This document shows, one piece after another, positions 1 to 64,000 of a stretch of 64,000 nucleotides of DNA. The stretch spans positions 2,356,001 to 2,420,000 of the forward strand of contig NZ_CP054043.1 of assembly GCF_013282725.1 (NCBI RefSeq), written 5' to 3'. The position numbers were made by a program, and so were the translations under genes. This DNA comes from Yersinia mollaretii ATCC 43969 (GTDB lineage Bacteria > Pseudomonadota > Gammaproteobacteria > Enterobacterales > Enterobacteriaceae). The notes under the pieces were generated by a model that did not search any database, was not told the DNA's origin, and saw only the letters and a list, made by a program, of their open reading frames with translations. Every line of letters begins with the position of its first letter. The first letter of the stretch is position 1.

Positions 1-3000
1 ATCATATTGCTGTTGGCTGCACTCAATTTGTTCAAATAGAGTGTGCTGGTTGTTACGGCGAGTGGCGTCACTCTCTAGCTGATTGCGTAACTCGCCCTGC
101 CGTAATGTATTGGCTTTTAGCTGTGCAAATAGTTGTTCCAATTGCTGCTGTAGTACCGCCAATTCAGATGTCTGATCGACTCCCGGGGGACACTGCTGTA
201 GATGGTGTTCTAGCGCTTCTTGAGTTTGTTGCTGACGAATGTGGATCTGCTGTTGCCGCTCGTTCAATTGCTGTTGCAATTGCTGCAAACGTTGCCTCTC
301 TTCTTCGCTCAGCAAGGCGGCGGTTAGGGCCGCTTCATCGTCGAACTCACTGATCTCCAGTGCCTGCTGTAACTCAGCTTGAGCCGCCGCCGCACGCTGT
401 TGATTATGCTGGTATTGCTGCTCTAACCCCGTAAGTTCACCGGAGAGCCGGTTGAGTTGAGATTGGGTCAGTTGTAGGGCATCTGAGGCATTTTTTTGTG
501 CCAGATCGACTTGCTGCTGTTGCTGGCGTAATAACTGGCGGGCCTCACTCACACTCGTGTTACCAAACAGTTCGTGGCGCTGCTGCTGCTGTTGTTGTAA
601 CAGGGCTTCAGCCTGCTGATGTTTCTGAGTCAGCTTCGTCAATTGATCAACGCACGATTGCAAATGGCGGCGCTCATCTTCAATCCGCGTCTCCAGTGCT
701 TTTTGTTCCAGCATCAGTTGCTGTTGCTCTTGCTGATAGTGTTGCCAGCGTTGGCTCTCTTCTTCCCGCAGCCTCAGCCAACTCTGCTGCAGATCTGCTT
801 CAGGTAGGGTGAGCGATAATTCAGCTAGCGAATTATGGAAACCCTGTTGCATCAGGGCTAATTCATCCTGCTGGCGCTGATGCTGCGCTAATAATGTTTG
901 GTGAATTTGCTGGGTATCTTGGTGACGCTGCGTGATGAGTGCCAACTGTTGTAGATGTGTTTGCTGCTGCTGTTCTGCTTGGGTCAGAGCATCCTTTGCT
1001 TGCTGATATTGTTGATTTAAATGCTCATATTCAGTCAGTTTTAGCTGACAGTTTTGTTCTAACCGTTCTTGCTCCTCCAGCCAAGTTGCTAAGGCTTTGG
1101 GTTCGTGCAAGGCAAAAGTCAGCGCCAATGGTTGTGCCAGTGTCTGCCAACGTTGTTGATAATCCGCCAGTTGTTGGCGGTTGTGCTGTAACTCTTGCTC
1201 CAAACGCAGCTGCTGTTGCTGCACACTCTCAACCTGAGTGCGCAGTTCTGTTCCTACGGTAGAGAGCTGCTCAACTTGTTGGCGCAGTTTATCAAGGCGC
1301 TCGGCTGTTTCTGAGGGTTTTACCGCCTGATATTCAGTAATCGCTGGGTGATCCAGTGCACCACATAATGGGCAGGGGTTTCCCGATTGCAATTTGGCCC
1401 TTTCAGCTTCTAATCCGGCTATCTGTTTTTCGCGTTCCCACAAGCTTTCCAGATCAGTTTGATGCTGTTTTTGCTGTTTATACAACTGACGTTTTTCAGC
1501 TAACTGCTGTTCAAGTCCTTTTAGCTGTTGCTGCAGACTATCGAATTGCTGCTGTTGTTTATCGAGCTGCGACTGAATTTGTTGCGCCAAAGGCGATAAT
1601 GCGGCTAATTGTTGCCTAATTGGCCGTTGTTGCTGGAGTTCACTCCATTGCTGGCGTAGCTGTGTCGAGGGGTGTTGCTGCTCAAGCCGTGCTAATTGCT
1701 GTTGGATGCTACCCGCCTGCGAGCTGGCCTGTATCAATGTGGCTTGCTGTTGTTTGTCTTGCTCATTCAGCGTGGTGATTTGTTGCTGCAATGTGTTCAG
1801 CAATGCGGCCTGTTGCTGTAACTGCTGTTCACTTTCAATCCACTGCTGTTGCACTATTTGTTGTTGGCGGAACTGTTCGCGCCATAAGGGGAGGTTCTTT
1901 TCCCAGTGCTGATGATGGGGGTGCAGGTGGGCATATTCAGCCAATTGCTGTAGGCGCTGGAGGTTTTTTAGCTGCTGTTGTTCATTGAGTTCGAGCTGCT
2001 GCCTCTCTTGTTGTTCTTGGTCCCGTAGTGGTTGTAATTGCATAGCAAGTTGCGCCAATGTGTGCTGCTGCTGTGCAATCGTGTTATCCAATGGGGCGAC
2101 TTTTTGTTCGATCAACGTTTCTTGCTCATGCTGTTTAGCCGCCTGCTGTTGGCGGGCCAAATTGGCTTGCTCCAACGCCTGAGCCAGTGGTGTCAGCTGA
2201 GTCTGAAGTTGCTGCTGTTGCTGAGTCAGTGTGGTGATACGCAGCTGTATCTGTTGCACATCTTGCTGGCTGCGTGAGCACTCTCGTAGTAAGGGGCGCA
2301 ATTTTTCAGCGGGTTCACTGCGGGCTAGCCGTTGCAGCTCTGGCTGAGCTTGCAGGAGGGCTTGCTCAACCAATTTTTGTTGCTGCCGATACTCCTGTGC
2401 ACTCTTTTGCTGCTGTTGCCAATGTGTTAGCCAGCTTATTTGTTGTTGATTAATCGATTGTTCGGCGGCGAGTTGCTTCTCTTGTTGGCTGAGAACATCT
2501 ATTTGTTGTGATAGAGCTGACCGCTGTTCTTCATTGAGCAGCTCAATACCAGTTGCCTGTTGGTGTAAGGCATCCAGATCGGCTTTGGCCTGTTTATGCT
2601 GTTCGAACACCTGTTCGGATAGTCGCCCATAGATATCAGTGCCAGTTAACTCTTCCAATAGCTCAGCGCGGTCATTAGCATTGGCATTAAGGAACGCGGC
2701 AAATTGCCCCTGTGACAGCATCATGGATTTGGTAAAACGGCCAAAGTCCAGCCCCGTTATCTCTGCAACCCTATCAAGCTTGTCACGCACTTTGTCGGCC
2801 AGGATTTTGCCGCTTTCACATAACGCCAACTCAACTTTAGGTGCTTGTAGGCTCCCTTCAGGGCTGTTTTTAGCGCGACGTTGACTCCAGAAGGCGCGAT
2901 AACGGGTGCCTTTCACCTCAAATTCAACTTCGGCCAGAGATTCTGCGGTATGGCGTGTCATCAGCTCATTTTGGCTGGGCGTGACATTCAGACGTGGTGT

Positions 3001-3171
3001 TTGGTGGTATAGCGCAAGGCAGATTGCATCCAGCAGTGTGGTTTTCCCCGCCCCCGTCGGGCCAGTGATGGCGAATAAGCCGTTGCTGGCAAAGGGCTCA
3101 GCAGTAAAGTCTATCTTCCACTCCCCTTGTAGAGAGTTAATGTTTTTTAGGCGCAGGCTTAAAATTCTCAT
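1..3171 (-). CDS. sbcC: SbcC exonuclease subunit (partial, C-terminus beyond left edge)
   Basis: Large ATPase subunit of the SbcCD (Rad50-Mre11 type) nuclease that opens and degrades DNA hairpins at cruciforms and replication forks. The open minus-strand frame runs 1057 codons to the window edge without a stop. The Walker A motif GPTGAGKT lies at residues 37-44. The zinc-hook CPLC lies at residues 600-603 (bases 1363-1374), flanked by very glutamine-rich coiled-coil arms. The second ATPase half (Walker B/signature) should lie beyond the left edge. The ATG overlaps the sbcD TGA in an ATGA arrangement, so translation is probably coupled. It is already longer than the 1048-residue E. coli protein; the extra length appears to be in the coiled coils. 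Confidence 0.96.
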
Positions 3172-4406
3172 TTCGGCTGCTCCTCTGCGGCATCATTACC
3201 TTGGGTGATCGCTTCAACCACCTGATTGAACATTTGGCGCATCCGCTGCTGGCGTGGCTCGGCTAAATCTGGCTCCAGTGCCAGTCTGCGTTCGAAGACA
3301 TCGGCGACACTCAGCTCATTGAGTGTCTCCTTTTCTTGCCGCTCAATATTGTTGTTGCGCTGTTCTTTGCTGCGACGTAATAGTACAACCTCAACGGGGA
3401 GATCTGCTGCCAACGCCTGAATTCTCCGTTGAATATCAGTAAGATAGTCTTGGGTGGCCACTTCGATATCCAGCCAGACAGGTAAGCCTTGGTGGTCAGC
3501 AAATTTAGCCAACTGCTGCTCTATTTGCTGCAAATCCCCTTTGATGAGCTGCATCGGCTGAAATTGAGGGATGAGTAGCGGGGCCACTGACGCCAATGTT
3601 TGTTGGGCAAACTCCACCAAATAAACACTTTTCTCTTTGCTCAATTCATCAAAACTCAGGGCGATGGGCGAGCCGCTATAGCGGATATGCTCCGTTTTAG
3701 CTACTTGCTGTGCGCGGTGAATGTGGCCCAGCGCAATATAATCAGCCGGTGGAAACGCTTGCGCCGGGAAGGCATCTAGTGTGCCGATATAGATATCACG
3801 AACCGAGTCTGAGGTGGTGACCCCTACGGTGGTGAGGTGCCCCGTGGCAATAATAGACAGAGGCAAACCCAGTTCGCTGCGCAGTTCAACGGCTCGCTGA
3901 TATAACGCCTGATAGTGGCCCGCAATGGCTTCTTGCAACGCCAATTGCTTCTGCCCACCAGATTCACCGGCTTGGCTGGTCACCAAGTCCCGTGGGCGCA
4001 AGAAGGGAATGGCACACAGCAAGGCCGCAGGCTGTTTCTGACGGTTTTTCAGCGTAATAATTTGTTGTTCGAGATGGCTACTGGCGCAGGAGATCACTGT
4101 AGTATTCAGATAAGAAAGCAAACCGCGTGATTCATTCAGTGTTGATACTGAATCGTGGTTCCCCCCAAGAACAACTAATTGACAGCCAGTGGGCTGGAGT
4201 TCAACCACGAAACGGTTATACAACTCGCGGGCATAGCTAGGTGGGGAGCCAGTATCAAAAATATCGCCAGCGACAATCAGCGCATCTACCTGATTTTCTT
4301 CGATCTGCTTAATGAGCCAGTGCAGAAATGCCTGATGTTCGGCAGCCCGGCTTTTGGTGAAGAAATGCTGGCCTAAATGCCAATCAGAGGTGTGGATAAT
4401 GCGCAT
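3168..4406 (-). CDS. sbcD: SbcD nuclease subunit
   Basis: Mre11-type metallophosphoesterase subunit that supplies the exo/endonuclease active site of SbcCD. The N-terminus [13 protein letters not shown] holds metal-ligand motif I; later motifs VAGDIFD, GGNHDS, ATGHLT and LGHIHRAQ are all present. The start at 4406 (412 aa) is chosen because it aligns with the family N-terminus and has a GGGAG ribosome site 4-5 bases upstream. An upstream in-frame codon at 4436 would add ten unlikely residues. It is the first gene of a two-gene operon with sbcC and diverges from phoB. Confidence 0.97.
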
Positions 4407-4592
4407 AAATCTCCCGCACGGCAGGTTATCAGTCAAAGAGAATGGCGCTGATTATAAACGCTGGTCGCAGGATGTCGCGGCTAAAACAAGAGCATGAGGC
4501 AAATCTCCGAGACGTCTCGCAAACTTGGCTGCTGCATTTTGCAATTACTGTGAAATTTATCACTATGCTTATTGCTGATAGAAGCGTGATGT

Positions 4593-4626
4593 TTTTCATA
4601 AAAATGTCACAAAAGTGACGCATAAT
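4593..4626 (+). promoter_or_regulatory. PHO box and -10 region of phoBR
   Basis: TTTTCATAAAAATGTCAC at 4593-4610 contains the PhoB direct-repeat pattern (TCATAAAAATGTCAC, a CTGTCAT-like heptamer repeated with 11-bp periodicity), followed by GTGAC and a -10-like CATAAT at 4621-4626. This is the layout of the autoregulated phoB promoter of E. coli. It implies phosphate-starvation induction of phoB, phoR and the PstS-like gene behind them. Confidence 0.8.
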
Positions 4627-4674
4627 GGCTCCCGAAATCAAATAGTGACCACTAACTTACTGGCAGGGTTGATG

Positions 4675-5364
4675 ATGGCAAGACGCATACTGGTGGTGGA
4701 AGATGAAGCACCAATCCGTGAGATGGTGTGCTTTGTGTTGGAACAGAATGGTTACCAACCCTTAGAAGCCGAAGATTATGACAGCGCAGTCACTCGTCTG
4801 TCGGAGCCTTACCCTGATTTAGTGCTACTGGACTGGATGCTGCCGGGTGGCTCGGGTATCCAGTTTATTAAGCATATGAAACGCGAAGCATTGACCAGAG
4901 ATATTCCTGTGATGATGTTGACCGCCCGTGGCGAAGAAGAAGACCGGGTGCGCGGTTTGGAAGTGGGTGCTGATGACTACATCACCAAGCCCTTTTCGCC
5001 GAAGGAGTTGGTGGCGCGTATCAAGGCGGTTATGCGGCGGATATCGCCGATGGCAGTTGAAGAAGTGATTGAAATGCAAGGGTTAAGCCTTGACCCCTCC
5101 TCTCATCGAGTGATGGCTAATGAGCAAGCACTAGAGATGGGGCCAACCGAGTTTAAGTTGCTGCACTTTTTTATGACCCATCCTGAACGTGTTTACAGCC
5201 GTGAACAGTTGCTTAATTATGTCTGGGGCACTAACGTTTATGTAGAAGATCGTACGGTTGACGTGCATATTCGTCGGCTACGCAAGGCGCTTGAAGTTGA
5301 TGGTCATGATCGCATGGTACAAACTGTCCGGGGAACTGGATACCGTTTCTCAACGCGCTACTGA
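4675..5364 (+). CDS. phoB: PhoB phosphate-regulon response regulator
   Basis: OmpR-class response regulator, 229 aa, that activates phosphate-starvation genes when phosphorylated by PhoR. The receiver domain occupies about residues 1-120, with acidic residues near 9-10, the phospho-acceptor Asp in LLDWMLPG and Lys in ITKPFSP. The winged-helix DNA-binding domain (about 130-229) ends in [12 protein letters not shown]. Two ATGs lie back to back (4672 and 4675). The second gives [11 protein letters not shown], the conserved N-terminus. phoR follows after 24 bp, so the two are co-transcribed. Confidence 0.98.
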
Positions 5365-5388
5365 GTTTTCAGTGCCGGAGAATTCGTC

Positions 5389-6705
5389 GTGTTAGAACGT
5401 TTATCATGGAAAACGCTGGCTTTAGAGCTGGCTCTTTTTTGTTTGCCAGCACTGCTGCTGGGTGCTTTTATCGGGTATCTCCCTTGGTTGTTGCTGGTAT
5501 CCGTGCTCGCGGCGCTGGTCTGGAACTTCTATAACCAACTCAAATTATCTCACTGGCTGTGGTTAGACCGTAGCATGACCCCTCCTGCGGGGCGTTGGAG
5601 CTGGGAGCCGCTGTTTTACGGCTTGTACCAGATGCAACTGAGAAATCGTCGGCGTCGGCGTGAGTTAGCATTACTTATCAAGCGATTCCGTAGCGGGGCC
5701 GAGTCACTACCAGACGCAGTGGTTATCACGACCATTGATGGCAATATCTTCTGGTGTAACGGCTTGGCTCAGCAATTGCTCGGGTTCCGTTGGCCGGAGG
5801 ATAATGGGCAGCATATTCTCAACTTATTGCGCTATCCTGAATTCAGCCAATACCTGCAACAACAAACCTTTTCCCGCCCGCTGACCCTGCAATTGAACAA
5901 TGGTTATTACGTCGAGTTCCGCGTGATGCCTTATTCTGAGGGGCAATTATTGATGGTCGCCCGTGATGTGACTCAAATGCGTCAGTTGGAAGGGGCGAGA
6001 CGTAATTTCTTTGCTAACGTCAGCCACGAGCTGCGCACCCCGCTGACGGTGTTGCAGGGCTATCTGGAAATGATGCATGACCAAGAGTTAGCTGGGCCAT
6101 TACGGGACAAAGCACTAGGGACGATGCAGGAGCAGACCAAGCGCATGGATGGACTGGTTAAACAACTATTGACGCTATCACGTATTGAAGCTGCACCTAA
6201 TGTGGATATGAATGAGCGGGTGGATATTCCGTTGATGCTCAAGGTATTGCAGCATGAGGTGCAGGCGCTGAGTAATGGTCGCCATGAGATTACTTTCCGG
6301 GTGAACGAGCAGTTAAAGGTGTTTGGCAATGAAGACCAACTGCGCAGTGCGGTATCAAATCTGGTCTATAACGCGGTCAATCACACTCCTGAGGGCACTA
6401 AAATTGAGGTGTGTTGGCAGCAAACACCGCAAGGCGCGCAATTTCAGGTCAGCGACAATGGGCCGGGGATTGGTCCGGAACATGTGCCACGGCTGACGGA
6501 ACGTTTCTATCGGGTGGATAAAGCGCGATCACGGCAAACGGGCGGCAGTGGGTTGGGGCTGGCGATTGTGAAACATGCATTGAGCCACCACGACGCGCGT
6601 TTAGAGGTGATGAGTGAAATTGGTCTGGGCACGCGATTTATCTTTACCTTGCCGAACCGGTTGATTGTTCCCACAGTTTTAGCCGAGAATGCAGTCAAAT
6701 CCTAA
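5389..6705 (+). CDS. phoR: PhoR phosphate-regulon sensor kinase
   Basis: Membrane histidine kinase/phosphatase, 438 aa, that senses phosphate status through the Pst/PhoU complex and phosphorylates PhoB. Two N-terminal transmembrane helices (about residues 10-50) are followed by a PAS domain (about 95-195) and the H-box [10 protein letters not shown] with phospho-accepting His213. The ATP-binding N, G1 and G2 boxes follow ([30 protein letters not shown]). The GTG start at 5389 has GGAG 8 bases upstream and gives MLERLSWK as in E. coli. Confidence 0.97.
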
Positions 6706-6711
6706 CACTGC

Positions 6712-7716
6712 ATGGATATTAAGCTGATGAGATGGGGAAAATGGGCGCTGTTCACCGCCATGCTAGGGTTGTGCTATGGCGTTTTCGCGCAACAGGTGGT
6801 GCTATCTCCAATGATGACGCAGCACTCATCATCGTCAGTTTCTACTGCTCATACCCTGTCAGGCAATCTCTCCAGTGTTGGCTCTGATACCTTAGCCAAC
6901 TTGATCTCCTTATGGGCTGACGATTTCAATCATCACTATCCCGGCGTTAATTTGCAGATTCAGGCGGCAGGATCTTCAACTGCCCCTGCCGCCTTGGCCG
7001 CTGGGGCTGCCCAACTTGGCCCGATGAGTCGGCCAATGAAAAATGGTGAAATTAGCGCATTTATTCAACGTTATGGCTATCCGCCGCTGGCTGTACCTGT
7101 GGCCGTCGATGCCTTAGTGGTTTTTGTTCATCAGGACAACCCACTGAATAAACTGAATTTATCTCAGCTTGATGCTATTTTCTCGCAAAATCGCCGCTGT
7201 GGGGCGCTCCGCCCAGTTCAGCGCTTTGGTGAATTGGGGCTGGAGGGGGACTGGGCGGCTCGCGCGTTGCAGCGTTACAGCCGAAATTCAGCCTCGGGAA
7301 CCTATGGCTACTTTAAGCATCGGGTGCTGTGCGATGGCGATTTTATAAATAATGTCAATGAGTTGCCCGGTTCTGCATCTGTGGTGCAAGCCGTAGCAGA
7401 GTCATTAAATGGCATTGGCTATGCCAGTATCGGTTTTCGTAACAGTGGTGTTAAACCACTGGCACTGGCGGCCTCTGGGCAGGATTTTGTGCTGCCGACG
7501 CCCGAAAATGTTAAAGATGGCCGCTATCCTTTGTCGCGCTATCTCTATATTTACATCAATAAGGCACCGGGCCAGCCGTTGGAGCCCCTCACTGCGGCAT
7601 TCCTTGAGCGCGTGTTATCACCGGAAGGGCAAAAGCAGGCAGCCCATGACGGCTATTTGCCATTGCCACCTGATGTGCTGATGCGCACCCGAAAAGCTTT
7701 GGGTTTTGCTGATTAG
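6712..7716 (+). CDS. PstS-family phosphate-binding periplasmic protein
   Basis: Probable secreted phosphate-binding protein of the PBP-like superfamily, 334 aa. The N-terminal signal sequence is hydrophobic (about 10-26, ending VFAQ). The phosphate-binding motifs GNLSSVGSDTLANL, QAAGSSTAPAAL, GPMSRPM and SRNSASGTYGYF resemble PstS/SphX proteins. It starts 6 bp after phoR, so it is very likely in the phoBR transcript and phosphate-starvation induced. No pstCAB transporter genes are adjacent, and in E. coli brnQ directly follows phoR, so this is an insertion relative to that order. It may feed the main Pst transporter or act as a sensor or scavenger; that is inference. An alternative start at 6727 would still leave a signal peptide. 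Confidence 0.85.
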   Translation: MDIKLMRWGKWALFTAMLGLCYGVFAQQVVLSPMMTQHSSSSVSTAHTLSGNLSSVGSDTLANLISLWADDFNHHYPGVNLQIQAAGSSTAPAALAAGAAQLGPMSRPMKNGEISAFIQRYGYPPLAVPVAVDALVVFVHQDNPLNKLNLSQLDAIFSQNRRCGALRPVQRFGELGLEGDWAARALQRYSRNSASGTYGYFKHRVLCDGDFINNVNELPGSASVVQAVAESLNGIGYASIGFRNSGVKPLALAASGQDFVLPTPENVKDGRYPLSRYLYIYINKAPGQPLEPLTAAFLERVLSPEGQKQAAHDGYLPLPPDVLMRTRKALGFAD

Positions 7717-8171
7717 TCTGTTTCCAATGTCACTTTTCATCCACGTAATCAGGTGCGATTACCCGTGATAAAAAACCGCTACTGACCGATGATATTTTCA
7801 CCAGATTCGCTGAGTTGGTGGGGTGATATTGACGATAAAATGTTAACGGTTGGATATAAATGATACAAATCTTGTGGGGTGTATTTATCTAAATCTGGCA
7901 CGATTAACTGGTTTGGTGAAATTATCTGGATGATGACTCTGCTTTTATGATCCTCACTTGCCTTTCTCCGCTATAAACGGTCTACTTAGCGCCGTTGTTG
8001 GCCTATTCCACCTGCAAATAACTTCAAAAACACTGCATACTGACGAAATAGATTGCTTATTAACCGCCGGAGTTTGCGTTTATCAGAGCTTTGTATCGTT
8101 TCGATCACGTCGGAAAGACCGCAACTTAGGACTTTTTCTTTTGGTCATTTAACTAGGCAACGCACATCACT
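7717..8171. other. 455-bp intergenic region upstream of brnQ
   Basis: No convincing gene. It holds a small dyad GTAATC-aggtgc-GATTAC (7745-7762) just after the PstS-like gene, then AT-rich sequence that should carry the brnQ promoter. A 64-codon frame at 7958-8152 has no recognisable product and no clear ribosome site, so it is not called. There is no strong U-tract terminator after the PstS-like gene. Confidence 0.5.
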
Positions 8172-9491
8172 ATGAGTCATCGTTTATCGTCTAAAGATAT
8201 TATGGCATTAGGTTTTATGACCTTTGCCTTATTCGTCGGGGCTGGCAATATCATCTTCCCGCCGATGGTAGGTTTACAATCGGGTGAACATGTTTGGGTG
8301 GCGGCGCTGGGCTTCCTGATTACTGCGGTTGGATTGCCGGTCATTACGGTTATCGCGCTGGCACGTGTCGGCGGTGGCATTGATGCTCTGAGCACCCCGA
8401 TTGGCCGCAGTGCTGGTCTGGTGCTGGCGACCGTTTGCTATCTGGCAGTCGGCCCACTGTTTGCTACCCCACGTACTGCAACTGTTTCCTTCGAAGTGGG
8501 TATTGCCCCTTTGACGGGTGATGGTCCATTGCCTCTGTTTATCTATAGCGTGGTTTATTTCGCTCTGGTTATCGGAATTTCGCTATATCCAGGCCGTTTA
8601 CTGGATACGGTCGGGCATATCCTGGCACCGCTGAAGATTTTGGCGCTGGCGATTCTGGGTATCGCCGCACTGCTTTGGCCAGCAGGCCCATTGATTCCCG
8701 CTACGGATGCTTATCAGCAAGTGCCGTTCTCCTCCGGCTTCGTGAATGGTTATCTGACCATGGATACCTTAGGAGCCTTGGTCTTCGGTATTGTTATCGT
8801 CAATGCGGCTCGTTCACGTGGCGTGGTTTCCGCCAAGTTGTTGACGCGCTATACCATCTGGGCTGGGTTGATTGCTGGGATCGGTTTGACACTGGTCTAT
8901 CTGAGCTTGTTTAAGCTGGGTTCCAGCAGTGGTAGTTTGGTGCCAGAGGCACAAAATGGTGCCGTGGTATTACATGCTTACGTGCAGCACACCTTTGGTG
9001 GCTTGGGCAGTGTGTTCTTGGCTGCATTGATCTTCATCGCCTGTATGGTGACGGCGGTGGGCCTGACCTGCGCTTGTGCTGAATTCTTTGCCCAATACTT
9101 GCCATTATCTTACCGAGCGCTGGTGTTTATCCTCGGTATCTTCTCGATGATGGTCTCGAATCTGGGACTGAGCCATCTGATTCAGATCTCCATTCCGGTA
9201 CTGACGGCAATTTACCCGCCATGTATCGTGCTAGTGCTGATGAGTTTCACTCTGCGCTGGTGGAATCATGCCTCACGCATTGTGGCTCCAGTGATGTTGG
9301 TCAGTTTGTTGTTTGGTATCCTTGATGCCGTGAAAGCCTCCGCTTTTGCACACTTCCTACCCGAATGGACGCAGCATTTGCCGCTGGCAGAGCAAGGTCT
9401 GGCGTGGTTATCACCTTCGCTGCTGGTATTCGTCATCGTAGGGTTGTACGATCGCGTCTGTTGTCGTCAGGAAGTTGCTGCCAAGCAATAA
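8172..9491 (+). CDS. brnQ: BrnQ branched-chain amino acid permease
   Basis: LIVCS-family inner-membrane symporter for leucine, isoleucine and valine, 439 aa, the same length as E. coli BrnQ. Signature stretches include [16 protein letters not shown] near the N-terminus, [15 protein letters not shown], and [19 protein letters not shown]. About 12 hydrophobic helices span the protein. It starts at ATG 8172 with the family-typical [10 protein letters not shown]. It is followed by a terminator and then proY; in E. coli brnQ, proY and malZ have the same order. Confidence 0.97.
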
Positions 9492-9510
9492 CGGCACAGC
9501 GATAGGATTT

Positions 9511-9541
9511 TTTAGCCACGGCTCATACCCGTGGCTTTTTG
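9511..9541 (+). terminator. Terminator between brnQ and proY
   Basis: AGCCACG (9514-9520) pairs with CGTGGCT (9530-9536), and the stem is followed by a short T run. It is placed 20 bp after the brnQ stop, so it probably limits read-through into proY. Confidence 0.7.
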
Positions 9542-9566
9542 CTGAAAAAAAGACGGGGCTTTGTTC

Positions 9567-10958
9567 ATGGAATTACCAGTCAAAAATAAGCTGAAACGCG
9601 GCCTAACGACACGCCATATCCGTTTTATGGCATTGGGGTCAGCAATAGGTACAGGCTTATTCTATGGTTCGGCTGATGCAATAAGAATGGCGGGGCCAAG
9701 CGTATTATTGGCATACCTGATTGGTGGTGTGGTGGCATTTATCATCATGCGCGCCTTGGGCGAAATGTCAGTGAATAACCCGCAGGCCAGCTCTTTCTCT
9801 CGTTATGCACAAGATTACCTTGGGCCAATGGCGGGTTATATCACCGGCTGGACCTACTGCTTTGAGATTCTGATTGTTGCGATTGCGGATGTGACCGCCT
9901 TTGGTATCTATATGGGGGTCTGGTTCCCGCATGTCGATCACTGGGTATGGGTGCTGAGTGTTGTTCTGATCATTGGCGCAGTCAATATGATGAGCGTTAA
10001 GGTCTTTGGCGAGCTGGAGTTCTGGTTCTCATTCTTCAAAGTTGCCACCATTATCATCATGATTCTGGCCGGTATCGGCATCATCGTTTGGGGGATTGGC
10101 AACGGCGGGCAAGCAACCGGGATTCATAATCTATGGACCCATGGCGGCTTCTTTAGTAATGGTTTTGTCGGCATGATTCTATCATTACAGCTGGTGATGT
10201 TTGCTTACGGCGGTATTGAGATTATCGGTATTACTGCGGGTGAAGCTGAGAACCCGAAAAAATCCATCCCGAAAGCGATCAACTCCGTTCCATGGCGTAT
10301 TTTGGTGTTCTACGTCGGTACTCTGTTCGTCATCATGTCTATTTACCCATGGAATCAAGTTGGCACCAACGGTAGTCCGTTTGTACTGACCTTCCAGCAT
10401 ATGGGGATTACAGTTGCGGCCGGCATTCTGAATTTTGTGGTGATCACCGCGTCGTTATCCGCCATTAACAGTGATGTGTTCGGTGTTGGGCGCATGCTGA
10501 ACGGCATGGCAGAGCAGGGTCATGCACCAAAAGCCTTTGCCGCGATTTCCAAACGCGGTGTGCCGTGGGTCACGGTGTTAGTGATGATGGGCGCTATGCT
10601 GACGGCGGTTTACCTAAACTACATCATGCCGGAAAATGTGTTCTTGGTGATCGCCTCACTCGCGACCTTTGCGACCGTTTGGGTGTGGATTATGATCCTG
10701 TTCTCTCAGATTGGTTTCCGTCGCTCGCTGAGCAAAGCGCAAATTAAGGCGCTAGACTTCCCTCTGCGTGGTGGCACTTTCACCTCTGTTCTGGCTATCA
10801 TTTTCTTGGTGTTTATCATTGGTCTGATTGGTTGGTTCCCAACAACCCGAATTTCACTGTATGTGGGTTTAGTGTGGATTGCGTTGCTGTTGGTGGGCTA
10901 CTACTTCAAGGTCAACCACCAGAAAAAACAAGCGAAACAGGCGAAACTCGCGGAGTAA
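9567..10958 (+). CDS. proY: ProY cryptic proline-type permease
   Basis: Amino acid-polyamine-organocation (APC) family transporter, 463 aa, with 12 predicted membrane helices. The first helix carries the substrate-site motif [13 protein letters not shown]; the consensus [18 protein letters not shown] follows in the middle. It aligns throughout with E. coli ProY, a cryptic proline transporter. The substrate has not been firmly established in most species, so proline is family inference. ATG 9567 is preferred over an in-frame TTG at 9561 because it fits the purine-rich GACGGGG at 9552-9558 and the family N-terminus. Confidence 0.93.
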
Positions 10959-10980
10959 TGCTGAGTTGAACTGCATATCA

Positions 10981-11012
10981 AACCGGGCGATGTTATCTCC
11001 CGGTTTTTTTAT
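10981..11012 (+). terminator. proY terminator
   Basis: AACCGGG (10981-10987) and CCCGGTT (10999-11005) form a 7-bp GC-rich stem followed directly by a T run to 11010. Classical rho-independent terminator 22 bp after the proY stop. Confidence 0.85.
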
Positions 11013-11051
11013 CGGTGCGATTTGCTTAGAACCTCTCTCCGCCCCCGCTCT

Positions 11052-11081
11052 CATCCCCGATATTTATGCAGATAGATGAGG
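11052..11081. promoter_or_regulatory. Possible MalT boxes upstream of malZ
   Basis: On the minus strand the bases around 11049-11058 read GGGGATGAGA, one mismatch from the MalT box GGGGA(T/G)GAGG. A weaker plus-strand GATGAGG lies at about 11075-11081. malZ is MalT-controlled in E. coli, so maltodextrin induction is plausible here. The spacing to the start (about 130 bp) and the opposite orientations make this tentative. Confidence 0.4.
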
Positions 11082-11205
11082 GTAAGCCTCCCGTAATATG
11101 GCATTGTTTATACCGGTTACATTTAACAGGTGAATGTGTCGCGGCGTTAATGTCTGCACCAGATAGCCTTAACAGCAATCGTTTTGGTTAAAGCAGGAGA
11201 GTTTT

Positions 11206-13044
11206 ATGCTTAGTGGTTGGCATCTACCGGTCCCGCCGTTTGTCCGTCAGCGGGGCGACGCATTGCACATGACATTTTGGTTAGATGGAGAGTGGTTGCA
11301 GGGTGATAAGTTGCCCGCGCAGGTTTTCTTGCGCTGCGAACCAGATAATGAGGAGTGGCTGCTCACTATGGAGGGGGAGCAACGTGATGGTTTCTGGTGT
11401 TACCGCGCGACCTTGCCACTGCATGAAGGTCAGCCCACACGGCGCTACTGTTTTAAGTTGCTGTGGGATGACGACCAGCTCTGGTTCGGCCCATTAGGGT
11501 TTTCAATTGTTCCTCCGGCGCAGTTGGCCCAATTTGCCATTGATGTGCCGGACAGCGGCCCGGATTGGGTTGCTGACCAAGTTTTCTATCAAATATTCCC
11601 TGATCGTTTTGCCAGCAGCCAAGGTGAGCATGGTGTGCAGGATGGCTGTTATATCCACCATGCTGCGGGCCATCCGGTCTCCCGCCGTGAGTGGCAGCAG
11701 CCGCTGGATGATGTGAATGCCGCCTCGACATTCTATGGCGGCGATCTGGCGGGTATCACGCAAAAACTCCCCTATTTGCAACAGTTGGGTGTGACTGCGC
11801 TGTACCTGAATCCCATTTTCACCGCGCCGAGTGTGCATAAATACGATACGCAAGATTATTATCAGGTCGATCCCTATCTCGGTGGTGAGGGCGCTTTTCT
11901 GCAACTACGTGCGGCCACCCGTGATGTGGGCATGAAATTGGTGCTCGATGGGGTGTTTAACCACACGGGTGATTCTCATCACTGGTTTGACCGCCATCAG
12001 CAAGGCGCGAACGGCGCTTGTCATCATCCAGATTCACCTTATCGTGGCTGGTTTAACTTCCTCCCCGATGGGCGGGCGCTGGACTGGAAAGGCAATGCCA
12101 GTTTGCCAAAACTTAACTTCGCGAATGACGACGTGGTGAATCAAATTTATCGCGGTGATAATAGCGTAGTGCGTTATTGGTTACGGCCGCCCTATAGCAT
12201 TGATGGCTGGCGGTTGGATGTCGTGCACATGCTGGGGGAACAGGGCGGAGCCAGAGGGAATTTGCGGCATCTGGCCGGTATCTATCAGGCGGCGAAAGAG
12301 GAGAATTCACAAGCCTATATGCTGGGTGAACACTTTGGTGACGCGCGCAGTTGGTTACAGGCTGGCGTGGAAGATTCAGCGATGAATTACATGGGTTTTG
12401 CCCTGCCAGTGCGCGGCTTTTTGGCGGGTATTGATGTGGCTTATCATCCGATAAAACTCAAGGCCGAAGATTGCGCCTATTGGATGGATGAGTATCGTGC
12501 GGGGCTGTCGCATGATCATCAGCTTCGCTTATTTAACCAGTTGGACAGCCATGACACGGCGCGCTTTATCACGCTGCTCAAGGGTGATAAAGCCCGTATG
12601 CAAATGGCACTGGTGTGGCTGTTTAGCTGGATTGGTGTGCCTTGCCTATTTTATGGTGATGAAATTGGTCTGGACGGCGGCAATGATCCCTTCTGCCGCA
12701 AACCCTTTCCGTGGGATGAGACTCAGTGGGATGGCGAGCTACTGAAACTCTGCCAGCGAATGGCGGCTTTACGCCACAAAAGTATGGCACTGCGCCGTGG
12801 CGGCTGTCAGGTGATTCATGCTGATAATGATTCTCTGGTATTCATCCGCAGCTACCAACGCGAGCGGGTGATGGTCGCAATACAGCGTAATCACGATATG
12901 AATATCTTATTGTCCGCATCACCTTTGCTCAATGTGGCTGAGTGGCGGTGTCTGGAGGGATTTTCCAAACTGGATGTCATTGCGGCTGGGGTTAATCTTC
13001 AATTGCAGGGTGAGAGTGTCACACTATGGCGCAGCCAGTCCTAG
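11206..13044 (+). CDS. malZ: MalZ maltodextrin glucosidase
   Basis: Cytoplasmic GH13 enzyme, 612 aa, that releases glucose from the reducing end of maltodextrins. An N-terminal beta-sandwich domain (about 1-110) precedes the TIM barrel beginning QIFYQIFPDRF. Conserved regions are visible: VLDGVFNH (I), DGWRLDVVHML with the nucleophile Asp (II), GEHFGDA with the acid/base Glu (III) and NQLDSHDTARF with the transition-state Asp (IV). The length matches E. coli MalZ (604-605 aa). The ATG has AGGAGA upstream (11195-11200). Confidence 0.97.
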   Translation: MLSGWHLPVPPFVRQRGDALHMTFWLDGEWLQGDKLPAQVFLRCEPDNEEWLLTMEGEQRDGFWCYRATLPLHEGQPTRRYCFKLLWDDDQLWFGPLGFSIVPPAQLAQFAIDVPDSGPDWVADQVFYQIFPDRFASSQGEHGVQDGCYIHHAAGHPVSRREWQQPLDDVNAASTFYGGDLAGITQKLPYLQQLGVTALYLNPIFTAPSVHKYDTQDYYQVDPYLGGEGAFLQLRAATRDVGMKLVLDGVFNHTGDSHHWFDRHQQGANGACHHPDSPYRGWFNFLPDGRALDWKGNASLPKLNFANDDVVNQIYRGDNSVVRYWLRPPYSIDGWRLDVVHMLGEQGGARGNLRHLAGIYQAAKEENSQAYMLGEHFGDARSWLQAGVEDSAMNYMGFALPVRGFLAGIDVAYHPIKLKAEDCAYWMDEYRAGLSHDHQLRLFNQLDSHDTARFITLLKGDKARMQMALVWLFSWIGVPCLFYGDEIGLDGGNDPFCRKPFPWDETQWDGELLKLCQRMAALRHKSMALRRGGCQVIHADNDSLVFIRSYQRERVMVAIQRNHDMNILLSASPLLNVAEWRCLEGFSKLDVIAAGVNLQLQGESVTLWRSQS

Positions 13045-13060
13045 TTAAGCACTATAGCGA

Positions 13061-13082
13061 GCACTAACTTAGCAGTTAGTGC
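13061..13082. repeat. Perfect 9-bp inverted repeat after malZ
   Basis: GCACTAACT (13061-13069), four-base loop, AGTTAGTGC (13074-13082). It is not followed by a T run, so it may be an mRNA-stabilising hairpin for malZ or an operator for the dehydrogenase gene downstream. Confidence 0.5.
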
Positions 13083-13098
13083 GCAGTAGCAGAAATTA

Positions 13099-13121
13099 AG
13101 GCGGCTAAATGCCGCTTTTTC
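13099..13121 (+). terminator. malZ terminator
   Basis: GCGGC (13101-13105), loop taaat, GCCGC (13111-13115), then TTTTTCTTT. A compact rho-independent terminator. Confidence 0.75.
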
Positions 13122-13191
13122 TTTGGGTGAGATAGTATGTATATAGCGGGTCTACACAGTGGGTAGGCACACTCACCAAAGGGAAAATGAT

Positions 13192-13872
13192 ATGAGCACG
13201 ACTAAAAGACAGGCATTGATTATCGGCGCATCTCGGGGCTTGGGGCTGGGGTTGGTTGATGAACTAAGTCGCCGTGGCTGGTCAGTCACGGCGACGACGC
13301 GCGGTGCGGCGAAAGATACCGGTGCACATGCGGCTCATTGGTTAACATTAGATATTAATCAGCCAGAAAGCATCAAGCAGTTCCTGCCGCAGGTACAGGG
13401 CCAGAAGTTTGACCTGATATTTGTGAATGCGGGTATTTCGGGGCCAGAGCATCAATCAGCGCTGGATGCGAAACCCGAAGAGATCCTTGAACTGTTCCAA
13501 ACCAATGCGATTTCACCTATCCGCATTGCTCAGCATCTGTTGGCGCAACGCAATCCTACTCACAGTGTGCTGGCCTTTATGTCCTCTCAATTGGGGAGTT
13601 TGGGGCACAATGCTTCTGGGCATAAGCCGTTGTATTCCGCCAGTAAAGCTGCGCTGAATATGATGACTCGCAATCTGGTCGCTGAGGTGGCAGACCCGAC
13701 ACTGACCGTGCTATCCATCCATCCGGGCTGGGTAAAAACAGACATGGGCGGAGATGCCGCACCACTGACGGTCGCGACCAGTGTGAAAGGGGTTGTTGAC
13801 CAAATTGAACGCGCTTCAGGCAAGGGTGGTCACGGTTTTATCGACTATCAGGGGCATACATTGCCGTGGTGA
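13192..13872 (+). CDS. Short-chain dehydrogenase/reductase (SDR), substrate unknown
   Basis: Rossmann-fold NAD(P)-dependent oxidoreductase of the classical SDR type, 226 aa. The cofactor-binding glycine motif GASRGLGLG is near the N-terminus, NAG follows at the fourth strand, and the catalytic Ser (FMSSQLGS) and YSASK (Tyr-x-x-x-Lys) are intact. HPGWVKTDMGG is the typical post-catalytic loop of C-factor/CsgA-like SDRs. ATG 13192 is chosen because the upstream in-frame codon at 13159 adds a poorly conserved, hydrophilic extension. Single-gene unit; the neighbours give no clue to the substrate. Confidence 0.85.
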   Translation: MSTTKRQALIIGASRGLGLGLVDELSRRGWSVTATTRGAAKDTGAHAAHWLTLDINQPESIKQFLPQVQGQKFDLIFVNAGISGPEHQSALDAKPEEILELFQTNAISPIRIAQHLLAQRNPTHSVLAFMSSQLGSLGHNASGHKPLYSASKAALNMMTRNLVAEVADPTLTVLSIHPGWVKTDMGGDAAPLTVATSVKGVVDQIERASGKGGHGFIDYQGHTLPW

Positions 13873-13874
13873 TT

Positions 13875-14076
13875 TATACCCATCATACTTCAAGCTGCAT
13901 GTGCGTTGGCTGCTCTTGTTATTCGGCCCATCCATGGGCCTCACCTTGTTGAGGCCGCTGCAAACAGCGTTCAAATCGGTTCCCGACCGATTTGTCACCC
14001 GAATCACTTACCTGAGTAAGCTCATCGGGATTCACTCAATTGCCGCCTTCCCGCAACTCGAATTATTTTGGGTATA
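13875..14076. repeat. ERIC element with internal insertion
   Basis: Enterobacterial repetitive intergenic consensus. Outer ends TATACCCATCATACTTCAAG and the reverse-complementary CGAATTATTTTGGGTATA are present, as are the core TCACTTAC...GTAAGCTC and GGGATTCACTC. Canonical ERIC is about 127 bp. This copy is 202 bp because about 75 bp containing its own small dyads (around 13915-13990) sits in one arm. It starts 2 bp after the dehydrogenase stop, so it would be transcribed as a long hairpin in that 3' UTR. Confidence 0.9.
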
Positions 14077-14096
14077 ATTTGGGTATAAATAGACCG

Positions 14097-14130
14097 ATAA
14101 ATTTCCCCCATCGATCCATTGATGGGGGAG
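14097..14130 (-). terminator. ggt terminator
   Basis: CCCCCATC (14105-14112) and GATGGGGG (14121-14128) form an 8-bp stem, 14 bp beyond the ggt stop in the minus direction. It is followed on that strand by a short AAATTT tract. Hairpin strong, U tract weak. Confidence 0.6.
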
Positions 14131-14143
14131 TCATTAATGGCTA

Positions 14144-15907
14144 TCAGTAGCCGATGGCAGCACCCGCTGGGCGACGAACATCATTGGCTCCGTACAGATA
14201 ACCTTCGCGCACTTTGCCTGAGACGGCAGAGTCATTTCCCGAGTTGGCCGGGCTGACACCGTCAACGCCAGCCAAACCGACCAGAATCAGCTCAGTCGCG
14301 CCCCACGGATTCTGCTCAACCATCTTATATCCCATCGTTTTCAGCAGGTTAAGACTATCTGCGGAGACACCACGCTGCTCGTAATAAACTTCGTCGGGCA
14401 ACCATTGGTGATGAATACGCGGGGCATCCACCGCCTCTTGAGGGGCCATGCCGTGATCAATCACATTCAATGCGGTTTGTAGAGTAATCGTGATGATTCG
14501 TGAACCGCCCGGTGAACCTAACACCATAAATGTCTTACCGTCTTTGGTCACTAGTGTCGGGCTCATGGACGATAGTGGGCGCTTACCGGGGGCGATAGCA
14601 TTCGTCGCTCCCTGAACCAATCCATACATATTTTGCTCACCGACTTTGACAGTGAAATCATCCATTTCATCATTGAGGAAGAAACCCGTGCCAGGGGCTA
14701 TCACCACCGCACCAAAGCGACCATTCACTGTGTAGGTGGTCGAGACGGCATTGCCTTCATGATCGACGATGGAGTAGTGAGTTGTTTCCGGTTTTTCATG
14801 TGGCTGCATACCCGGTTGCACTTCTACCGATGGCGTTGCTCTGTTGGCGACGATCTGCTTGCGAATATCTGCGGCATAACTTTTACTCAGTAGGCGGTCA
14901 ATCGGGTTTTTAACAAACTCCGGATCACCGAGGAAGGTATTACGGTCCATATAGGCATGGCGCATCGCTTCAGTTAGCGTGTGAATGTAAGCGGCAGAGT
15001 TAAAGCCCATACTTTTCAGGTCATAGCCTTCAAGCACATTCAAGGTTTCACATAATGTCACTCCACCTGAGCTAGGCGGAGGGGAGGAGACAAATTTATA
15101 ACCACGATAGCTACAGGTAATGGGCGCGGTTTCAGTGATTTTATAATTGGCGAAATCAGCTGCCGTTAGAATGCCGCCGCCTTTTTTCGCTGCGTTTTCC
15201 ACGGCCTGCGGTATTTTGCCCTGATAAAATGCATCCGGCCCCTTCTCAGAGATCGCGGTCAATGTATCAGCTAAATCAGCTTGAATTAGCCGATCTCCCG
15301 GTTGCAAGGCTTCGCCATCTTTACGCAGGAAAATACGAGCAGATTCAGGGTCCTGACGGAAGCGTTTAACCGTGGTATCCAGAATATCAGTATCGGCGCG
15401 GGTCAATGTAAAGCCTTCGCGGGCCAGCTTGATAGCGGGTGCCATGACTTGCTGGCGGGTCAATTTACCGTATTTCTTTTGTGCGCTGTCCATCCCTAAA
15501 ACCGTGCCGGGAACACCCGCAGCCAGATAGCCATACAAACTGGCATCTTTGGTCACTTTACCCTCTTTATCCAAATACATATCAGCACTGGCAGCGGCAG
15601 GTGCGGTTTCACGGAAATTGATGAATGTATCGGTTCCATCAGCAAGGTGAATGGTCATAAAACCACCGCCCCCAATATTGCCGCAGCATGGATTCACCAC
15701 CGCTTGTGCATATCCCACGGCGACAGCAGCATCAATGGCGTTTCCCCCCATTTTCAAAATATCGGTCCCTACCTGTGAAGCCAGATATTGGGAAGTCACA
15801 ACCATGCCATTCTTTGCCTCTACTGCGGGTGTTGAAGCTGCATGCAGCGTACCACTCACCAGTAAAGCCAATATAGCCAAGGGGTTATTCCATGTTTTCA
15901 AAAGCAT
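14144..15907 (-). CDS. ggt: Gamma-glutamyltransferase (periplasmic)
   Basis: Ntn-hydrolase that cleaves glutathione and transfers gamma-glutamyl groups in the periplasm, 587 aa. A cleavable signal peptide (about 1-23, LLVSGTLHAAS) is followed by the large subunit. The autoprocessing site precedes Thr375 of TTHYSIVD, which becomes the nucleophile of the small subunit. The oxyanion/substrate motifs GGGGFM, LSSMSPTLV and LGSPGGSRI are intact. The start at 15907 has AGGAG about 6 bases upstream and begins directly with the signal sequence. An in-frame start at 16000 would bury it. Monocistronic, with its own terminator. Confidence 0.95.
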   Translation of the reverse strand: MLLKTWNNPLAILALLVSGTLHAASTPAVEAKNGMVVTSQYLASQVGTDILKMGGNAIDAAVAVGYAQAVVNPCCGNIGGGGFMTIHLADGTDTFINFRETAPAAASADMYLDKEGKVTKDASLYGYLAAGVPGTVLGMDSAQKKYGKLTRQQVMAPAIKLAREGFTLTRADTDILDTTVKRFRQDPESARIFLRKDGEALQPGDRLIQADLADTLTAISEKGPDAFYQGKIPQAVENAAKKGGGILTAADFANYKITETAPITCSYRGYKFVSSPPPSSGGVTLCETLNVLEGYDLKSMGFNSAAYIHTLTEAMRHAYMDRNTFLGDPEFVKNPIDRLLSKSYAADIRKQIVANRATPSVEVQPGMQPHEKPETTHYSIVDHEGNAVSTTYTVNGRFGAVVIAPGTGFFLNDEMDDFTVKVGEQNMYGLVQGATNAIAPGKRPLSSMSPTLVTKDGKTFMVLGSPGGSRIITITLQTALNVIDHGMAPQEAVDAPRIHHQWLPDEVYYEQRGVSADSLNLLKTMGYKMVEQNPWGATELILVGLAGVDGVSPANSGNDSAVSGKVREGYLYGANDVRRPAGAAIGY

Positions 15908-16164
15908 TCTGACTCCTGTTATATCCTGCCCGCCAGGGATTACCCGGTCATTTTTGTCTGGCAACTTAAAATCGCTGCTTATGTAATGTGCAAAACACAC
16001 ACCAGTAATAATTAATAGCAGAATTAATGTTTATTACAGCTAATTAATTGGTGATGGAGGGAGGATTGATGACCTACAGTCAGATTGATAGGTTGTTTTT
16101 GTTCGGAGGAGATTAAATTAAGTGAAAACAACTGATTGAAAATAAAGGGATATAACTAAGACGG

Positions 16165-16200
16165 TTCAACTGGGAATGAGAATTATTATATAGACTCTGC
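16165..16200 (+). promoter_or_regulatory. Promoter of the hok mRNA
   Basis: TTCAAC (16165-16170) and TATATA (16187-16192) with 16-bp spacing place the transcript start at about 16200. That is where sequence similar to the 5' end of hok mRNAs (GGCGGGTGCTTGAAGC) begins. Confidence 0.55.
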
Positions 16201-16203
16201 GGC

Positions 16204-16218
16204 GGGTGCTTGAAGCTG
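16204..16218 (+). promoter_or_regulatory. 5' translational activation (tac) element of hok mRNA
   Basis: GGGTGCTTGAAGCTG at the predicted 5' end is the reverse complement, apart from one extra base, of CAGCTTTCAAGCACCC at 16553-16568. In known hok loci this pairing keeps the full-length mRNA silent until 3' processing. Confidence 0.7.
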
Positions 16219-16256
16219 TCTGCTTTAAGTGCTTGCATCAGGCTGAGAGTAGGCAG

Positions 16257-16318
16257 AGAAAAGCCCCGTATCAATGTTAATCAATACGAGGCCCTCTGTA
16301 ATGCACGACAACATTACG
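16257..16318 (-). ncRNA. Sok-like antisense RNA (ends approximate)
   Basis: On the minus strand a hairpin formed from 16263-16271 and 16284-16292 is followed directly by TTTT (16259-16262 on plus), a rho-independent terminator. One mismatch on the plus strand becomes a G-U pair on the minus strand, which favours minus-strand transcription. The RNA would be complementary to the start of the mok frame and repress hok translation through it. A weak promoter (TTGCCT, 17 bp, TACCGT) lies upstream on the minus strand. The 5' end is inferred. Confidence 0.55.
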
Positions 16319-16432
16319 GTAGCCTTTTACCCGCCGAAAGGCAAGGAGGCTGAAGATGCCCAAAAATACGCTTGTTTTATGTCTGTTAATTGTTTGTATA
16401 ACAGTGCTGGCATTGACATTAATTACACGTAA
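16301..16432 (+). CDS. Mok-like regulatory reading frame overlapping hok
   Basis: A 43-codon frame (MHDNITVAFYPPKGK...) starts 55 bp before hok, runs through the hok ribosome site and ends inside hok in another frame. Known hok loci have such a mok gene, whose translation opens the hok start and is the direct target of Sok. The product itself is probably not functional. Confidence 0.55.
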   Translation: MHDNITVAFYPPKGKEAEDAQKYACFMSVNCLYNSAGIDINYT

Positions 16433-16508
16433 ATCACTGTGTGAGCTACGTGCGAAAAATGGGAACAAGGAGGTTGCGGCCATTTTAGCTTACGAATCTG
16501 AACGGTAA
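16356..16508 (+). CDS. Hok/Gef-family membrane toxin
   Basis: 50-residue type I toxin. The N-terminus MPKNTLVLCLLIVCITVLAL is a single membrane helix; the family signature TRKSLCELR is followed by KEVAAILAYESE. Both conserved cysteines of the family (helix and LCE) are present. The ribosome site AAGGAGG (16343-16349) sits 6 bases before the ATG. Expression would depolarise the inner membrane. The frame is intact, with the complete regulatory layout around it (mok, antisense RNA, fold-back ends), so the locus may be active. Chromosomal copies of this family in E. coli are often broken. Confidence 0.92.
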   Translation: MPKNTLVLCLLIVCITVLALTLITRKSLCELRAKNGNKEVAAILAYESER

Positions 16509-16513
16509 GGCGA

Positions 16514-16568
16514 CCGGGCGGGGAGCAATCCCCGCCTTTCGTTGTCAGGTCACAGCTTTCAAGCACCC
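16514..16568 (+). terminator. hok 3' region: hairpin and fold-back inhibitory element
   Basis: GGCGGGGA (16517-16524) and TCCCCGCC (16529-16536) form a strong stem 8 bp after the hok stop, then TTTC. The following CAGCTTTCAAGCACCC (16553-16568) is the 3' partner of the mRNA 5' end (fold-back inhibitor). The first hairpin is probably a stability/processing element, since the fold-back sequence lies beyond it. Confidence 0.65.
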
Positions 16569-16605
16569 ATTGAGTTTTTGCGTAGTCAATTCAGGTGATT
16601 TGGAC

Positions 16606-16639
16606 ATGAAAAAGCCAGTCAGTATGAACTGACTGGCTT
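16606..16639 (-). terminator. Peroxiredoxin gene terminator
   Basis: A perfect 12-bp stem AAGCCAGTCAGT (16612-16623) / ACTGACTGGCTT (16628-16639) with a four-base loop is followed on the minus strand by TTTTTC. It ends the leftward peroxiredoxin transcript. Confidence 0.9.
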
Positions 16640-16678
16640 GATATCCCTGAGTAAAATCAGGGGTAGCGTAAACTGTGA

Positions 16679-17281
16679 TTACAGTTTAGAGGCGTTTTCA
16701 GACAGGTATTTAGCAACGCCATCTGGAGATGCGCCCATACCTGCTTTGCCTTTTTCCCACTGTGCAGGGCAAACGTCACCGTGCTCTTCGTGGAATTGCA
16801 GTGCGTCAACCATACGCAGCATTTCGTCGATGTTACGGCCCAGCGGCAGATCGTTAACCACTTGGTGACGAACAACGCCGTTTTTGTCGATCAGGAAAGA
16901 GCCGCGCAGCGCAACACCTGCATCTGGGTGCTCAATACCGTAGGCTTTCTGAATTTCACGTTTGATATCAGCAACCATTGGGTACTTAACTTCACCAATA
17001 CCGCCGTTATCAACCGGGGTTTTACGCCATGCGTTGTGAACAAACTCGGAGTCGAAAGAGACACCAACAACTTCAACGCCACGTTTCTGGAATTCTTCGT
17101 AACGGTGGTCGAAAGCGATCAACTCTGAAGGACAAACAAAAGTGAAGTCCATTGGCCAGAAGAACAGGACGGCAGGGCGGCCGTTCAGGTGTTTTTTCAG
17201 GTTGAAGTTTTCAACGATTTCGCCGCTACCAAGAACAGCAGCTGCTGTAAAATCAGGGGCTTGACGAGTTACCAGAACCAT
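16679..17281 (-). CDS. 2-Cys peroxiredoxin (AhpC/Tsa type)
   Basis: Thiol peroxidase that reduces hydrogen peroxide and alkyl hydroperoxides in the cytoplasm, 200 aa. The peroxidatic Cys50 is in FTFVCPSE and the resolving Cys171 in GDVCPAQW. GGIG (93-96) and a C-terminal YL (192-193) resemble the GGLG/YF motifs of oxidation-sensitive eukaryotic-type peroxiredoxins more than E. coli AhpC. No ahpF is adjacent, so the electron donor may be thioredoxin (inference). An OxyR-like site lies about 100 bp upstream. Often annotated as ahpC or tsaA. Confidence 0.93.
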   Translation of the reverse strand: MVLVTRQAPDFTAAAVLGSGEIVENFNLKKHLNGRPAVLFFWPMDFTFVCPSELIAFDHRYEEFQKRGVEVVGVSFDSEFVHNAWRKTPVDNGGIGEVKYPMVADIKREIQKAYGIEHPDAGVALRGSFLIDKNGVVRHQVVNDLPLGRNIDEMLRMVDALQFHEEHGDVCPAQWEKGKAGMGASPDGVAKYLSENASKL

Positions 17282-17365
17282 AAATTACTCCTGTTAATAG
17301 GGATGGATTAACCAGTTGTCTTAAAAGTATCGGCACAGCATAGGTATTTAAGCGTTATGAATAAA

Positions 17366-17402
17366 GGGATAAATACCAATCGCTGTGATAGCTTTTACCT
17401 AT
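17366..17402 (-). promoter_or_regulatory. Candidate OxyR binding site
   Basis: On the minus strand ATAGGTAAAAGCTAT (17388-17402) matches the OxyR half consensus ATAGnTnnnAnCTAT exactly. The second half, 7 bp further, is ATTG-n7-TCCC (weak). Total length is the expected 37 bp. Located 85-121 bp before the peroxiredoxin start, it suggests peroxide induction. Confidence 0.6.
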
Positions 17403-17505
17403 CGTTACGACGTTTTTAGTTTCGTAGTCTTGTTAAGATACCCATTTTGGTAGAAAGCGCAAGTGACTTAGCACCATATAACCATACCAAAAAAGATGTT
17501 TTTAG

Positions 17506-18087
17506 CTAAATCTGCTGACGTTTCGCCTGCAACATCATTGTGGGATAAAATGCCCAAAACAGCTGTTCTAACGGCTGATAGTGCTGTTCTATGTCGTGAA
17601 AAGAACCAGCAAGCGCGGCCAGTTTAGGCCGTCGATTAGCCATACCTTGTAACACATCAGCGATAAAAGGGAGTTCAGCATAGCGCTCCAGCCAACGCTC
17701 GGGCCACAAATAGGCGTTGAGGTTCTGAAAACGTTCGGGCGTCTGCTGCAAATGCGGCAAAATCTGGTTTTGCGCATATTGGGTAAAATCGGGCAGCGTA
17801 GAGTCGGGCACCAGTTTATCCCAATTGCGGGCAAGAAAATGGTCCCACAGCACATCTAGAGTAATAGGGGCAACCCGACGATAATCGGCACTGAAATAGG
17901 TACGCGCCTCTTTGACCAACGGCAAGGTATCCGTCATCACATCAACACGGCGATGCATCATGATGCCCGCGACAATTTCAGGTGTGTACTCACCCTGCGG
18001 ATTACCTCGGACAAAATCTGCCAGCAGATTACCGAGTAAAGAGCTGTCAGCCAGCGTGGCGAGGTGAAGATGAGCGAGAAAGTTCAT
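17506..18087 (-). CDS. acpH: AcpH acyl-carrier-protein phosphodiesterase
   Basis: Removes the 4'-phosphopantetheine arm from acyl carrier protein; HD-like fold hydrolase, 193 aa, as in E. coli. [31 protein letters not shown] and [15 protein letters not shown] are family hallmarks with the metal-binding His/Asp residues. ATG 18087 gives the conserved N-terminus; an in-frame codon six residues earlier is not favoured. Divergent from queA, the same layout as yajB-queA in E. coli. Confidence 0.95.
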
Positions 18088-18231
18088 GTATCGAGTATAA
18101 TTCAAATCGCTATCAACTATCCTTATTTCTTGCAGCCAGTCCCTGAGGGTTCTAGACTAGCGGCCTATTTTTGTGTACCCGCCCCCGCATCTCTGTGGGA
18201 GCGGGTCTGTGCTGATATGAAGTGGAAAGCC

Positions 18232-19320
18232 ATGCGTGTTGCCGATTTTTCTTTCGAACTGCCGGAATCTCTGATTGCCCATTACCCCCAAGCCCAGCGC
18301 AGTGGTTGCCGCTTATTGTCACTGGATGGCCCGACTGGAGCCTTAACGCACGGTATTTTCACTGATTTGCTGGATAAGCTCGAGCCCGGTGACCTGCTGG
18401 TATTCAACAATACTCGGGTGATTCCAGCTCGCCTGTTTGGCCGTAAAGCCAGTGGCGGTAAGCTTGAAGTGCTGGTGGAACGTGTTTTGGATGACCACCG
18501 CGTTCTGGCCCATGTTAAAGCATCAAAATCACCTAAGCCCGGTACGGAGCTGTTATTAGGCGATGATGAGAGCATCCGGGCCACCATGCTGGCAAGGCAT
18601 GAAACCCTTTTTGAGCTGCGGTTTGATGATGAGCGGGATGTTTTCACTATTCTGAATGCAGTCGGCCATATGCCTCTACCTCCTTATATTGATCGCCCTG
18701 ATGAAGACGCTGATCGCGAACTGTATCAAACAGTATACAGTGAGCGCTTGGGGGCGGTGGCTGCGCCAACTGCGGGGCTGCATTTTGACGAGCCAATGCT
18801 GGCGGCATTGCGGGAAAAAGGTATTGAGATGGCCTTCGTGACCTTGCATGTCGGTGCAGGGACATTCCAGCCCGTGCGGGTAGACACCATCGAAGAGCAT
18901 GTCATGCATTCCGAATATGCAGAAGTGCCTCAAGAGGTCGTTGACGCAGTTTTAGCCTGTAAAGCTCGTGGCAAGCGCGTGGTTGCTGTGGGTACAACCT
19001 CAGTACGTTCATTGGAGAGTGCGGCTAATGCCACGGAGAAGGGGCTGATTGCCCCCTTCTTTGGTGATACCTGTATATTTATTTATCCGGGCTATGAATA
19101 CCAAGTAGTGGATGCATTGGTCACCAACTTCCATTTACCTGAGTCAACATTGATAATGCTGGTTTCTGCTTTCGCAGGTTATAAAAACACCATGAATGCA
19201 TACCAGCAGGCTGTGGCAGAACAATATCGATTTTTCAGTTATGGCGATGCGATGTTCATCACTCGTAATCCACAGGCAGGTATAGAGTTGCCCCCCCTGA
19301 ATGGGGCGGATAATCAGTAG
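18232..19320 (+). CDS. queA: QueA S-adenosylmethionine:tRNA ribosyltransferase-isomerase
   Basis: Builds epoxyqueuosine on tRNA by transferring the ribosyl group of S-adenosylmethionine to preQ1-34; 362 aa. Motifs include [37 protein letters not shown] and [16 protein letters not shown] 18232 gives [12 protein letters not shown], the family N-terminus; an open frame begins as far upstream as 18064 but that part is unlike QueA. In E. coli tgt follows directly; here a leftward hydrolase gene intervenes. Confidence 0.96.
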
Positions 19321-19397
19321 ATCACGTTTCCTTTATGCCTGTCTTTTTCTTGGGATGATATTCCAAAAAACAGCGTATGTGATTAACCCCTGAAACA

Positions 19398-19426
19398 CCC
19401 GGAGCCAGAAAGTATCCGTCTCCGGG
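19398..19426. terminator. Hairpin between queA and the inverted hydrolase gene
   Basis: CCCGGAG (19398-19404) pairs with CTCCGGG (19420-19426). It lies between two convergent genes and may end both transcripts, but no clear U tract follows on either strand. Confidence 0.4.
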
Positions 19427-19437
19427 ATAAATTCGGA

Positions 19438-20127
19438 CTAATGGCCCCTGGCCGCCTCTTCAATCAATGCGATGATTTCATTGGGATGGGAGACCAGAGA
19501 CGCATGGCTGGAGTCCAGACGAATGGTTTTCTTCGGTTTCATCCGTTCGGTAAACCAATGCTGAGTTTCTGGCGGTATCATATTGTCCTGGTTGGAAATC
19601 TGGTACCAACTGGGTTTGGTTTTCCACGCCGGTTCTGCCGAGGTATCTTCAAAGCAGTGGCCAGAGGTCGGTTTTTGCGCGATAGCCATCACGATGGATT
19701 CGGTTTTTTCTACGTCTTGGCAGAAACTTTCGTGGAATTTGTCCCGCTTAATCCAAAGAAAACCGTCCTGATCTGGAACCAGATTGGCAGCACCGAGAGG
19801 GGGATCGCGCAGTTGGAAAATACTGCCAAGACTTTCGCCCTTGTCTGGCGCAAAGGCGGCAACAAAGACCAATCCAACAACATGGGGCAGGTCGCCAAGT
19901 TGAGATATCACCATACCCCCATAGGAGTGGCCGACCAAAATGGTGGAACCTTCCAATGAAGCGGCCAGCTTTTTCGTGCGCTCCACGTCATCTGCAAGTG
20001 ATGTTAACGGATTCTGTACCGCATAGACGGGATAACCCTTGTTATGCAGCGTAGGAATAACATGACGCCAGTGAGAGCCATCGCCCCATGCGCCGTGCAC
20101 CAATAGGATATTTGGTTTTTTTGTCAT
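19438..20127 (-). CDS. Alpha/beta hydrolase, substrate unknown
   Basis: Serine hydrolase of the alpha/beta fold, 229 aa. The oxyanion motif HGAWGDGSHW follows the first strand; the nucleophile elbow GHSYGG, a likely acid in SNQDNMIP and the catalytic His in SSHASLV are all present. It resembles small EstA/salicylate-esterase-like hydrolases (pfam alpha/beta hydrolase 6). ATG 20127 is used; the in-frame codon at 20157 lacks support. It is inserted on the opposite strand between queA and tgt, which form one operon in E. coli, so it is probably an acquisition in this lineage. No signal peptide, so cytoplasmic. Confidence 0.85.
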   Translation of the reverse strand: MTKKPNILLVHGAWGDGSHWRHVIPTLHNKGYPVYAVQNPLTSLADDVERTKKLAASLEGSTILVGHSYGGMVISQLGDLPHVVGLVFVAAFAPDKGESLGSIFQLRDPPLGAANLVPDQDGFLWIKRDKFHESFCQDVEKTESIVMAIAQKPTSGHCFEDTSAEPAWKTKPSWYQISNQDNMIPPETQHWFTERMKPKKTIRLDSSHASLVSHPNEIIALIEEAARGH

Positions 20128-21558
<1,431 letters not shown>

Positions 21559-21578
21559 TTTTAAAATTACCATTTTGC

Positions 21579-21658
21579 ATACCCAGAATATTTCAAGATG
21601 CAGGTAGGCGGCAAACGCGAGTAGCTAAAACATCGGCGATTTGAAAGATGACGGGTAT
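21579..21658. repeat. Shortened ERIC-type element
   Basis: Left end ATACCCAGAATATTTCAAG, then GATGCAGGTAGGCGGCAA, and right end TTGAAAGATGACGGGTAT match the two ERIC termini, but the central core is missing (80 bp instead of about 127). It lies between tgt and yajC. Confidence 0.75.
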
Positions 21659-21747
21659 TTTATAGATTGAACAGTTACGATTTACCGTTACTGATTTTAT
21701 CGCACTGATTTCACACTATTGATATTGATAACAATGAGGGAATTTTA

Positions 21748-22080
21748 ATGAGTCTTTTCATTTCCGATGCTGTCGCATCCGCTGGGGCTCCGGCTCAGAG
21801 CAGCCCGTACTCCCTAGTGATTATGCTGGTGGTATTTGGTCTGATTTTTTACTTCATGATCCTGCGTCCACAGCAAAAACGTGCCAAAGAACACAAAAAA
21901 CTGATGGACTCTATTGGTAAGGGTGATGAAGTGTTAACCACGGGTGGTTTACTTGGTCGTGTTACTAAAGTTGCGGAAACGGGCTATATCGTAATCGCAC
22001 TGAACGACACCACTGAAGTGATGATCAAACGTGACTTCGTTGCTGCCGTTTTACCGAAAGGTACTATGAAGGCTCTGTAA
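21748..22080 (+). CDS. yajC: YajC Sec translocase accessory subunit
   Basis: Small inner-membrane protein of 110 aa, part of the SecDF-YajC complex. One transmembrane helix (about 20-40, SLVIMLVVFGLIFYFMILRP) is followed by a basic segment QQKRAKEHKK and a small cytoplasmic domain. It precedes secD by 27 bp, as in E. coli. Confidence 0.96.
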   Translation: MSLFISDAVASAGAPAQSSPYSLVIMLVVFGLIFYFMILRPQQKRAKEHKKLMDSIGKGDEVLTTGGLLGRVTKVAETGYIVIALNDTTEVMIKRDFVAAVLPKGTMKAL

Positions 22081-22107
22081 TTTTCGATTTTCCCGAAGGG
22101 AATTGCC

Positions 22108-23955
22108 GTGTTAAACCGTTATCCTTTGTGGAAGTATCTGATGCTGATCGTCGTGATCTTCATCGGTCTGCTATATGCACTTCCCAACCTTTATGGTGAG
22201 GATCCGGCTGTTCAAATCACTGGTGCGCGAGGAATCGCCGCCAGTGAAACAACGCTGGTCCAAGTCCGTGATGTTTTAGAAAAAGACAACATAGCGAGCA
22301 AGTCCATTGCACTGGAAAATGGTGCAATCCTGGCTCGCTTTAGAGATCCCGACGTCCAGCTACGTGCCCGTGAGGCGCTGATGGAGGCGATGGGGGACAA
22401 ATACGTTATCGCACTAAATCTGGCACCAGCAACACCTTCCTGGCTTGCCAAGTTGGGTGCTGAGCCGATGAAGCTGGGTCTTGACCTGCGTGGTGGTGTG
22501 CACTTCTTGATGGAAGTGGACATGGATACCGCACTTGGCAAACTGCAAGAGCAAACGATGGATACCCTGCGCACTGATCTGCGTGAGAAAAATATCCCGT
22601 ATGCGACTGTACGTAAACTCGATAATTACGGTGTTGAAGTCCGTTTTCGCGACGATAAAACCCGTGATGACGCGATTAGCTATCTCTCTTCTCGCCACCG
22701 AGATCTGGTGATCGGCTCCAATGGCAGCAATACCTTAAAAGCTGTGATGACTGATGACCGTCTGCGGGAAGCACGCGAATATGCCGTTCAGCAAAACATT
22801 ACGATCCTGCGTAACCGGGTTAACCAACTAGGTGTAGCCGAACCATTGGTTCAGCGCCAAGGGTCAGATCGTATTGTAGTTGAGTTACCGGGTATCCAAG
22901 ATACTGCACGTGCCAAAGAAATTCTTGGTGCGACAGCCACGTTGGAATTCCGTCTGGTAAACAGCAATGTTGACGCTTCTGTTGCCGCCACTGGCCGTGT
23001 GCCGGGTGACTCAGAAGTCAAAAATACCCGTGAAGGTCGCCCGGTTGTCTTGTACAAGCGCGTTATTCTTACCGGTGACCATATTACCGACTCCACCTCT
23101 AGCACCGACGAATATAACCAAGCTCAGGTTAATATCTCGCTCGACAGTGCTGGTGGTTCTTTGATGTCTAATTTTACCAAAGACAATATCGGCAAGCCGA
23201 TGGCGACTTTGTTCGTAGAATATAAAGACAGCGGTAAAAAAGATGCTAATGGCCGGGCGATTTTGGTTAAGCAGGAAGAAGTCATCAACGTGGCGACCAT
23301 TCAGTCGCGTTTAGGTAACAGCTTCCGTATTACTGGCATTGATAACCCAGCTGAAGCTCGTCAGCTCTCCCTGTTACTGCGTGCGGGTGCGTTGATTGCT
23401 CCAATCCAAATTGTGGAAGAGCGGACTATCGGGCCAACTTTGGGTTCACAAAACATTACCCAAGGTCTGGAAGCCTGTCTGTGGGGCTTGGCTGTCTCAA
23501 TCCTGTTTATGGTGATTTACTACCGTAAGTTTGGTGTGATTGCCAGTACTGCACTATTGGCTAACCTAGTGTTGATCGTGGGCGTGATGTCCCTACTACC
23601 GGGGGCGACACTAACTATGCCGGGTATTGCCGGGATCGTATTGACGCTGGCGGTAGCAGTAGATGCTAACGTACTGATTAACGAGCGAATAAAAGAAGAG
23701 TACAGAAACGGGCGGACGATCCAGCAAGCGATTCATGAAGGGTACAAAGGTGCCTTCTCAAGTATCGTCGATGCGAACGTAACGACGCTTATCACAGCGA
23801 TTATTCTTTACGCTGTGGGTACTGGTTCGATTAAAGGCTTTGCTATTACAACTGCCATTGGTGTTGTAACGTCAATGTTCACCGCGATAGTCGGTACTCG
23901 TGCCATCGTCAACCTGCTTTACGGCGGCAAGCGCATTAACAAGCTGTCTATTTGA
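22108..23955 (+). CDS. secD: SecD protein translocase subunit
   Basis: RND-superfamily membrane protein, 615 aa, that uses the proton gradient to pull preproteins into the periplasm together with SecF. One N-terminal helix, a large periplasmic domain opening with [16 protein letters not shown], then five helices, the first around [20 protein letters not shown], and the motif [17 protein letters not shown]. Starts with GTG 22108 (purine-rich CCCGAAGGGAA upstream). The stop is 10 bp before secF. Confidence 0.97.
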
Positions 23956-23965
23956 GGAGTACGTT

Positions 23966-24934
23966 GTGGCACAGGATTATACTGTTGAACAACTGAACTA
24001 TGGCCGTAGAGTCTATGACTTTATGCGCTGGGATAACGTTGCTTTCGGCATCTCGTTGCTGCTGTTGGTCGCATCGATTGCCGTGATGTCCACCAAAGGG
24101 TTTAACTGGGGTCTTGATTTCACCGGTGGTACGGTGATTGAAATTAACCTAGAAAAGCCTGCTGATCTGGATCAATTGCGCGACACGCTGGAAAAAGCGG
24201 GCTTTGAATCGCCAATTCTGCAAAATTTTGGTAGCACCCGTGATGTGATGGTACGTATGCCACCTGCAACCGGGACTGCTGGGCAGGAGCTAGGTAACAA
24301 AGTCATATCTGTTATCAATGAGTCAGTTGATAAGAATGCATCGGTAAAACGCATCGAATTCGTCGGGCCAAGTGTGGGCAGTGATTTAGCCCAAGCGGGT
24401 GGCATGGCGTTATTGGTGGCGTTGCTCTGTATTCTGATTTACGTCGGTTTCCGTTTTGAATGGCGTTTGGCGCTGGGGGCGGTTATCGCTCTGGCCCATG
24501 ACGTGGTCATTACCATGGGGATCTTGTCGTTGTTCCATATTGAGATTGACCTAACCATCATTGCTTCATTGATGTCGGTTATCGGTTACTCACTTAACGA
24601 CAGTATCGTGGTATCAGACCGTATTCGTGAGAACTTCCGCAAGATTCGCCGTGGTACGCCTTACGAAATCATGAACGTGTCGCTGACTCAGACTTTGAGC
24701 CGTACTATCATGACATCTGCAACCACGCTGATGGTGGTATTGATGCTGTTTATCTTCGGTGGTGCGATGCTGCAAGGCTTCTCACTGACGATGCTGATCG
24801 GTGTTTCCATCGGTACAGTTTCATCCATCTACGTAGCGTCCGCGCTAGCGTTGAAACTGGGGATGAAACGCGAGCATATGTTGCAGCAGAAAGTTGAGAA
24901 AGAGGGCGCAGACCAGCCTTCAATTCTGCCGTAA
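23966..24934 (+). CDS. secF: SecF protein translocase subunit
   Basis: Partner of SecD, 322 aa, six membrane helices. [12 protein letters not shown] is the periplasmic SecF signature; [20 protein letters not shown] is the conserved membrane motif with the Asp involved in proton flow. GTG 23966 follows GAGGAG by about 7 bases and gives (M)[10 protein letters not shown] as in E. coli. The upstream open frame overlapping secD is not homologous. Confidence 0.97.
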
Positions 24935-24960
24935 TAGCGCGTAAATTGTAGTACAAAATA

Positions 24961-25001
24961 TAAGCCCTGATACTGTCATTGTCGGTATCAGGGCTTTTTT
25001 G
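24961..25001 (+). terminator. Terminator of the tgt-yajC-secDF operon
   Basis: AGCCCTGATAC (24963-24973) pairs perfectly with GTATCAGGGCT (24984-24994), followed by TTTTTT. Strong 11-bp rho-independent terminator. Confidence 0.92.
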
Positions 25002-25117
25002 TGCTAGCACGGGTTGAAACGACTGAACCAAACTAAAGGTCTTGCTTCTACCCTTTGTTGTCGCGGCACTTCGCGGTAAACTATCGATAAGTTTAGGCTC
25101 ACTCATCAGGAAGCGCT

Positions 25118-25567
25118 ATGCATTGCCCGTTTTGTGCCGCTGTGGATACTAAAGTCATTGACTCCCGTCTGGTGAGCGATGGTTCGCAAGTGCGCCGTCG
25201 CCGCCAGTGTTTAGATTGTAATGAACGCTTTACCACGTTTGAAGTTGCTGAGTTGGTTTTGCCGCGTGTGATTAAAAGTGATGATGTCCGTGAACCCTTC
25301 AATGAGGATAAATTGCGGCGTGGCATGTTGAAAGCGTTAGAGAAACGGCCTGTCAGTTCTGATGATGTTGAAACCGCGATCAGTCACATCAAATCCCAGT
25401 TACGCGCTACGGGTGAGCGTGAAGTGCCCACCAAAATGGTCGGTAATCTGGTGATGGAAGCGCTGAAACGTTTGGATAAAGTGGCTTATATCCGCTTTGC
25501 CTCGGTGTATCGCAGCTTTGAGGATATCCGGGAGTTCGGCGAAGAAATTGCTCGTTTGCAGGATTAG
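25118..25567 (+). CDS. nrdR: NrdR transcriptional repressor of ribonucleotide reductase genes
   Basis: 149 aa. An N-terminal zinc ribbon ([17 protein letters not shown] ... [12 protein letters not shown], Cys pairs near residues 3/6 and 31/34) precedes an ATP-cone domain (about 46-136, [18 protein letters not shown]). It senses ATP/dATP to control nrd operons. It is the first gene of the nrdR-ribD-ribE-nusB cluster, the usual enterobacterial order. Confidence 0.97.
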
Positions 25568-25645
25568 TCTGCATGTTACCCGCATCTTTCAGTGCGCGTA
25601 TTCGGTGTAACGTAAAGCAGCTCCGCATCAAAAATAAGGAAAGCC

Positions 25646-26755
25646 ATGCAGCCCGATGAGTTCTATATGGCTCGCGCCTTCGAATTGGCGCGAATGGGGT
25701 GTTTTACCACGCCTCCTAACCCTAACGTCGGCTGTGTGCTGGTTCGTGATGGTGAGATTGTCGGTGAGGGCTATCATTTGCGAGCCGGTGAGCCACATGC
25801 CGAAGTTCATGCATTGCGTATGGCTGGTGAGAAAGCGCATGGTGCCACGGCCTATGTCACGCTTGAGCCATGCAGCCACCACGGACGTACGCCGCCGTGC
25901 GCGGATGCATTGGTTGCCGCTGGCGTCATACGAGTCGTCGCCGCCATGCAGGACCCCAACCCGCAGGTAGCAGGGCGCGGATTATATAAGTTGAAGCAAG
26001 CGGGTATTGCTGTCGATCATGGCTTAATGCTGGCAGAGGCTGAGGCGGTTAATCTTGGATTCCTAAAACGGATGCGCACCGGTTTCCCCTATCTGCAACT
26101 GAAAATGGCCGCCTCCTTGGATGGACGAACGGCGATGGCGTCGGGAGAGAGCCAGTGGATTACCTCGCCACAGGCACGGCAAGATGTGCAGCGTTTTCGG
26201 GCTGAAAGTGCCGCGATTTTGAGCACCAGTGCCACGGTATTAGCGGATAACCCTTCACTCACGGTGCGCTGGGATGAGTTAGATGCGGAAACCCAAACTT
26301 TGTATCCTCGAGCGGCGCTGCGCCAGCCGATACGCATTATACTGGATAGCCAAAACCGTGTGACGCCGCAACATAAAGTGATACAGCAAGATGGCCCATG
26401 CTGGCTAGCACGTGTTGATGCAGATGAGCAGCCATGGCCTGAGAATATTGAGCAATTATTGTTACCTCGTCATGGCAACGGTGTGGATTTAGTGTTGTTG
26501 ATGATGCAACTGGGCAAGCGGCAAATTAATTCAGTTTGGGTTGAGGCGGGGCCGCAACTGGCGGGGGCGCTACTCGAGGCTGGCGTGGTTGATGAGCTCA
26601 TTTTGTATATTGCCCCCAAACTGCTGGGCAGTGATGCTCGAGGATTATGCGAACTGGCTGGATTAACGAGCTTATCGCAAGCCCCTGAGTTCGTCTTCAG
26701 TGATGTACGACAGGTGGGGCCCGATCTCCGCTTGCGCTTGAAACCGAAGTATTAA
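25646..26755 (+). CDS. ribD: RibD bifunctional riboflavin deaminase/reductase
   Basis: 369 aa. The N-terminal deaminase domain has the zinc motif HAEVHAL and PCSHHGRTPPC. The C-terminal pyrimidine reductase domain (from about 147) begins LKMAASLDGRTAMASGESQWI and ends near VEAGPQLAGALLEAGVVDEL. It catalyses the second and third steps from GTP to riboflavin. AAGGAAAG lies before the ATG. Confidence 0.97.
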   Translation: MQPDEFYMARAFELARMGCFTTPPNPNVGCVLVRDGEIVGEGYHLRAGEPHAEVHALRMAGEKAHGATAYVTLEPCSHHGRTPPCADALVAAGVIRVVAAMQDPNPQVAGRGLYKLKQAGIAVDHGLMLAEAEAVNLGFLKRMRTGFPYLQLKMAASLDGRTAMASGESQWITSPQARQDVQRFRAESAAILSTSATVLADNPSLTVRWDELDAETQTLYPRAALRQPIRIILDSQNRVTPQHKVIQQDGPCWLARVDADEQPWPENIEQLLLPRHGNGVDLVLLMMQLGKRQINSVWVEAGPQLAGALLEAGVVDELILYIAPKLLGSDARGLCELAGLTSLSQAPEFVFSDVRQVGPDLRLRLKPKY

Positions 26756-26815
26756 ATGAAATATCCGGTGGCAATTCCCAAAGCTTAATTACCGCCTTGC
26801 CCGCGTTTTACAAAT

Positions 26816-26857
26816 GCGCAGGGGCGGGGCGCGAAAGAATATGATAGAATCCGCCCC
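26816..26857. promoter_or_regulatory. GC-rich dyad enclosing a -10-like sequence before ribE
   Basis: GCGCAGGGGCGG (26816-26827) is complementary, with one extra base, to CCGCCCCCCTGCG (26851-26863 region). The sequence between them contains TATGAT (about 26840-26845), a good -10 hexamer. An operator or a cruciform around a ribE promoter is possible. No FMN riboswitch consensus is seen. Confidence 0.4.
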
Positions 26858-26891
26858 CCTGCGGGGTATGAACCCATTATTGAGGAAAGCT

Positions 26892-27362
26892 ATGAACGTT
26901 ATCGAAGGTGTTGTTGCTACTCCTAATGCCCGCGTGGCGATTGCGATTGCGCGTTTTAATAATTTTATCAACAACAGCTTGCTGGAAGGTGCAATCGATG
27001 CCCTGAAGCGCGTTGGCCAGGTATCCGATGACAATATTACAGTTGTTTGGGTTCCAGGGGCTTATGAGCTGCCAATGGTTGCTAATGTGTTAGCCAATAC
27101 AAATCGTTACGATGCAGTCATTGCTCTGGGTACGGTGATCCGTGGGGGGACTGCGCACTTTGAGTATGTTGCTGGTGAAGCGAGTTCTGGTTTAGCCAAT
27201 GTAGCCATGAACAGCGATATCCCGGTAGCTTTCGGTGTGCTGACCACAGAAAGTATTGAGCAAGCAATTGAGCGTGCCGGTACTAAAGCAGGTAATAAAG
27301 GTGCAGAAGCTGCCCTGACCGCGCTTGAAATGATTAATGTAATCAAAGCTATTAAAGGCTGA
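26892..27362 (+). CDS. ribE: 6,7-dimethyl-8-ribityllumazine synthase
   Basis: Penultimate enzyme of riboflavin synthesis, 156 aa, forms icosahedral 60-mers. Motifs: [32 protein letters not shown] (with the active-site His) and [20 protein letters not shown] 26892 with GAGGAAAG upstream matches the E. coli protein (also called ribH); a longer frame from 26814 passes through the GC-rich dyad and is not used. nusB begins 25 bp after it. Confidence 0.97.
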
Positions 27363-27387
27363 ATTTAGTTAAGTTAAGGGGAATTCC

Positions 27388-27804
27388 GTGAAACCTGCTG
27401 CTCGTCGCCGCGCTCGTGAGTGCGCTGTTCAAGCGATCTACTCTTGGCAGTTGTCTAAAAACGACATCGCTGATGTTGAATTACAGTTCTTGTCGGAGCA
27501 GGATGTCAAAGATGTCGACATCGCCTATTTTCGCGAGTTGCTGTCTGGGGTTGCTGTTAATGCCGCATCTCTAGATGCGTTAATGGCACCATTCCTTTCC
27601 CGCCAGCTCGAAGAATTAGGTCAGGTTGAGAGAGCGGTTCTGCGTATTGCGCTGTTTGAGCTGAGCAAACGTGAGGATGTCCCTTATAAAGTGGCAATCA
27701 ATGAAGCGATCGAACTAGCCAAAACTTTCGGTGCGGAAGATAGCCATAAGTTCGTCAACGGAGTGCTGGATAAGGTCGCTCCGACGGTACGTAAGCGAAA
27801 GTAA
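27388..27804 (+). CDS. nusB: NusB transcription antitermination factor
   Basis: 138 aa all-helical RNA-binding protein that pairs with NusE (S10) at boxA to prevent premature termination in rRNA operons. Begins (GTG 27388) [21 protein letters not shown]; the C-terminal [25 protein letters not shown] is the family signature. It continues the rib operon. Confidence 0.97.
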
Positions 27805-27823
27805 CTCGTTACATTAACGACTT

Positions 27824-27852
27824 GAATTGGGGCCGGTTTCCGGCCTTAATTT
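27824..27852 (+). terminator. Weak hairpin between nusB and thiL
   Basis: GGCCGG-ttt-CCGGCC (27831-27845), extended by AATT on both sides, but followed only by TTAATTTATT. It may attenuate rather than stop transcription, since thiL lies in the same direction 80 bp after nusB. Confidence 0.45.
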
Positions 27853-27883
27853 ATTGATCAGTTAACATTTCTGGAATTGTATT

Positions 27884-28873
27884 ATGGCATGTGGCGAATT
27901 TGACCTCATTGCCCGCTACTTTGACCGGTTCAGAAGTAATCGCCGGGATGTAGAGCTGGGTATTGGAGACGACTGCGCACTTCTGACAGTGGCAGATAAA
28001 CAGCTGTTAGCCATCAGTACGGATACACTGGTGTCTGGCGTTCACTTCCTTGCGGATATCGATCCCGCCGATCTGGGTTATAAATCTTTAGCGGTAAACC
28101 TGAGCGATTTAGCTGCGATGGGGGCCGACCCTGCCTGGTTATCTCTTGCTCTGACCCTACCCAATGTTAATGAAGACTGGTTGCAATCCTTCAGTGACAG
28201 TTTATTTGATCAGCTTAATTATTACGGCATGCAGTTGATTGGTGGTGATACCACTCGTGGGCCACTGAGTCTGACGCTGACCATCCAAGGTTTGATACCG
28301 GAAGGGCGGGCATTGACCCGTGCAGGCGCGCGGATTGGCGATTGGATTTATGTCACCGGGACTCTGGGTGACAGTGCTGCGGGTCTGGCTATCTTGCAAA
28401 ATGAGCTGCGCGTTGATGATGAAGCTGATCGGGCGGCATTAATTCACCGCCATTTGCGGCCACAACCTCGGGTGTTGCAGGGGCAAGCGCTGCGCTCGCT
28501 AGCCAGTTCTGCTATCGATATTTCCGATGGGTTGATTTCTGATCTGCAACATGTCTTGAAAGCCAGTCATTGCGGTGCGCGCATTGAACTGGATCACTTG
28601 CCCTATTCTGATGCGCTAAAAAATCAAGTTGATGCAGAACAAGCGCTGCGCTGGGCATTGAGCGGTGGTGAGGATTACGAGCTGTGCTTTACGGTGCCAG
28701 AAATAAACCGTGGTGCATTGGATGTTGCGCTCAGTAATACCGGCGCGGACTATACTTGCATTGGTCAGATAGGCCCACAGACGGAAGGGGTTAAATTCTT
28801 CCGTGAAGGCAAAGTGGTGGATCTGGATTTCCGTGGTTTTGATCACTTCTCAACGAGCAAACCCCATGGATGA
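27884..28873 (+). CDS. thiL: ThiL thiamine-monophosphate kinase
   Basis: Phosphorylates thiamine monophosphate to the pyrophosphate cofactor; PurM-like fold, 329 aa. [42 protein letters not shown] and [10 protein letters not shown] are the metal/ATP-binding signatures. Its stop overlaps the pgpA start by 8 bp, which implies translational coupling. Confidence 0.96.
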
Positions 28874-29363
28874 AGCCAAAGGCCGCTTGCGGTTATCTAA
28901 TCCTTGGCACTTATTGGCAACCGGCTTTGGTAGCGGATTGTCTCCGTGGGCGCCCGGTACCATGGGATCTCTCGCGGCCATTCCATTTTGGCTGTTATTG
29001 ATTCAACTACCTTGGCAGCTTTACTCCTTGGTGGTGATGTTCAGCATCTGTATTGGTGTGTACATCTGCCATCGGACCGCGAAAGACATGAAAGTTCATG
29101 ACCACGGCAGCATTGTCTGGGATGAGTTTGTCGGGATGTGGATTACCTTGATGGCATTGCCAGTGAATGATTGGCAATGGGTCGCCGCTGGTTTTGTCGC
29201 TTTCCGCATTTTTGATATTTGGAAACCTTGGCCGATTCGTTGGTTTGATCGTAATGTCCACGGTGGGATGGGGATAATGATTGATGACATTATCGCTGGG
29301 GTGATTGCCGCCGCGATTATTTTTGTCATTGGACACTATTGGCCAATTGATCTGTTTTACTGA
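28866..29363 (+). CDS. pgpA: PgpA phosphatidylglycerophosphatase A
   Basis: Inner-membrane phosphatase of 165 aa that makes phosphatidylglycerol from its phosphate. The N-terminal [19 protein letters not shown], the central [15 protein letters not shown] and the late [13 protein letters not shown] with catalytic acidic residues fit the family. ATG 28866 lies inside the last codons of thiL. It is shorter at the N-terminus than E. coli PgpA (172 aa). Confidence 0.95.
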
Positions 29364-29401
29364 CCCCCGCCATTTTTCAAATTGCAGGTGCGTTGGCCGC
29401 G
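29363..29401. repeat. Truncated ERIC end
   Basis: ACCCCCGCCATTTTTCAAAT and TGCAGGTGCGTTGGCCGC match one terminal arm of ERIC, with mismatches; the other arm is missing. It begins at the pgpA stop codon. Confidence 0.5.
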
Positions 29402-29413
29402 CTTAATGGAATA

Positions 29414-29441
29414 AAGGCATAACCGCGAATGGCTATGCCTT
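29414..29441. terminator. Bidirectional terminator-like hairpin between pgpA and dxs
   Basis: AAGGCATA (29414-29421) pairs with TATGCCTT (29434-29441), with additional pairing possible inside. It lies between the convergent pgpA and dxs transcripts. T tracts are short on both sides. Confidence 0.55.
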
Positions 29442-29452
29442 AAATAGTCTTA

Positions 29453-31312
29453 TTACACCAGCCAAGCTTCAATCTGGCGCTGTATGCCTGCAGCGTCTAA
29501 ACCAAACTCAGCCCGCATCTCATCTTGCTCACCTTGTGGCACGAAATAGTCAGGTAAGCCGATATTCAGCACGGGTACTCGCTGCCGTTTTGCCATCAAA
29601 AGTTCATTTACCCCACTGCCTGCGCCACCCATGATGGCGTTCTCTTCCAACGTGACTAAGAACTCATGGCTGGCAGCCATCTTCTGCACCAACTCTTCAT
29701 CTAATGGCTTCACGAAACGCATATCCACGAGTGTAGCATTCAGGTTATCGGCCACTTGTTGCGCTTGCGCCAGTAGTGTGCCGAAACACAGTATGGCAAC
29801 CTTTTCACCTTCGCGACGCACGATCCCTTTGCCGATTGGCATGATCACTAATGGCTCAAGCACTGCACCTGTACCACTACCACGCGGGTAGCGCACTGCC
29901 GCAGGGCCATTGTGGTGATAACCGGTATGCAGCATTTGGCGGCACTCATTCTCATCACTTGGGGTCATGATGACCATATTGGGGATGCAACGCATGAATG
30001 AGAGATCAAACGCGCCCTGATGGGTTTGACCATCTGCGCCCACCAAGCCGCCACGGTCAATCGCAAACAGAACCGGCAAATTCTGGATCGCAACATCATG
30101 AATTAACTGATCATATGCTCGTTGCAGGAAAGTCGAGTAGATGGCAACAATGGGTTTGTAGCCACCAATCGCCAAACCTGCGGCAAAGGTCACGGCGTGT
30201 TGCTCGGCGATTGCCACATCAAAATATTGCTGCGGATATTCGCGAGAGAAGCGCACCATCCCTGAGCCTTCGCGCATTGCAGGGGTCACCGCCATCAACT
30301 GGCTATCTTTGGCGGCTGTTTCGCATAACCAGTCACCAAAAATTTTGGAGTAAGTGGGTAGAGTACCCTGACTCTTCGGTAAAGTGCCCGAAGCGGGATC
30401 AAATTTTGGCACGGCATGCCAGCCGATAGGATCTTTTTCCGCCGGGGCGTAGCCTCTGCCTTTTTTGGTCATAATATGGAGCAACTGCGGACCTTTCAGA
30501 TCACGCATATTTTTTAGCGTCTGCGTCAGTGCCTGCACATCGTGACCATCGACGGGACCAATATAATTAAAACCTAACTCTTCAAATAATGTACTCGGCA
30601 CGACCATGCCTTTCAGGTGCTCTTCGGTACGTTTCAGCAAATCTTTAATCGGTGGTAAACCGGAAAACGCCTTTTTGCCGCCTTCACGCAGGCTGGCGTA
30701 CAGTTTCCCAGATAATAGCTGAGCTAAATGATTGTTCAGGCCACCGACGTTTTCGGAGATAGACATTTCGTTATCGTTAAGGATAACCAGCATATCTGAG
30801 TGAATATCTCCAGCATGGTTCATGGCTTCGAAAGCCATGCCGGCAGTAATCGCCCCATCACCAATGACACACACGGTACGACGCCCTTTACCCTCTCGCT
30901 CAGCGGCGACAGCCATGCCCAAACCGGCACTGATTGAGGTGGAGGAGTGGCCGACAGAAAGTACATCATATTCACTTTCACCGCGCCAAGGGAACGGATG
31001 CAAACCATCTTTCTGGCGAATAGTACCAATCTGTTCACGGCGACCAGTCAATATTTTATGGGGATAAGCCTGATGGCCTACGTCCCACACCAGATGATCA
31101 AAAGGTGTGTTGTAGACGTAATGTAACGCGACAGTTAGCTCAACCACGCCTAGCCCAGAAGCAAAATGCCCACTGGAGCGGCTGACAGACGCGAGCAAAT
31201 ACTGCCGTAGTTCATCACATAACTTCGGCAGACTATCTTTTGGCAACATGCGCAGTTCTTCAGGGTTCTCCGCAAGTGCCAATGTCGGGTATTTGGCTAT
31301 ATCAAGGCTCAT
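29453..31312 (-). CDS. dxs: 1-deoxy-D-xylulose-5-phosphate synthase
   Basis: Thiamine-diphosphate enzyme, 619 aa, first step of the MEP isoprenoid pathway and source of precursor for thiamine and pyridoxal. The ThDP motif [15 protein letters not shown]...[16 protein letters not shown] with active-site His residues, the glutamate of [13 protein letters not shown] and [10 protein letters not shown] are present. Third gene of the xseB-ispA-dxs operon, but separated from ispA here by a 126-bp gap that holds an ERIC-like palindrome. Confidence 0.97.
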
Positions 31313-31336
31313 TCGATGCTCATATCAAAAGTGGTA

Positions 31337-31409
31337 TATACCCTTGCTACTTGACGTTGCAGGTGTATTCGCTTGCTGCTGGCCTGCAACGCTAGGTGCT
31401 TTGGGTATA
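31337..31409. repeat. ERIC-like palindrome between ispA and dxs
   Basis: TATACCC at 31337 and GGGTATA ending at 31409, with inner GTTGCAGG and CCTGCAAC, form a 73-bp imperfect palindrome. The ends are those of ERIC but the core is deleted. It would lie inside the ispA-dxs mRNA as a hairpin just before the dxs ribosome site. Confidence 0.65.
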
Positions 31410-31438
31410 TCAGGCGTCTATTAACGACCAGTATATTT

Positions 31439-32359
31439 CTAGTTATCGCGCTCAATAATAAAGCAGGCTAATGCTTGCAAAGGCGCTATGTTGTAGGATT
31501 GTGCCGACAGGATATTCAGGGCGCTGAGCGCTTCCTGATACAGATCCATCGCTTTAGCTTTGGCGCAATCTAGCCCCATAAGTGCGGGATAGGTGCTTTT
31601 CCCAAGCTGCTGATCTGAACCCTGACGTTTACCAATTGTAGCTGTATCACCAATAACGTCTAAAATATCGTCCTGCACTTGAAAGGCTAGGCCGATCGCT
31701 TCGGCGTAGCGGTCAAGAAACGGTAGTGCAGCGCGCCCACGCTCACCGGCTGCCAATGCGCCGAGCCGTACTGCCGCGCGGATTAATGCGCCGGTTTTAT
31801 GGCGGTGAATCTGTTCAAGATCCGCCAGTGAGATCTGACGAGCCTCGGCTTCCAAATCCAGCGCCTGACCACCACACATCCCTGCGACACCGCTGGCACG
31901 GGCTAATTCAGCCACCATCGCCAGACGATCTTTATCTGCCACATCGGACATATCTGCTTCGGCCAAAATAGAAAAGGCCAGTGTTTGCAGTGCATCACCC
32001 GCCAGAATGGCGTTGGCTTCGCCAAATTTCACGTGGCAAGTGGGCTGCCCACGGCGTAAGTCATCGTTATCCATCGCCGGTAAATCATCGTGAATCAATG
32101 AATAAGCATGGATGCACTCAATTGCCGCCGCAGGGGCATCTAAATTGACCAGCGACAGACCAAACATTTGACCCGTGGCATAGACCAAATAGGGGCGCAA
32201 CCGCTTGCCGCCGAGCACGGCACCATAACGCATAGCCTCGACCAAATCGCTATCACCAAAGGGCAGGGGGGCGATAAAGTCTAGTAGCGCCTGATTGACT
32301 CGCTGCTGATGGGCAGTAAGTTGCTGGCTAAAATCAAGGGATGAGTGGACGTTAGACAT
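31439..32359 (-). CDS. ispA: Farnesyl diphosphate synthase (IspA)
   Basis: Prenyltransferase of 306 aa making geranyl and farnesyl diphosphate. The first aspartate-rich motif DDLPAMDNDDLRRG, GGKRLRPYLVY, GGQALDLEAE and the second motif FQVQDDILDVIGD are intact. Starts at ATG 32359, 5 bp after the xseB stop. The N-terminus is seven residues longer than in E. coli. Confidence 0.96.
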   Translation of the reverse strand: MSNVHSSLDFSQQLTAHQQRVNQALLDFIAPLPFGDSDLVEAMRYGAVLGGKRLRPYLVYATGQMFGLSLVNLDAPAAAIECIHAYSLIHDDLPAMDNDDLRRGQPTCHVKFGEANAILAGDALQTLAFSILAEADMSDVADKDRLAMVAELARASGVAGMCGGQALDLEAEARQISLADLEQIHRHKTGALIRAAVRLGALAAGERGRAALPFLDRYAEAIGLAFQVQDDILDVIGDTATIGKRQGSDQQLGKSTYPALMGLDCAKAKAMDLYQEALSALNILSAQSYNIAPLQALACFIIERDN

Positions 32360-32364
32360 AAGAC

Positions 32365-32619
32365 TTACTCAGCATCTGGCGTGAAAGGGGCTAATGGCGC
32401 ATCAACTTCGTCGCTCAGAAGAACTTGCACGCGCTGCTCGGCTTGTAACAAGGTCTGCTGCCCAAGGCGCGCCAACTGTACGCCCCGTTCAAACTCATTT
32501 AGCGCCTCTTCCAGCGGGAGTTCGCCGGACTCCAGACGAGTAACGATTTGTTCCAGTTCGCTGAGCGATGTTTCAAAACTGGCTGCTTTGTTTTCTGGTG
32601 ATGCGACTTTTTTCGGCAT
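32365..32619 (-). CDS. xseB: Exonuclease VII small subunit
   Basis: 84-residue helical protein that bundles with XseA to form the single-strand exonuclease [23 protein letters not shown] and [17 protein letters not shown] are the family core. ATG 32619 (MPKK) agrees with E. coli; an ATG six codons earlier has no better ribosome site. First gene of the operon. Confidence 0.95.
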
Positions 32620-32892
32620 AGTTTTTATTCGACTCATATTTTATGAAACGTAACCTTGATGGCCCGTCACGTTTTCCTGCTGGCTGATAACCACTTTCAG
32701 GCGAAAAACTGATTACTGGCTATTCTAGCGGATAATGCAGGGGAAATCGTGACGTTTAAGTCTGGTTTTTAGTACGCAGCAGGGCATCATATAGTGATAT
32801 ACTCCACGGCTTGCATCTTTTTGCTGACGTCTATTGACTGTTGCTACCCATAGCAACGCCATCACTCCATAACCAGACAACTAAAAACCGCC

Positions 32893-34344
32893 ATGAAGTT
32901 TATCATCAAATTGTTCCCAGAAATCACCATTAAGAGTCAATCGGTGCGATTGCGCTTTATCAAAATTCTCACCACCAATATCCGCAACGTACTGAAAAAC
33001 CTTGAGGATGACAGCCTCGCGGTGGTTCGTCATTGGGATCATATTGAAATCCGCACCAAAGATGACAATCTGGGTCCACTGATTTGTGATGCCCTGACTC
33101 GTGTACCGGGGATTCACCATATCCTCGAAGTCGAAGATCGCAGCTACACCGATATGCACAATATTTTCGAGCAAACGTTGGAAGCTTACCGCGAAACACT
33201 GGTAGGTAAAACGTTCTGTGTGCGGGTGAAACGCCGTGGTAAACATGAGTTTTCGTCTGGTGATGTTGAGCGCTATGTTGGCGGTGGCCTTAATCAGCAT
33301 ATTGACAGTGCCAAAGTCAAACTGACCCACCCACAAGTGACTGTGCATCTGGAAATTGATCAGGACAAACTGACGCTGATTAAGGCGCGTCACGAAGGTC
33401 TGGGCGGTTTCCCAATTGGCACGCAGGAAGATGTTTTATCTTTGATTTCAGGCGGTTTTGATTCGGGTGTCTCCAGCTATATGCTGATGCGCCGTGGTTG
33501 CCGCGTGCACTACTGCTTCTTTAATCTCGGTGGCTCAGCCCATGAAATTGGGGTTAAGCAAGTCGCACATTACCTGTGGAACCGTTTCGGTAGCTCCCAC
33601 CGGGTGCGTTTTGTCGCGATCGATTTCGAACCCGTGGTGGGCGAAATTCTTGAAAAAGTCGAAGATGGCCAGATGGGTGTCGTGCTAAAACGCATGATGG
33701 TACGTGCGGCGTCGCAGGTGGCAGAACGTTATGGCGTTCAGGCACTGGTCACCGGTGAAGCACTGGGGCAGGTTTCCAGCCAAACACTGACCAACTTGCG
33801 CTTAATTGATAATGCCTCCGACACTCTGATTCTGCGCCCGCTGATCTCCCATGATAAAGAGCACATTATCAATCTGGCGCGGAAAATCGGCACGGAAGAT
33901 TTCGCTAAAACCATGCCGGAATATTGCGGCGTGATCTCAAAAAGCCCGACTGTGAAAGCGGTTAAGGCCAAGATTGAGGAAGAGGAGTCTCACTTTGATT
34001 TCTCCATTTTGGATCGGGTGGTCAGCGAAGCCAAAAACGTCGATATCCGTGAGATTGCAGAGCAAAGTCGCGAGCAGGTGGTGGAAGTTGAAACCGTAGC
34101 TCAGCTAACTGATAGCGATATATTGCTTGATATCCGTGCGCCAGACGAGCAGGAAGAGAAGCCGCTGACGTTGGATCAGGTGACGGTAAAATCTGTACCA
34201 TTCTATAAGTTAAGCTCGCAATTCGCCGATCTGGATCAGAGTAAGACTTACCTGTTGTACTGTGATCGTGGAGTGATGAGTCGTTTGCAGGCGCTTTATC
34301 TACGTGAGCAGGGGTATAGCAATGTGAAGGTGTACCGCCCTTAA
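32893..34344 (+). CDS. thiI: ThiI tRNA 4-thiouridine synthase / thiamine sulfur carrier enzyme
   Basis: 483 aa. N-terminal ferredoxin-like and THUMP domains (about 1-165), then the PP-loop ATPase [12 protein letters not shown], and a C-terminal rhodanese domain whose catalytic Cys457 lies in [11 protein letters not shown]; the partner cysteine is in [12 protein letters not shown]. The presence of the rhodanese domain predicts both tRNA thiolation at U8 and thiazole synthesis roles. Divergent from the xseB operon. Confidence 0.97.
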
Positions 34345-34362
34345 GATGATAAGTTAACGGCT

Positions 34363-34452
34363 ACTGCGCTTTGCCATTCTGGGCTTGCGCAGTACTCGCT
34401 GCCGTCACGTACTACGTGTACGCTCCGTTGGCTGTGCGCTGTGCACACCCAG
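34363..34452. repeat. Palindromic intergenic sequence after thiI
   Basis: ACTGCGC (34363-34369) can pair with GCGCAGT (34387-34393). On a wider scale CTGGG (34379) and CCCAG (34452) frame a GC-rich imperfect palindrome with a central CACGTACTACGTGTACG. No gene is seen in 34345-34556. It looks like a dispersed intergenic repeat, but no second copy is in this window. Confidence 0.45.
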
Positions 34453-34556
34453 ACTGGCTTTGCTCGCTACGCCTTAATCGGGTGAGTAAAAACAGGGTGC
34501 TAAATGAATAAGAGATGTGTGGTCAACCCTTCACTCACCGACTCGTCCACCCAATA

Positions 34557-35147
34557 TTATTCTCGATAGTTATAGATCCCCGGCGGTAGTACGAGCTGCC
34601 AGGCGATCTCTTCAGCTTTCTCCCTTCCTAGCAGTAAAAACACTATCTTCAGCGCAAAGTCGATAGAGGTTCCCGGCCCTTGGCTGGTGACTAAATTCAC
34701 TCTCCGATCGTATACCACCCGCTGATCCATCCATTTTGTCGCATTGATTTTATCTTTCAGTGCCGGGAATCCGGTCATATTACCGACAGGGAATAAATTA
34801 TGATGCTCAAGCACCAATGCGGGTGCGGCGCAAATAGCCGCGACCAAACGGCCCTCATTGTGGGTTTGGCGCACGGTGGCAACTAACAGCGGGCTATCGC
34901 GGAAGCACTCCGCACCTTTGATGCCACCGGGAAGCACGACCACATCAAACTTCTGATCGGCCACATCCACTAAACGCGTGTCGGCCAGTAACCGCACCCC
35001 GCGCGAGCAAGTAATCTCTAATGCGCCATCACCAGCAACACTCGCTGTCGTGACCTCAATACCTGCGCGCACCAGAATATCAATCGTGGTGACGGCTTCA
35101 GTTTCTTCACTACCAGGAGCCAGGCAAACCAGCGCCGATACGCTCAT
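34557..35147 (-). CDS. yajL: YajL protein deglycase/chaperone of the DJ-1 family
   Basis: 196 aa, DJ-1/PfpI fold. The nucleophilic cysteine lies in [10 protein letters not shown] with Glu in PGSEETEA, the DJ-1 pair. Known roles are oxidative-stress protection and repair of glycated proteins and nucleotides. ATG 35147 is preferred over 35153: AAGGA sits 8 bases from the former but only 2 from the latter. It overlaps the end of panE by 38 bp, so the two are co-translated. Confidence 0.94.
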
Positions 35148-36021
35148 ACTCATTTTCCTTACGTTTAATTAAGTCATATAGGCGGGTATTTTCTGGCAAT
35201 ACCATGCCGTGACTGCGCGCACGACGCAATAAATAGCCGGTAATGTAATCTATCTCGGTGTGCCGTTGGCAGCGTAAATCCTGCAACAGTGAAGAGATGT
35301 TATCTGCCGTGCTTTGGATGACATTGTTAACATAGCTGAGCAGACTCTCTGTTGAGGTGTGATAGCCCTCCATCTCCATCACACTCGCCACCTCGGCGCA
35401 TAAGCGCTCGATCAGCTCAGGGTAGCGTTGCAAGTCACCATTGCGACAGTTATACAGGCCAGTCAGCGGATTAATCACGCAATTTACCGCCAGTTTTTGC
35501 CAACAGGCGGATGAAATATCGTTATGCCAGGCGACATCGGGCAAAGCCTGATGCAGTACATCGGCCAAATGGCTGATGTCCATCGCCACTGGAGACATCG
35601 GGCCAATATGGGTAATGCCGCTGGCGACATGGACAATCGTGTTGCCGTCCCGGCGCGCAGCGTGGGTGGTCACACCGTGCAGGAAAATATGCTCATCCCG
35701 AGGTAGTTCCTCCTGTGTGCCCATGCCGTTATGTAACAGTAAAATCTGACATTCAGGGTTAAGCTTAGGGAGTAATGCGCTAACCGCGCTCGACACCTGC
35801 CACGCCTTTAAGCAGACAAGCAGTAATTCGCTTTTCGATAAATGCTCTGGGTCGTTAGTCGGGAGATTTTGATTGAATGCCTCACCGCTTAACGTGATGA
35901 CATTGACTGAACAAAAGGGCTGCGGCACTCGAAGCCAGCCTTGTACATCATGACCTTGCTGGTAGAGTGCTGATAGCCATAACTGCCCTAAAGCTCCGCA
36001 ACCAAGCACAGTGATTTTCAT
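35110..36021 (-). CDS. panE: 2-dehydropantoate 2-reductase (PanE)
   Basis: NADPH-dependent enzyme of pantothenate/coenzyme A synthesis, 303 aa as in E. coli. N-terminal Rossmann motif [20 protein letters not shown], and the C-terminal catalytic Lys in [19 protein letters not shown]. The start at 36021 has a strong AAGGAGGT 5 bases upstream. The in-frame codon at 36051 lacks this. Confidence 0.96.
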
Positions 36022-36216
36022 TGAGACCTCCTTGGTATGAGCGGAAAGCACACTGTTTCTTTCTATGTCTTATGTTTTGATTATAGACTTTTTAGCCGCC
36101 AAACGCAGGGTTAGCGGTAACTGAGGGTGAGTTGAGCAATTGTCAGCGGCTTGGCTTTGTCTATGGGGATAAAGCGGTTATTATGCTCGCCATTCATCTT
36201 ATCAGGAGGAGCGAAT

Positions 36217-36708
36217 ATGCCATCTTTCGACATTGTATCTGAAATCGATATGCAGGAAGTGCGTAACGCCGTTGAAAACGCCACCCGTGATCTGGCAAAC
36301 CGTTGGGATTTCCGTAATATTCCCGCGAGTTTTGAGTTAAATGAGAAGAACGAAAGCATCAAAGTAGCTAGTGAATCTGATTTTCAGGTTGAGCAGTTGC
36401 TGGATATTTTACGCGCTCAGTTGAGCAAGCGTGGCATCGAAGGTGCAGCACTGGAGATCCCGGAAGAGATGGATCGCAGTGGTAAAACTTACAGTGTGGA
36501 AGCTAAGCTGAAACAAGGCATTGAAAGTGTGCAGGCCAAGAAACTGGTGAAGCTGATTAAAGACAGCAAGCTGAAGGTTCAGGCACAGATTCAAGGTGAG
36601 CAAGTTCGAGTCACTGGCAAAGCACGTGATGATTTACAGGGCGTGATGGCGTTGATTCGCGGAGCTGATCTGGGCCAGCCATTCCAGTTCAATAACTTCC
36701 GCGACTGA
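36217..36708 (+). CDS. yajQ: YajQ nucleotide-binding protein
   Basis: 163 aa, two ferredoxin-like domains; members bind nucleic acid, GTP or cyclic di-[30 protein letters not shown] and [19 protein letters not shown] are typical. ATG 36217 follows AGGAGGA; upstream in-frame codons (from 36151) are unlike the family. Divergent from panE. Confidence 0.95.
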
Positions 36709-36729
36709 TATTAGGCGGGATGCACTGTT

Positions 36730-36770
36730 AGCTGAATCAGGTACAAAGGTGTTGTACCTGATTCAAGCTT
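36730..36770. terminator. Perfect 13-bp hairpin between yajQ and yajR
   Basis: GAATCAGGTACAA (36734-36746), loop AGGTG, TTGTACCTGATTC (36752-36764), extended by AGCT with a one-base bulge. It lies between convergent genes and overlaps the approach to the yajR stop. No T run on either strand, so it may block 3' exonucleases rather than terminate intrinsically. Confidence 0.6.
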
Positions 36771-38133
36771 ATATCGCGTTGACTAACTGCTCAAGCTGGC
36801 TGCGATTAGTTTTTTTTGTATCCACTTTGACATATGCGCTGCGTTCCGCAGTCACCACTACCGCTTCTGTCACGCCTGGCTGAGCTTTGATCCGCTCTTC
36901 CAATGCCGAGTCTTTTACCGCCAACTCTGACAACGTAATTCGCAAGCTACTAACATAAGGCGGCTCCTGCATGGTGGCGCTGACAGCAAACCAGATCAGT
37001 GAAATCACTGCACCAGCGGCAAACACCATACTTGCCCCTTCCATGCCAAATATCAAACCACCTAAACTCCCGCCGATAGCGACACCAATAAATTGGCTGG
37101 TGGAGTAAATCCCCATGGCCGTACCTTTATAACCCGCCGGAGACTCTTTGCTGATGAGTGACGGTAGTATGGCTTCCATCACATTGAAAGCTATAAAGAA
37201 TAACTGCACCCCCGCAATAATGACCCACAATTGTTGCCCGGCAGACCATAGCACCACTTCTGCGGCAAACAACACGGCCACACAGCCCATAAAGACCTGC
37301 TTCATCCGGCGTTTGACTTCAGCATAAATAATAAATGGAACCACGGCGGCGAATGAAACCAGCATGGTGACGAGATAGACAATCCAGTGCTGAGCTGGGG
37401 CTAACCCTGCACTAGCCATAATTTGCGGTAATGCCACAAAACTCGACATTAACAAAATATGTAGGCACATAATGCCAAAATTGAGTTTAAGCAGCCGACT
37501 GTTGTTGAGCACTTTGCTCACGCTGCCTTTTACGATACTGGATTCACGGTTAAGCACATGGCTATCGGCATCCGGCACCACGGCTAACGTAATGACTATG
37601 CCGAGCAGCGCCAGTATGGCAATCGCCCAAAATAGGGCTTGCAGGCCAAAGGCGTGGGTGATGATGGGCCCGAATACCATTGCGATAGCAAAGGTAACGC
37701 CAAAGCTGACGCCGATAAACGCCATCGCTTTTGTGCGGTTTTGCTCACGGGTCAGATCCGACAGCAGCGCCATCACTGCTGCGGCGATGGCACCGGAACC
37801 CTGTAGTGCGCGACCCAAAATAATGCCCCAGATGGAGTCACTTAATGCGGCAATAATACTGCCGAGAGCAAATATTAACAGGCCACCGACGATCAGGGGC
37901 TTACGGCCAATGCGATCGGAAACCAGTCCGAACGGGATCTGGAAAACAGCTTGAGCTAAACCGTAAATACCTATAGCAATCCCAATCAGCGCTTCACTGG
38001 CTCCGGAAAGCGCCATACCGTAGGTGGTGAGGACCGGCAAAACCATAAACATGCCCAGCATACGCAGTGAGAATACTGTCCCCAGCCCCCAAGTAGCTCG
38101 AAGCTCTTGCGGGGTCATTTTATTATCGTTCAT
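36769..38133 (-). CDS. yajR: YajR major facilitator transporter
   Basis: 454 aa, proton-driven MFS drug-exporter type with 12 helices. Motif A GLVSDRIGRKPL follows helix 2, and the C-terminal soluble ferredoxin-like YAM domain (about 390-454, PPYVSSLRI ... SAYVKVDTKKTNR) is characteristic of YajR. Substrate unknown. ATG 38133 matches E. coli; a GTG two codons earlier is possible. Confidence 0.94.
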   Translation of the reverse strand: MNDNKMTPQELRATWGLGTVFSLRMLGMFMVLPVLTTYGMALSGASEALIGIAIGIYGLAQAVFQIPFGLVSDRIGRKPLIVGGLLIFALGSIIAALSDSIWGIILGRALQGSGAIAAAVMALLSDLTREQNRTKAMAFIGVSFGVTFAIAMVFGPIITHAFGLQALFWAIAILALLGIVITLAVVPDADSHVLNRESSIVKGSVSKVLNNSRLLKLNFGIMCLHILLMSSFVALPQIMASAGLAPAQHWIVYLVTMLVSFAAVVPFIIYAEVKRRMKQVFMGCVAVLFAAEVVLWSAGQQLWVIIAGVQLFFIAFNVMEAILPSLISKESPAGYKGTAMGIYSTSQFIGVAIGGSLGGLIFGMEGASMVFAAGAVISLIWFAVSATMQEPPYVSSLRITLSELAVKDSALEERIKAQPGVTEAVVVTAERSAYVKVDTKKTNRSQLEQLVNAI

Positions 38134-38254
38134 TACCACCTCAAAAAAACAATCTGCGCCATTGTAATGATCTTAGGGCCAATGGGTAAATCTATTGATG
38201 TTTAGAATGTATTACAGGCGAGTTTTTAGATAACAGCAGGGGAGAGCAGAAATA

Positions 38255-38284
38255 AAAAATGGCTGTCAGAAACAGCCATTTTTA
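38255..38284. terminator. Bidirectional terminator after the cyo operon
   Basis: AAAAATGGCTGT (38255-38266) pairs perfectly with ACAGCCATTTTT (38272-38283); T runs occur on both strands. Ends the leftward cyoABCDE transcript. Confidence 0.92.
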
Positions 38285-38301
38285 GAGCAATACGACCGAA
38301 T

Positions 38302-39189
38302 TTACCCGACGTAAGTCAGTAATCCTGCCGAGGATGGGACATTGAAATCAACTGACATCATGACACTCAATGACGTAATGGCAATGATGGAGAATACAAA
38401 TAGTTTTCTCGCCCACACAATGTCATTAGTTGCTTTGTAACCGCGCAGTGCCATGCCCAACCACCAAACACTCACTGCTGCCGCGACAACCAGATATTTA
38501 TAACCAGCATAGCCACTCAATGTCAGCATCAGGGTGGCTACCATAAATGCCAGAATATAAAGGGTAATATGGTTTTTGGTGACCGATATTCCTTTTATAA
38601 CTGGCAGTACCGGAATGTTAGCAGCCTGATAATCCTTAAAGCGGAAAATCGCGATGGCATAAGAGTGCGGCATTTGCCACAGGCTGAAGATCAGCAGCAG
38701 TATCAATGCACCCATATCGAACTGCCCGGTAACGGCACAGTAACCAATCACTGGCGGTGCGGCACCTGACAAACTGCCAATCAAGGTGCCGTAGACAGAC
38801 TTCCGCTTCATGTAGAGGCTATAAACCCCGACATAGATAACGAAACCAATGACTGCTAGCAGCATAGCTAATAGATTGGCGGCAACATAGAGCAACAGCA
38901 TGCCAGCAATACCCAGCACTGAAGCATAAATCAGGCTCACTTTCGGATCGATAAGCCCTTTTACCAGGACACGATTCTTCGTTCTCTCCATGATACGGTC
39001 GATATCACGGTCGATATAGTTGTTAAACACGCACCCGGAGGCAACAACTAACGAGACACCGAACAAGGTGGCGAGAAAAAGGGGGTAATCAATCACGCCT
39101 TTGGAAGCGAGGAGAAATCCCCCAACGACAGAAATTAAATTGCCGAAGATAATTCCTGGTTTAGTTACTTGCAGGTATTGCTTAATCAT
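38302..39189 (-). CDS. cyoE: CyoE heme O synthase (protoheme IX farnesyltransferase)
   Basis: UbiA-family membrane prenyltransferase, 295 aa, that farnesylates heme B to heme O for the bo3 oxidase. [18 protein letters not shown] is the first Asp-rich motif, and [15 protein letters not shown] the second loop. ATG 39189 begins [13 protein letters not shown]. Last gene of the operon, 13 bp from cyoD. Confidence 0.96.
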
Positions 39190-39202
39190 CACATGCAGCT
39201 CT

Positions 39203-39550
39203 TCAGTCAACCATCATATTGATGTTGAGGTTGTACATAATCCAGAGTGAGCCCACAACAACGATTGCAATAATCATAGCGGTGAACAGGAATGCCACCA
39301 GATTCCAGCGCTCTTCGGACGATCCGTTCATGTGCAGGAAGTACACTAAGTGTACGATAATCTGCACAACGGCTAAACCAACCACTGTGGCCAGAATAGT
39401 GGTGTGAGAGGCAGTGCCGCTCATCACCATAGCAAATGGAATCACTGTCAGAATGACCGACAGAATGAAGCCAATAAGATATGACTTCAAGCTACCGTGG
39501 CTGGCTCCACCGTGAGTCGTTGTTGGGTGACTAGATGTTGGATGACTCAT
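39203..39550 (-). CDS. cyoD: Cytochrome bo3 ubiquinol oxidase subunit IV
   Basis: 115 aa, three membrane helices (from [20 protein letters not shown]). The His-rich N-terminus ([20 protein letters not shown]) is longer than in E. coli (109 aa). The start codon overlaps the cyoC stop by one base. Needed for assembly of the CuB site. Confidence 0.96.
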
Positions 39551-40164
39551 TACATAGCTCCTAACAGATAGACAACGGTGAATACGCAGATCCAGACCAC
39601 ATCCAAGAAGTGCCAGAACAAGCTCAGGCACATCAGGCGGGTTCGGTTCATTTCATTCAGGCCGCGTTTTGCAACTTGAATCATCATAATGATGATCCAA
39701 ACCAGACCCGCGGTAACGTGAATACCATGGGTGGCAACCAGCGCGAAGAAGCTGGACAGGAACGCACTGCGATCCGGACCGTAGCCTTCAGCAATCAGGT
39801 GATGGAATTCATAGATTTCCATTGCCACAAAGCCCAGACCGAACAGGAATGTCAGACCCAACCAAGTGTTCACCTGATTTTTGTGGCCTTTATTCATGCC
39901 CAGCATCGCGATGCCGTAAGTAATACTACTGAACAGTAACAGGAAGGTTTCGACCAGAACGAAGTTCAAGTCGAAGATATCCTTGCCTGAAGGACCGCCA
40001 GCGGTCCCGTTCACCAACACTGCATAGGTCGCGAACAAGGTCGCAAACAAAATACAGTCGCTCATCAGGTAGATCCAGAAGCCGAATACTTTGGTGGCTC
40101 CTGCATCGTGATGCCCATGCTCTACATGGGCGACGTTATGGTTAGTCAGAGTTTCAGTTGACAT
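39550..40164 (-). CDS. cyoC: Cytochrome bo3 ubiquinol oxidase subunit III
   Basis: 204 aa, five-helix heme-copper oxidase subunit [38 protein letters not shown] and [19 protein letters not shown] are family signatures. It overlaps the end of cyoB by 11 bp. Confidence 0.97.
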
Positions 40165-42145
40165 GATTCACGCCTGCTTTGCTGATTTGTTCATGATGAA
40201 GATCTTCAATGCGCTCAACTTCTGCAACCGGCACATAGTAATCAACATCCTCGTCGAAGCTTTTCACAATCCAGGTCACAATCATGCCGACGAAGCCAAC
40301 AATGGCCAGCCACCAGATATACCAGATCATGGCAAAGCCGAAGATCAAGCTGAAGCCAGCAATAATCACACCTGCACCGGTATTTCTCGGCATGTGGATC
40401 TCTTCGTATTTCGCCGGGCGTTTATACGCTTCACCTTTCTCTTTCATGTCCCAGAATTCGTCACGGTCAGTCACGACAGGAACAACTGCGAAGTTATAGA
40501 ACGGCGGTGGAGAAGAGGTAGACCACTCGAGCGTACGACCACCCCATGGGTCACCAGTCAGATCGCGGTTCTGTTCACGGTCACGAATACTGACGAAGAC
40601 CTGAATAACCTGACACAAGATACCGCAAGCAATCAGTGCTGCACCGCCAGCGGCCACCATTAACATCGGGTGGAATTCTGGATTGATATCTTGGCTTAAG
40701 CGACGGGTCATCCCCATAAAGCCCAGCACGTAAAGCGGCATAAAGGCAACGAAGAAACCAATGATCCAGAACCAGAATGCACGGATACCCCATTTCTCAT
40801 TCAGCGTAAAGCCGAAGGACTTAGGCCACCAGTAAGTCAGGCCAGCGAAGCAACCGAATACGACACCACCGATAATCACGTTATGGAAGTGCGCAATCAG
40901 GAACAGGCTGTTATGCAGAACAAAGTTTGCCCCCGGAACGGCCAGCAGAACACCGGTCATCCCACCGATAGAGAAGGTGATGATGAACCCGACAGTCCAC
41001 AGCATTGCGGAGTTAAGCTGAATACGGCCTTGGTACATGGTGAACAGCCAGTTGAATATTTTCACCCCTGTTGGGATGGATATGATCATCGTGGCAATGC
41101 CGAAGAAGGCGTTAACGTTGGCACCGGACCCCATGGTAAAGAAGTGGTGCAGCCAAACAATAAACGACAAAACGGTAATCGCGATGGTTGCCCAAACTAA
41201 TGAGGTGTAACCAAACAGACGTTTTCTTGAGAAGGTCGCGGTCACTTCGGAGAACACCCCGAATACCGGCAGGACCAGAATGTACACTTCCGGATGGCCC
41301 CAGGCCCAAATCAGGTTGATGTACATCATCATGTTGCCACCCATATCATTAGTAAAGAAATGGGTGCCAAGGTAACGATCCAAGGTCAGTAACGCGACGG
41401 TGACTGTCAGAATCGGGAAAGAGACGATAATCAAAATGTTGGTGCAAAGTGCAGCCCAGGTGAAGACAGGCATCTTCATCATTGACATGCCCGGTGCACG
41501 CATCTTCAAGATAGTGGCGAAGAAGTTAACACCGGTCAGCAAGGTCCCCAAACCGGAAATCTGTAGACTCCAAATCCAGTAATCGACCCCGACACCCGGG
41601 TTGTACTCTTTACCTGACAGCGGCGGATAGGCCAGCCAGCCAGTTTGTGCGAATTCACCGACTCCCAGAGAGATGTTGATTAACACCACCCCAACGACGA
41701 AGAACCAGAAACTCAGTGAGTTCAGGAACGGGAAGGCAACGTCACGCGCACCGATTTGTAGCGGTACAACCACGTTCATCAAGCCCACAACAAAAGGCAT
41801 CGCCATGAAGAAAATCATGATAACGCCGTGAGCGGTGAAAATTTGATCATAGTGATGAGGCGGCAGGAATCCTGCCTCACCAGCCGAAGCAAGTGCTTGC
41901 TGGCTACGCATCATGATGGCGTCGGCAAAACCACGCAAAAGCATGACCATGGCGACCAGAATGTACATGATACCGATTTTTTTATGGTCAACTGACGTTA
42001 GCCATTCGCTCCATAACCACTTCCATTTGCCGAAATAGGTCAGGAGGGCGACAAGCGCCAGCCCACCTAGAACGATTGCAGCAACGGTAACCATAATGAT
42101 TGGTTCGTGTAGCGGAACCGCATCAAGTGTTAATTTTCCCAACAT
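40154..42145 (-). CDS. cyoB: Cytochrome bo3 ubiquinol oxidase subunit I
   Basis: Catalytic subunit, 663 aa, 15 helices, carrying low-spin heme b and the heme o3-CuB centre that reduces oxygen and pumps protons. [11 protein letters not shown] has a low-spin heme ligand His; [14 protein letters not shown] has the CuB His-Tyr pair; WLHHFFTMG carries two further CuB His; [10 protein letters not shown] carries the heme o3 and b ligands. Length equals E. coli CyoB. Confidence 0.98.
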
Positions 42146-42149
42146 CGTT

Positions 42150-43106
42150 TTATTCCTCGGCTCCGGCGTGAGCGGCGTGTTCGCCCATATCCATGCCCTG
42201 GCTCATATCCATACCTTTATGGGTATCATCGCCTTTCTTGTGCATGTTCATATCGCCCATAAATTTGCCAATAATTCCTTTAAACAGCTCCGGTTTAACA
42301 CTGGAGAAATACTCAACCGGGTTATTTTCGCTCGGTTCAGCCAGTTTATTGAAATCGTCAGTGGTATTCAGGGTGTTCGGCGATTTTTTCACCTGTGCGA
42401 CCCACTGGTTAAACTCTTCCTGCGTCGGTGTTGCTATCGCAGTGAATTTCATACCAGAGAAGCCCTTACCGCTGAAGCTACTAGAAATACCATTGTATTT
42501 ACCGGCTTCATTGGCAATCAGATGCAGCTTGGTTTGCATCCCGGCCATCGCATAGATCTGCCCGCCTAACTGAGGGATAAAGAACGAGTTCATTACTGAG
42601 TTAGAGGTGATTTTAAAATTCACCGGAACATCAGTAGGGAAGGCCAGTTCATTTACTGTAGCAATACCCTGTTCTGGATAGATAAATAGCCATTTCCAGT
42701 CAAGGGAAACCACTTCAATGGTAATTGGCTCTTTGCCAGCCACTTCAAGCGGTTTGAACGGGTCAAGTTCGTGAGAGGTTTTCCACGTTATCGTCGCCAA
42801 AATAGCGATGATAATGATTGGAACAGCCCACACAACAAGCTCAATTTTGTTGGAATGGGACCAGTTTGGGGTGTAGGTAGCACTTTTGTTGGATGCGCGA
42901 TACTTCCATGCAAAAGCGAACGCCATAAAAATAACCGGAATCACGACGATCAACATTAAACCGATAGCAGTCAGTATCAGCGTTTTTTGTTCGACTCCGA
43001 TTGCGCCTTTGGGATTCATCAATACCATATCGCAACCACTAAGCATTACCGTGGCTGCAAATAAAGACAACATACCCATATTTTTAATGTATTTCTTAAG
43101 TCTCAT
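42150..43106 (-). CDS. cyoA: Cytochrome bo3 ubiquinol oxidase subunit II (lipoprotein)
   Basis: 318 aa. Lipobox VMLSGCD predicts lipid attachment at Cys25, followed by two membrane helices and a periplasmic cupredoxin domain without the CuA ligands, as in quinol oxidases. The C-terminal tail is rich in Met, His and Asp ([20 protein letters not shown]), with a near-duplicated GMDM motif. First gene of the operon. Confidence 0.97.
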
Positions 43107-43467
43107 CTAACGACCTCAATTACAAAAGGGCTCTATTGTCGTTTCATGTGTGCGGGCATTTTACGGGAAGGTTGCAGGACTGTAAACATGCTTAAGATTG
43201 TGTCAGCGGCTTGTTGACACTTTATGTTAAGGGGGTCACAGATGTTGACTCGCGTGACAATTTACTAATAGCAACAATATGTTGGCGATATGGCTTAGCT
43301 GATTAACTGGGATGTTAAGGAAAAACAACAATAATTAGGGATTTATTCAGGGGAAATACGCATTCTTAATTCGTACGTAAACTTATTTTGTGTGAAGAAT
43401 ATGTGATGCAAAAGTAAATTAAAATATATCCCGAGGTGACATAAATAGGCACCCCGGAATCATTTAG
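43107..43467. other. 361-bp region between cyoA and the porin gene
   Basis: Contains the cyo promoter region, read leftward. It is AT-rich, with several TGTTAA/TTGACA-like words (for example TGTTGAC near 43213 and 43244) that could be ArcA- or sigma-70-type sites; I cannot assign them confidently. The porin gene ends into it from the other side, also leftward. No small gene or terminator is certain. Confidence 0.4.
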
Positions 43468-44247
43468 TTAGAAATTATATTTAATTGAGTAAACGATAGC
43501 GTCTTGTAAAAAGTCTTCACCCAACTTGTTATAAGCATAACGGTACTGAATACCGGTGGTAAATTGCTTAATCGGTGTCCACCAAAGTGCAATGGCTCCG
43601 TTAACCCCGTTACGTCCACCATTACCTGCGGCATAGCGCTCAGCACGGTTGAATTCCAGCTCATTCCAGTTGGTGATGCTGAATTTCTCATCGAACGCAG
43701 TAAAGTCATAACCAGCAACCCAACCCACGACATAGCCGTTATTACCTGAGTAATAGGTCTGATCAACATAGTGCAACGCCACGAAAGGCTTCATCCACAC
43801 GCCAGCGACGGTGGCGTTATAGCCGATACCATACAGGGTGTTCACTTCGTGGAAATTACTGTAATCGTTACCTTCAGCGCTTGGCAACGAGTAGGTGCCA
43901 TAGATATGGCCATACAGATTGAAGCCAGTGTCACCTAAGTAGTAGCGACCGGTAGTTTTGAAAGTGTAACGTTGGTTATCACCCGGTTGTGCTGTTTTGG
44001 AATTGAACGGGTTTTCTAAATCAAAAAAGCCGTATATCTCGCCCCAGCTATAACCTGCACCACCTTCCAGCTCGATATAGGCAAAGTCATCTTTATGTGA
44101 GGAGTTACCTGATTTATGCGTAGTGCTTCGGCTCCAGTCAAGATAGTTCATGCTGATGTTACCGAAACCCCACTGGTATTCAGCTTGTACGGCGGGAGCT
44201 AAAGTGACCGTGGTCAGCGCGATAGCACCGATAAGAATTTTACGCAT
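43468..44247 (-). CDS. Tsx/OmpK-family outer-membrane channel
   Basis: 259 aa outer-membrane beta-barrel of the nucleoside-specific channel (Tsx-like) superfamily. Signal peptide 1-22 (MRKILIGAIALTTVTLAPAVQA, cut before EYQWG), alternating aromatic strands, and a C-terminal phenylalanine (IKYNF) expected for BAM recognition. Short DLENPF and GRYYLGDTGF segments recall OmpK. ATG 44247 is chosen because it begins the signal peptide and has AGAGGC upstream. It is absent between cyoA and ampG in E. coli. Nucleoside specificity is family inference. A CRP-like site lies upstream. Confidence 0.82.
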   Translation of the reverse strand: MRKILIGAIALTTVTLAPAVQAEYQWGFGNISMNYLDWSRSTTHKSGNSSHKDDFAYIELEGGAGYSWGEIYGFFDLENPFNSKTAQPGDNQRYTFKTTGRYYLGDTGFNLYGHIYGTYSLPSAEGNDYSNFHEVNTLYGIGYNATVAGVWMKPFVALHYVDQTYYSGNNGYVVGWVAGYDFTAFDEKFSITNWNELEFNRAERYAAGNGGRNGVNGAIALWWTPIKQFTTGIQYRYAYNKLGEDFLQDAIVYSIKYNF

Positions 44248-44405
44248 AAATGCCTCTGTGCAGTTGAAAGATGTCAAGGGGAAACAAAAGGACACACTCC
44301 TTAACAAAAAGTGCGCACATCATAATCTCACCGCACGAAAGGATAAAGGGCTTGAAGTGATGCTGATCTCATTTTGAGAACAATATTTTGCAACTGTTAC
44401 TGTAA

Positions 44406-44426
44406 TGTGTGACTTGATTCACTAAT
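44406..44426 (-). promoter_or_regulatory. Candidate CRP site upstream of the Tsx-like gene
   Basis: TGTGA-cttgat-TCACT (44408-44423) matches TGTGA-n6-TCACA at 9 of 10 positions with AT-rich flanks. A -10-like TATGAT on the minus strand at 44319-44324 puts the site about 100 bp upstream of transcription. E. coli tsx is CRP-controlled, so catabolite regulation is plausible. Confidence 0.5.
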
Positions 44427-44483
44427 TTTGTGAGGTGGTTCCAAAATTGTTTATTGAGTGGGATTGTTTGTCTGGCGGATAAA

Positions 44484-44514
44484 TGCAAAAAGGCCAGCGT
44501 AAATGCTGGCCTTT
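44484..44514 (-). terminator. ampG terminator
   Basis: AAAGGCCAGC (44489-44498) and GCTGGCCTTT (44505-44514) form a 10-bp stem; minus-strand T run TTTTTGC follows. Sits 18 bp beyond the ampG stop. Confidence 0.88.
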
Positions 44515-44532
44515 GAGGGTTGGCTTAGGTGA

Positions 44533-46011
44533 TTACGCTAGTTTTTTCCGTTTTAACGCCAGATAATCCAATAGCCCCCCAAGAACCATACCGACCACGC
44601 TGAGCTGGATGCCACGCAGTAGCAAGGTATCAGCTACTTGTGGTGCTGCGGTCCAATCCAGTGCGTTGCTGATCAGTAAAATCAGCCATGTGGCTAACAA
44701 TATGCAGCCAATGGTTAAGAAGCGTAATGCCCAGCGATACGCGGTTTTGAATTCGGTTCGAGGCATAAACTCATCTGTTTTCTGGGTATGCTCTAGAGTG
44801 TGACGGCAGATATACAGCAGTAACAAACCGGGAATGGCGGCGGCAATAGAAAACAGGTAGAACAGAGGCCAGCCGTGTGTTTCAACAAACCACCCCGCGA
44901 TTGGGCCAACATAGACGCGACCCACGGCAGAGAGTGCAGATAACAGCGCAAATTGTGTGGCAGAGAAAGACTTGTTACAGAGCGTCATTAACAGTGCGAC
45001 AAATGCCGCAGTACCCATGCCTCCACAGAGGTTTTCCAAGAAGATAGCGCTGCCCATGGAAAATATATTCTTATCAGTGATGGATAATAGCCAATAACCG
45101 ATGTTGGAAATTGCTTGTAAAATACCGAATATCATCAAAGCACGGAATAAACTCAACCGTTGCATCAAAATGCCGCCATAGAGCGCACCAATAATGGTGG
45201 CAATCAATCCTAATGTTTTATTGACCAGCCCAACTTCACCGGCATCGAACCCGACGCCACGGATCAGGAAAGTCGTGCTCAGGCTGGCGGCAAAAGCATC
45301 GCCCATCTTATACAACACAATAAGCAACAAAATTAGCCACGCATTGTTGCGGCCAAAGAAATCACGTAATGGGGCAACGATCGCCTCTTCCAATGTTTTC
45401 GGTGGTGCAATGCGGATGTCAGGTTCAGGAGCAAATAGGGTAGCGAACACCCCAATAAGCATCAATCCGGCCATTAACCAATAAGTGGATTGCCAGCCAA
45501 GGTAGCGATCGGCTATCCACAGCGCCAGCCCGCCGGAAACCAACATCGCCAGACGGTAACCCAGCACTGAGACTGCTGCCCCTGTCCCGCGCTCTTCGGC
45601 TGTGAGCAAATCGGTTTTATAAGCATCAAAAACAATATCTTGCGACGCGGAACAGAATGCGACCAATACCGCGATAGCCGCCAACCACCATAGATGCTTA
45701 GCCGGTTCCATAAAACCCATCGCGATAATAGCGACGATCAATAACAGTTGACTAATCAATAACCAGCCGCGTCGGCGGCCAAGAAACGAGGGGGTGTAGC
45801 GGTCCATTAACGGGGACCAGAGAAACTTAAAGACGTAAGCCTGACCCACCAGAGAAAAAATACCAATGGTTTTCAGATCGACGTTTTCAACCGTCATCCA
45901 CGCTTGCAGCGTACCACCAGTCAGGGCTAAGGGGAGGCCCGAAGCAAACCCCAACAACAGAAGAATAAGGGAGTTGCGCTGGGTAAAAAGGTTTGAATAG
46001 CGATTGGGCAT
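44533..46011 (-). CDS. ampG: AmpG muropeptide permease
   Basis: Inner-membrane importer of GlcNAc-anhydro-muropeptides for cell-wall recycling, 492 aa, MFS fold with extra C-terminal helices. GFASGLPLALTGGTLQAWMT and FKFLWSPLMDRYTPSFLGRRRGW near the N-terminus and CSASQDIVFDAYKTDLL match E. coli AmpG closely. Its activity sets muropeptide signalling to beta-lactamase regulators where present. Follows yajG in one operon. Confidence 0.96.
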   Translation of the reverse strand: MPNRYSNLFTQRNSLILLLLGFASGLPLALTGGTLQAWMTVENVDLKTIGIFSLVGQAYVFKFLWSPLMDRYTPSFLGRRRGWLLISQLLLIVAIIAMGFMEPAKHLWWLAAIAVLVAFCSASQDIVFDAYKTDLLTAEERGTGAAVSVLGYRLAMLVSGGLALWIADRYLGWQSTYWLMAGLMLIGVFATLFAPEPDIRIAPPKTLEEAIVAPLRDFFGRNNAWLILLLIVLYKMGDAFAASLSTTFLIRGVGFDAGEVGLVNKTLGLIATIIGALYGGILMQRLSLFRALMIFGILQAISNIGYWLLSITDKNIFSMGSAIFLENLCGGMGTAAFVALLMTLCNKSFSATQFALLSALSAVGRVYVGPIAGWFVETHGWPLFYLFSIAAAIPGLLLLYICRHTLEHTQKTDEFMPRTEFKTAYRWALRFLTIGCILLATWLILLISNALDWTAAPQVADTLLLRGIQLSVVGMVLGGLLDYLALKRKKLA

Positions 46012-46091
46012 GTGAGACCTACATGCTCCACCCGATGAGTAGGGTAGAGCATTCTGTTAAGCAGTAATAATGATGTTAAGCAAACGGCAGA

Positions 46092-46670
46092 TTAGCGAGC
46101 ATTTTGTTTGATAAAGCTGCTGACACTGGTGTCTTGAGCCATATCTGCAATCACATCGCTTAACACGGTGTTAACGGCATCTGTGATTTTTTCATTAGTC
46201 GCAGTAAATGCGCCCTGAACGTTATAGCTAGCGCGGTAATTTTTAACCTGCTTATTGCCATTTTTCGCGGTAGCGGTAATAGAGATATCCGCTTTGGTGG
46301 TGATGTTATAGCGCAGATTACCTTCCTGCACATCAGCAAATAGCTGGTTTACAACGATTTGCAAATCAACTGGCGCGCCAGAACCAATCATATAACCACG
46401 GGCCGTCATCTGTTTTTCCAACACTTCTTGTAACAAGAAGCGCAGGTCACGGGATGGGGTCAACACGACTAATTGGCCATCGCGGTTGACTTTAGCCAGT
46501 GCTGCATCTTGACGCTGATCAGCACCATTAATACTGATGGTAATCCCCATCAGGGTAGGATCTTGTGGCGGCAATACCACTTTTGGCGTGACATTCAACG
46601 TGTTGTTGCTGGCAGCACAACCCGCCAGAATAAAAACAGCCAACAGCGGGAAAAGAATTTTCTTTAGCAT
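46092..46670 (-). CDS. yajG: YajG lipoprotein
   Basis: 192 aa predicted lipoprotein of unknown function. Signal sequence MLKKILFPLLAVFILAGC with a lipobox and Cys18. The mature part contains SINGADQRQDAALAKV and LQEVLEKQMTARGYM, conserved with E. coli YajG. ATG 46670 is used; a GTG two codons earlier is possible. Upstream of ampG by 80 bp, so probably co-transcribed. Confidence 0.94.
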   Translation of the reverse strand: MLKKILFPLLAVFILAGCAASNNTLNVTPKVVLPPQDPTLMGITISINGADQRQDAALAKVNRDGQLVVLTPSRDLRFLLQEVLEKQMTARGYMIGSGAPVDLQIVVNQLFADVQEGNLRYNITTKADISITATAKNGNKQVKNYRASYNVQGAFTATNEKITDAVNTVLSDVIADMAQDTSVSSFIKQNAR

Positions 46671-47023
46671 GTTCACTTTATCTCAATAGTTATGGAATTC
46701 TTTAATAATCAGAGCGGGATAGCAGCCATGTTATTTTGCGAGTTTGCAATGGCGACATCATAGCACTGGGATTGGCTGGTGGAAGATCCCGATGTAGAGA
46801 ATTTCACCAAAAAGAGGATTTTTCCCCGAGTAACTGGCCAATTTGCATAAAGACCTTACAAATTACCTTTTTGCCTGACCATCAGATTAGCCTCATATTT
46901 TGAGTGAGCTGAAGGGAGATATTCGGGCTATTTTGTGTCTTAAATGTTATAAAACAGCGAAAATCAACTAATATTGCATTAAGAGAGTGGGCAGTTTTCT
47001 GCCTTTGCAGTAAGGAGAACAAG
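46671..47023. other. 353-bp divergent region between yajG and bolA
   Basis: No gene seen. It holds the promoters of yajG-ampG (leftward) and bolA (rightward). A small hairpin GGCAG-tttt-CTGCC (46990-47003) lies in the bolA 5' UTR, 10 bp before the AAGGAG ribosome site. I do not see the gearbox sequences of the E. coli bolA promoter clearly. Confidence 0.45.
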
Positions 47024-47344
47024 ATGATTTTGATTCGAGAACAAATTGAAGAAAAACTAAAAATGGCATTCGAACCGGATCATCTGGAGGTCGTTAATGA
47101 AAGTTATCGCCACAATGTTCCGGCCGGTTCTGAAAGCCATTTTAAAATAGTGATCGTCAGCAATAAATTTCAAGATCAACGCTTTCTGAGCCGCCATCGT
47201 GCGATTTACAGTGTCTTAGCTGATGAGCTGGCAGCGAGTGTTCATGCGCTGGCTCTGCACACTTATACCTTAAAAGAGTGGGCAGGATTACAAGACACTG
47301 TACCGGATTCACCGTCGTGTCGCGGCGCGGGGACATTGGCGTAA
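47024..47344 (+). CDS. bolA: BolA morphology/stress regulator
   Basis: 106 aa, class II KH-like fold. [21 protein letters not shown] and the signature [12 protein letters not shown] are present, including the conserved His and the C-terminal CRGAG. BolA controls cell shape and biofilm-related transcription and pairs with monothiol glutaredoxins in Fe-S trafficking. Stands alone with its own terminator. Confidence 0.96.
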
Positions 47345-47425
47345 ACTGCGGGCCTAATCAAAAACAGGCGGGATAACAGTAGTCATTCTGGCCTGATTTA
47401 GGGTATTAGTAGATGAGAATTTCGC

Positions 47426-47452
47426 AAGCGGCCTATGGGCCGCTTGTTTTTC
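47426..47452 (+). terminator. bolA terminator
   Basis: AAGCGGCC (47426-47433), four-base loop, GGCCGCTT (47438-47445), then GTTTTTCT. Confidence 0.88.
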
Positions 47453-47776
47453 TATGATGTGCGACACCCTCATTTTATGAGTGCGCCGCCGGAGTTTTAG
47501 TCGAGGGAACGATACACGCGTGAATTTTACCGCGACAACATTCGCTTGCTTTCCTCGACTCATACTCTGTGCGCCGCTATAATGTCGCGTCTTATTTTTC
47601 CGGAATGGTTTCGGGACGCTTCTGACATCTGGGATACTCGGTTCTGTTTAATGCGGCCGTCCCGGTTCTTAGAGGGTGTTTTCAGAGTTCGCATCATTCC
47701 TGAAAGGGTAAATGGTGCTGCTTCGTTTGCAGCTTCTGGAGTTGACCGAGCACTGTGATTTTTTTGAGGTAACAAG
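47453..47776. other. tig leader region
   Basis: 324 bp without a supported gene. AGTCGAGG (47499-47506) and CCTCGACT (47553-47560) form a distant inverted repeat, and TGCGCCGC occurs twice nearby (about 47482 and 47570). A 70-codon frame at 47546-47758 has no recognisable product. The tig promoter and the ribosome site GAGGTAACA lie at the right end. Confidence 0.4.
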
Positions 47777-49081
47777 ATGCAAGTTTCTGTTGAAACCACT
47801 CAAGGCCTTGGCCGCCGTGTAACAATTACTGTTGCTGCTGACAGCATTGAGAAAGCAGTAAAAAGTGAATTAGTGAAAGCCGCTAAAAGTGTTCGTATCG
47901 ACGGTTTCCGTAAAGGCCATGTGCCAATGAACATCGTTGAACAGCGCTACGGCGCATCTGTTCGCCAGGATGTACTGGGTGACCTGATGCAACGCAATTT
48001 CGTTGACGCGATCATTAAAGAAAAAATCAATCCAGCTGGCGCACCAAACTATGTGCCGGGTGAATACAAGCAGGGTGAAGATTTTACTTATTCTGTTGAG
48101 TTCGAAGTGTATCCAGAAGTTGAGCTGAAAGATCTGGAAAGCATTGAAGTAGAAAAGCCAGTTGTTGAAGTTAACGACGCTGACGTTGATACCATGCTGG
48201 AAACTCTGCGTAAGCAACAAGCAACCTGGAAAGAGACTGACGCGGCAGCAACTGCTGAAGATCGCGCAACTTTGGATTTCACCGGTTCTATCGACGGCGA
48301 AGAGTTTGAAGGTGGCAAAGCGTCTGATTTCGTACTGGCAATGGGTCAGGGTCGCATGATCCCTGGTTTCGAAGAGGGTGTTATCGGTCATAAAGCCGGT
48401 GAAGAGTTCACCATCGACGTAAACTTCCCAGAAGATTACCACGCAGAAAACCTGAAAGGTAAATCAGCTAAATTCGACATCGTGTTGAAGAAAGTTGAAG
48501 TGCGTGAGCTGCCAGAATTGACTGAAGAGTTCATCAAACGTTTCGGCGTTGCTGATGGTTCAGTTGCCGGTCTGCGTGCTGAAGTGCGTAAAAACATGGA
48601 GCGTGAGCTGAAAGGCGCAGTACGTAACCGTGTTAAGACTCAGGCGATTGACGGTCTGGTGAGCGCTAACGAAATCGACGTTCCTGCTGCACTGGTTGAA
48701 GGTGAAATTGACGTTCTGCGCCGTCAGGCTGCACAGCGTTTCGGTGGTAATGAGAAGCAAGCTGCTGAACTGCCACGTGAATTGTTCGAAGAACAAGCGA
48801 AGCGTCGCGTCGTTGTTGGTTTGCTGTTGGGCGAAGTTATCAGCCAGCACGAACTGAAAGCTGATGAAGCGCGCGTTCAAGAATTGATCGAAGAGATGGC
48901 TTCTGCGTACGAAGATCCAAAAGAAGTTATCGAGTTCTACAGCAAAAACAAAGAGCTGATGAACAATATGCGTAGCGTTGCTCTGGAAGAACAAGCGGTG
49001 GAAACTCTGCTGGCTAAAGCCAAAGTAACTGAAAAACCAACTACCTTTAGTGAGCTGATGAATCAGACCACGACTGCGTAA
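47777..49081 (+). CDS. tig: Trigger factor
   Basis: Ribosome-bound chaperone with prolyl isomerase activity, 434 aa. N-terminal ribosome-docking domain with the signature GFRKGHVP (E. coli GFRKGKVP; Lys replaced by His at one position), FKBP-like domain around 150-245 ([24 protein letters not shown]), then the helical substrate cradle. First gene of tig-clpP-clpX-lon. Confidence 0.97.
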
Positions 49082-49158
49082 TGTTTTTAGCGCATTAAAC
49101 TGGAAATAATCCGTCCTCCAAGAAATTGGAAATGGGATATCCAGTGTTTTGATTGATT

Positions 49159-49193
49159 AAGCCCGTTGCCCTTGGCCACGGGCTTTTTCTTTT
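49159..49193 (+). terminator. tig terminator
   Basis: AAGCCCGT (49159-49166) and ACGGGCTT (49178-49185) followed by TTTCTTTT. Confidence 0.85.
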
Positions 49194-49553
49194 GGTAACA
49201 AAAATCACTCAATAGTATGATTAATCTGGCATGTTTCTCTGTAATCTGCGCTATATTTGAAATGTGAAATACGGACAAAAAATTAATTGAGCGTCGGGAT
49301 TCTGGCCGGGATAGCGAGCGATTGTTAAGCTAAAAAAATGCAGCTGGGGGCTTGAAAAAGAAGATTGATCCCCAATTTACTTAGCAAACGTTCATAAGAT
49401 GTTGATGAAACACTGGCTGATTACCGCTGTCGAATAGGTCTGGATAACCAGACTGTCTGCACGCACCTTGATGCATGAACATAGTCATCATTACTTATCT
49501 CAAGTAGAATCGGTTATGAATGGCGCCAAAGTAAATTCTATTAGGAGACGGTA
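49194..49553. other. Long leader/promoter region of clpP
   Basis: 360 bp with no gene; besides the sigma-32 promoter annotated separately it is AT-rich and unremarkable. The clpP ribosome site TAGGAGACGG is at 49541-49550. Confidence 0.5.
49351..49378 (+). promoter_or_regulatory. Sigma-32 (heat-shock) promoter of clpP
   Basis: CTTGAAA (49351-49357), 12-bp spacer, CCCCAATTT (49370-49378) match the RpoH consensus CTTGAAA/CCCCATnT closely. It lies about 175 bp before the clpP start and fits the known heat induction of clpPX. Confidence 0.8.
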
Positions 49554-50177
49554 ATGTCATACAGTGGCGAACGAGATCAATTTGCACCTAACATGGCTCT
49601 GGTGCCAATGGTGGTTGAGCAGACTTCACGTGGGGAGCGTTCTTACGATATCTTCTCTCGTCTGCTGAAAGAGCGCATTATTTTCCTGACCGGCCAGGTT
49701 GAAGACCATATGGCCAACCTGATTACAGCACAGATGCTGTTTCTGGAAGCTGAGAATCCAGAAAAAGACATCTTCCTGTACATCAACTCGCCGGGTGGGG
49801 TCATTACGGCTGGCATGTCAATTTATGACACCATGCAATTCATTAAGCCTGATGTCAGCACTATCTGTATGGGGCAGGCGTGTTCAATGGGGGCATTCCT
49901 GTTGACGGCTGGCGCTAAAGGTAAACGTTTCTGCTTACCAAACTCACGGGTCATGATTCATCAACCGCTGGGTGGCTTCCAGGGCCAGGCCACAGATATT
50001 GAAATTCATGCAAGAGAGATTTTAAAAGTGAAATCGCGCATGAATGAACTGATGGCGCTTCACACGGGAAAATCTCTTGAAGAAATAGAGAGAGACACTG
50101 AGCGTGACCGTTTCTTGTCAGCTGAAGAGGCTGTAGGATATGGATTAGTTGATTCCGTGTTCACCCGTCGTGACTAA
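49554..50177 (+). CDS. clpP: ClpP protease proteolytic subunit
   Basis: Serine peptidase of 207 aa that forms the double-heptamer chamber used with ClpX and ClpA. The catalytic Ser111 is in [10 protein letters not shown], His in [13 protein letters not shown], and Asp within the following helix region. A short N-terminal propeptide (about 14 residues) is expected to be removed. Length identical to E. coli. Confidence 0.98.
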
Positions 50178-50192
50178 CGACTTATTTCTGTG

Positions 50193-50308
50193 AGCCGATA
50201 TACTATAATTGTGTATAAATAGAACAAGTGGTGTATGTCAATTGAACCCATGGTGGTGTCGAACCCGTTCAATTGCGTATCGTTTGTACACTATCCATTA
50301 TATCGGCT
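50193..50308. repeat. 116-bp palindromic (MITE-like) element between clpP and clpX
   Basis: Perfect 10-bp terminal inverted repeats AGCCGATATA (50193-50202) and TATATCGGCT (50299-50308), plus an inner 9-bp pair CAATTGAAC (50239-50247) / GTTCAATTG (50267-50275). No coding capacity. It occupies the clpP-clpX gap, so the read-through mRNA would carry a long hairpin. Not ERIC by its ends. Confidence 0.65.
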
Positions 50309-50405
50309 GCCCGTTGTAGGCTAACGTGGCGTCCAGAAATAGCGATAATAGTCTCCCTGCCACCGTGATTTTAGATGTGGCAGATACTGAAAAAGAGGTT
50401 TACTG

Positions 50406-51677
50406 ATGACAGATAAGCGCAAAGACGGTTCTGGAAAGCTGCTGTATTGCTCTTTCTGCGGCAAAAGCCAACATGAAGTGCGTAAGCTAATAGCCGGGCC
50501 GTCAGTGTATATCTGCGATGAATGTGTCGATTTGTGTAACGACATTATTCGCGAAGAGATCAAAGAAGTTGCCCCACATCGGGAGCGCAGTTCGCTGCCA
50601 ACACCGCACGAAATTCGTCGCCACCTTGATGATTATGTTATCGGACAGGAACCGGCGAAAAAAGTGCTGGCTGTTGCGGTGTATAACCATTACAAGCGCT
50701 TACGCAATGGCGATACCAGCAATGGCATTGAGTTGGGTAAAAGTAATATTCTGCTGATCGGTCCGACGGGTAGCGGTAAGACGCTACTAGCAGAGACATT
50801 GGCTCGCTTCTTGGATGTGCCGTTTACTATGGCAGATGCGACCACACTGACTGAAGCGGGTTACGTGGGTGAAGATGTTGAAAACATCATTCAGAAGCTG
50901 TTGCAGAAATGTGACTATGACGTCCAAAAAGCGCAACGCGGTATCGTCTATATCGATGAGATTGATAAAATTTCACGTAAATCTGATAACCCGTCGATCA
51001 CCCGTGATGTTTCAGGCGAAGGTGTGCAGCAGGCCCTGTTGAAATTGATTGAAGGGACAATTGCCGCCGTGCCACCGCAAGGGGGTCGCAAGCATCCGCA
51101 ACAGGAGTTTTTGCAGGTTGATACCTCCAAAATTCTGTTTATCTGTGGTGGCGCTTTTGCCGGTTTGGACAAAGTGATTGGGCAGCGTATCAACACCGGG
51201 ACGGGTATTGGTTTCGGCGCCACGGTGAAAGGCAAGTCAGAGAAGGCAACAGAAGGCGAGTTATTAAGCCAAGCTGAACCAGAAGACTTAATTAAATTCG
51301 GTTTAATCCCTGAATTTATCGGTCGTCTACCAGTGGTTGCTACCCTGAGCGAATTGAGCGAAGACGCATTGATTCAAATCTTGAAAGAGCCTAAAAACGC
51401 GCTGACTAAACAGTATCAAGCGTTGTTTAATCTGGAAGGTGTAGAGCTTGAGTTCCGTGATGAGGCGTTAACTGCCATTGCCAAGAAAGCGATGGCACGT
51501 AAAACAGGAGCTCGTGGCTTGCGTTCTATCGTAGAAGGCGCTTTGCTGGATACTATGTATGATTTACCATCAATGGACAGTGTGGAGAAGGTCGTCGTAG
51601 ATGAGTCAGTTATTGCTGGTCAATCTGCGCCAATGCTGATCTACGGTCAACCGGAAGCACAGGCTTCTGGCGAATAA
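50406..51677 (+). CDS. clpX: ClpX ATP-dependent unfoldase
   Basis: AAA+ unfoldase of 423 aa that feeds substrates to ClpP. N-terminal zinc-binding domain ([11 protein letters not shown] ... [10 protein letters not shown], four Cys), Walker A GPTGSGKT, Walker [10 protein letters not shown], pore loop GYVGED, RKH-type loop region, the ClpP-docking IGF loop (GIGFGA) and the arginine-rich sensor 2 (ARGLRSI). Complete. Confidence 0.98.
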
Positions 51678-51708
51678 TTAGACAAATAATCCAGATGGTT
51701 AGTATGAC

Positions 51709-51736
51709 AATGGGGGATTTTATCCCCCATTTCTTT
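51709..51736 (+). terminator. clpX terminator
   Basis: AATGGGGGA (51709-51717) pairs with TCCCCCATT (51723-51731), then TCTTTTT. Confidence 0.88.
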
Positions 51737-51752
51737 TTCCTCGCATTGTTAT

Positions 51753-51782
51753 CGTTGAATGTCAGATATTCATCCCCATATA
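51753..51782 (+). promoter_or_regulatory. Sigma-32 promoter of lon
   Basis: CGTTGAA (51753-51759), 14-bp spacer, CCCCATATA (51774-51782), very like the E. coli lon heat-shock promoter. It lies about 90 bp before the lon start. Confidence 0.8.
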
Positions 51783-51871
51783 CTCAATTACCTATTTAGT
51801 GAAATTCGTGATGATTCGCGTTTCACGAGATTTCCAGTAATCTGGCGGAAGCTAAACTAAGAGAGAGCTCT

Positions 51872-54226
51872 ATGAACCCTGAGCGTTCCGAACGCATAGA
51901 AATCCCCGTATTGCCTCTGCGCGATGTGGTGGTTTATCCGCATATGGTGATCCCACTATTTGTTGGCCGGGAAAAGTCGATTCGGTGCCTGGAAGCTGCA
52001 ATGGACCATGATAAGAAAATCATGCTGGTTGCGCAGAAAGAAGCCTCGACGGATGAGCCTGGTATCAATGATCTGTTTTCAGTCGGCACCGTAGCTTCGA
52101 TTTTGCAAATGCTGAAACTGCCGGATGGCACGGTTAAAGTGCTGGTCGAAGGGTTGCAGCGTGCGCGCATCACAACGCTTTCCGATAGCGGTGAGCATTT
52201 TGCTGCTCAGGCGGAATACCTTGAATCGCCTGTGATGGATGATCGTGAACAAGAAGTATTGGTTCGCACAGCCATTAATCAGTTTGAAGGTTATATCAAA
52301 CTGAACAAAAAAATCCCACCAGAAGTCTTGGCTTCGTTGCACAGCATTGATGATGCAGCACGTCTTGCTGATACTATCGCAGCGCATATGCCATTGAAAT
52401 TAAACGATAAACAAGCTGTTCTGGAAATGTTCGATGTGACCGAACGTTTGGAATATCTGATGGCGATGATGGAATCAGAAATCGATCTGTTACAGGTCGA
52501 AAAACGGATTCGCAATCGCGTCAAACGGCAGATGGAAAAGAGCCAGCGCGAGTACTATCTGAATGAGCAAATGAAGGCTATTCAGAAAGAATTGGGCGAG
52601 ATGGATGATACGCCTGACGAGCACGAAGCGCTAAAGCGTAAAATCGAAGCGGCTAAAATGCCGAAAGATGCGCGCGAAAAAACCGAAGCCGAACTGCAAA
52701 AGCTGAAAATGATGTCGCCGATGTCGGCGGAAGCCACGGTGGTTCGTGGCTATATCGACTGGATGTTGCAGGTTCCGTGGAACAGCCGCAGCAAAGTTAA
52801 AAAAGATTTGGTCAAAGCGCAGGAAGTTCTAGATACCGATCACTACGGCTTGGAAAGAGTTAAAGATCGTATCTTAGAATACCTCGCAGTACAGAGCCGA
52901 GTCAGCAAAATTAAGGGGCCAATCCTCTGTCTGGTGGGGCCTCCTGGGGTGGGTAAAACCTCTCTGGGGCAATCTATTGCCCGTGCCACAGGTCGTCAAT
53001 ATGTGCGTATGGCATTGGGTGGGGTGCGTGATGAAGCTGAAATCCGTGGTCACCGTCGTACCTATATTGGTTCTATGCCGGGTAAATTGATCCAAAAGAT
53101 GGCGAAAGTTGGGGTGAAAAACCCGCTCTTCCTGTTGGATGAGATCGATAAGATGGCCTCAGATATGCGCGGTGATCCGGCCTCTGCACTGCTGGAGGTG
53201 TTAGATCCGGAACAGAACGTTGCATTTAACGATCACTATCTGGAAGTGGATTATGATCTGTCAGATGTGATGTTTGTTGCGACCTCTAACTCCATGAATA
53301 TCCCGGCACCTTTGCTGGATCGTATGGAAGTGATTCGTCTGTCAGGTTATACCGAAGATGAGAAACTCAATATTGCTAAGCAGCATCTGTTGCCAAAACA
53401 ATTTGAGCGCAACGCCATTAAGAAAGGCGAGCTGACCATCGATGACAGCGCTATCATGAGTATTATCCGTTATTACACCCGTGAAGCTGGGGTGCGTAGT
53501 CTGGAACGAGAAATATCCAAACTGTGTCGCAAAGCAGTAAAAAATCTGCTTATGGATAAAACGGTTAAGCACATTGAGATCACTGGCGACAATCTGAAAG
53601 ATTTCTTGGGTGTGCAGAAAGTCGACTATGGCCGTGCTGATACTGAAAACCGTGTCGGTCAAGTGACTGGCTTGGCGTGGACTGAAGTTGGCGGCGATTT
53701 GCTGACCATTGAAACTGCCTGCGTTCCGGGTAAAGGGAAGCTGACTTACACCGGTTCTCTGGGTGAAGTGATGCAAGAGTCGATTCAGGCTGCATTAACC
53801 GTGGTTCGCGCGCGCGCGGATAAATTAGGGATCAATCCTGATTTCTACGAAAAACGCGATATTCACGTGCATGTGCCTGAAGGGGCGACACCGAAAGATG
53901 GTCCGAGCGCAGGTATTGCAATGTGTACCGCACTGGTCTCTTGTTTGACCGGTAATCCGGTTCGTGCTGATGTTGCAATGACTGGTGAAATCACCTTACG
54001 TGGCTTAGTTTTGCCCATCGGTGGTTTGAAAGAGAAATTACTGGCCGCTCACCGTGGTGGGATCAAAGTTGTGCTAATTCCAGAGGATAACAAACGTGAT
54101 TTGGAAGAGATTCCAGACAACGTTATTGCTGATCTGGAAATCCATCCGGTTAAACGGATTGATGATGTTTTAGCCATTGCTTTGCAAAATCCTGCCTTCG
54201 GGGCACAGCCAGTAGCGTCAAAATAG
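51872..54226 (+). CDS. lon: Lon ATP-dependent protease
   Basis: 784 aa, same length as E. coli. N-terminal substrate-recognition domain (about 1-200) and coiled coil, AAA+ module with [11 protein letters not shown] and LLDEIDKM, and the C-terminal protease domain with catalytic Ser679 in [11 protein letters not shown] and the paired Lys in the [14 protein letters not shown] segment. Degrades misfolded proteins and regulators. Confidence 0.98.
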
Positions 54227-54259
54227 TGACGTATCGCAAGAAGTATTGATAAAACTGAT

Positions 54260-54296
54260 GCTGGTAAGTGAAATGCTACTTGCCAGCTATTTTTTG
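54260..54296 (+). terminator. lon terminator
   Basis: GCTGGTAAGT (54260-54269) pairs with ACTTGCCAGC (54278-54287) with one G-T pair, followed by TATTTTTT. Confidence 0.82.
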
Positions 54297-54443
54297 TGCC
54301 GCTAAGTTAGTTCGGCTGTCCGGTAAAAGTTTGAGCCTTTGGGCTGCTTGCTAAGGTTGGGCAGGATTGATATAACAGCTGCGCTGTCGTGTTGTCCGTA
54401 GGGATTTTCGGCGCGACGATAGAATTCTAAAGGGGATGAAAGA

Positions 54444-54716
54444 GTGAATAAGTCACAACTGATCGACAAAATTGCCGCAGGTGCTGATATTTCTAAAGCG
54501 GCCGCTGGGCGCGCATTAGATGCAATTATTGCTTCTGTTACTGAATCTTTGAAAGAAGGTGATGACGTAGCTCTGGTTGGTTTTGGTACTTTTGCAGTAC
54601 GTGAGCGTTCTGCACGTACTGGCCGTAACCCTCAGACAGGCAAAGAAATCAGTATTCCAGCGGCTAAAGTACCAGGCTTCCGCGCCGGTAAAGGTCTGAA
54701 AGACGCTGTAAATTAA
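54444..54716 (+). CDS. hupB: HU-beta nucleoid protein
   Basis: 90-residue histone-like DNA-bending protein. [25 protein letters not shown] forms the helical base; [20 protein letters not shown] is the beta-arm that intercalates through its Pro. GTG start at 54444 with AAAGGGGATG upstream. Follows lon as in other enterobacteria, own promoter region of about 200 bp. Confidence 0.97.
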
Positions 54717-54807
54717 TTGCCGCGTCAATTCTCACCTGTGTATTAATTGTTTGATTGTTTGTGTTAAACAATAACCTGACGCAGTTGAGCTGGTAAGGTA
54801 AGATACA

Positions 54808-54839
54808 AGGCGCATCGTTATTGATGCGCTTTTTTTTCG
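54808..54839 (+). terminator. hupB terminator
   Basis: GCGCATC (54810-54816), loop gttatt, GATGCGC (54823-54829), then eight T. Confidence 0.9.
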
Positions 54840-54953
54840 TTTAGGTTGCAGTTTTAACGCGCAGCAGCACGAATGGCTGTCGCAAGGAATGCTGGGTTTA
54901 TTTAGACCTGCGCAACAGTTTTAATCCATATTACAGCGGAGTATTGTCACATT

Positions 54954-56840
54954 ATGATGGACAATTTACGCGCGGCTGCTAATAACGTCGTGCTCAAAAT
55001 CCTTCTGGCCCTAATCATGTTGTCCTTTATCCTGACCGGGGTTGGCAGCTATCTGATTGGTGGTTCCAACGACTATGCAGCTAAAGTTAATGGCCAAGAG
55101 ATTAGCCGTGCTCAGCTAGAACAGGCTGTGCAGAGTGAACGTGGCCGCTTGCAGCAGCAATTAGGTGAACAGTTCTCCGCGCTGGCTGCTAACGAAGGCT
55201 ACATGCTGCAACTGCGTCAGCAGGTTCTCGGCCAATTGGTCAACAACATGTTGCTTGATCAATACGCTAAAAAACTGGGCCTGACAGCCAGCGATGAACA
55301 AGTCAAAGATGCCATTCGTCAGGCACCTTATTTCCAGACCGATAATAAGTTCGATAATAATAAGTATCTCGAGCTGGTTAACCGGATGGGTTACACCCCA
55401 GATCAATTCGCGCAATTACAGCGCCAGCAGCTCATTAACCAACAGCTGTTGCAAGCCTTTGGTGATACGGGTTTTGTGCTGCCTATCGAAGCACAGGCCA
55501 TGTCAGAGCTGATTTTGCAGCAACGTGAAGTTCGTCTGGCAACGGTGGACCTCAAAGCACTTCAGGCGCAGCAGAAAGTCACGGATGAAGAGCTGAAAGC
55601 CTATTATGACCAGAACAAAAATAGCTTCATTGCACCGGAACAGATGAAAGTCAGTTTCATTGCGATGGATGCTGCCGCGATGCAGGATAAAATCACCGTC
55701 ACTGAAGAAGACATCGCCGCCTATTACGATCAGCATAGAAGCAGCTATACCCAACCAGAGCGCCGCAACTACAGTGTTATTCAGTTTAAAACTGAAGCTG
55801 AAGCCAAAGTAGCACTGGATGAGCTGAAGAAAGGGGCTGATTTTGCCGCGATGGCAAAAGAGAAATCGACCGATATCATCTCTCGCAAGAATGGCGGGGA
55901 GCTGGGTTGGTTGGAACCAGAGACCACGGCTGATGAACTGAAACAGGCGAACCTGAGCGAAAAAGGCCAGTTGTCTGATGTGGTTAAATCTTCTGTTGGC
56001 TACTTGATTGTCCGCTTAAATGATATCAAGCCGGAACAGGTTAAGCCGCTGTCAGAAGTGCATGATGCTCTGGCAAAACAGGTTAAACAGGAAAAAGCGG
56101 TTGACGCCTATTATGCGTTACAGCAAAAAGTGAGCGAAGCGGCAACCAGCGACAACGAATCTCTGGCTTCGGCTGAAGAGGCTGCTGGCACTAAAGCTAA
56201 GCAAACGGATTGGTTTACCCGTGACTCAATACCTACGGAAGTGAATTTCAAACCGGTGGCTCAGGCTATCTTTGATGGTGGTTTGGTCGGTGAAAACGGT
56301 GCACCGGGTAGCAACTCAGATGTCATTACTGTTGATGGCGACCGTGCTTTCGTTATCCGAATCGATGGTCACAAGCCTGAAGGCATTGAGCCATTCGACC
56401 AAGTTCGCGATCAGGTTGCTGAACTGGTGAAACGTCAGAAAGCAGAACAGCTAGCGCGCGTTGATGGTGAGAAGATCCTGACGGCGCTGAAACAAGGCAA
56501 AGGCGAAGAAGCGATGAAAGCCGCGGGTATCAGCTTTGGCGAGAAGAAAACCTTGTCACGCGCACCTGATGATGACCAACTAGTGCAGACTATCTTTACA
56601 TTACCTCATCCGCAAAAAGATCAGCCTGTCTATGGTTTGTCTCAGGATCGTGAGGACAATATTGTCCTGATCGAACTGCTGTCGGTAACACCGGGTAAAT
56701 TACCGGAAGGCGAAATGAAGACCTTCATTGCTAAAATGCAGGAAGGATCAAGCGGTGTGACCTTTGATGCACTGATGGCGAACCTGCGCAAACAGGCCAC
56801 CATCAAGATGGGTCCTGCGGAGCAACAGCAGCCGCAGTAA
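54954..56840 (+). CDS. ppiD: PpiD periplasmic chaperone/folding factor
   Basis: 628 aa. One N-terminal membrane anchor (about 12-34, VLKILLALIMLSFILTGVGS), SurA-like chaperone segments, and a parvulin domain (about 265-360; QPERRNYSVIQFKTE, GGELGWLEPE) that in the family has little isomerase activity. It works at the exit of the SecYEG translocon. Two adjacent ATGs (54954, 54957); the first matches E. coli MMDSLR. Confidence 0.95.
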   Translation: MMDNLRAAANNVVLKILLALIMLSFILTGVGSYLIGGSNDYAAKVNGQEISRAQLEQAVQSERGRLQQQLGEQFSALAANEGYMLQLRQQVLGQLVNNMLLDQYAKKLGLTASDEQVKDAIRQAPYFQTDNKFDNNKYLELVNRMGYTPDQFAQLQRQQLINQQLLQAFGDTGFVLPIEAQAMSELILQQREVRLATVDLKALQAQQKVTDEELKAYYDQNKNSFIAPEQMKVSFIAMDAAAMQDKITVTEEDIAAYYDQHRSSYTQPERRNYSVIQFKTEAEAKVALDELKKGADFAAMAKEKSTDIISRKNGGELGWLEPETTADELKQANLSEKGQLSDVVKSSVGYLIVRLNDIKPEQVKPLSEVHDALAKQVKQEKAVDAYYALQQKVSEAATSDNESLASAEEAAGTKAKQTDWFTRDSIPTEVNFKPVAQAIFDGGLVGENGAPGSNSDVITVDGDRAFVIRIDGHKPEGIEPFDQVRDQVAELVKRQKAEQLARVDGEKILTALKQGKGEEAMKAAGISFGEKKTLSRAPDDDQLVQTIFTLPHPQKDQPVYGLSQDREDNIVLIELLSVTPGKLPEGEMKTFIAKMQEGSSGVTFDALMANLRKQATIKMGPAEQQQPQ

Positions 56841-56890
56841 GGTCATAATCGCAATAGCTCTCGCATTCATTTGCAACTCGATGTAACAAC

Positions 56891-56914
56891 GAAAGGTCGC
56901 TTTGGCGACCTTTC
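56891..56914 (+). terminator. Hairpin after ppiD
   Basis: GAAAGGTCGC (56891-56900), loop TTTG, GCGACCTTTC (56905-56914). Perfect 10-bp stem but no T run after it; a rho-independent terminator is uncertain. Confidence 0.55.
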
Positions 56915-56995
56915 GCATATCTGAAATCTGCCCTTTGCGATTAACAAGCGGTTGCGGCAAGGTAGCCATGCTGTCAAACACAAGGAGGATACAGC

Positions 56996-57439
56996 ATGAA
57001 ATTTATAGGAAAATTGTTCGTGATAACGGCATTGTTGGCCAGTATTAATATCCCGCAGATAGCTTACGCAGTGCCGGTAAACCCAACTCACCCCCCTAAG
57101 GATAAAGCTCTCAACCCGTCTGGTGTTGTTTCGAAGCAGAGTCAGGTAAAAGCTGGCGTGCAGACAAATACGGCTGAGAAGATAAGTGGGCAGGCTAGCG
57201 CCACTGTCGCTGCCCCTGCTAGCAATCTCGCGGATAACCCACAAGGCCAAGTCAATATTAACAGTGCTAATGTGGAGCAGTTGGCACAACAGCTAAGTGG
57301 AATTGGTAAGAAGAAGGCGGAAGCCATTATCACTTATCGTGAGCAGTTCGGCCCTTTCACTGATGTAGAGCAGTTGCTTGAAGTTCCCGGTATTGGCCCC
57401 TCATTTTTAGAGCGCAACAGTACCAAACTTAAAATGTAG
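56996..57439 (+). CDS. ybaV: YbaV, secreted helix-hairpin-helix protein (ComEA-like)
   Basis: 147 aa. Signal peptide (about 1-25, ending IAYA), a low-complexity linker rich in Ala, Asn and Gln (about 26-85), and a double helix-hairpin-helix DNA-binding domain (VNINSANVEQLAQQLSGIGKKKAEAII ... LEVPGIGPSFLERN). Related to the ComEA DNA receptor of competent bacteria, so periplasmic DNA binding is plausible but untested. AAGGAGG precedes the ATG. Confidence 0.92.
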   Translation: MKFIGKLFVITALLASINIPQIAYAVPVNPTHPPKDKALNPSGVVSKQSQVKAGVQTNTAEKISGQASATVAAPASNLADNPQGQVNINSANVEQLAQQLSGIGKKKAEAIITYREQFGPFTDVEQLLEVPGIGPSFLERNSTKLKM

Positions 57440-57599
57440 CCTGAGTTTGTAGAGAATAAACAAGATCGCAGCGAATCAATGAGTTTATAGCGAGTAGATT
57501 CAGGTGTCAGGCAAGTACGGGTGAGTATTTGCCTGACCCTTTCGTCGCACAAATAACTCCCAACATCTCATAATGTAAGCCGCCGCTGTAGGGTGAAAC

Positions 57600-57641
57600 T
57601 GTGATGTTGATCCAGATTATTGTGATGTTGATCCAAATTAT
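57600..57641. repeat. Two tandem 21-bp direct repeats
   Basis: TGTGATGTTGATCCAGATTA(T) at 57600-57620 is repeated at 57621-57641 with a single change (CAG to CAA). Two helical turns per unit; sits 110 bp before fadM. Confidence 0.85.
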
Positions 57642-57687
57642 ATAGTCAGCACAGCATAAGGTTTTTTTCCTCTGCTAATCTTGCTTT

Positions 57688-57702
57688 GAGGTCATACCAG
57701 TT
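57688..57702 (-). promoter_or_regulatory. FadR-like operator before fadM
   Basis: On the minus strand AACTGGTATGACCTC matches the FadR core CTGGTACGACCA at 10 of 12 positions. It lies 50-64 bp before the fadM start. E. coli fadM is FadR-repressed, so fatty-acid induction is expected. An overlapping dyad ACCAG-ttgtg-CTGGT occupies 57696-57710. Confidence 0.55.
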
Positions 57703-57751
57703 GTGCTGGTCACCCTATAACTTTTATCACTCGCTGGAGAAGCTCGCCGTC

Positions 57752-58159
57752 ATGCATACACATATTAAAGTCAGGGGTTTCCATATTGATGTTTTTCAAC
57801 ACGTTAATAATGCTCGCTATTTAGAGTTTCTCGAAGAGGCGCGTTGGGAATGGCTGGAAGGAGAGCCAGCAGCACAATGGATGGCAGAGAACCAAATGGC
57901 TTTTATCGTGGTTAATATCAATATCAGTTACCGTCGCCCCGCTGTATTGGGTGATCTGTTACGCATTGATAGTCAGCTATTAAGGCTAAACGGTAAAAGT
58001 GGCGTCATGAAGCAGACCGTCTCGCTGGAACCAGAGTCTATTCCTGTCGCAGATGCTGAATTGACCTTCGTTTGTATCGACCTGCGTAGCCAGAAAGCGT
58101 TGCCAATTGAAGGTGAATTACATGAAAAGTTGCAAGAATTTGTCAACCGAGGCCTTTGA
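57752..58159 (+). CDS. fadM: FadM long-chain acyl-CoA thioesterase
   Basis: Hot-dog-fold thioesterase, 135 aa (YbaW). HIDVFQHVNNARYLEFLEEARWEW is the 4-hydroxybenzoyl-CoA-thioesterase-type active-site helix. ATG 57752 gives the family N-terminus MHTHIKVRGF. The frame stays open upstream to 57686 but without homology. It releases acyl groups from CoA during oleate breakdown in E. coli. Confidence 0.95.
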   Translation: MHTHIKVRGFHIDVFQHVNNARYLEFLEEARWEWLEGEPAAQWMAENQMAFIVVNINISYRRPAVLGDLLRIDSQLLRLNGKSGVMKQTVSLEPESIPVADAELTFVCIDLRSQKALPIEGELHEKLQEFVNRGL

Positions 58160-58270
58160 TAGGGCTTAAGCTCCGCTGATAGCGGTAGTTCCCTCGCTCT
58201 AATAGAGCGAGGCCATAACCTAAAGCACAGCAATGATCAGTGCAGGATAGTGAGTTGGGTAATGAAACCG

Positions 58271-58969
58271 TCAAACCAGCCCGGTTTTTTGTTTCAGGCT
58301 CAATAGCACATTGGGTTTATTGGCTAGATAGAGCTCCAGCCCTTTGGCACGTAAGTGGCAGGCCGCACATTCGCCACAGCCATCACCCTGAATTCCGTTA
58401 TAGCAGGTAAGGGTATGGTTACGAACAAGGTCGAGTTGCTGATAATAATCCGCTAGCGCCCATGTTTCGGCTTTATCTAGCCACATTAGTGGGGTGATGA
58501 ACGCAATATCACGGCCAATACCTAAATCGATAGCATGATTAAGTGCCTTAACGAACTCATCGCGGCAATCAGGGTAGCCGGAGAAGTCAGTCTCGCAAAC
58601 ACCGGTGATAACCGCCTGAGCTTGCACCTGATAAGCATAAATCGCAGCTAACGTCAGGAAGAGAATATTACGGCCAGGGACAAAGGTGCTGGGAACCGTA
58701 TCAGTATCGTCTTCGTTATAAGTCGGCACAGGAATATTATCTCTGGTCAGGCTGCTAACGGCCAATTCGTTGAGCATCCCCACATCCAGCACTTTGTGTG
58801 CTTTTGCACCGAGTTGTGTGGCAAGCTCGCGAGCGACGTCTATTTCTGCGCGGTGGCGTTGTCCATAATCGAATGTAATACAGTGGACTTCGTCATATTG
58901 CTGTAATGCTTGAATTAAACAGGTTGTGGAGTCTTGCCCACCACTAAAAACAACGACGGCACGTTTCAT
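58271..58969 (-). CDS. queC: QueC 7-cyano-7-deazaguanine synthase
   Basis: Makes preQ0, the queuosine precursor; PP-loop ATPase of 232 aa. ATP-binding [10 protein letters not shown] at the N-terminus and the C-terminal zinc site [25 protein letters not shown] 58969 with AGAGG upstream; the in-frame codon at 59011 adds residues not in the family. Functionally linked to queA and tgt in this window. Confidence 0.96.
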
Positions 58970-59088
58970 ACTGTGACCTCTCACAGCTGTGGTTTGGAAA
59001 GAACAAGCCACAGCAAAAATTAAAAACTGGCCGTATGGTACTCAGTTCGCGCACTAAAAGGTAGCAACCCGCGTTTAGTGGTCAGTAT

Positions 59089-59160
59089 GTAGTAGGTGAT
59101 CAGCTTGTAGTGGGTGAGCGGTTTATAATTTGTGATCGGTTTATAGTGGATGATCAAGTT
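59089..59160. repeat. Four degenerate 18-bp tandem repeats at the end of ybaE
   Basis: Units at 59089, 59107, 59125 and 59143, each 18 bp, share the pattern RTAGTrGrTGATCrGyTT (for example GTAGTAGGTGATCAGCTT, ATAGTGGATGATCAAGTT). The last unit overlaps the ybaE stop codon, so the array lies in the ybaE 3' UTR towards queC. Confidence 0.75.
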
Positions 59161-60857
59161 GTCGTCGGTGGTAACCATGCTTGGCTGAAGTCGAACCAGC
59201 CATATGCGGTCAGAGTCACACCGTTAATTCGTGGTGGAGCATTGACCTGATATTGGTAATTAAATAACGGCAGAATCAAGCCTGACAGCATCAGATCATT
59301 GTAATACGCCTGTAATTGGCGAAAGCGCTCTGGAGCCAGTTCAATTTGTTGAATATCAGTCAGTGTCTCTTGCTGCCGTACTAATTGCTCAGGGGAGAGA
59401 ATTCCGCGCCACAGTGGATCAAGTCGGAGCCAGCTCTCCATTGTGGCTTCCGGTGATTCGCCGACTAGATGGTCAGCTAATAATAAATCGGCTTCTTCAA
59501 TTTGGTGAGTCCCTTTCCACTGTTTATCGTGACTGGCTCGGATCTCTAATGTGCAACCCTGTGCCGCCAATACGGTTTTTAATTGTTCAGCGACGCTCTT
59601 AAGTTCCATTGGCGGCTGATAGGTCAGTATCAGATGGGCGGGTAGGGAGGGATTATCATCAGATGTAAACTGCGGAATTGGCCAGCCGGGCAGCATTTCA
59701 TGGCTGGGGGTGATCACTTCGCGCCGAATCGACAACTCCTCTAAGATACCGGAAGTTTGTACCAACATCAGTAATTTGGCTGTTTGCTGAGGCGTCATCT
59801 TGCTGAGGTGCCGGTTGATGGCCAGATAGCAAAAGCCGAGACTCATACTGCGCTGGACGGGGCGGGCCAACGGGAAATCCTCTTCCTGACCAATGGTGAT
59901 ACGCACCGGGTGTTGACAACTGCCATCAGCAGACTGTGCCACAAGACTTGGCGTTATCCAGTATTCGATGATCTCCAGATAAGGGTGCTGCAAATGGTAA
60001 AACTCATGTTGCTCTAGCCGTACCAGATGTTGATCGAAGGTCGCTAACTTAAATGGACCCGCCCCGAGCAACGGATGCTCCGGGTGAAATAGTCGGCAGG
60101 GTAAGTCAGCTAATCGATGCGCCAACCAGTAATCAGACTTAATAAGGGTAAATTTCAAGCATAAAGCATGGGGGAGGGTGATAGCTGAAATATTGGCAAA
60201 ACTGGGTTGGCTGCGCGGATTTTCCCGTAACAACGCCAGCGTTTGCAATAGGTGTTCTCCGCGAATATGTTCGCCGTTATGCCAACGCAACTGGCTGCGT
60301 AAGAAAAATTGCCAGGTTAAACCATCATCACTCACTTGCCAGTGATGGGCCAGATCCGGTTTTGGCTGTGGATCACCGGTGTTAAAGCGGGTCAGCCCCG
60401 CGTGCAAAGTATAAATCAGATGCTGCTCTGCCCGGCCAGTAACGATCATCGGATTTAGGGGTTCAAGTTCGCGGTAATAAGGAATACGTAGTATTGGGCT
60501 GTTTGCTTGCCATTGCCCCCCCATATGAGGGTTCAGTAACGTTTGCAGGCGTTCGGGTTCAAGCTGGGCCAAGGTGAGAGCAGCCTGATGGTCACCTTGT
60601 TCAAGGAATATTTTTAGGTAGGTTGCCCGTAGTGCATCAGGGCTTTTCAGGCATTGCAACTGCGCGCGTTTTCCTCGGCCAACTTGTGAATGCCAACTGA
60701 GCCAATCGTTCGCCTGTAGTTGCTGGATCAAGGTGCGGGCATGCCTTTCGCTGCAAAATAGCAAGCCTGCCAGTTCACCGACGGTTGTGGTTGCGGGCTG
60801 ATCGCCAAACTTTTGATACAATCGTTGATATTGGGTAAGCCGGTGTATGATGCGCAT
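59154..60857 (-). CDS. ybaE: YbaE, SgrR-like solute-binding transcription regulator
   Basis: 567 aa, same size as E. coli YbaE. N-terminal winged-helix region (about 1-110, TVGELAGLLFCSERHARTLIQQLQ) followed by a periplasmic-binding-protein-like domain of the SBP5 (oligopeptide) family (about 120-560, LDPLWRGILSP). The same architecture as SgrR, the regulator of glucose-phosphate stress; no signal peptide, so the binding domain would sense a ligand inside the cell. Ligand and targets unknown. Between queC and cof as in E. coli. Confidence 0.93.
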   Translation of the reverse strand: MRIIHRLTQYQRLYQKFGDQPATTTVGELAGLLFCSERHARTLIQQLQANDWLSWHSQVGRGKRAQLQCLKSPDALRATYLKIFLEQGDHQAALTLAQLEPERLQTLLNPHMGGQWQANSPILRIPYYRELEPLNPMIVTGRAEQHLIYTLHAGLTRFNTGDPQPKPDLAHHWQVSDDGLTWQFFLRSQLRWHNGEHIRGEHLLQTLALLRENPRSQPSFANISAITLPHALCLKFTLIKSDYWLAHRLADLPCRLFHPEHPLLGAGPFKLATFDQHLVRLEQHEFYHLQHPYLEIIEYWITPSLVAQSADGSCQHPVRITIGQEEDFPLARPVQRSMSLGFCYLAINRHLSKMTPQQTAKLLMLVQTSGILEELSIRREVITPSHEMLPGWPIPQFTSDDNPSLPAHLILTYQPPMELKSVAEQLKTVLAAQGCTLEIRASHDKQWKGTHQIEEADLLLADHLVGESPEATMESWLRLDPLWRGILSPEQLVRQQETLTDIQQIELAPERFRQLQAYYNDLMLSGLILPLFNYQYQVNAPPRINGVTLTAYGWFDFSQAWLPPTTT

Positions 60858-60961
60858 AATTAAATCCGGAATAGTTTAAATTATTTGTTCACTATTAGTT
60901 CCGTAAATAGTACGCCATAATTTTACTCATACCATCAGTTTTACTCTCAGTGAGGTTTTGA

Positions 60962-61783
60962 ATGTACCGTTTAGCCGCTTTTGATATGGATGGAACCTTA
61001 CTGATGCGTGACCATAATATTGGCGGCGCGACATTAAATGCGTTGCATCAGTTAGTCGAGAGCGGGGTGATTCTGACGTTCGCGACAGGCCGGCACTATA
61101 TTGATATGAAAGGGATTCTTTCTCATTCTGGGATTAACGGCTATTTGATTACCGGCAATGGCACGCGGGTCGCTGACTTGGATGGTGTGTCATTATATGG
61201 CATGGATTTACCGGCCGAGCTGGTGGAGTTTGTACTGCGAACCCCTTGGCAGACGAATGCCAGTATCCACTTATTCCGCGATGACGGCTGGTTCACTGAT
61301 TGTAATGATCCCGCTCTGCTAACAGCCCATAAAACCAGTGGATTTCAGTTTCAACTCACCGCATTGGATGCACTACCACTGACCGGTAATCACAAGATCT
61401 GCTTTATTGCCTCACATCAAGAGCTAACCGAGCTTAAAACTCAGCTTGAACAGCAGATGGGCGGCCAAGCTGATTTCTGTTTCTCTGCTGCCGAATGTCT
61501 CGAAGTGCTACCTCGTGGTTGTAACAAAGGGGCGGCATTGGAACGACTAAGCCATCACCTTGATTTAACTCTGGCAGATTGCATGGCATTTGGTGATGCA
61601 ATGAATGATAAAGAGATGCTGTCACGGGTGGGGCGCGGGTTGGTGATGGGAAATGCATTGCCGCAATTGAAACAAGAATTACCCCAGTTACAGGTCATTG
61701 GTCGCTGCGAGCAACAAGGTGTAGCGCACTATTTGCAACATTGGCTAAGTTCACCACACCTCACCTATTCCCCCGAATTCTGA
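60962..61783 (+). CDS. cof: Cof HAD-superfamily phosphatase
   Basis: 273 aa, HAD subclass IIB. Motif I FDMDGTLL, motif II ATGRHY, Lys motif (GCNKGAAL) and motif [14 protein letters not shown] are intact. E. coli Cof hydrolyses a pyrimidine pyrophosphate intermediate of thiamine synthesis and other sugar phosphates. Divergent from ybaE. Confidence 0.95.
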
Positions 61784-61787
61784 GGTT

Positions 61788-61831
61788 TATACCCTGAGTT
61801 CTGATGTTACAACATCAATGACTTAGGGTAT
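61788..61831. repeat. Short ERIC-ended palindrome after cof
   Basis: TATACCCTGAGTTCTGATGTT and its imperfect reverse complement form a 44-bp hairpin ending in AGGGTAT. The outer ends are those of ERIC, but only the tips remain. Confidence 0.55.
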
Positions 61832-61842
61832 GGCTATTAGCC

Positions 61843-61868
61843 AGCCGGATAATCATCCGGTTTTTTTC
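61843..61868 (+). terminator. cof terminator
   Basis: CCGGAT (61845-61850), loop aatc, ATCCGG (61855-61860), then seven T. Confidence 0.88.
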
Positions 61869-61908
61869 TTCCTAAAAGGGGGCTGTTCAAGCCCCCTTGA
61901 TCGGTAAA

Positions 61909-62949
61909 TTACAGGTTATTTAGCTCATTGCGGAATGGGGTTAAATCGCCAATGTTAGCGCTCACCCACTGGGCATCATAATAGGTATCAAGATAGCGCT
62001 CGCCGCTGTCACAGAGTAATGTCACAATCGCCCCCGTTTTGCCCTGCTCGCGCATCTGTTTGGCTAATTGTAGTGCGCCCCAGACGTTAGTCCCCGTCGA
62101 TGCCCCCACTTTCCGCCCCAGAATGCCCTCCAGCCAATGGATGGTTGCCACACTGGCGGCATCCGGTACGCGTAACATACTATCGATCACCTCGGGAATA
62201 AATGAAGGTTCAGCCCGTGGGCGGCCTATCCCTTCAATGCGGCTACCACAACTGCCAGTGACTGTGCGATCACGGTTGCAGAAACAGTCATAAAATACCG
62301 AGTTTTCCGGATCGACAACCACCAGTTGGGTATCATGTCCTTGATAGCGGATATAGCGCCCTAATGTGGCGGAAGTCCCGCCCGTACCTGCGCTCATCAC
62401 AATGTAGTTAGGGACAGGAAAAGGTTCGCGAGCCATCTGGCGGAAGATACTGTCGGCAATATTATTATTGCCGCGCCAGTCTGTTGCTCGTTCCGCATAA
62501 GTGAACTGATCCATGTAGTGGCCGTTCAGTTCACGCGCTAATTGCTCTGATGCCGCATAGATTTGCCCTGCATGGTCAACAAAATGGCAGCGACCTCCAT
62601 AGAAAGTGATTTGTTCAACTTTTCGCCTCGCGGTGCAACTCGGCATGACTGCAATAAAGGGCAAGCCAATCAGGCGAGCAAAATAGGCTTCAGATACCGC
62701 AGTGCTGCCTGAGGAGGCTTCAATTATTGTGGTTCCTTCGGTAATCCAGCCGTTACATAAGCCATAGAGGAACAACGAGCGGGCCAAACGGTGCTTTAAG
62801 CTGCCGGTAGGATGGGTGCTCTCATCTTTCAAATAGAGATAAATGCCGGGAAAAGCAGGCAGATTTAGGCGGATCAGGTGGGTATCAGCGGAGCGTTGAA
62901 AATCAGCTTCTATTTCACTGATAGCATTTTTTACCCAGATGTTGGTCAT
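61909..62949 (-). CDS. PLP-dependent cysteine-synthase-family enzyme (probable L-cysteine desulfhydrase)
   Basis: 346 aa fold-type II PLP enzyme. The PLP lysine is in [11 protein letters not shown], the substrate loop is [12 protein letters not shown] and the phosphate-cup glycine loop is [12 protein letters not shown]. It differs from CysK/CysM in key loops and resembles Cds1-type cysteine desulfhydrases, which release sulfide from cysteine. It is divergent from decR, a cysteine-responsive activator in E. coli, with a shared 125-bp promoter region; this supports a cysteine-detoxification role (inference). Absent from this position in E. coli. Confidence 0.82.
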
Positions 62950-63047
62950 TTGGTGGCCTGCGATATAAATAGTAATCTAATGATTGCTATATTATCGGTT
63001 ATCAAAGAAAAAAACGTTGCCATTTTTGCTTCTTTATCGCCAAATGG

Positions 63048-63062
63048 TAGAAAATTATTCTA
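63048..63062 (+). promoter_or_regulatory. Perfect Lrp-type operator upstream of decR
   Basis: TAGAAAATTATTCTA fits the Lrp consensus YAGHAWATTWTDCTR at all 15 positions and is an almost exact palindrome. It lies 12 bp before the decR start in the shared region with the divergent PLP enzyme, so Lrp itself, or DecR (an Lrp-family protein), could bind here. Confidence 0.65.
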
Positions 63063-63074
63063 TGGATAATGGTT

Positions 63075-63536
63075 ATGTTAGATAAAACAGACCGCAAGCT
63101 ACTCTGTATGTTGCAAAAAGATTGCACGCAATCACTGCAAGTCTTGGCTGAGGCAGTCAATTTGACCTCCACGCCCTGCTGGAAACGTCTAAAGCGCCTT
63201 GAGGATGAGGGGTTTATTCGTGGGCGAGTGGCGTTACTGGACAGTGAAAAGTTAGGATTAGGGTTGACGGCATTTGTGCTGATCAAGACGCAGCAGCATA
63301 ATAGCGATTGGTATCAGGCATTCGTCGAGTTCACCAAGAAAATGCCTGAGGTACTGGCGTTCTATCGTATGGCGGGTGAATATGATTATCTGATGCAGGT
63401 CGAAGTTGCCGATATGAAAAGTTACGACAGTTTTTACAAACGTATGGTTAATGGTGTGCCGGGATTGATTGATGTGACCTCGAGCTTTGCGATGGAAAAA
63501 ATCAAATACACAACAATGTTGCCTGTTCCAGAGTAA
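63075..63536 (+). CDS. decR: DecR (YbaO), Lrp/AsnC-family cysteine-responsive regulator
   Basis: 153 aa. N-terminal helix-turn-helix ([26 protein letters not shown]) and C-terminal RAM ligand-binding domain ([12 protein letters not shown] ... [17 protein letters not shown]). Close to E. coli DecR, which activates cysteine desulfidase genes on cysteine. ATG 63075 (MLDKTDRK) agrees with E. coli; ATG 63069 is too close to the ribosome site. Confidence 0.95.
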
Positions 63537-63650
63537 AAAAGTTTTTTTGAGTAAAAATCATTTTAATGAGGGTATCCTTCTCCCTTATTGATTACGTATA
63601 GCAAGAAGCATATTGATGCTATTCAGTGTCAGACCATGGAATAAAACTGC

Positions 63651-64000
63651 GTGAGATTGTTTGCACAATTAGGCTGGTATTTCCGCCGAGAGTGGCGTCG
63701 CTATGTGGGTGCGGTGTTGCTGCTGATCATTATTGCTATCCTGCAATTATTGCCGCCTAAGTTGGTCGGGGTGATTGTGGATGGCATCAGTACAAAGCAG
63801 ATGTCGACCGACATGCTGCTGGTGTGGATCGCGGTGATGCTGGTGACGGCAATCGTGGTCTACCTGCTGCGCTATGTCTGGCGCGTTTTACTCTTCGGCG
63901 CATCCTATCAATTGGCAGTGGAGTTGCGGTCAAACTTTTATCGCCAACTCAGCCGCCAGGCCCCCGGTTTTTACTTACGTCACCGCACCGGTGATTTAAT
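63651..64000 (+). CDS. mdlA: MdlA ABC transporter subunit (partial, N-terminus only)
   Basis: First 116 codons of a multidrug-type ABC exporter half-transporter; the window ends inside the gene. GTG 63651 gives [18 protein letters not shown], then two hydrophobic helices ([17 protein letters not shown] and [19 protein letters not shown]) and [21 protein letters not shown], all as in E. coli MdlA. The ATPase domain lies beyond the right edge. decR-mdlA order is conserved. Confidence 0.93.

What the first reader, a model, noticed from the sequence alone, without database searches (positions are those of the whole stretch)
16165..16568. Apparently intact chromosomal hok/mok/sok type I toxin-antitoxin locus between ggt and the peroxiredoxin gene
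A 50-aa Hok-family frame, an overlapping mok-like frame, a minus-strand terminator hairpin for a Sok-type RNA, a promoter, and complementary 5' and 3' mRNA ends (16204-16218 with 16553-16568) are all present. The gene is too short for routine ORF calling. All parts look undamaged, unlike many chromosomal hok copies, so it may still act (for example in persistence or membrane depolarisation).
Basis: partly seen in the sequence, partly recalled or inferred. Interest (0 to 1): 0.75.

Follow-up and report, generated by a model that had tools for sequence, protein, structure and literature searches.

The report
Intact hok/sok toxin-antitoxin in Yersinia
This stretch holds a well-preserved chromosomal copy of a classic bacterial self-poisoning gene that RNAs keep silent; it is a known kind of system, but many related species have lost it from this spot.

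Summary
Window 16204-16568 is a complete chromosomal hok/mok/sok type I toxin-antitoxin locus in a Yersinia genome, with the only Hok match over the Pfam cut-off there. Rfam sok scores 105 bits (E 8e-23); Pfam HOK_GEF E 6.5e-20. The 5'/3' mRNA fold-back holds up: Yersinia, Hafnia and Serratia arms differ yet fit their own partners best. Folding predicts a locked full-length mRNA and, after 3' trimming, an exposed Sok-target loop, though not an opened mok start. Nine intact Yersinia copies give dN/dS about 0.12. The same ggt-peroxiredoxin gap lacks an intact hok in 15 of 24 Yersinia species; the best local tree needs 8 changes.

The mok start codon is not strictly kept: it is ACG or ATA in 4 of 9 intact Yersinia copies and ACG in 16 of 18 named Serratia copies, while the hairpin around it is held by compensatory changes.

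A new member of a known kind. Expression, toxicity and any role in persistence are untested.

The parts
16187..16192 (+). putative -10 (TATATA) of the hok promoter
   Evidence: sequence reading; surrounding stretch kept in many Yersinia copies, several broken ones included; not reported by the consensus scan
16204..16218 (+). tac-like 5' arm of the hok mRNA (first bases of the Rfam sok match)
16257..16309 (-). Sok antitoxin RNA, about 53 nt; boundaries inferred from K-12 sokC and the terminator hairpin
   Evidence: Rfam RF01794 region; alignment with annotated K-12 sokC; fold gives a 13-nt single-stranded 5' leader plus terminator stem
16316..16344 (-). putative Sok promoter: -35 TTGCCT (16339-16344), 17-nt spacer, -10 TACCGT (16316-16321)
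   Evidence: my reading beside the K-12 sokC upstream region; weak match to consensus, not reported
16288..16291 (+). mok Shine-Dalgarno-like GAGG
   Evidence: sequence
16301..16432 (+). mok leader frame, 43 aa, overlaps hok by 77 nt in another frame
   Evidence: start position lies at the K-12 mokC start in the alignment
16296..16319 (+). Sok-target hairpin: stem CTGTAATG/CATTACGG, loop CACGACAA; mok start codon lies in the 5' arm
   Evidence: covariation; loop predicted exposed in 3'-trimmed mRNA and largely paired in full-length mRNA
16343..16349 (+). hok Shine-Dalgarno AAGGAGG
   Evidence: sequence
16356..16508 (+). hok, 50-aa membrane toxin
   Evidence: Pfam PF01848, NCBIfam NF007279, dN/dS
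16516..16537 (+). G+C-rich terminator-like hairpin before the 3' arm
16553..16568 (+). fbi-like 3' arm complementary to 16204-16218

Best explanation
It is a complete chromosomal hok/mok/sok type I toxin-antitoxin locus. Steps supported by sequence or by folding: the full-length mRNA is locked by pairing of its 5' end (16204-16218) with its 3' end (16553-16568); when the 3' end is trimmed, the 5' end folds locally and the Sok-target hairpin (16296-16319) forms with its loop exposed. Inferred from the R1 model: Sok then pairs through its free 5' leader with that loop and blocks mok start, and so hok; the duplex is cut by RNase III; if Sok runs out, mok and hok are translated and Hok depolarises the inner membrane.
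For: Rfam sok 105 bits; HOK_GEF E 6.5e-20; NCBIfam PRK09738 87.2 bits, cut-off 73. Own 3' end fits own 5' arm better on average than foreign ones in Yersinia (36.8 against 21.9-29.8), Serratia (33.7 against 21.9-24.1) and Hafnia (36 against 22.8-30.5). Predicted refolding as the 3' end moves from 16568 to 16552. dN/dS 0.12 summed over 36 pairs of 9 intact copies. Alignment with annotated K-12 hokC/mokC/sokC. R1 mechanism from passages of PMC4147584, PMC8167048 and PMC2891591.
Against: No transcript data. In the trimmed mRNA the mok start codon is predicted more paired (0.01 unpaired, 0.75 in the full mRNA), the mok GAGG too (0.07 against 0.25), and the hok Shine-Dalgarno is unchanged (0.36 against 0.38), so folding alone does not show translation being switched on. 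Folding of nascent prefixes gives the trimmed-like form, not a lock. The own-arm test failed for the five Citrobacter/Enterobacter/Klebsiella-type loci and for one Serratia locus; only 6 of 22 loci beat all shuffles; the energy control was not decisive. The ninth intact Yersinia copy (G005) was not, and its 3' arm departs by one base. The Sok promoter is weak. 15 of 24 Yersinia species lack an intact copy here. The true mRNA ends are unknown; the trimming points were mine.
Confidence: 0.9

Rival explanations
1. A silent relic: the parts are still readable but the locus is no longer expressed or toxic and is on its way to loss, as in many of its sister species.
For: 15 of 24 Yersinia species have no intact hok at this site; the best local tree needs 8 changes, 6 of them forced by well-supported branches. 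The nearest genome, G002, has kept only the promoter and 5' end.
Against: dN/dS about 0.12; end pairing and Sok-target hairpin are complete in the window copy.
Confidence: 0.15
2. A hok/sok locus in which the conserved thing at the mok start is the Sok-target hairpin rather than Mok itself; hok may be switched on without a normally started Mok in part of the family.
For: Start codon ATG in 5, ACG in 2, ATA in 2 of 9 intact Yersinia copies; ACG in 16 of 18 named Serratia loci, most with a 50-aa hok. The codon's second and third bases covary with their partners (CG:11, UA:8, UG:2; GC:17, AU:4). In 35 of 106 leaders no ATG/GTG/TTG in the usual place starts a frame reaching hok. The start codon is predicted buried in the trimmed mRNA.
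Against: The window copy has the ATG. 30 of those 35 have another possible start upstream or downstream, and ACG or ATA may serve as weak starts: in some Serratia copies the frame through the ACG position ends in a TGATG overlap with hok (my reading). R1 mok translation is reported as required (PMC4147584, passage).
Confidence: 0.3
3. Chance resemblance: a short hydrophobic frame beside unrelated hairpins.
For: Hok is only 50 aa, and single-locus controls of the end pairing were weak.
Against: Independent protein and RNA family models, both far over cut-off, in the right order and spacing, and covariation.
Confidence: 0.01

Closest known systems
hok/sok of plasmid R1
   Same: Toxin family, antisense Sok over the mok start, mok overlapping hok, end-paired mRNA (R1 features from passages in PMC4147584, PMC8167048, PMC2891591)
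   Different: Chromosomal and single copy; no plasmid to maintain. The R1 sequence was not fetched here.
hokC/mokC/sokC of E. coli K-12
   Same: Same order and matching Sok position
   Different: MokC is in frame with HokC, and an insertion sequence (IS186A) ends about 20 bases from the hokC stop in K-12; here mok is out of frame (43 aa) and the ggt-peroxiredoxin gap shows no such insert (my reading)
Chromosomal hok-sok of Erwinia amylovora
   Same: Chromosomal enterobacterial hok-sok, reported lethal when strongly expressed (PMC7821729, abstract start and passages)
   Different: Different genus; its sequence was not compared here
Rfam RF01794 sok
   Same: Full-length match, model positions 1-157
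   Different: None of note

Membership tests
hok/sok type I toxin-antitoxin | Hok/Gef membrane peptide with the conserved KSLCE cysteine | tested here: met
   KSLCE in the window copy and in all 9 intact Yersinia copies; importance of the cysteine from a passage of PMC9424990
hok/sok type I toxin-antitoxin | Antisense Sok gene over the mok start with terminator | tested here: met
   (sequence only)
hok/sok type I toxin-antitoxin | Sok and hok RNAs are made | not testable with these tools
   no expression data
hok/sok type I toxin-antitoxin | mok frame overlapping hok, start inside the Sok target | tested here: met
   ATG 16301, stop 16432
hok/sok type I toxin-antitoxin | 5'-3' fold-back pairing of the mRNA | tested here: met
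   controls and for other loci were weak
hok/sok type I toxin-antitoxin | 3' trimming exposes the Sok target and lets mok and hok be translated | tested here: inconclusive
   folding predicts the Sok-target loop exposed but the mok start not
hok/sok type I toxin-antitoxin | Hok is toxic and Sok neutralises it | not testable with these tools
   needs an experiment

The most novel reading that the evidence does not exclude
In part of the hok family, including 4 of 9 intact Yersinia copies and 16 of 18 named Serratia copies, the Sok-target hairpin is kept by compensatory changes while the mok start codon inside it is given up (ACG, ATA). Sok would then act on a ribosome-loading hairpin, or on a non-standard start, rather than on ordinary Mok initiation.
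Probability: 0.3. Interest if true: 0.55.

Novelty: new member of a known kind. Interest (0 to 1): 0.3.

Why it matters
It adds an apparently complete chromosomal hok/sok to a genus for which my paper searches listed no report of one. It also gives a natural comparison of kept and lost copies at one fixed site, so that the value of a chromosomal hok can be tested between sister species. The changing mok start codon makes the accepted need for Mok directly testable.

Tried and rejected
Duplex-energy shuffles over long flanks: dominated by the G+C-rich 3' hairpin, 71 of 1000 shuffles as good; then a stem-score test, in which 6 of 22 loci (the window among them) beat all 40 shuffles; then the own-against-foreign test. 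A phage origin: no match of the Hok protein in 50,697 phage records at E 1e-5. A plasmid origin: 4535 plasmid records match part of the locus, none over 80% of it in one place; the site is chromosomal and shared across the genus. A second Hok in this genome: one match over cut-off, plus one sub-threshold at E 0.34. Pfam on the 43-aa Mok: only a sub-cut-off E 0.18 match. Solved structures: none matched. Papers wanted but not held: PMC2887945, PMC6643237, PMC9841398 and DOI 10.4161/rna.22346, so whether mok-less hok loci are already described there is unknown.

First count of mok starts (57 ATG frames overlapping hok, 5 GTG/TTG, 16 stopping before hok, 28 no start, of 106) was replaced, which also counts frames ending within 12 bases upstream of hok: 60 ATG, 11 GTG/TTG, 17 only a downstream start, 13 only an upstream start, 5 none, of 106; 2 more of the 108 distinct leaders had no anchor.

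Odds changed on checking: the main confidence went from 0.92 to 0.90 because one search does not show the mok start opening.

Full report
WHAT IS THERE. The window lies in a 4.60-Mb, single-contig genome. It is a Yersinia, judged from named Yersinia contigs whose lengths match those of same-genus genomes. The species was not identified. Between ggt (minus strand) and the AhpC/TSA-type peroxiredoxin gene (minus strand, PRK15000) lies a plus-strand unit at about 16204-16568. It scores 105.1 bits with the Rfam sok model over the model's full length. Its 50-aa product is a Hok/Gef protein (E 6.5e-20), above the cut-off of an NCBI naming model. It is the only match above the Pfam cut-off in the genome, and the only sok match at E up to 1.

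ANATOMY. Alignment with annotated E. coli K-12 hokC/mokC/sokC places the mok start at ATG 16301. It opens a 43-aa frame ending at 16432, 77 bases into hok and in another frame. Sok would run on the minus strand from about 16309 to 16257: a 13-nt free 5' leader and a terminator stem. Its promoter, read by analogy, is TTGCCT-17-TACCGT; that is weak, and the consensus scan did not report it. The hok promoter is read as a TATATA at 16187-16192, also unreported by that scan.

END PAIRING. 16204-16218 (GGGTGCTTGAAGCTG) pairs with 16553-16568 with one bulged base. Shuffle tests on single loci were weak: 71 of 1000 shuffles matched the window in a duplex-energy test, and only 6 of 22 loci, the window among them, beat all 40 shuffles in a stem-score test. 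A fairer test asks whether each locus's 5' arm fits its own 3' end better than those of other genera. I gave it 30 loci (the window plus 29 of the 33 named ones); one had no motif. For the other 29, own scores averaged 36.8 (8 Yersinia), 33.7 (15 Serratia) and 36 (1 Hafnia) against foreign means of 21.9-30.5; the closest foreign pairing (a Yersinia arm on the Hafnia end) reached 35. The five Citrobacter/Enterobacter/Klebsiella-type loci did not show it (23.6 own, 23.2-25.0 foreign). One Serratia locus (L070) scored only 19; its 3' flank holds a repeat-like block. The Yersinia rows are close kin and not independent. The ninth intact Yersinia copy (G005) was not in this test, and its 3' arm departs by one base.

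SWITCH. Partition-function folding gives 5'-3' pairing of 1.00 and no target hairpin (0.01) for ends at 16568-16590. For ends at 16520-16552 the local 5' stem reaches 0.81-0.97, the target hairpin 0.82-1.00, and its 8-base loop is 0.93-1.00 unpaired (0.28 in the full-length form). This matches the lock and the exposed Sok target described for R1 (PMC2891591, PMC4147584, PMC8167048; passages). Two results do not match a simple on-switch. In the trimmed form the mok start is more paired than in the full mRNA (0.01 against 0.75 unpaired), the mok GAGG is too (0.07 against 0.25), and the hok Shine-Dalgarno hardly changes (0.36 against 0.38). Folded prefixes from 16325 to 16500 already show the target hairpin (0.99-1.00), so equilibrium folding gives no lock on the nascent RNA. 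The trimming points were my choice, and folding is no proof.

SELECTION AND LOSS. In 25 Yersinia-genus genomes (own included), 11 have a Hok match above cut-off. The ggt-peroxiredoxin gap could be read in 24 (no ggt was found beside the peroxiredoxin gene in G021), and a full-length hok lies there in 9. Among the other 15: G015 keeps only the first ~21 codons. G007, G008, G012, G017 and G018 keep the leader and the hok start and then run into a block whose core is a dispersed repeat (57 places in the window's genome at up to 2 mismatches). G010 has lost the coding part; G002 keeps the promoter and 5' end; G006 keeps the 3' end and G011 a partial leader. G019 matches only over query bases 2-62. 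G009, G013, G016 and G022 gave no DNA match to the locus; the printed alignment was cut in the middle. On a tree of the flanking genes the best fit needs 8 changes between intact and lost, of which 6 are forced by well-supported branches (7 of 21 inner branches under 80). Well-supported sister pairs with one intact and one lost copy are G014/G015 and G023/G019; G004/G018 and G005/G002 are less firm. Among the 9 intact copies, summed dN over summed dS is 0.12 over 36 pairs, maximum pair 0.26. So hok is under protein-level constraint where kept, and dispensable on the scale of species. The broken G018 copy also shows a C-A mismatch in the target hairpin (sequence), as expected once constraint is gone.

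MOK START. The start codon is ATG in 5, ACG in 2 and ATA in 2 of the 9 intact Yersinia copies, and ACG in 16 of 18 named Serratia loci, the other two (L061, L066) having ATG. The opposite arm changes with it. On 22 aligned leaders (9 Yersinia, 11 of the named Serratia, Hafnia alvei and one unnamed Hafnia-like; 21 distinct), the 8-pair stem has 87.5% paired cells against 77.0% shuffled, 21 two-sided changes against 6.7, and a covariation score of 0.370 against 0.186, each reached by 0 of 500 shuffles; slid versions fall to 28-50% paired. Two measures were weaker: pairs with a change on both sides (4 against 2.4; 37 of 500 reach it) and further pair types (7 against 6.7; 295 of 500). The leaders were chosen by genus and related rows are counted. 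One search was a separate alignment of 42 of 97 leaders that I picked; no count rests on it. Over 97 distinct hairpin segments, own arms score 13.3 against 9.2 swapped and 9.25 shuffled, and 41% of own pairs exceed the 95th percentile of shuffles (6 of 108 leaders that the pattern missed were skipped). Over 106 leaders, 60 have an ATG frame from the usual place reaching hok, 11 a GTG/TTG, 17 only a downstream start, 13 only an upstream start, 5 none. The sample was built from strong sok matches and Hok relatives, Serratia being over-represented. The window has one GGCAA unit before hok where seven other Yersinia copies have two, which fits its mok being out of frame with hok; in four relatives mok and hok are in frame, 70-71 aa.

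COMPARISON AND NOVELTY. It meets the sequence-level features of hok/sok. Covariation in hok mRNAs is known (PMC2891591, passage and its reference list). Searches for hok/sok with Yersinia or Serratia, and for mok-less hok (one search listed 10 of 32), listed no paper that by its title or abstract start describes this locus. I saw search listings, abstract starts and passages only, and several key papers are not held.

VERDICT. An ordinary but well-preserved member of a known kind, with a moderately interesting pattern of repeated loss and a start-codon puzzle that is testable in laboratory E. coli.

Noticed in passing
window 13995-14076: Copy of a dispersed repeat with palindromic core TCACTTAC..GTAAGCTC; 57 places in this genome at up to 2 mismatches. 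The same core lies in the block that interrupts hok in five other Yersinia species. A link to the published YPAL repeat (PMC2847712, passages) was not tested.
   Followed up: partly
window 51699-51793 (-): Rfam sraA small RNA, 81.8 bits.
   Followed up: no
L012 (G013), L013 (G017), L014 (G014), each at 1501-1605: Lower-scoring Hok matches (41-56 bits) elsewhere in three Yersinia genomes, not at the ggt-peroxiredoxin gap.
   Followed up: no
L070 (Serratia silvae), just after hok: A repeat-like block with a similar palindromic core lies where the 3' pairing arm should be, and the end pairing scores low there.
   Followed up: partly
window 16340-16344: One GGCAA unit before the hok Shine-Dalgarno, against two in seven other Yersinia copies; this fits the different frame of mok relative to hok.
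   Followed up: yes
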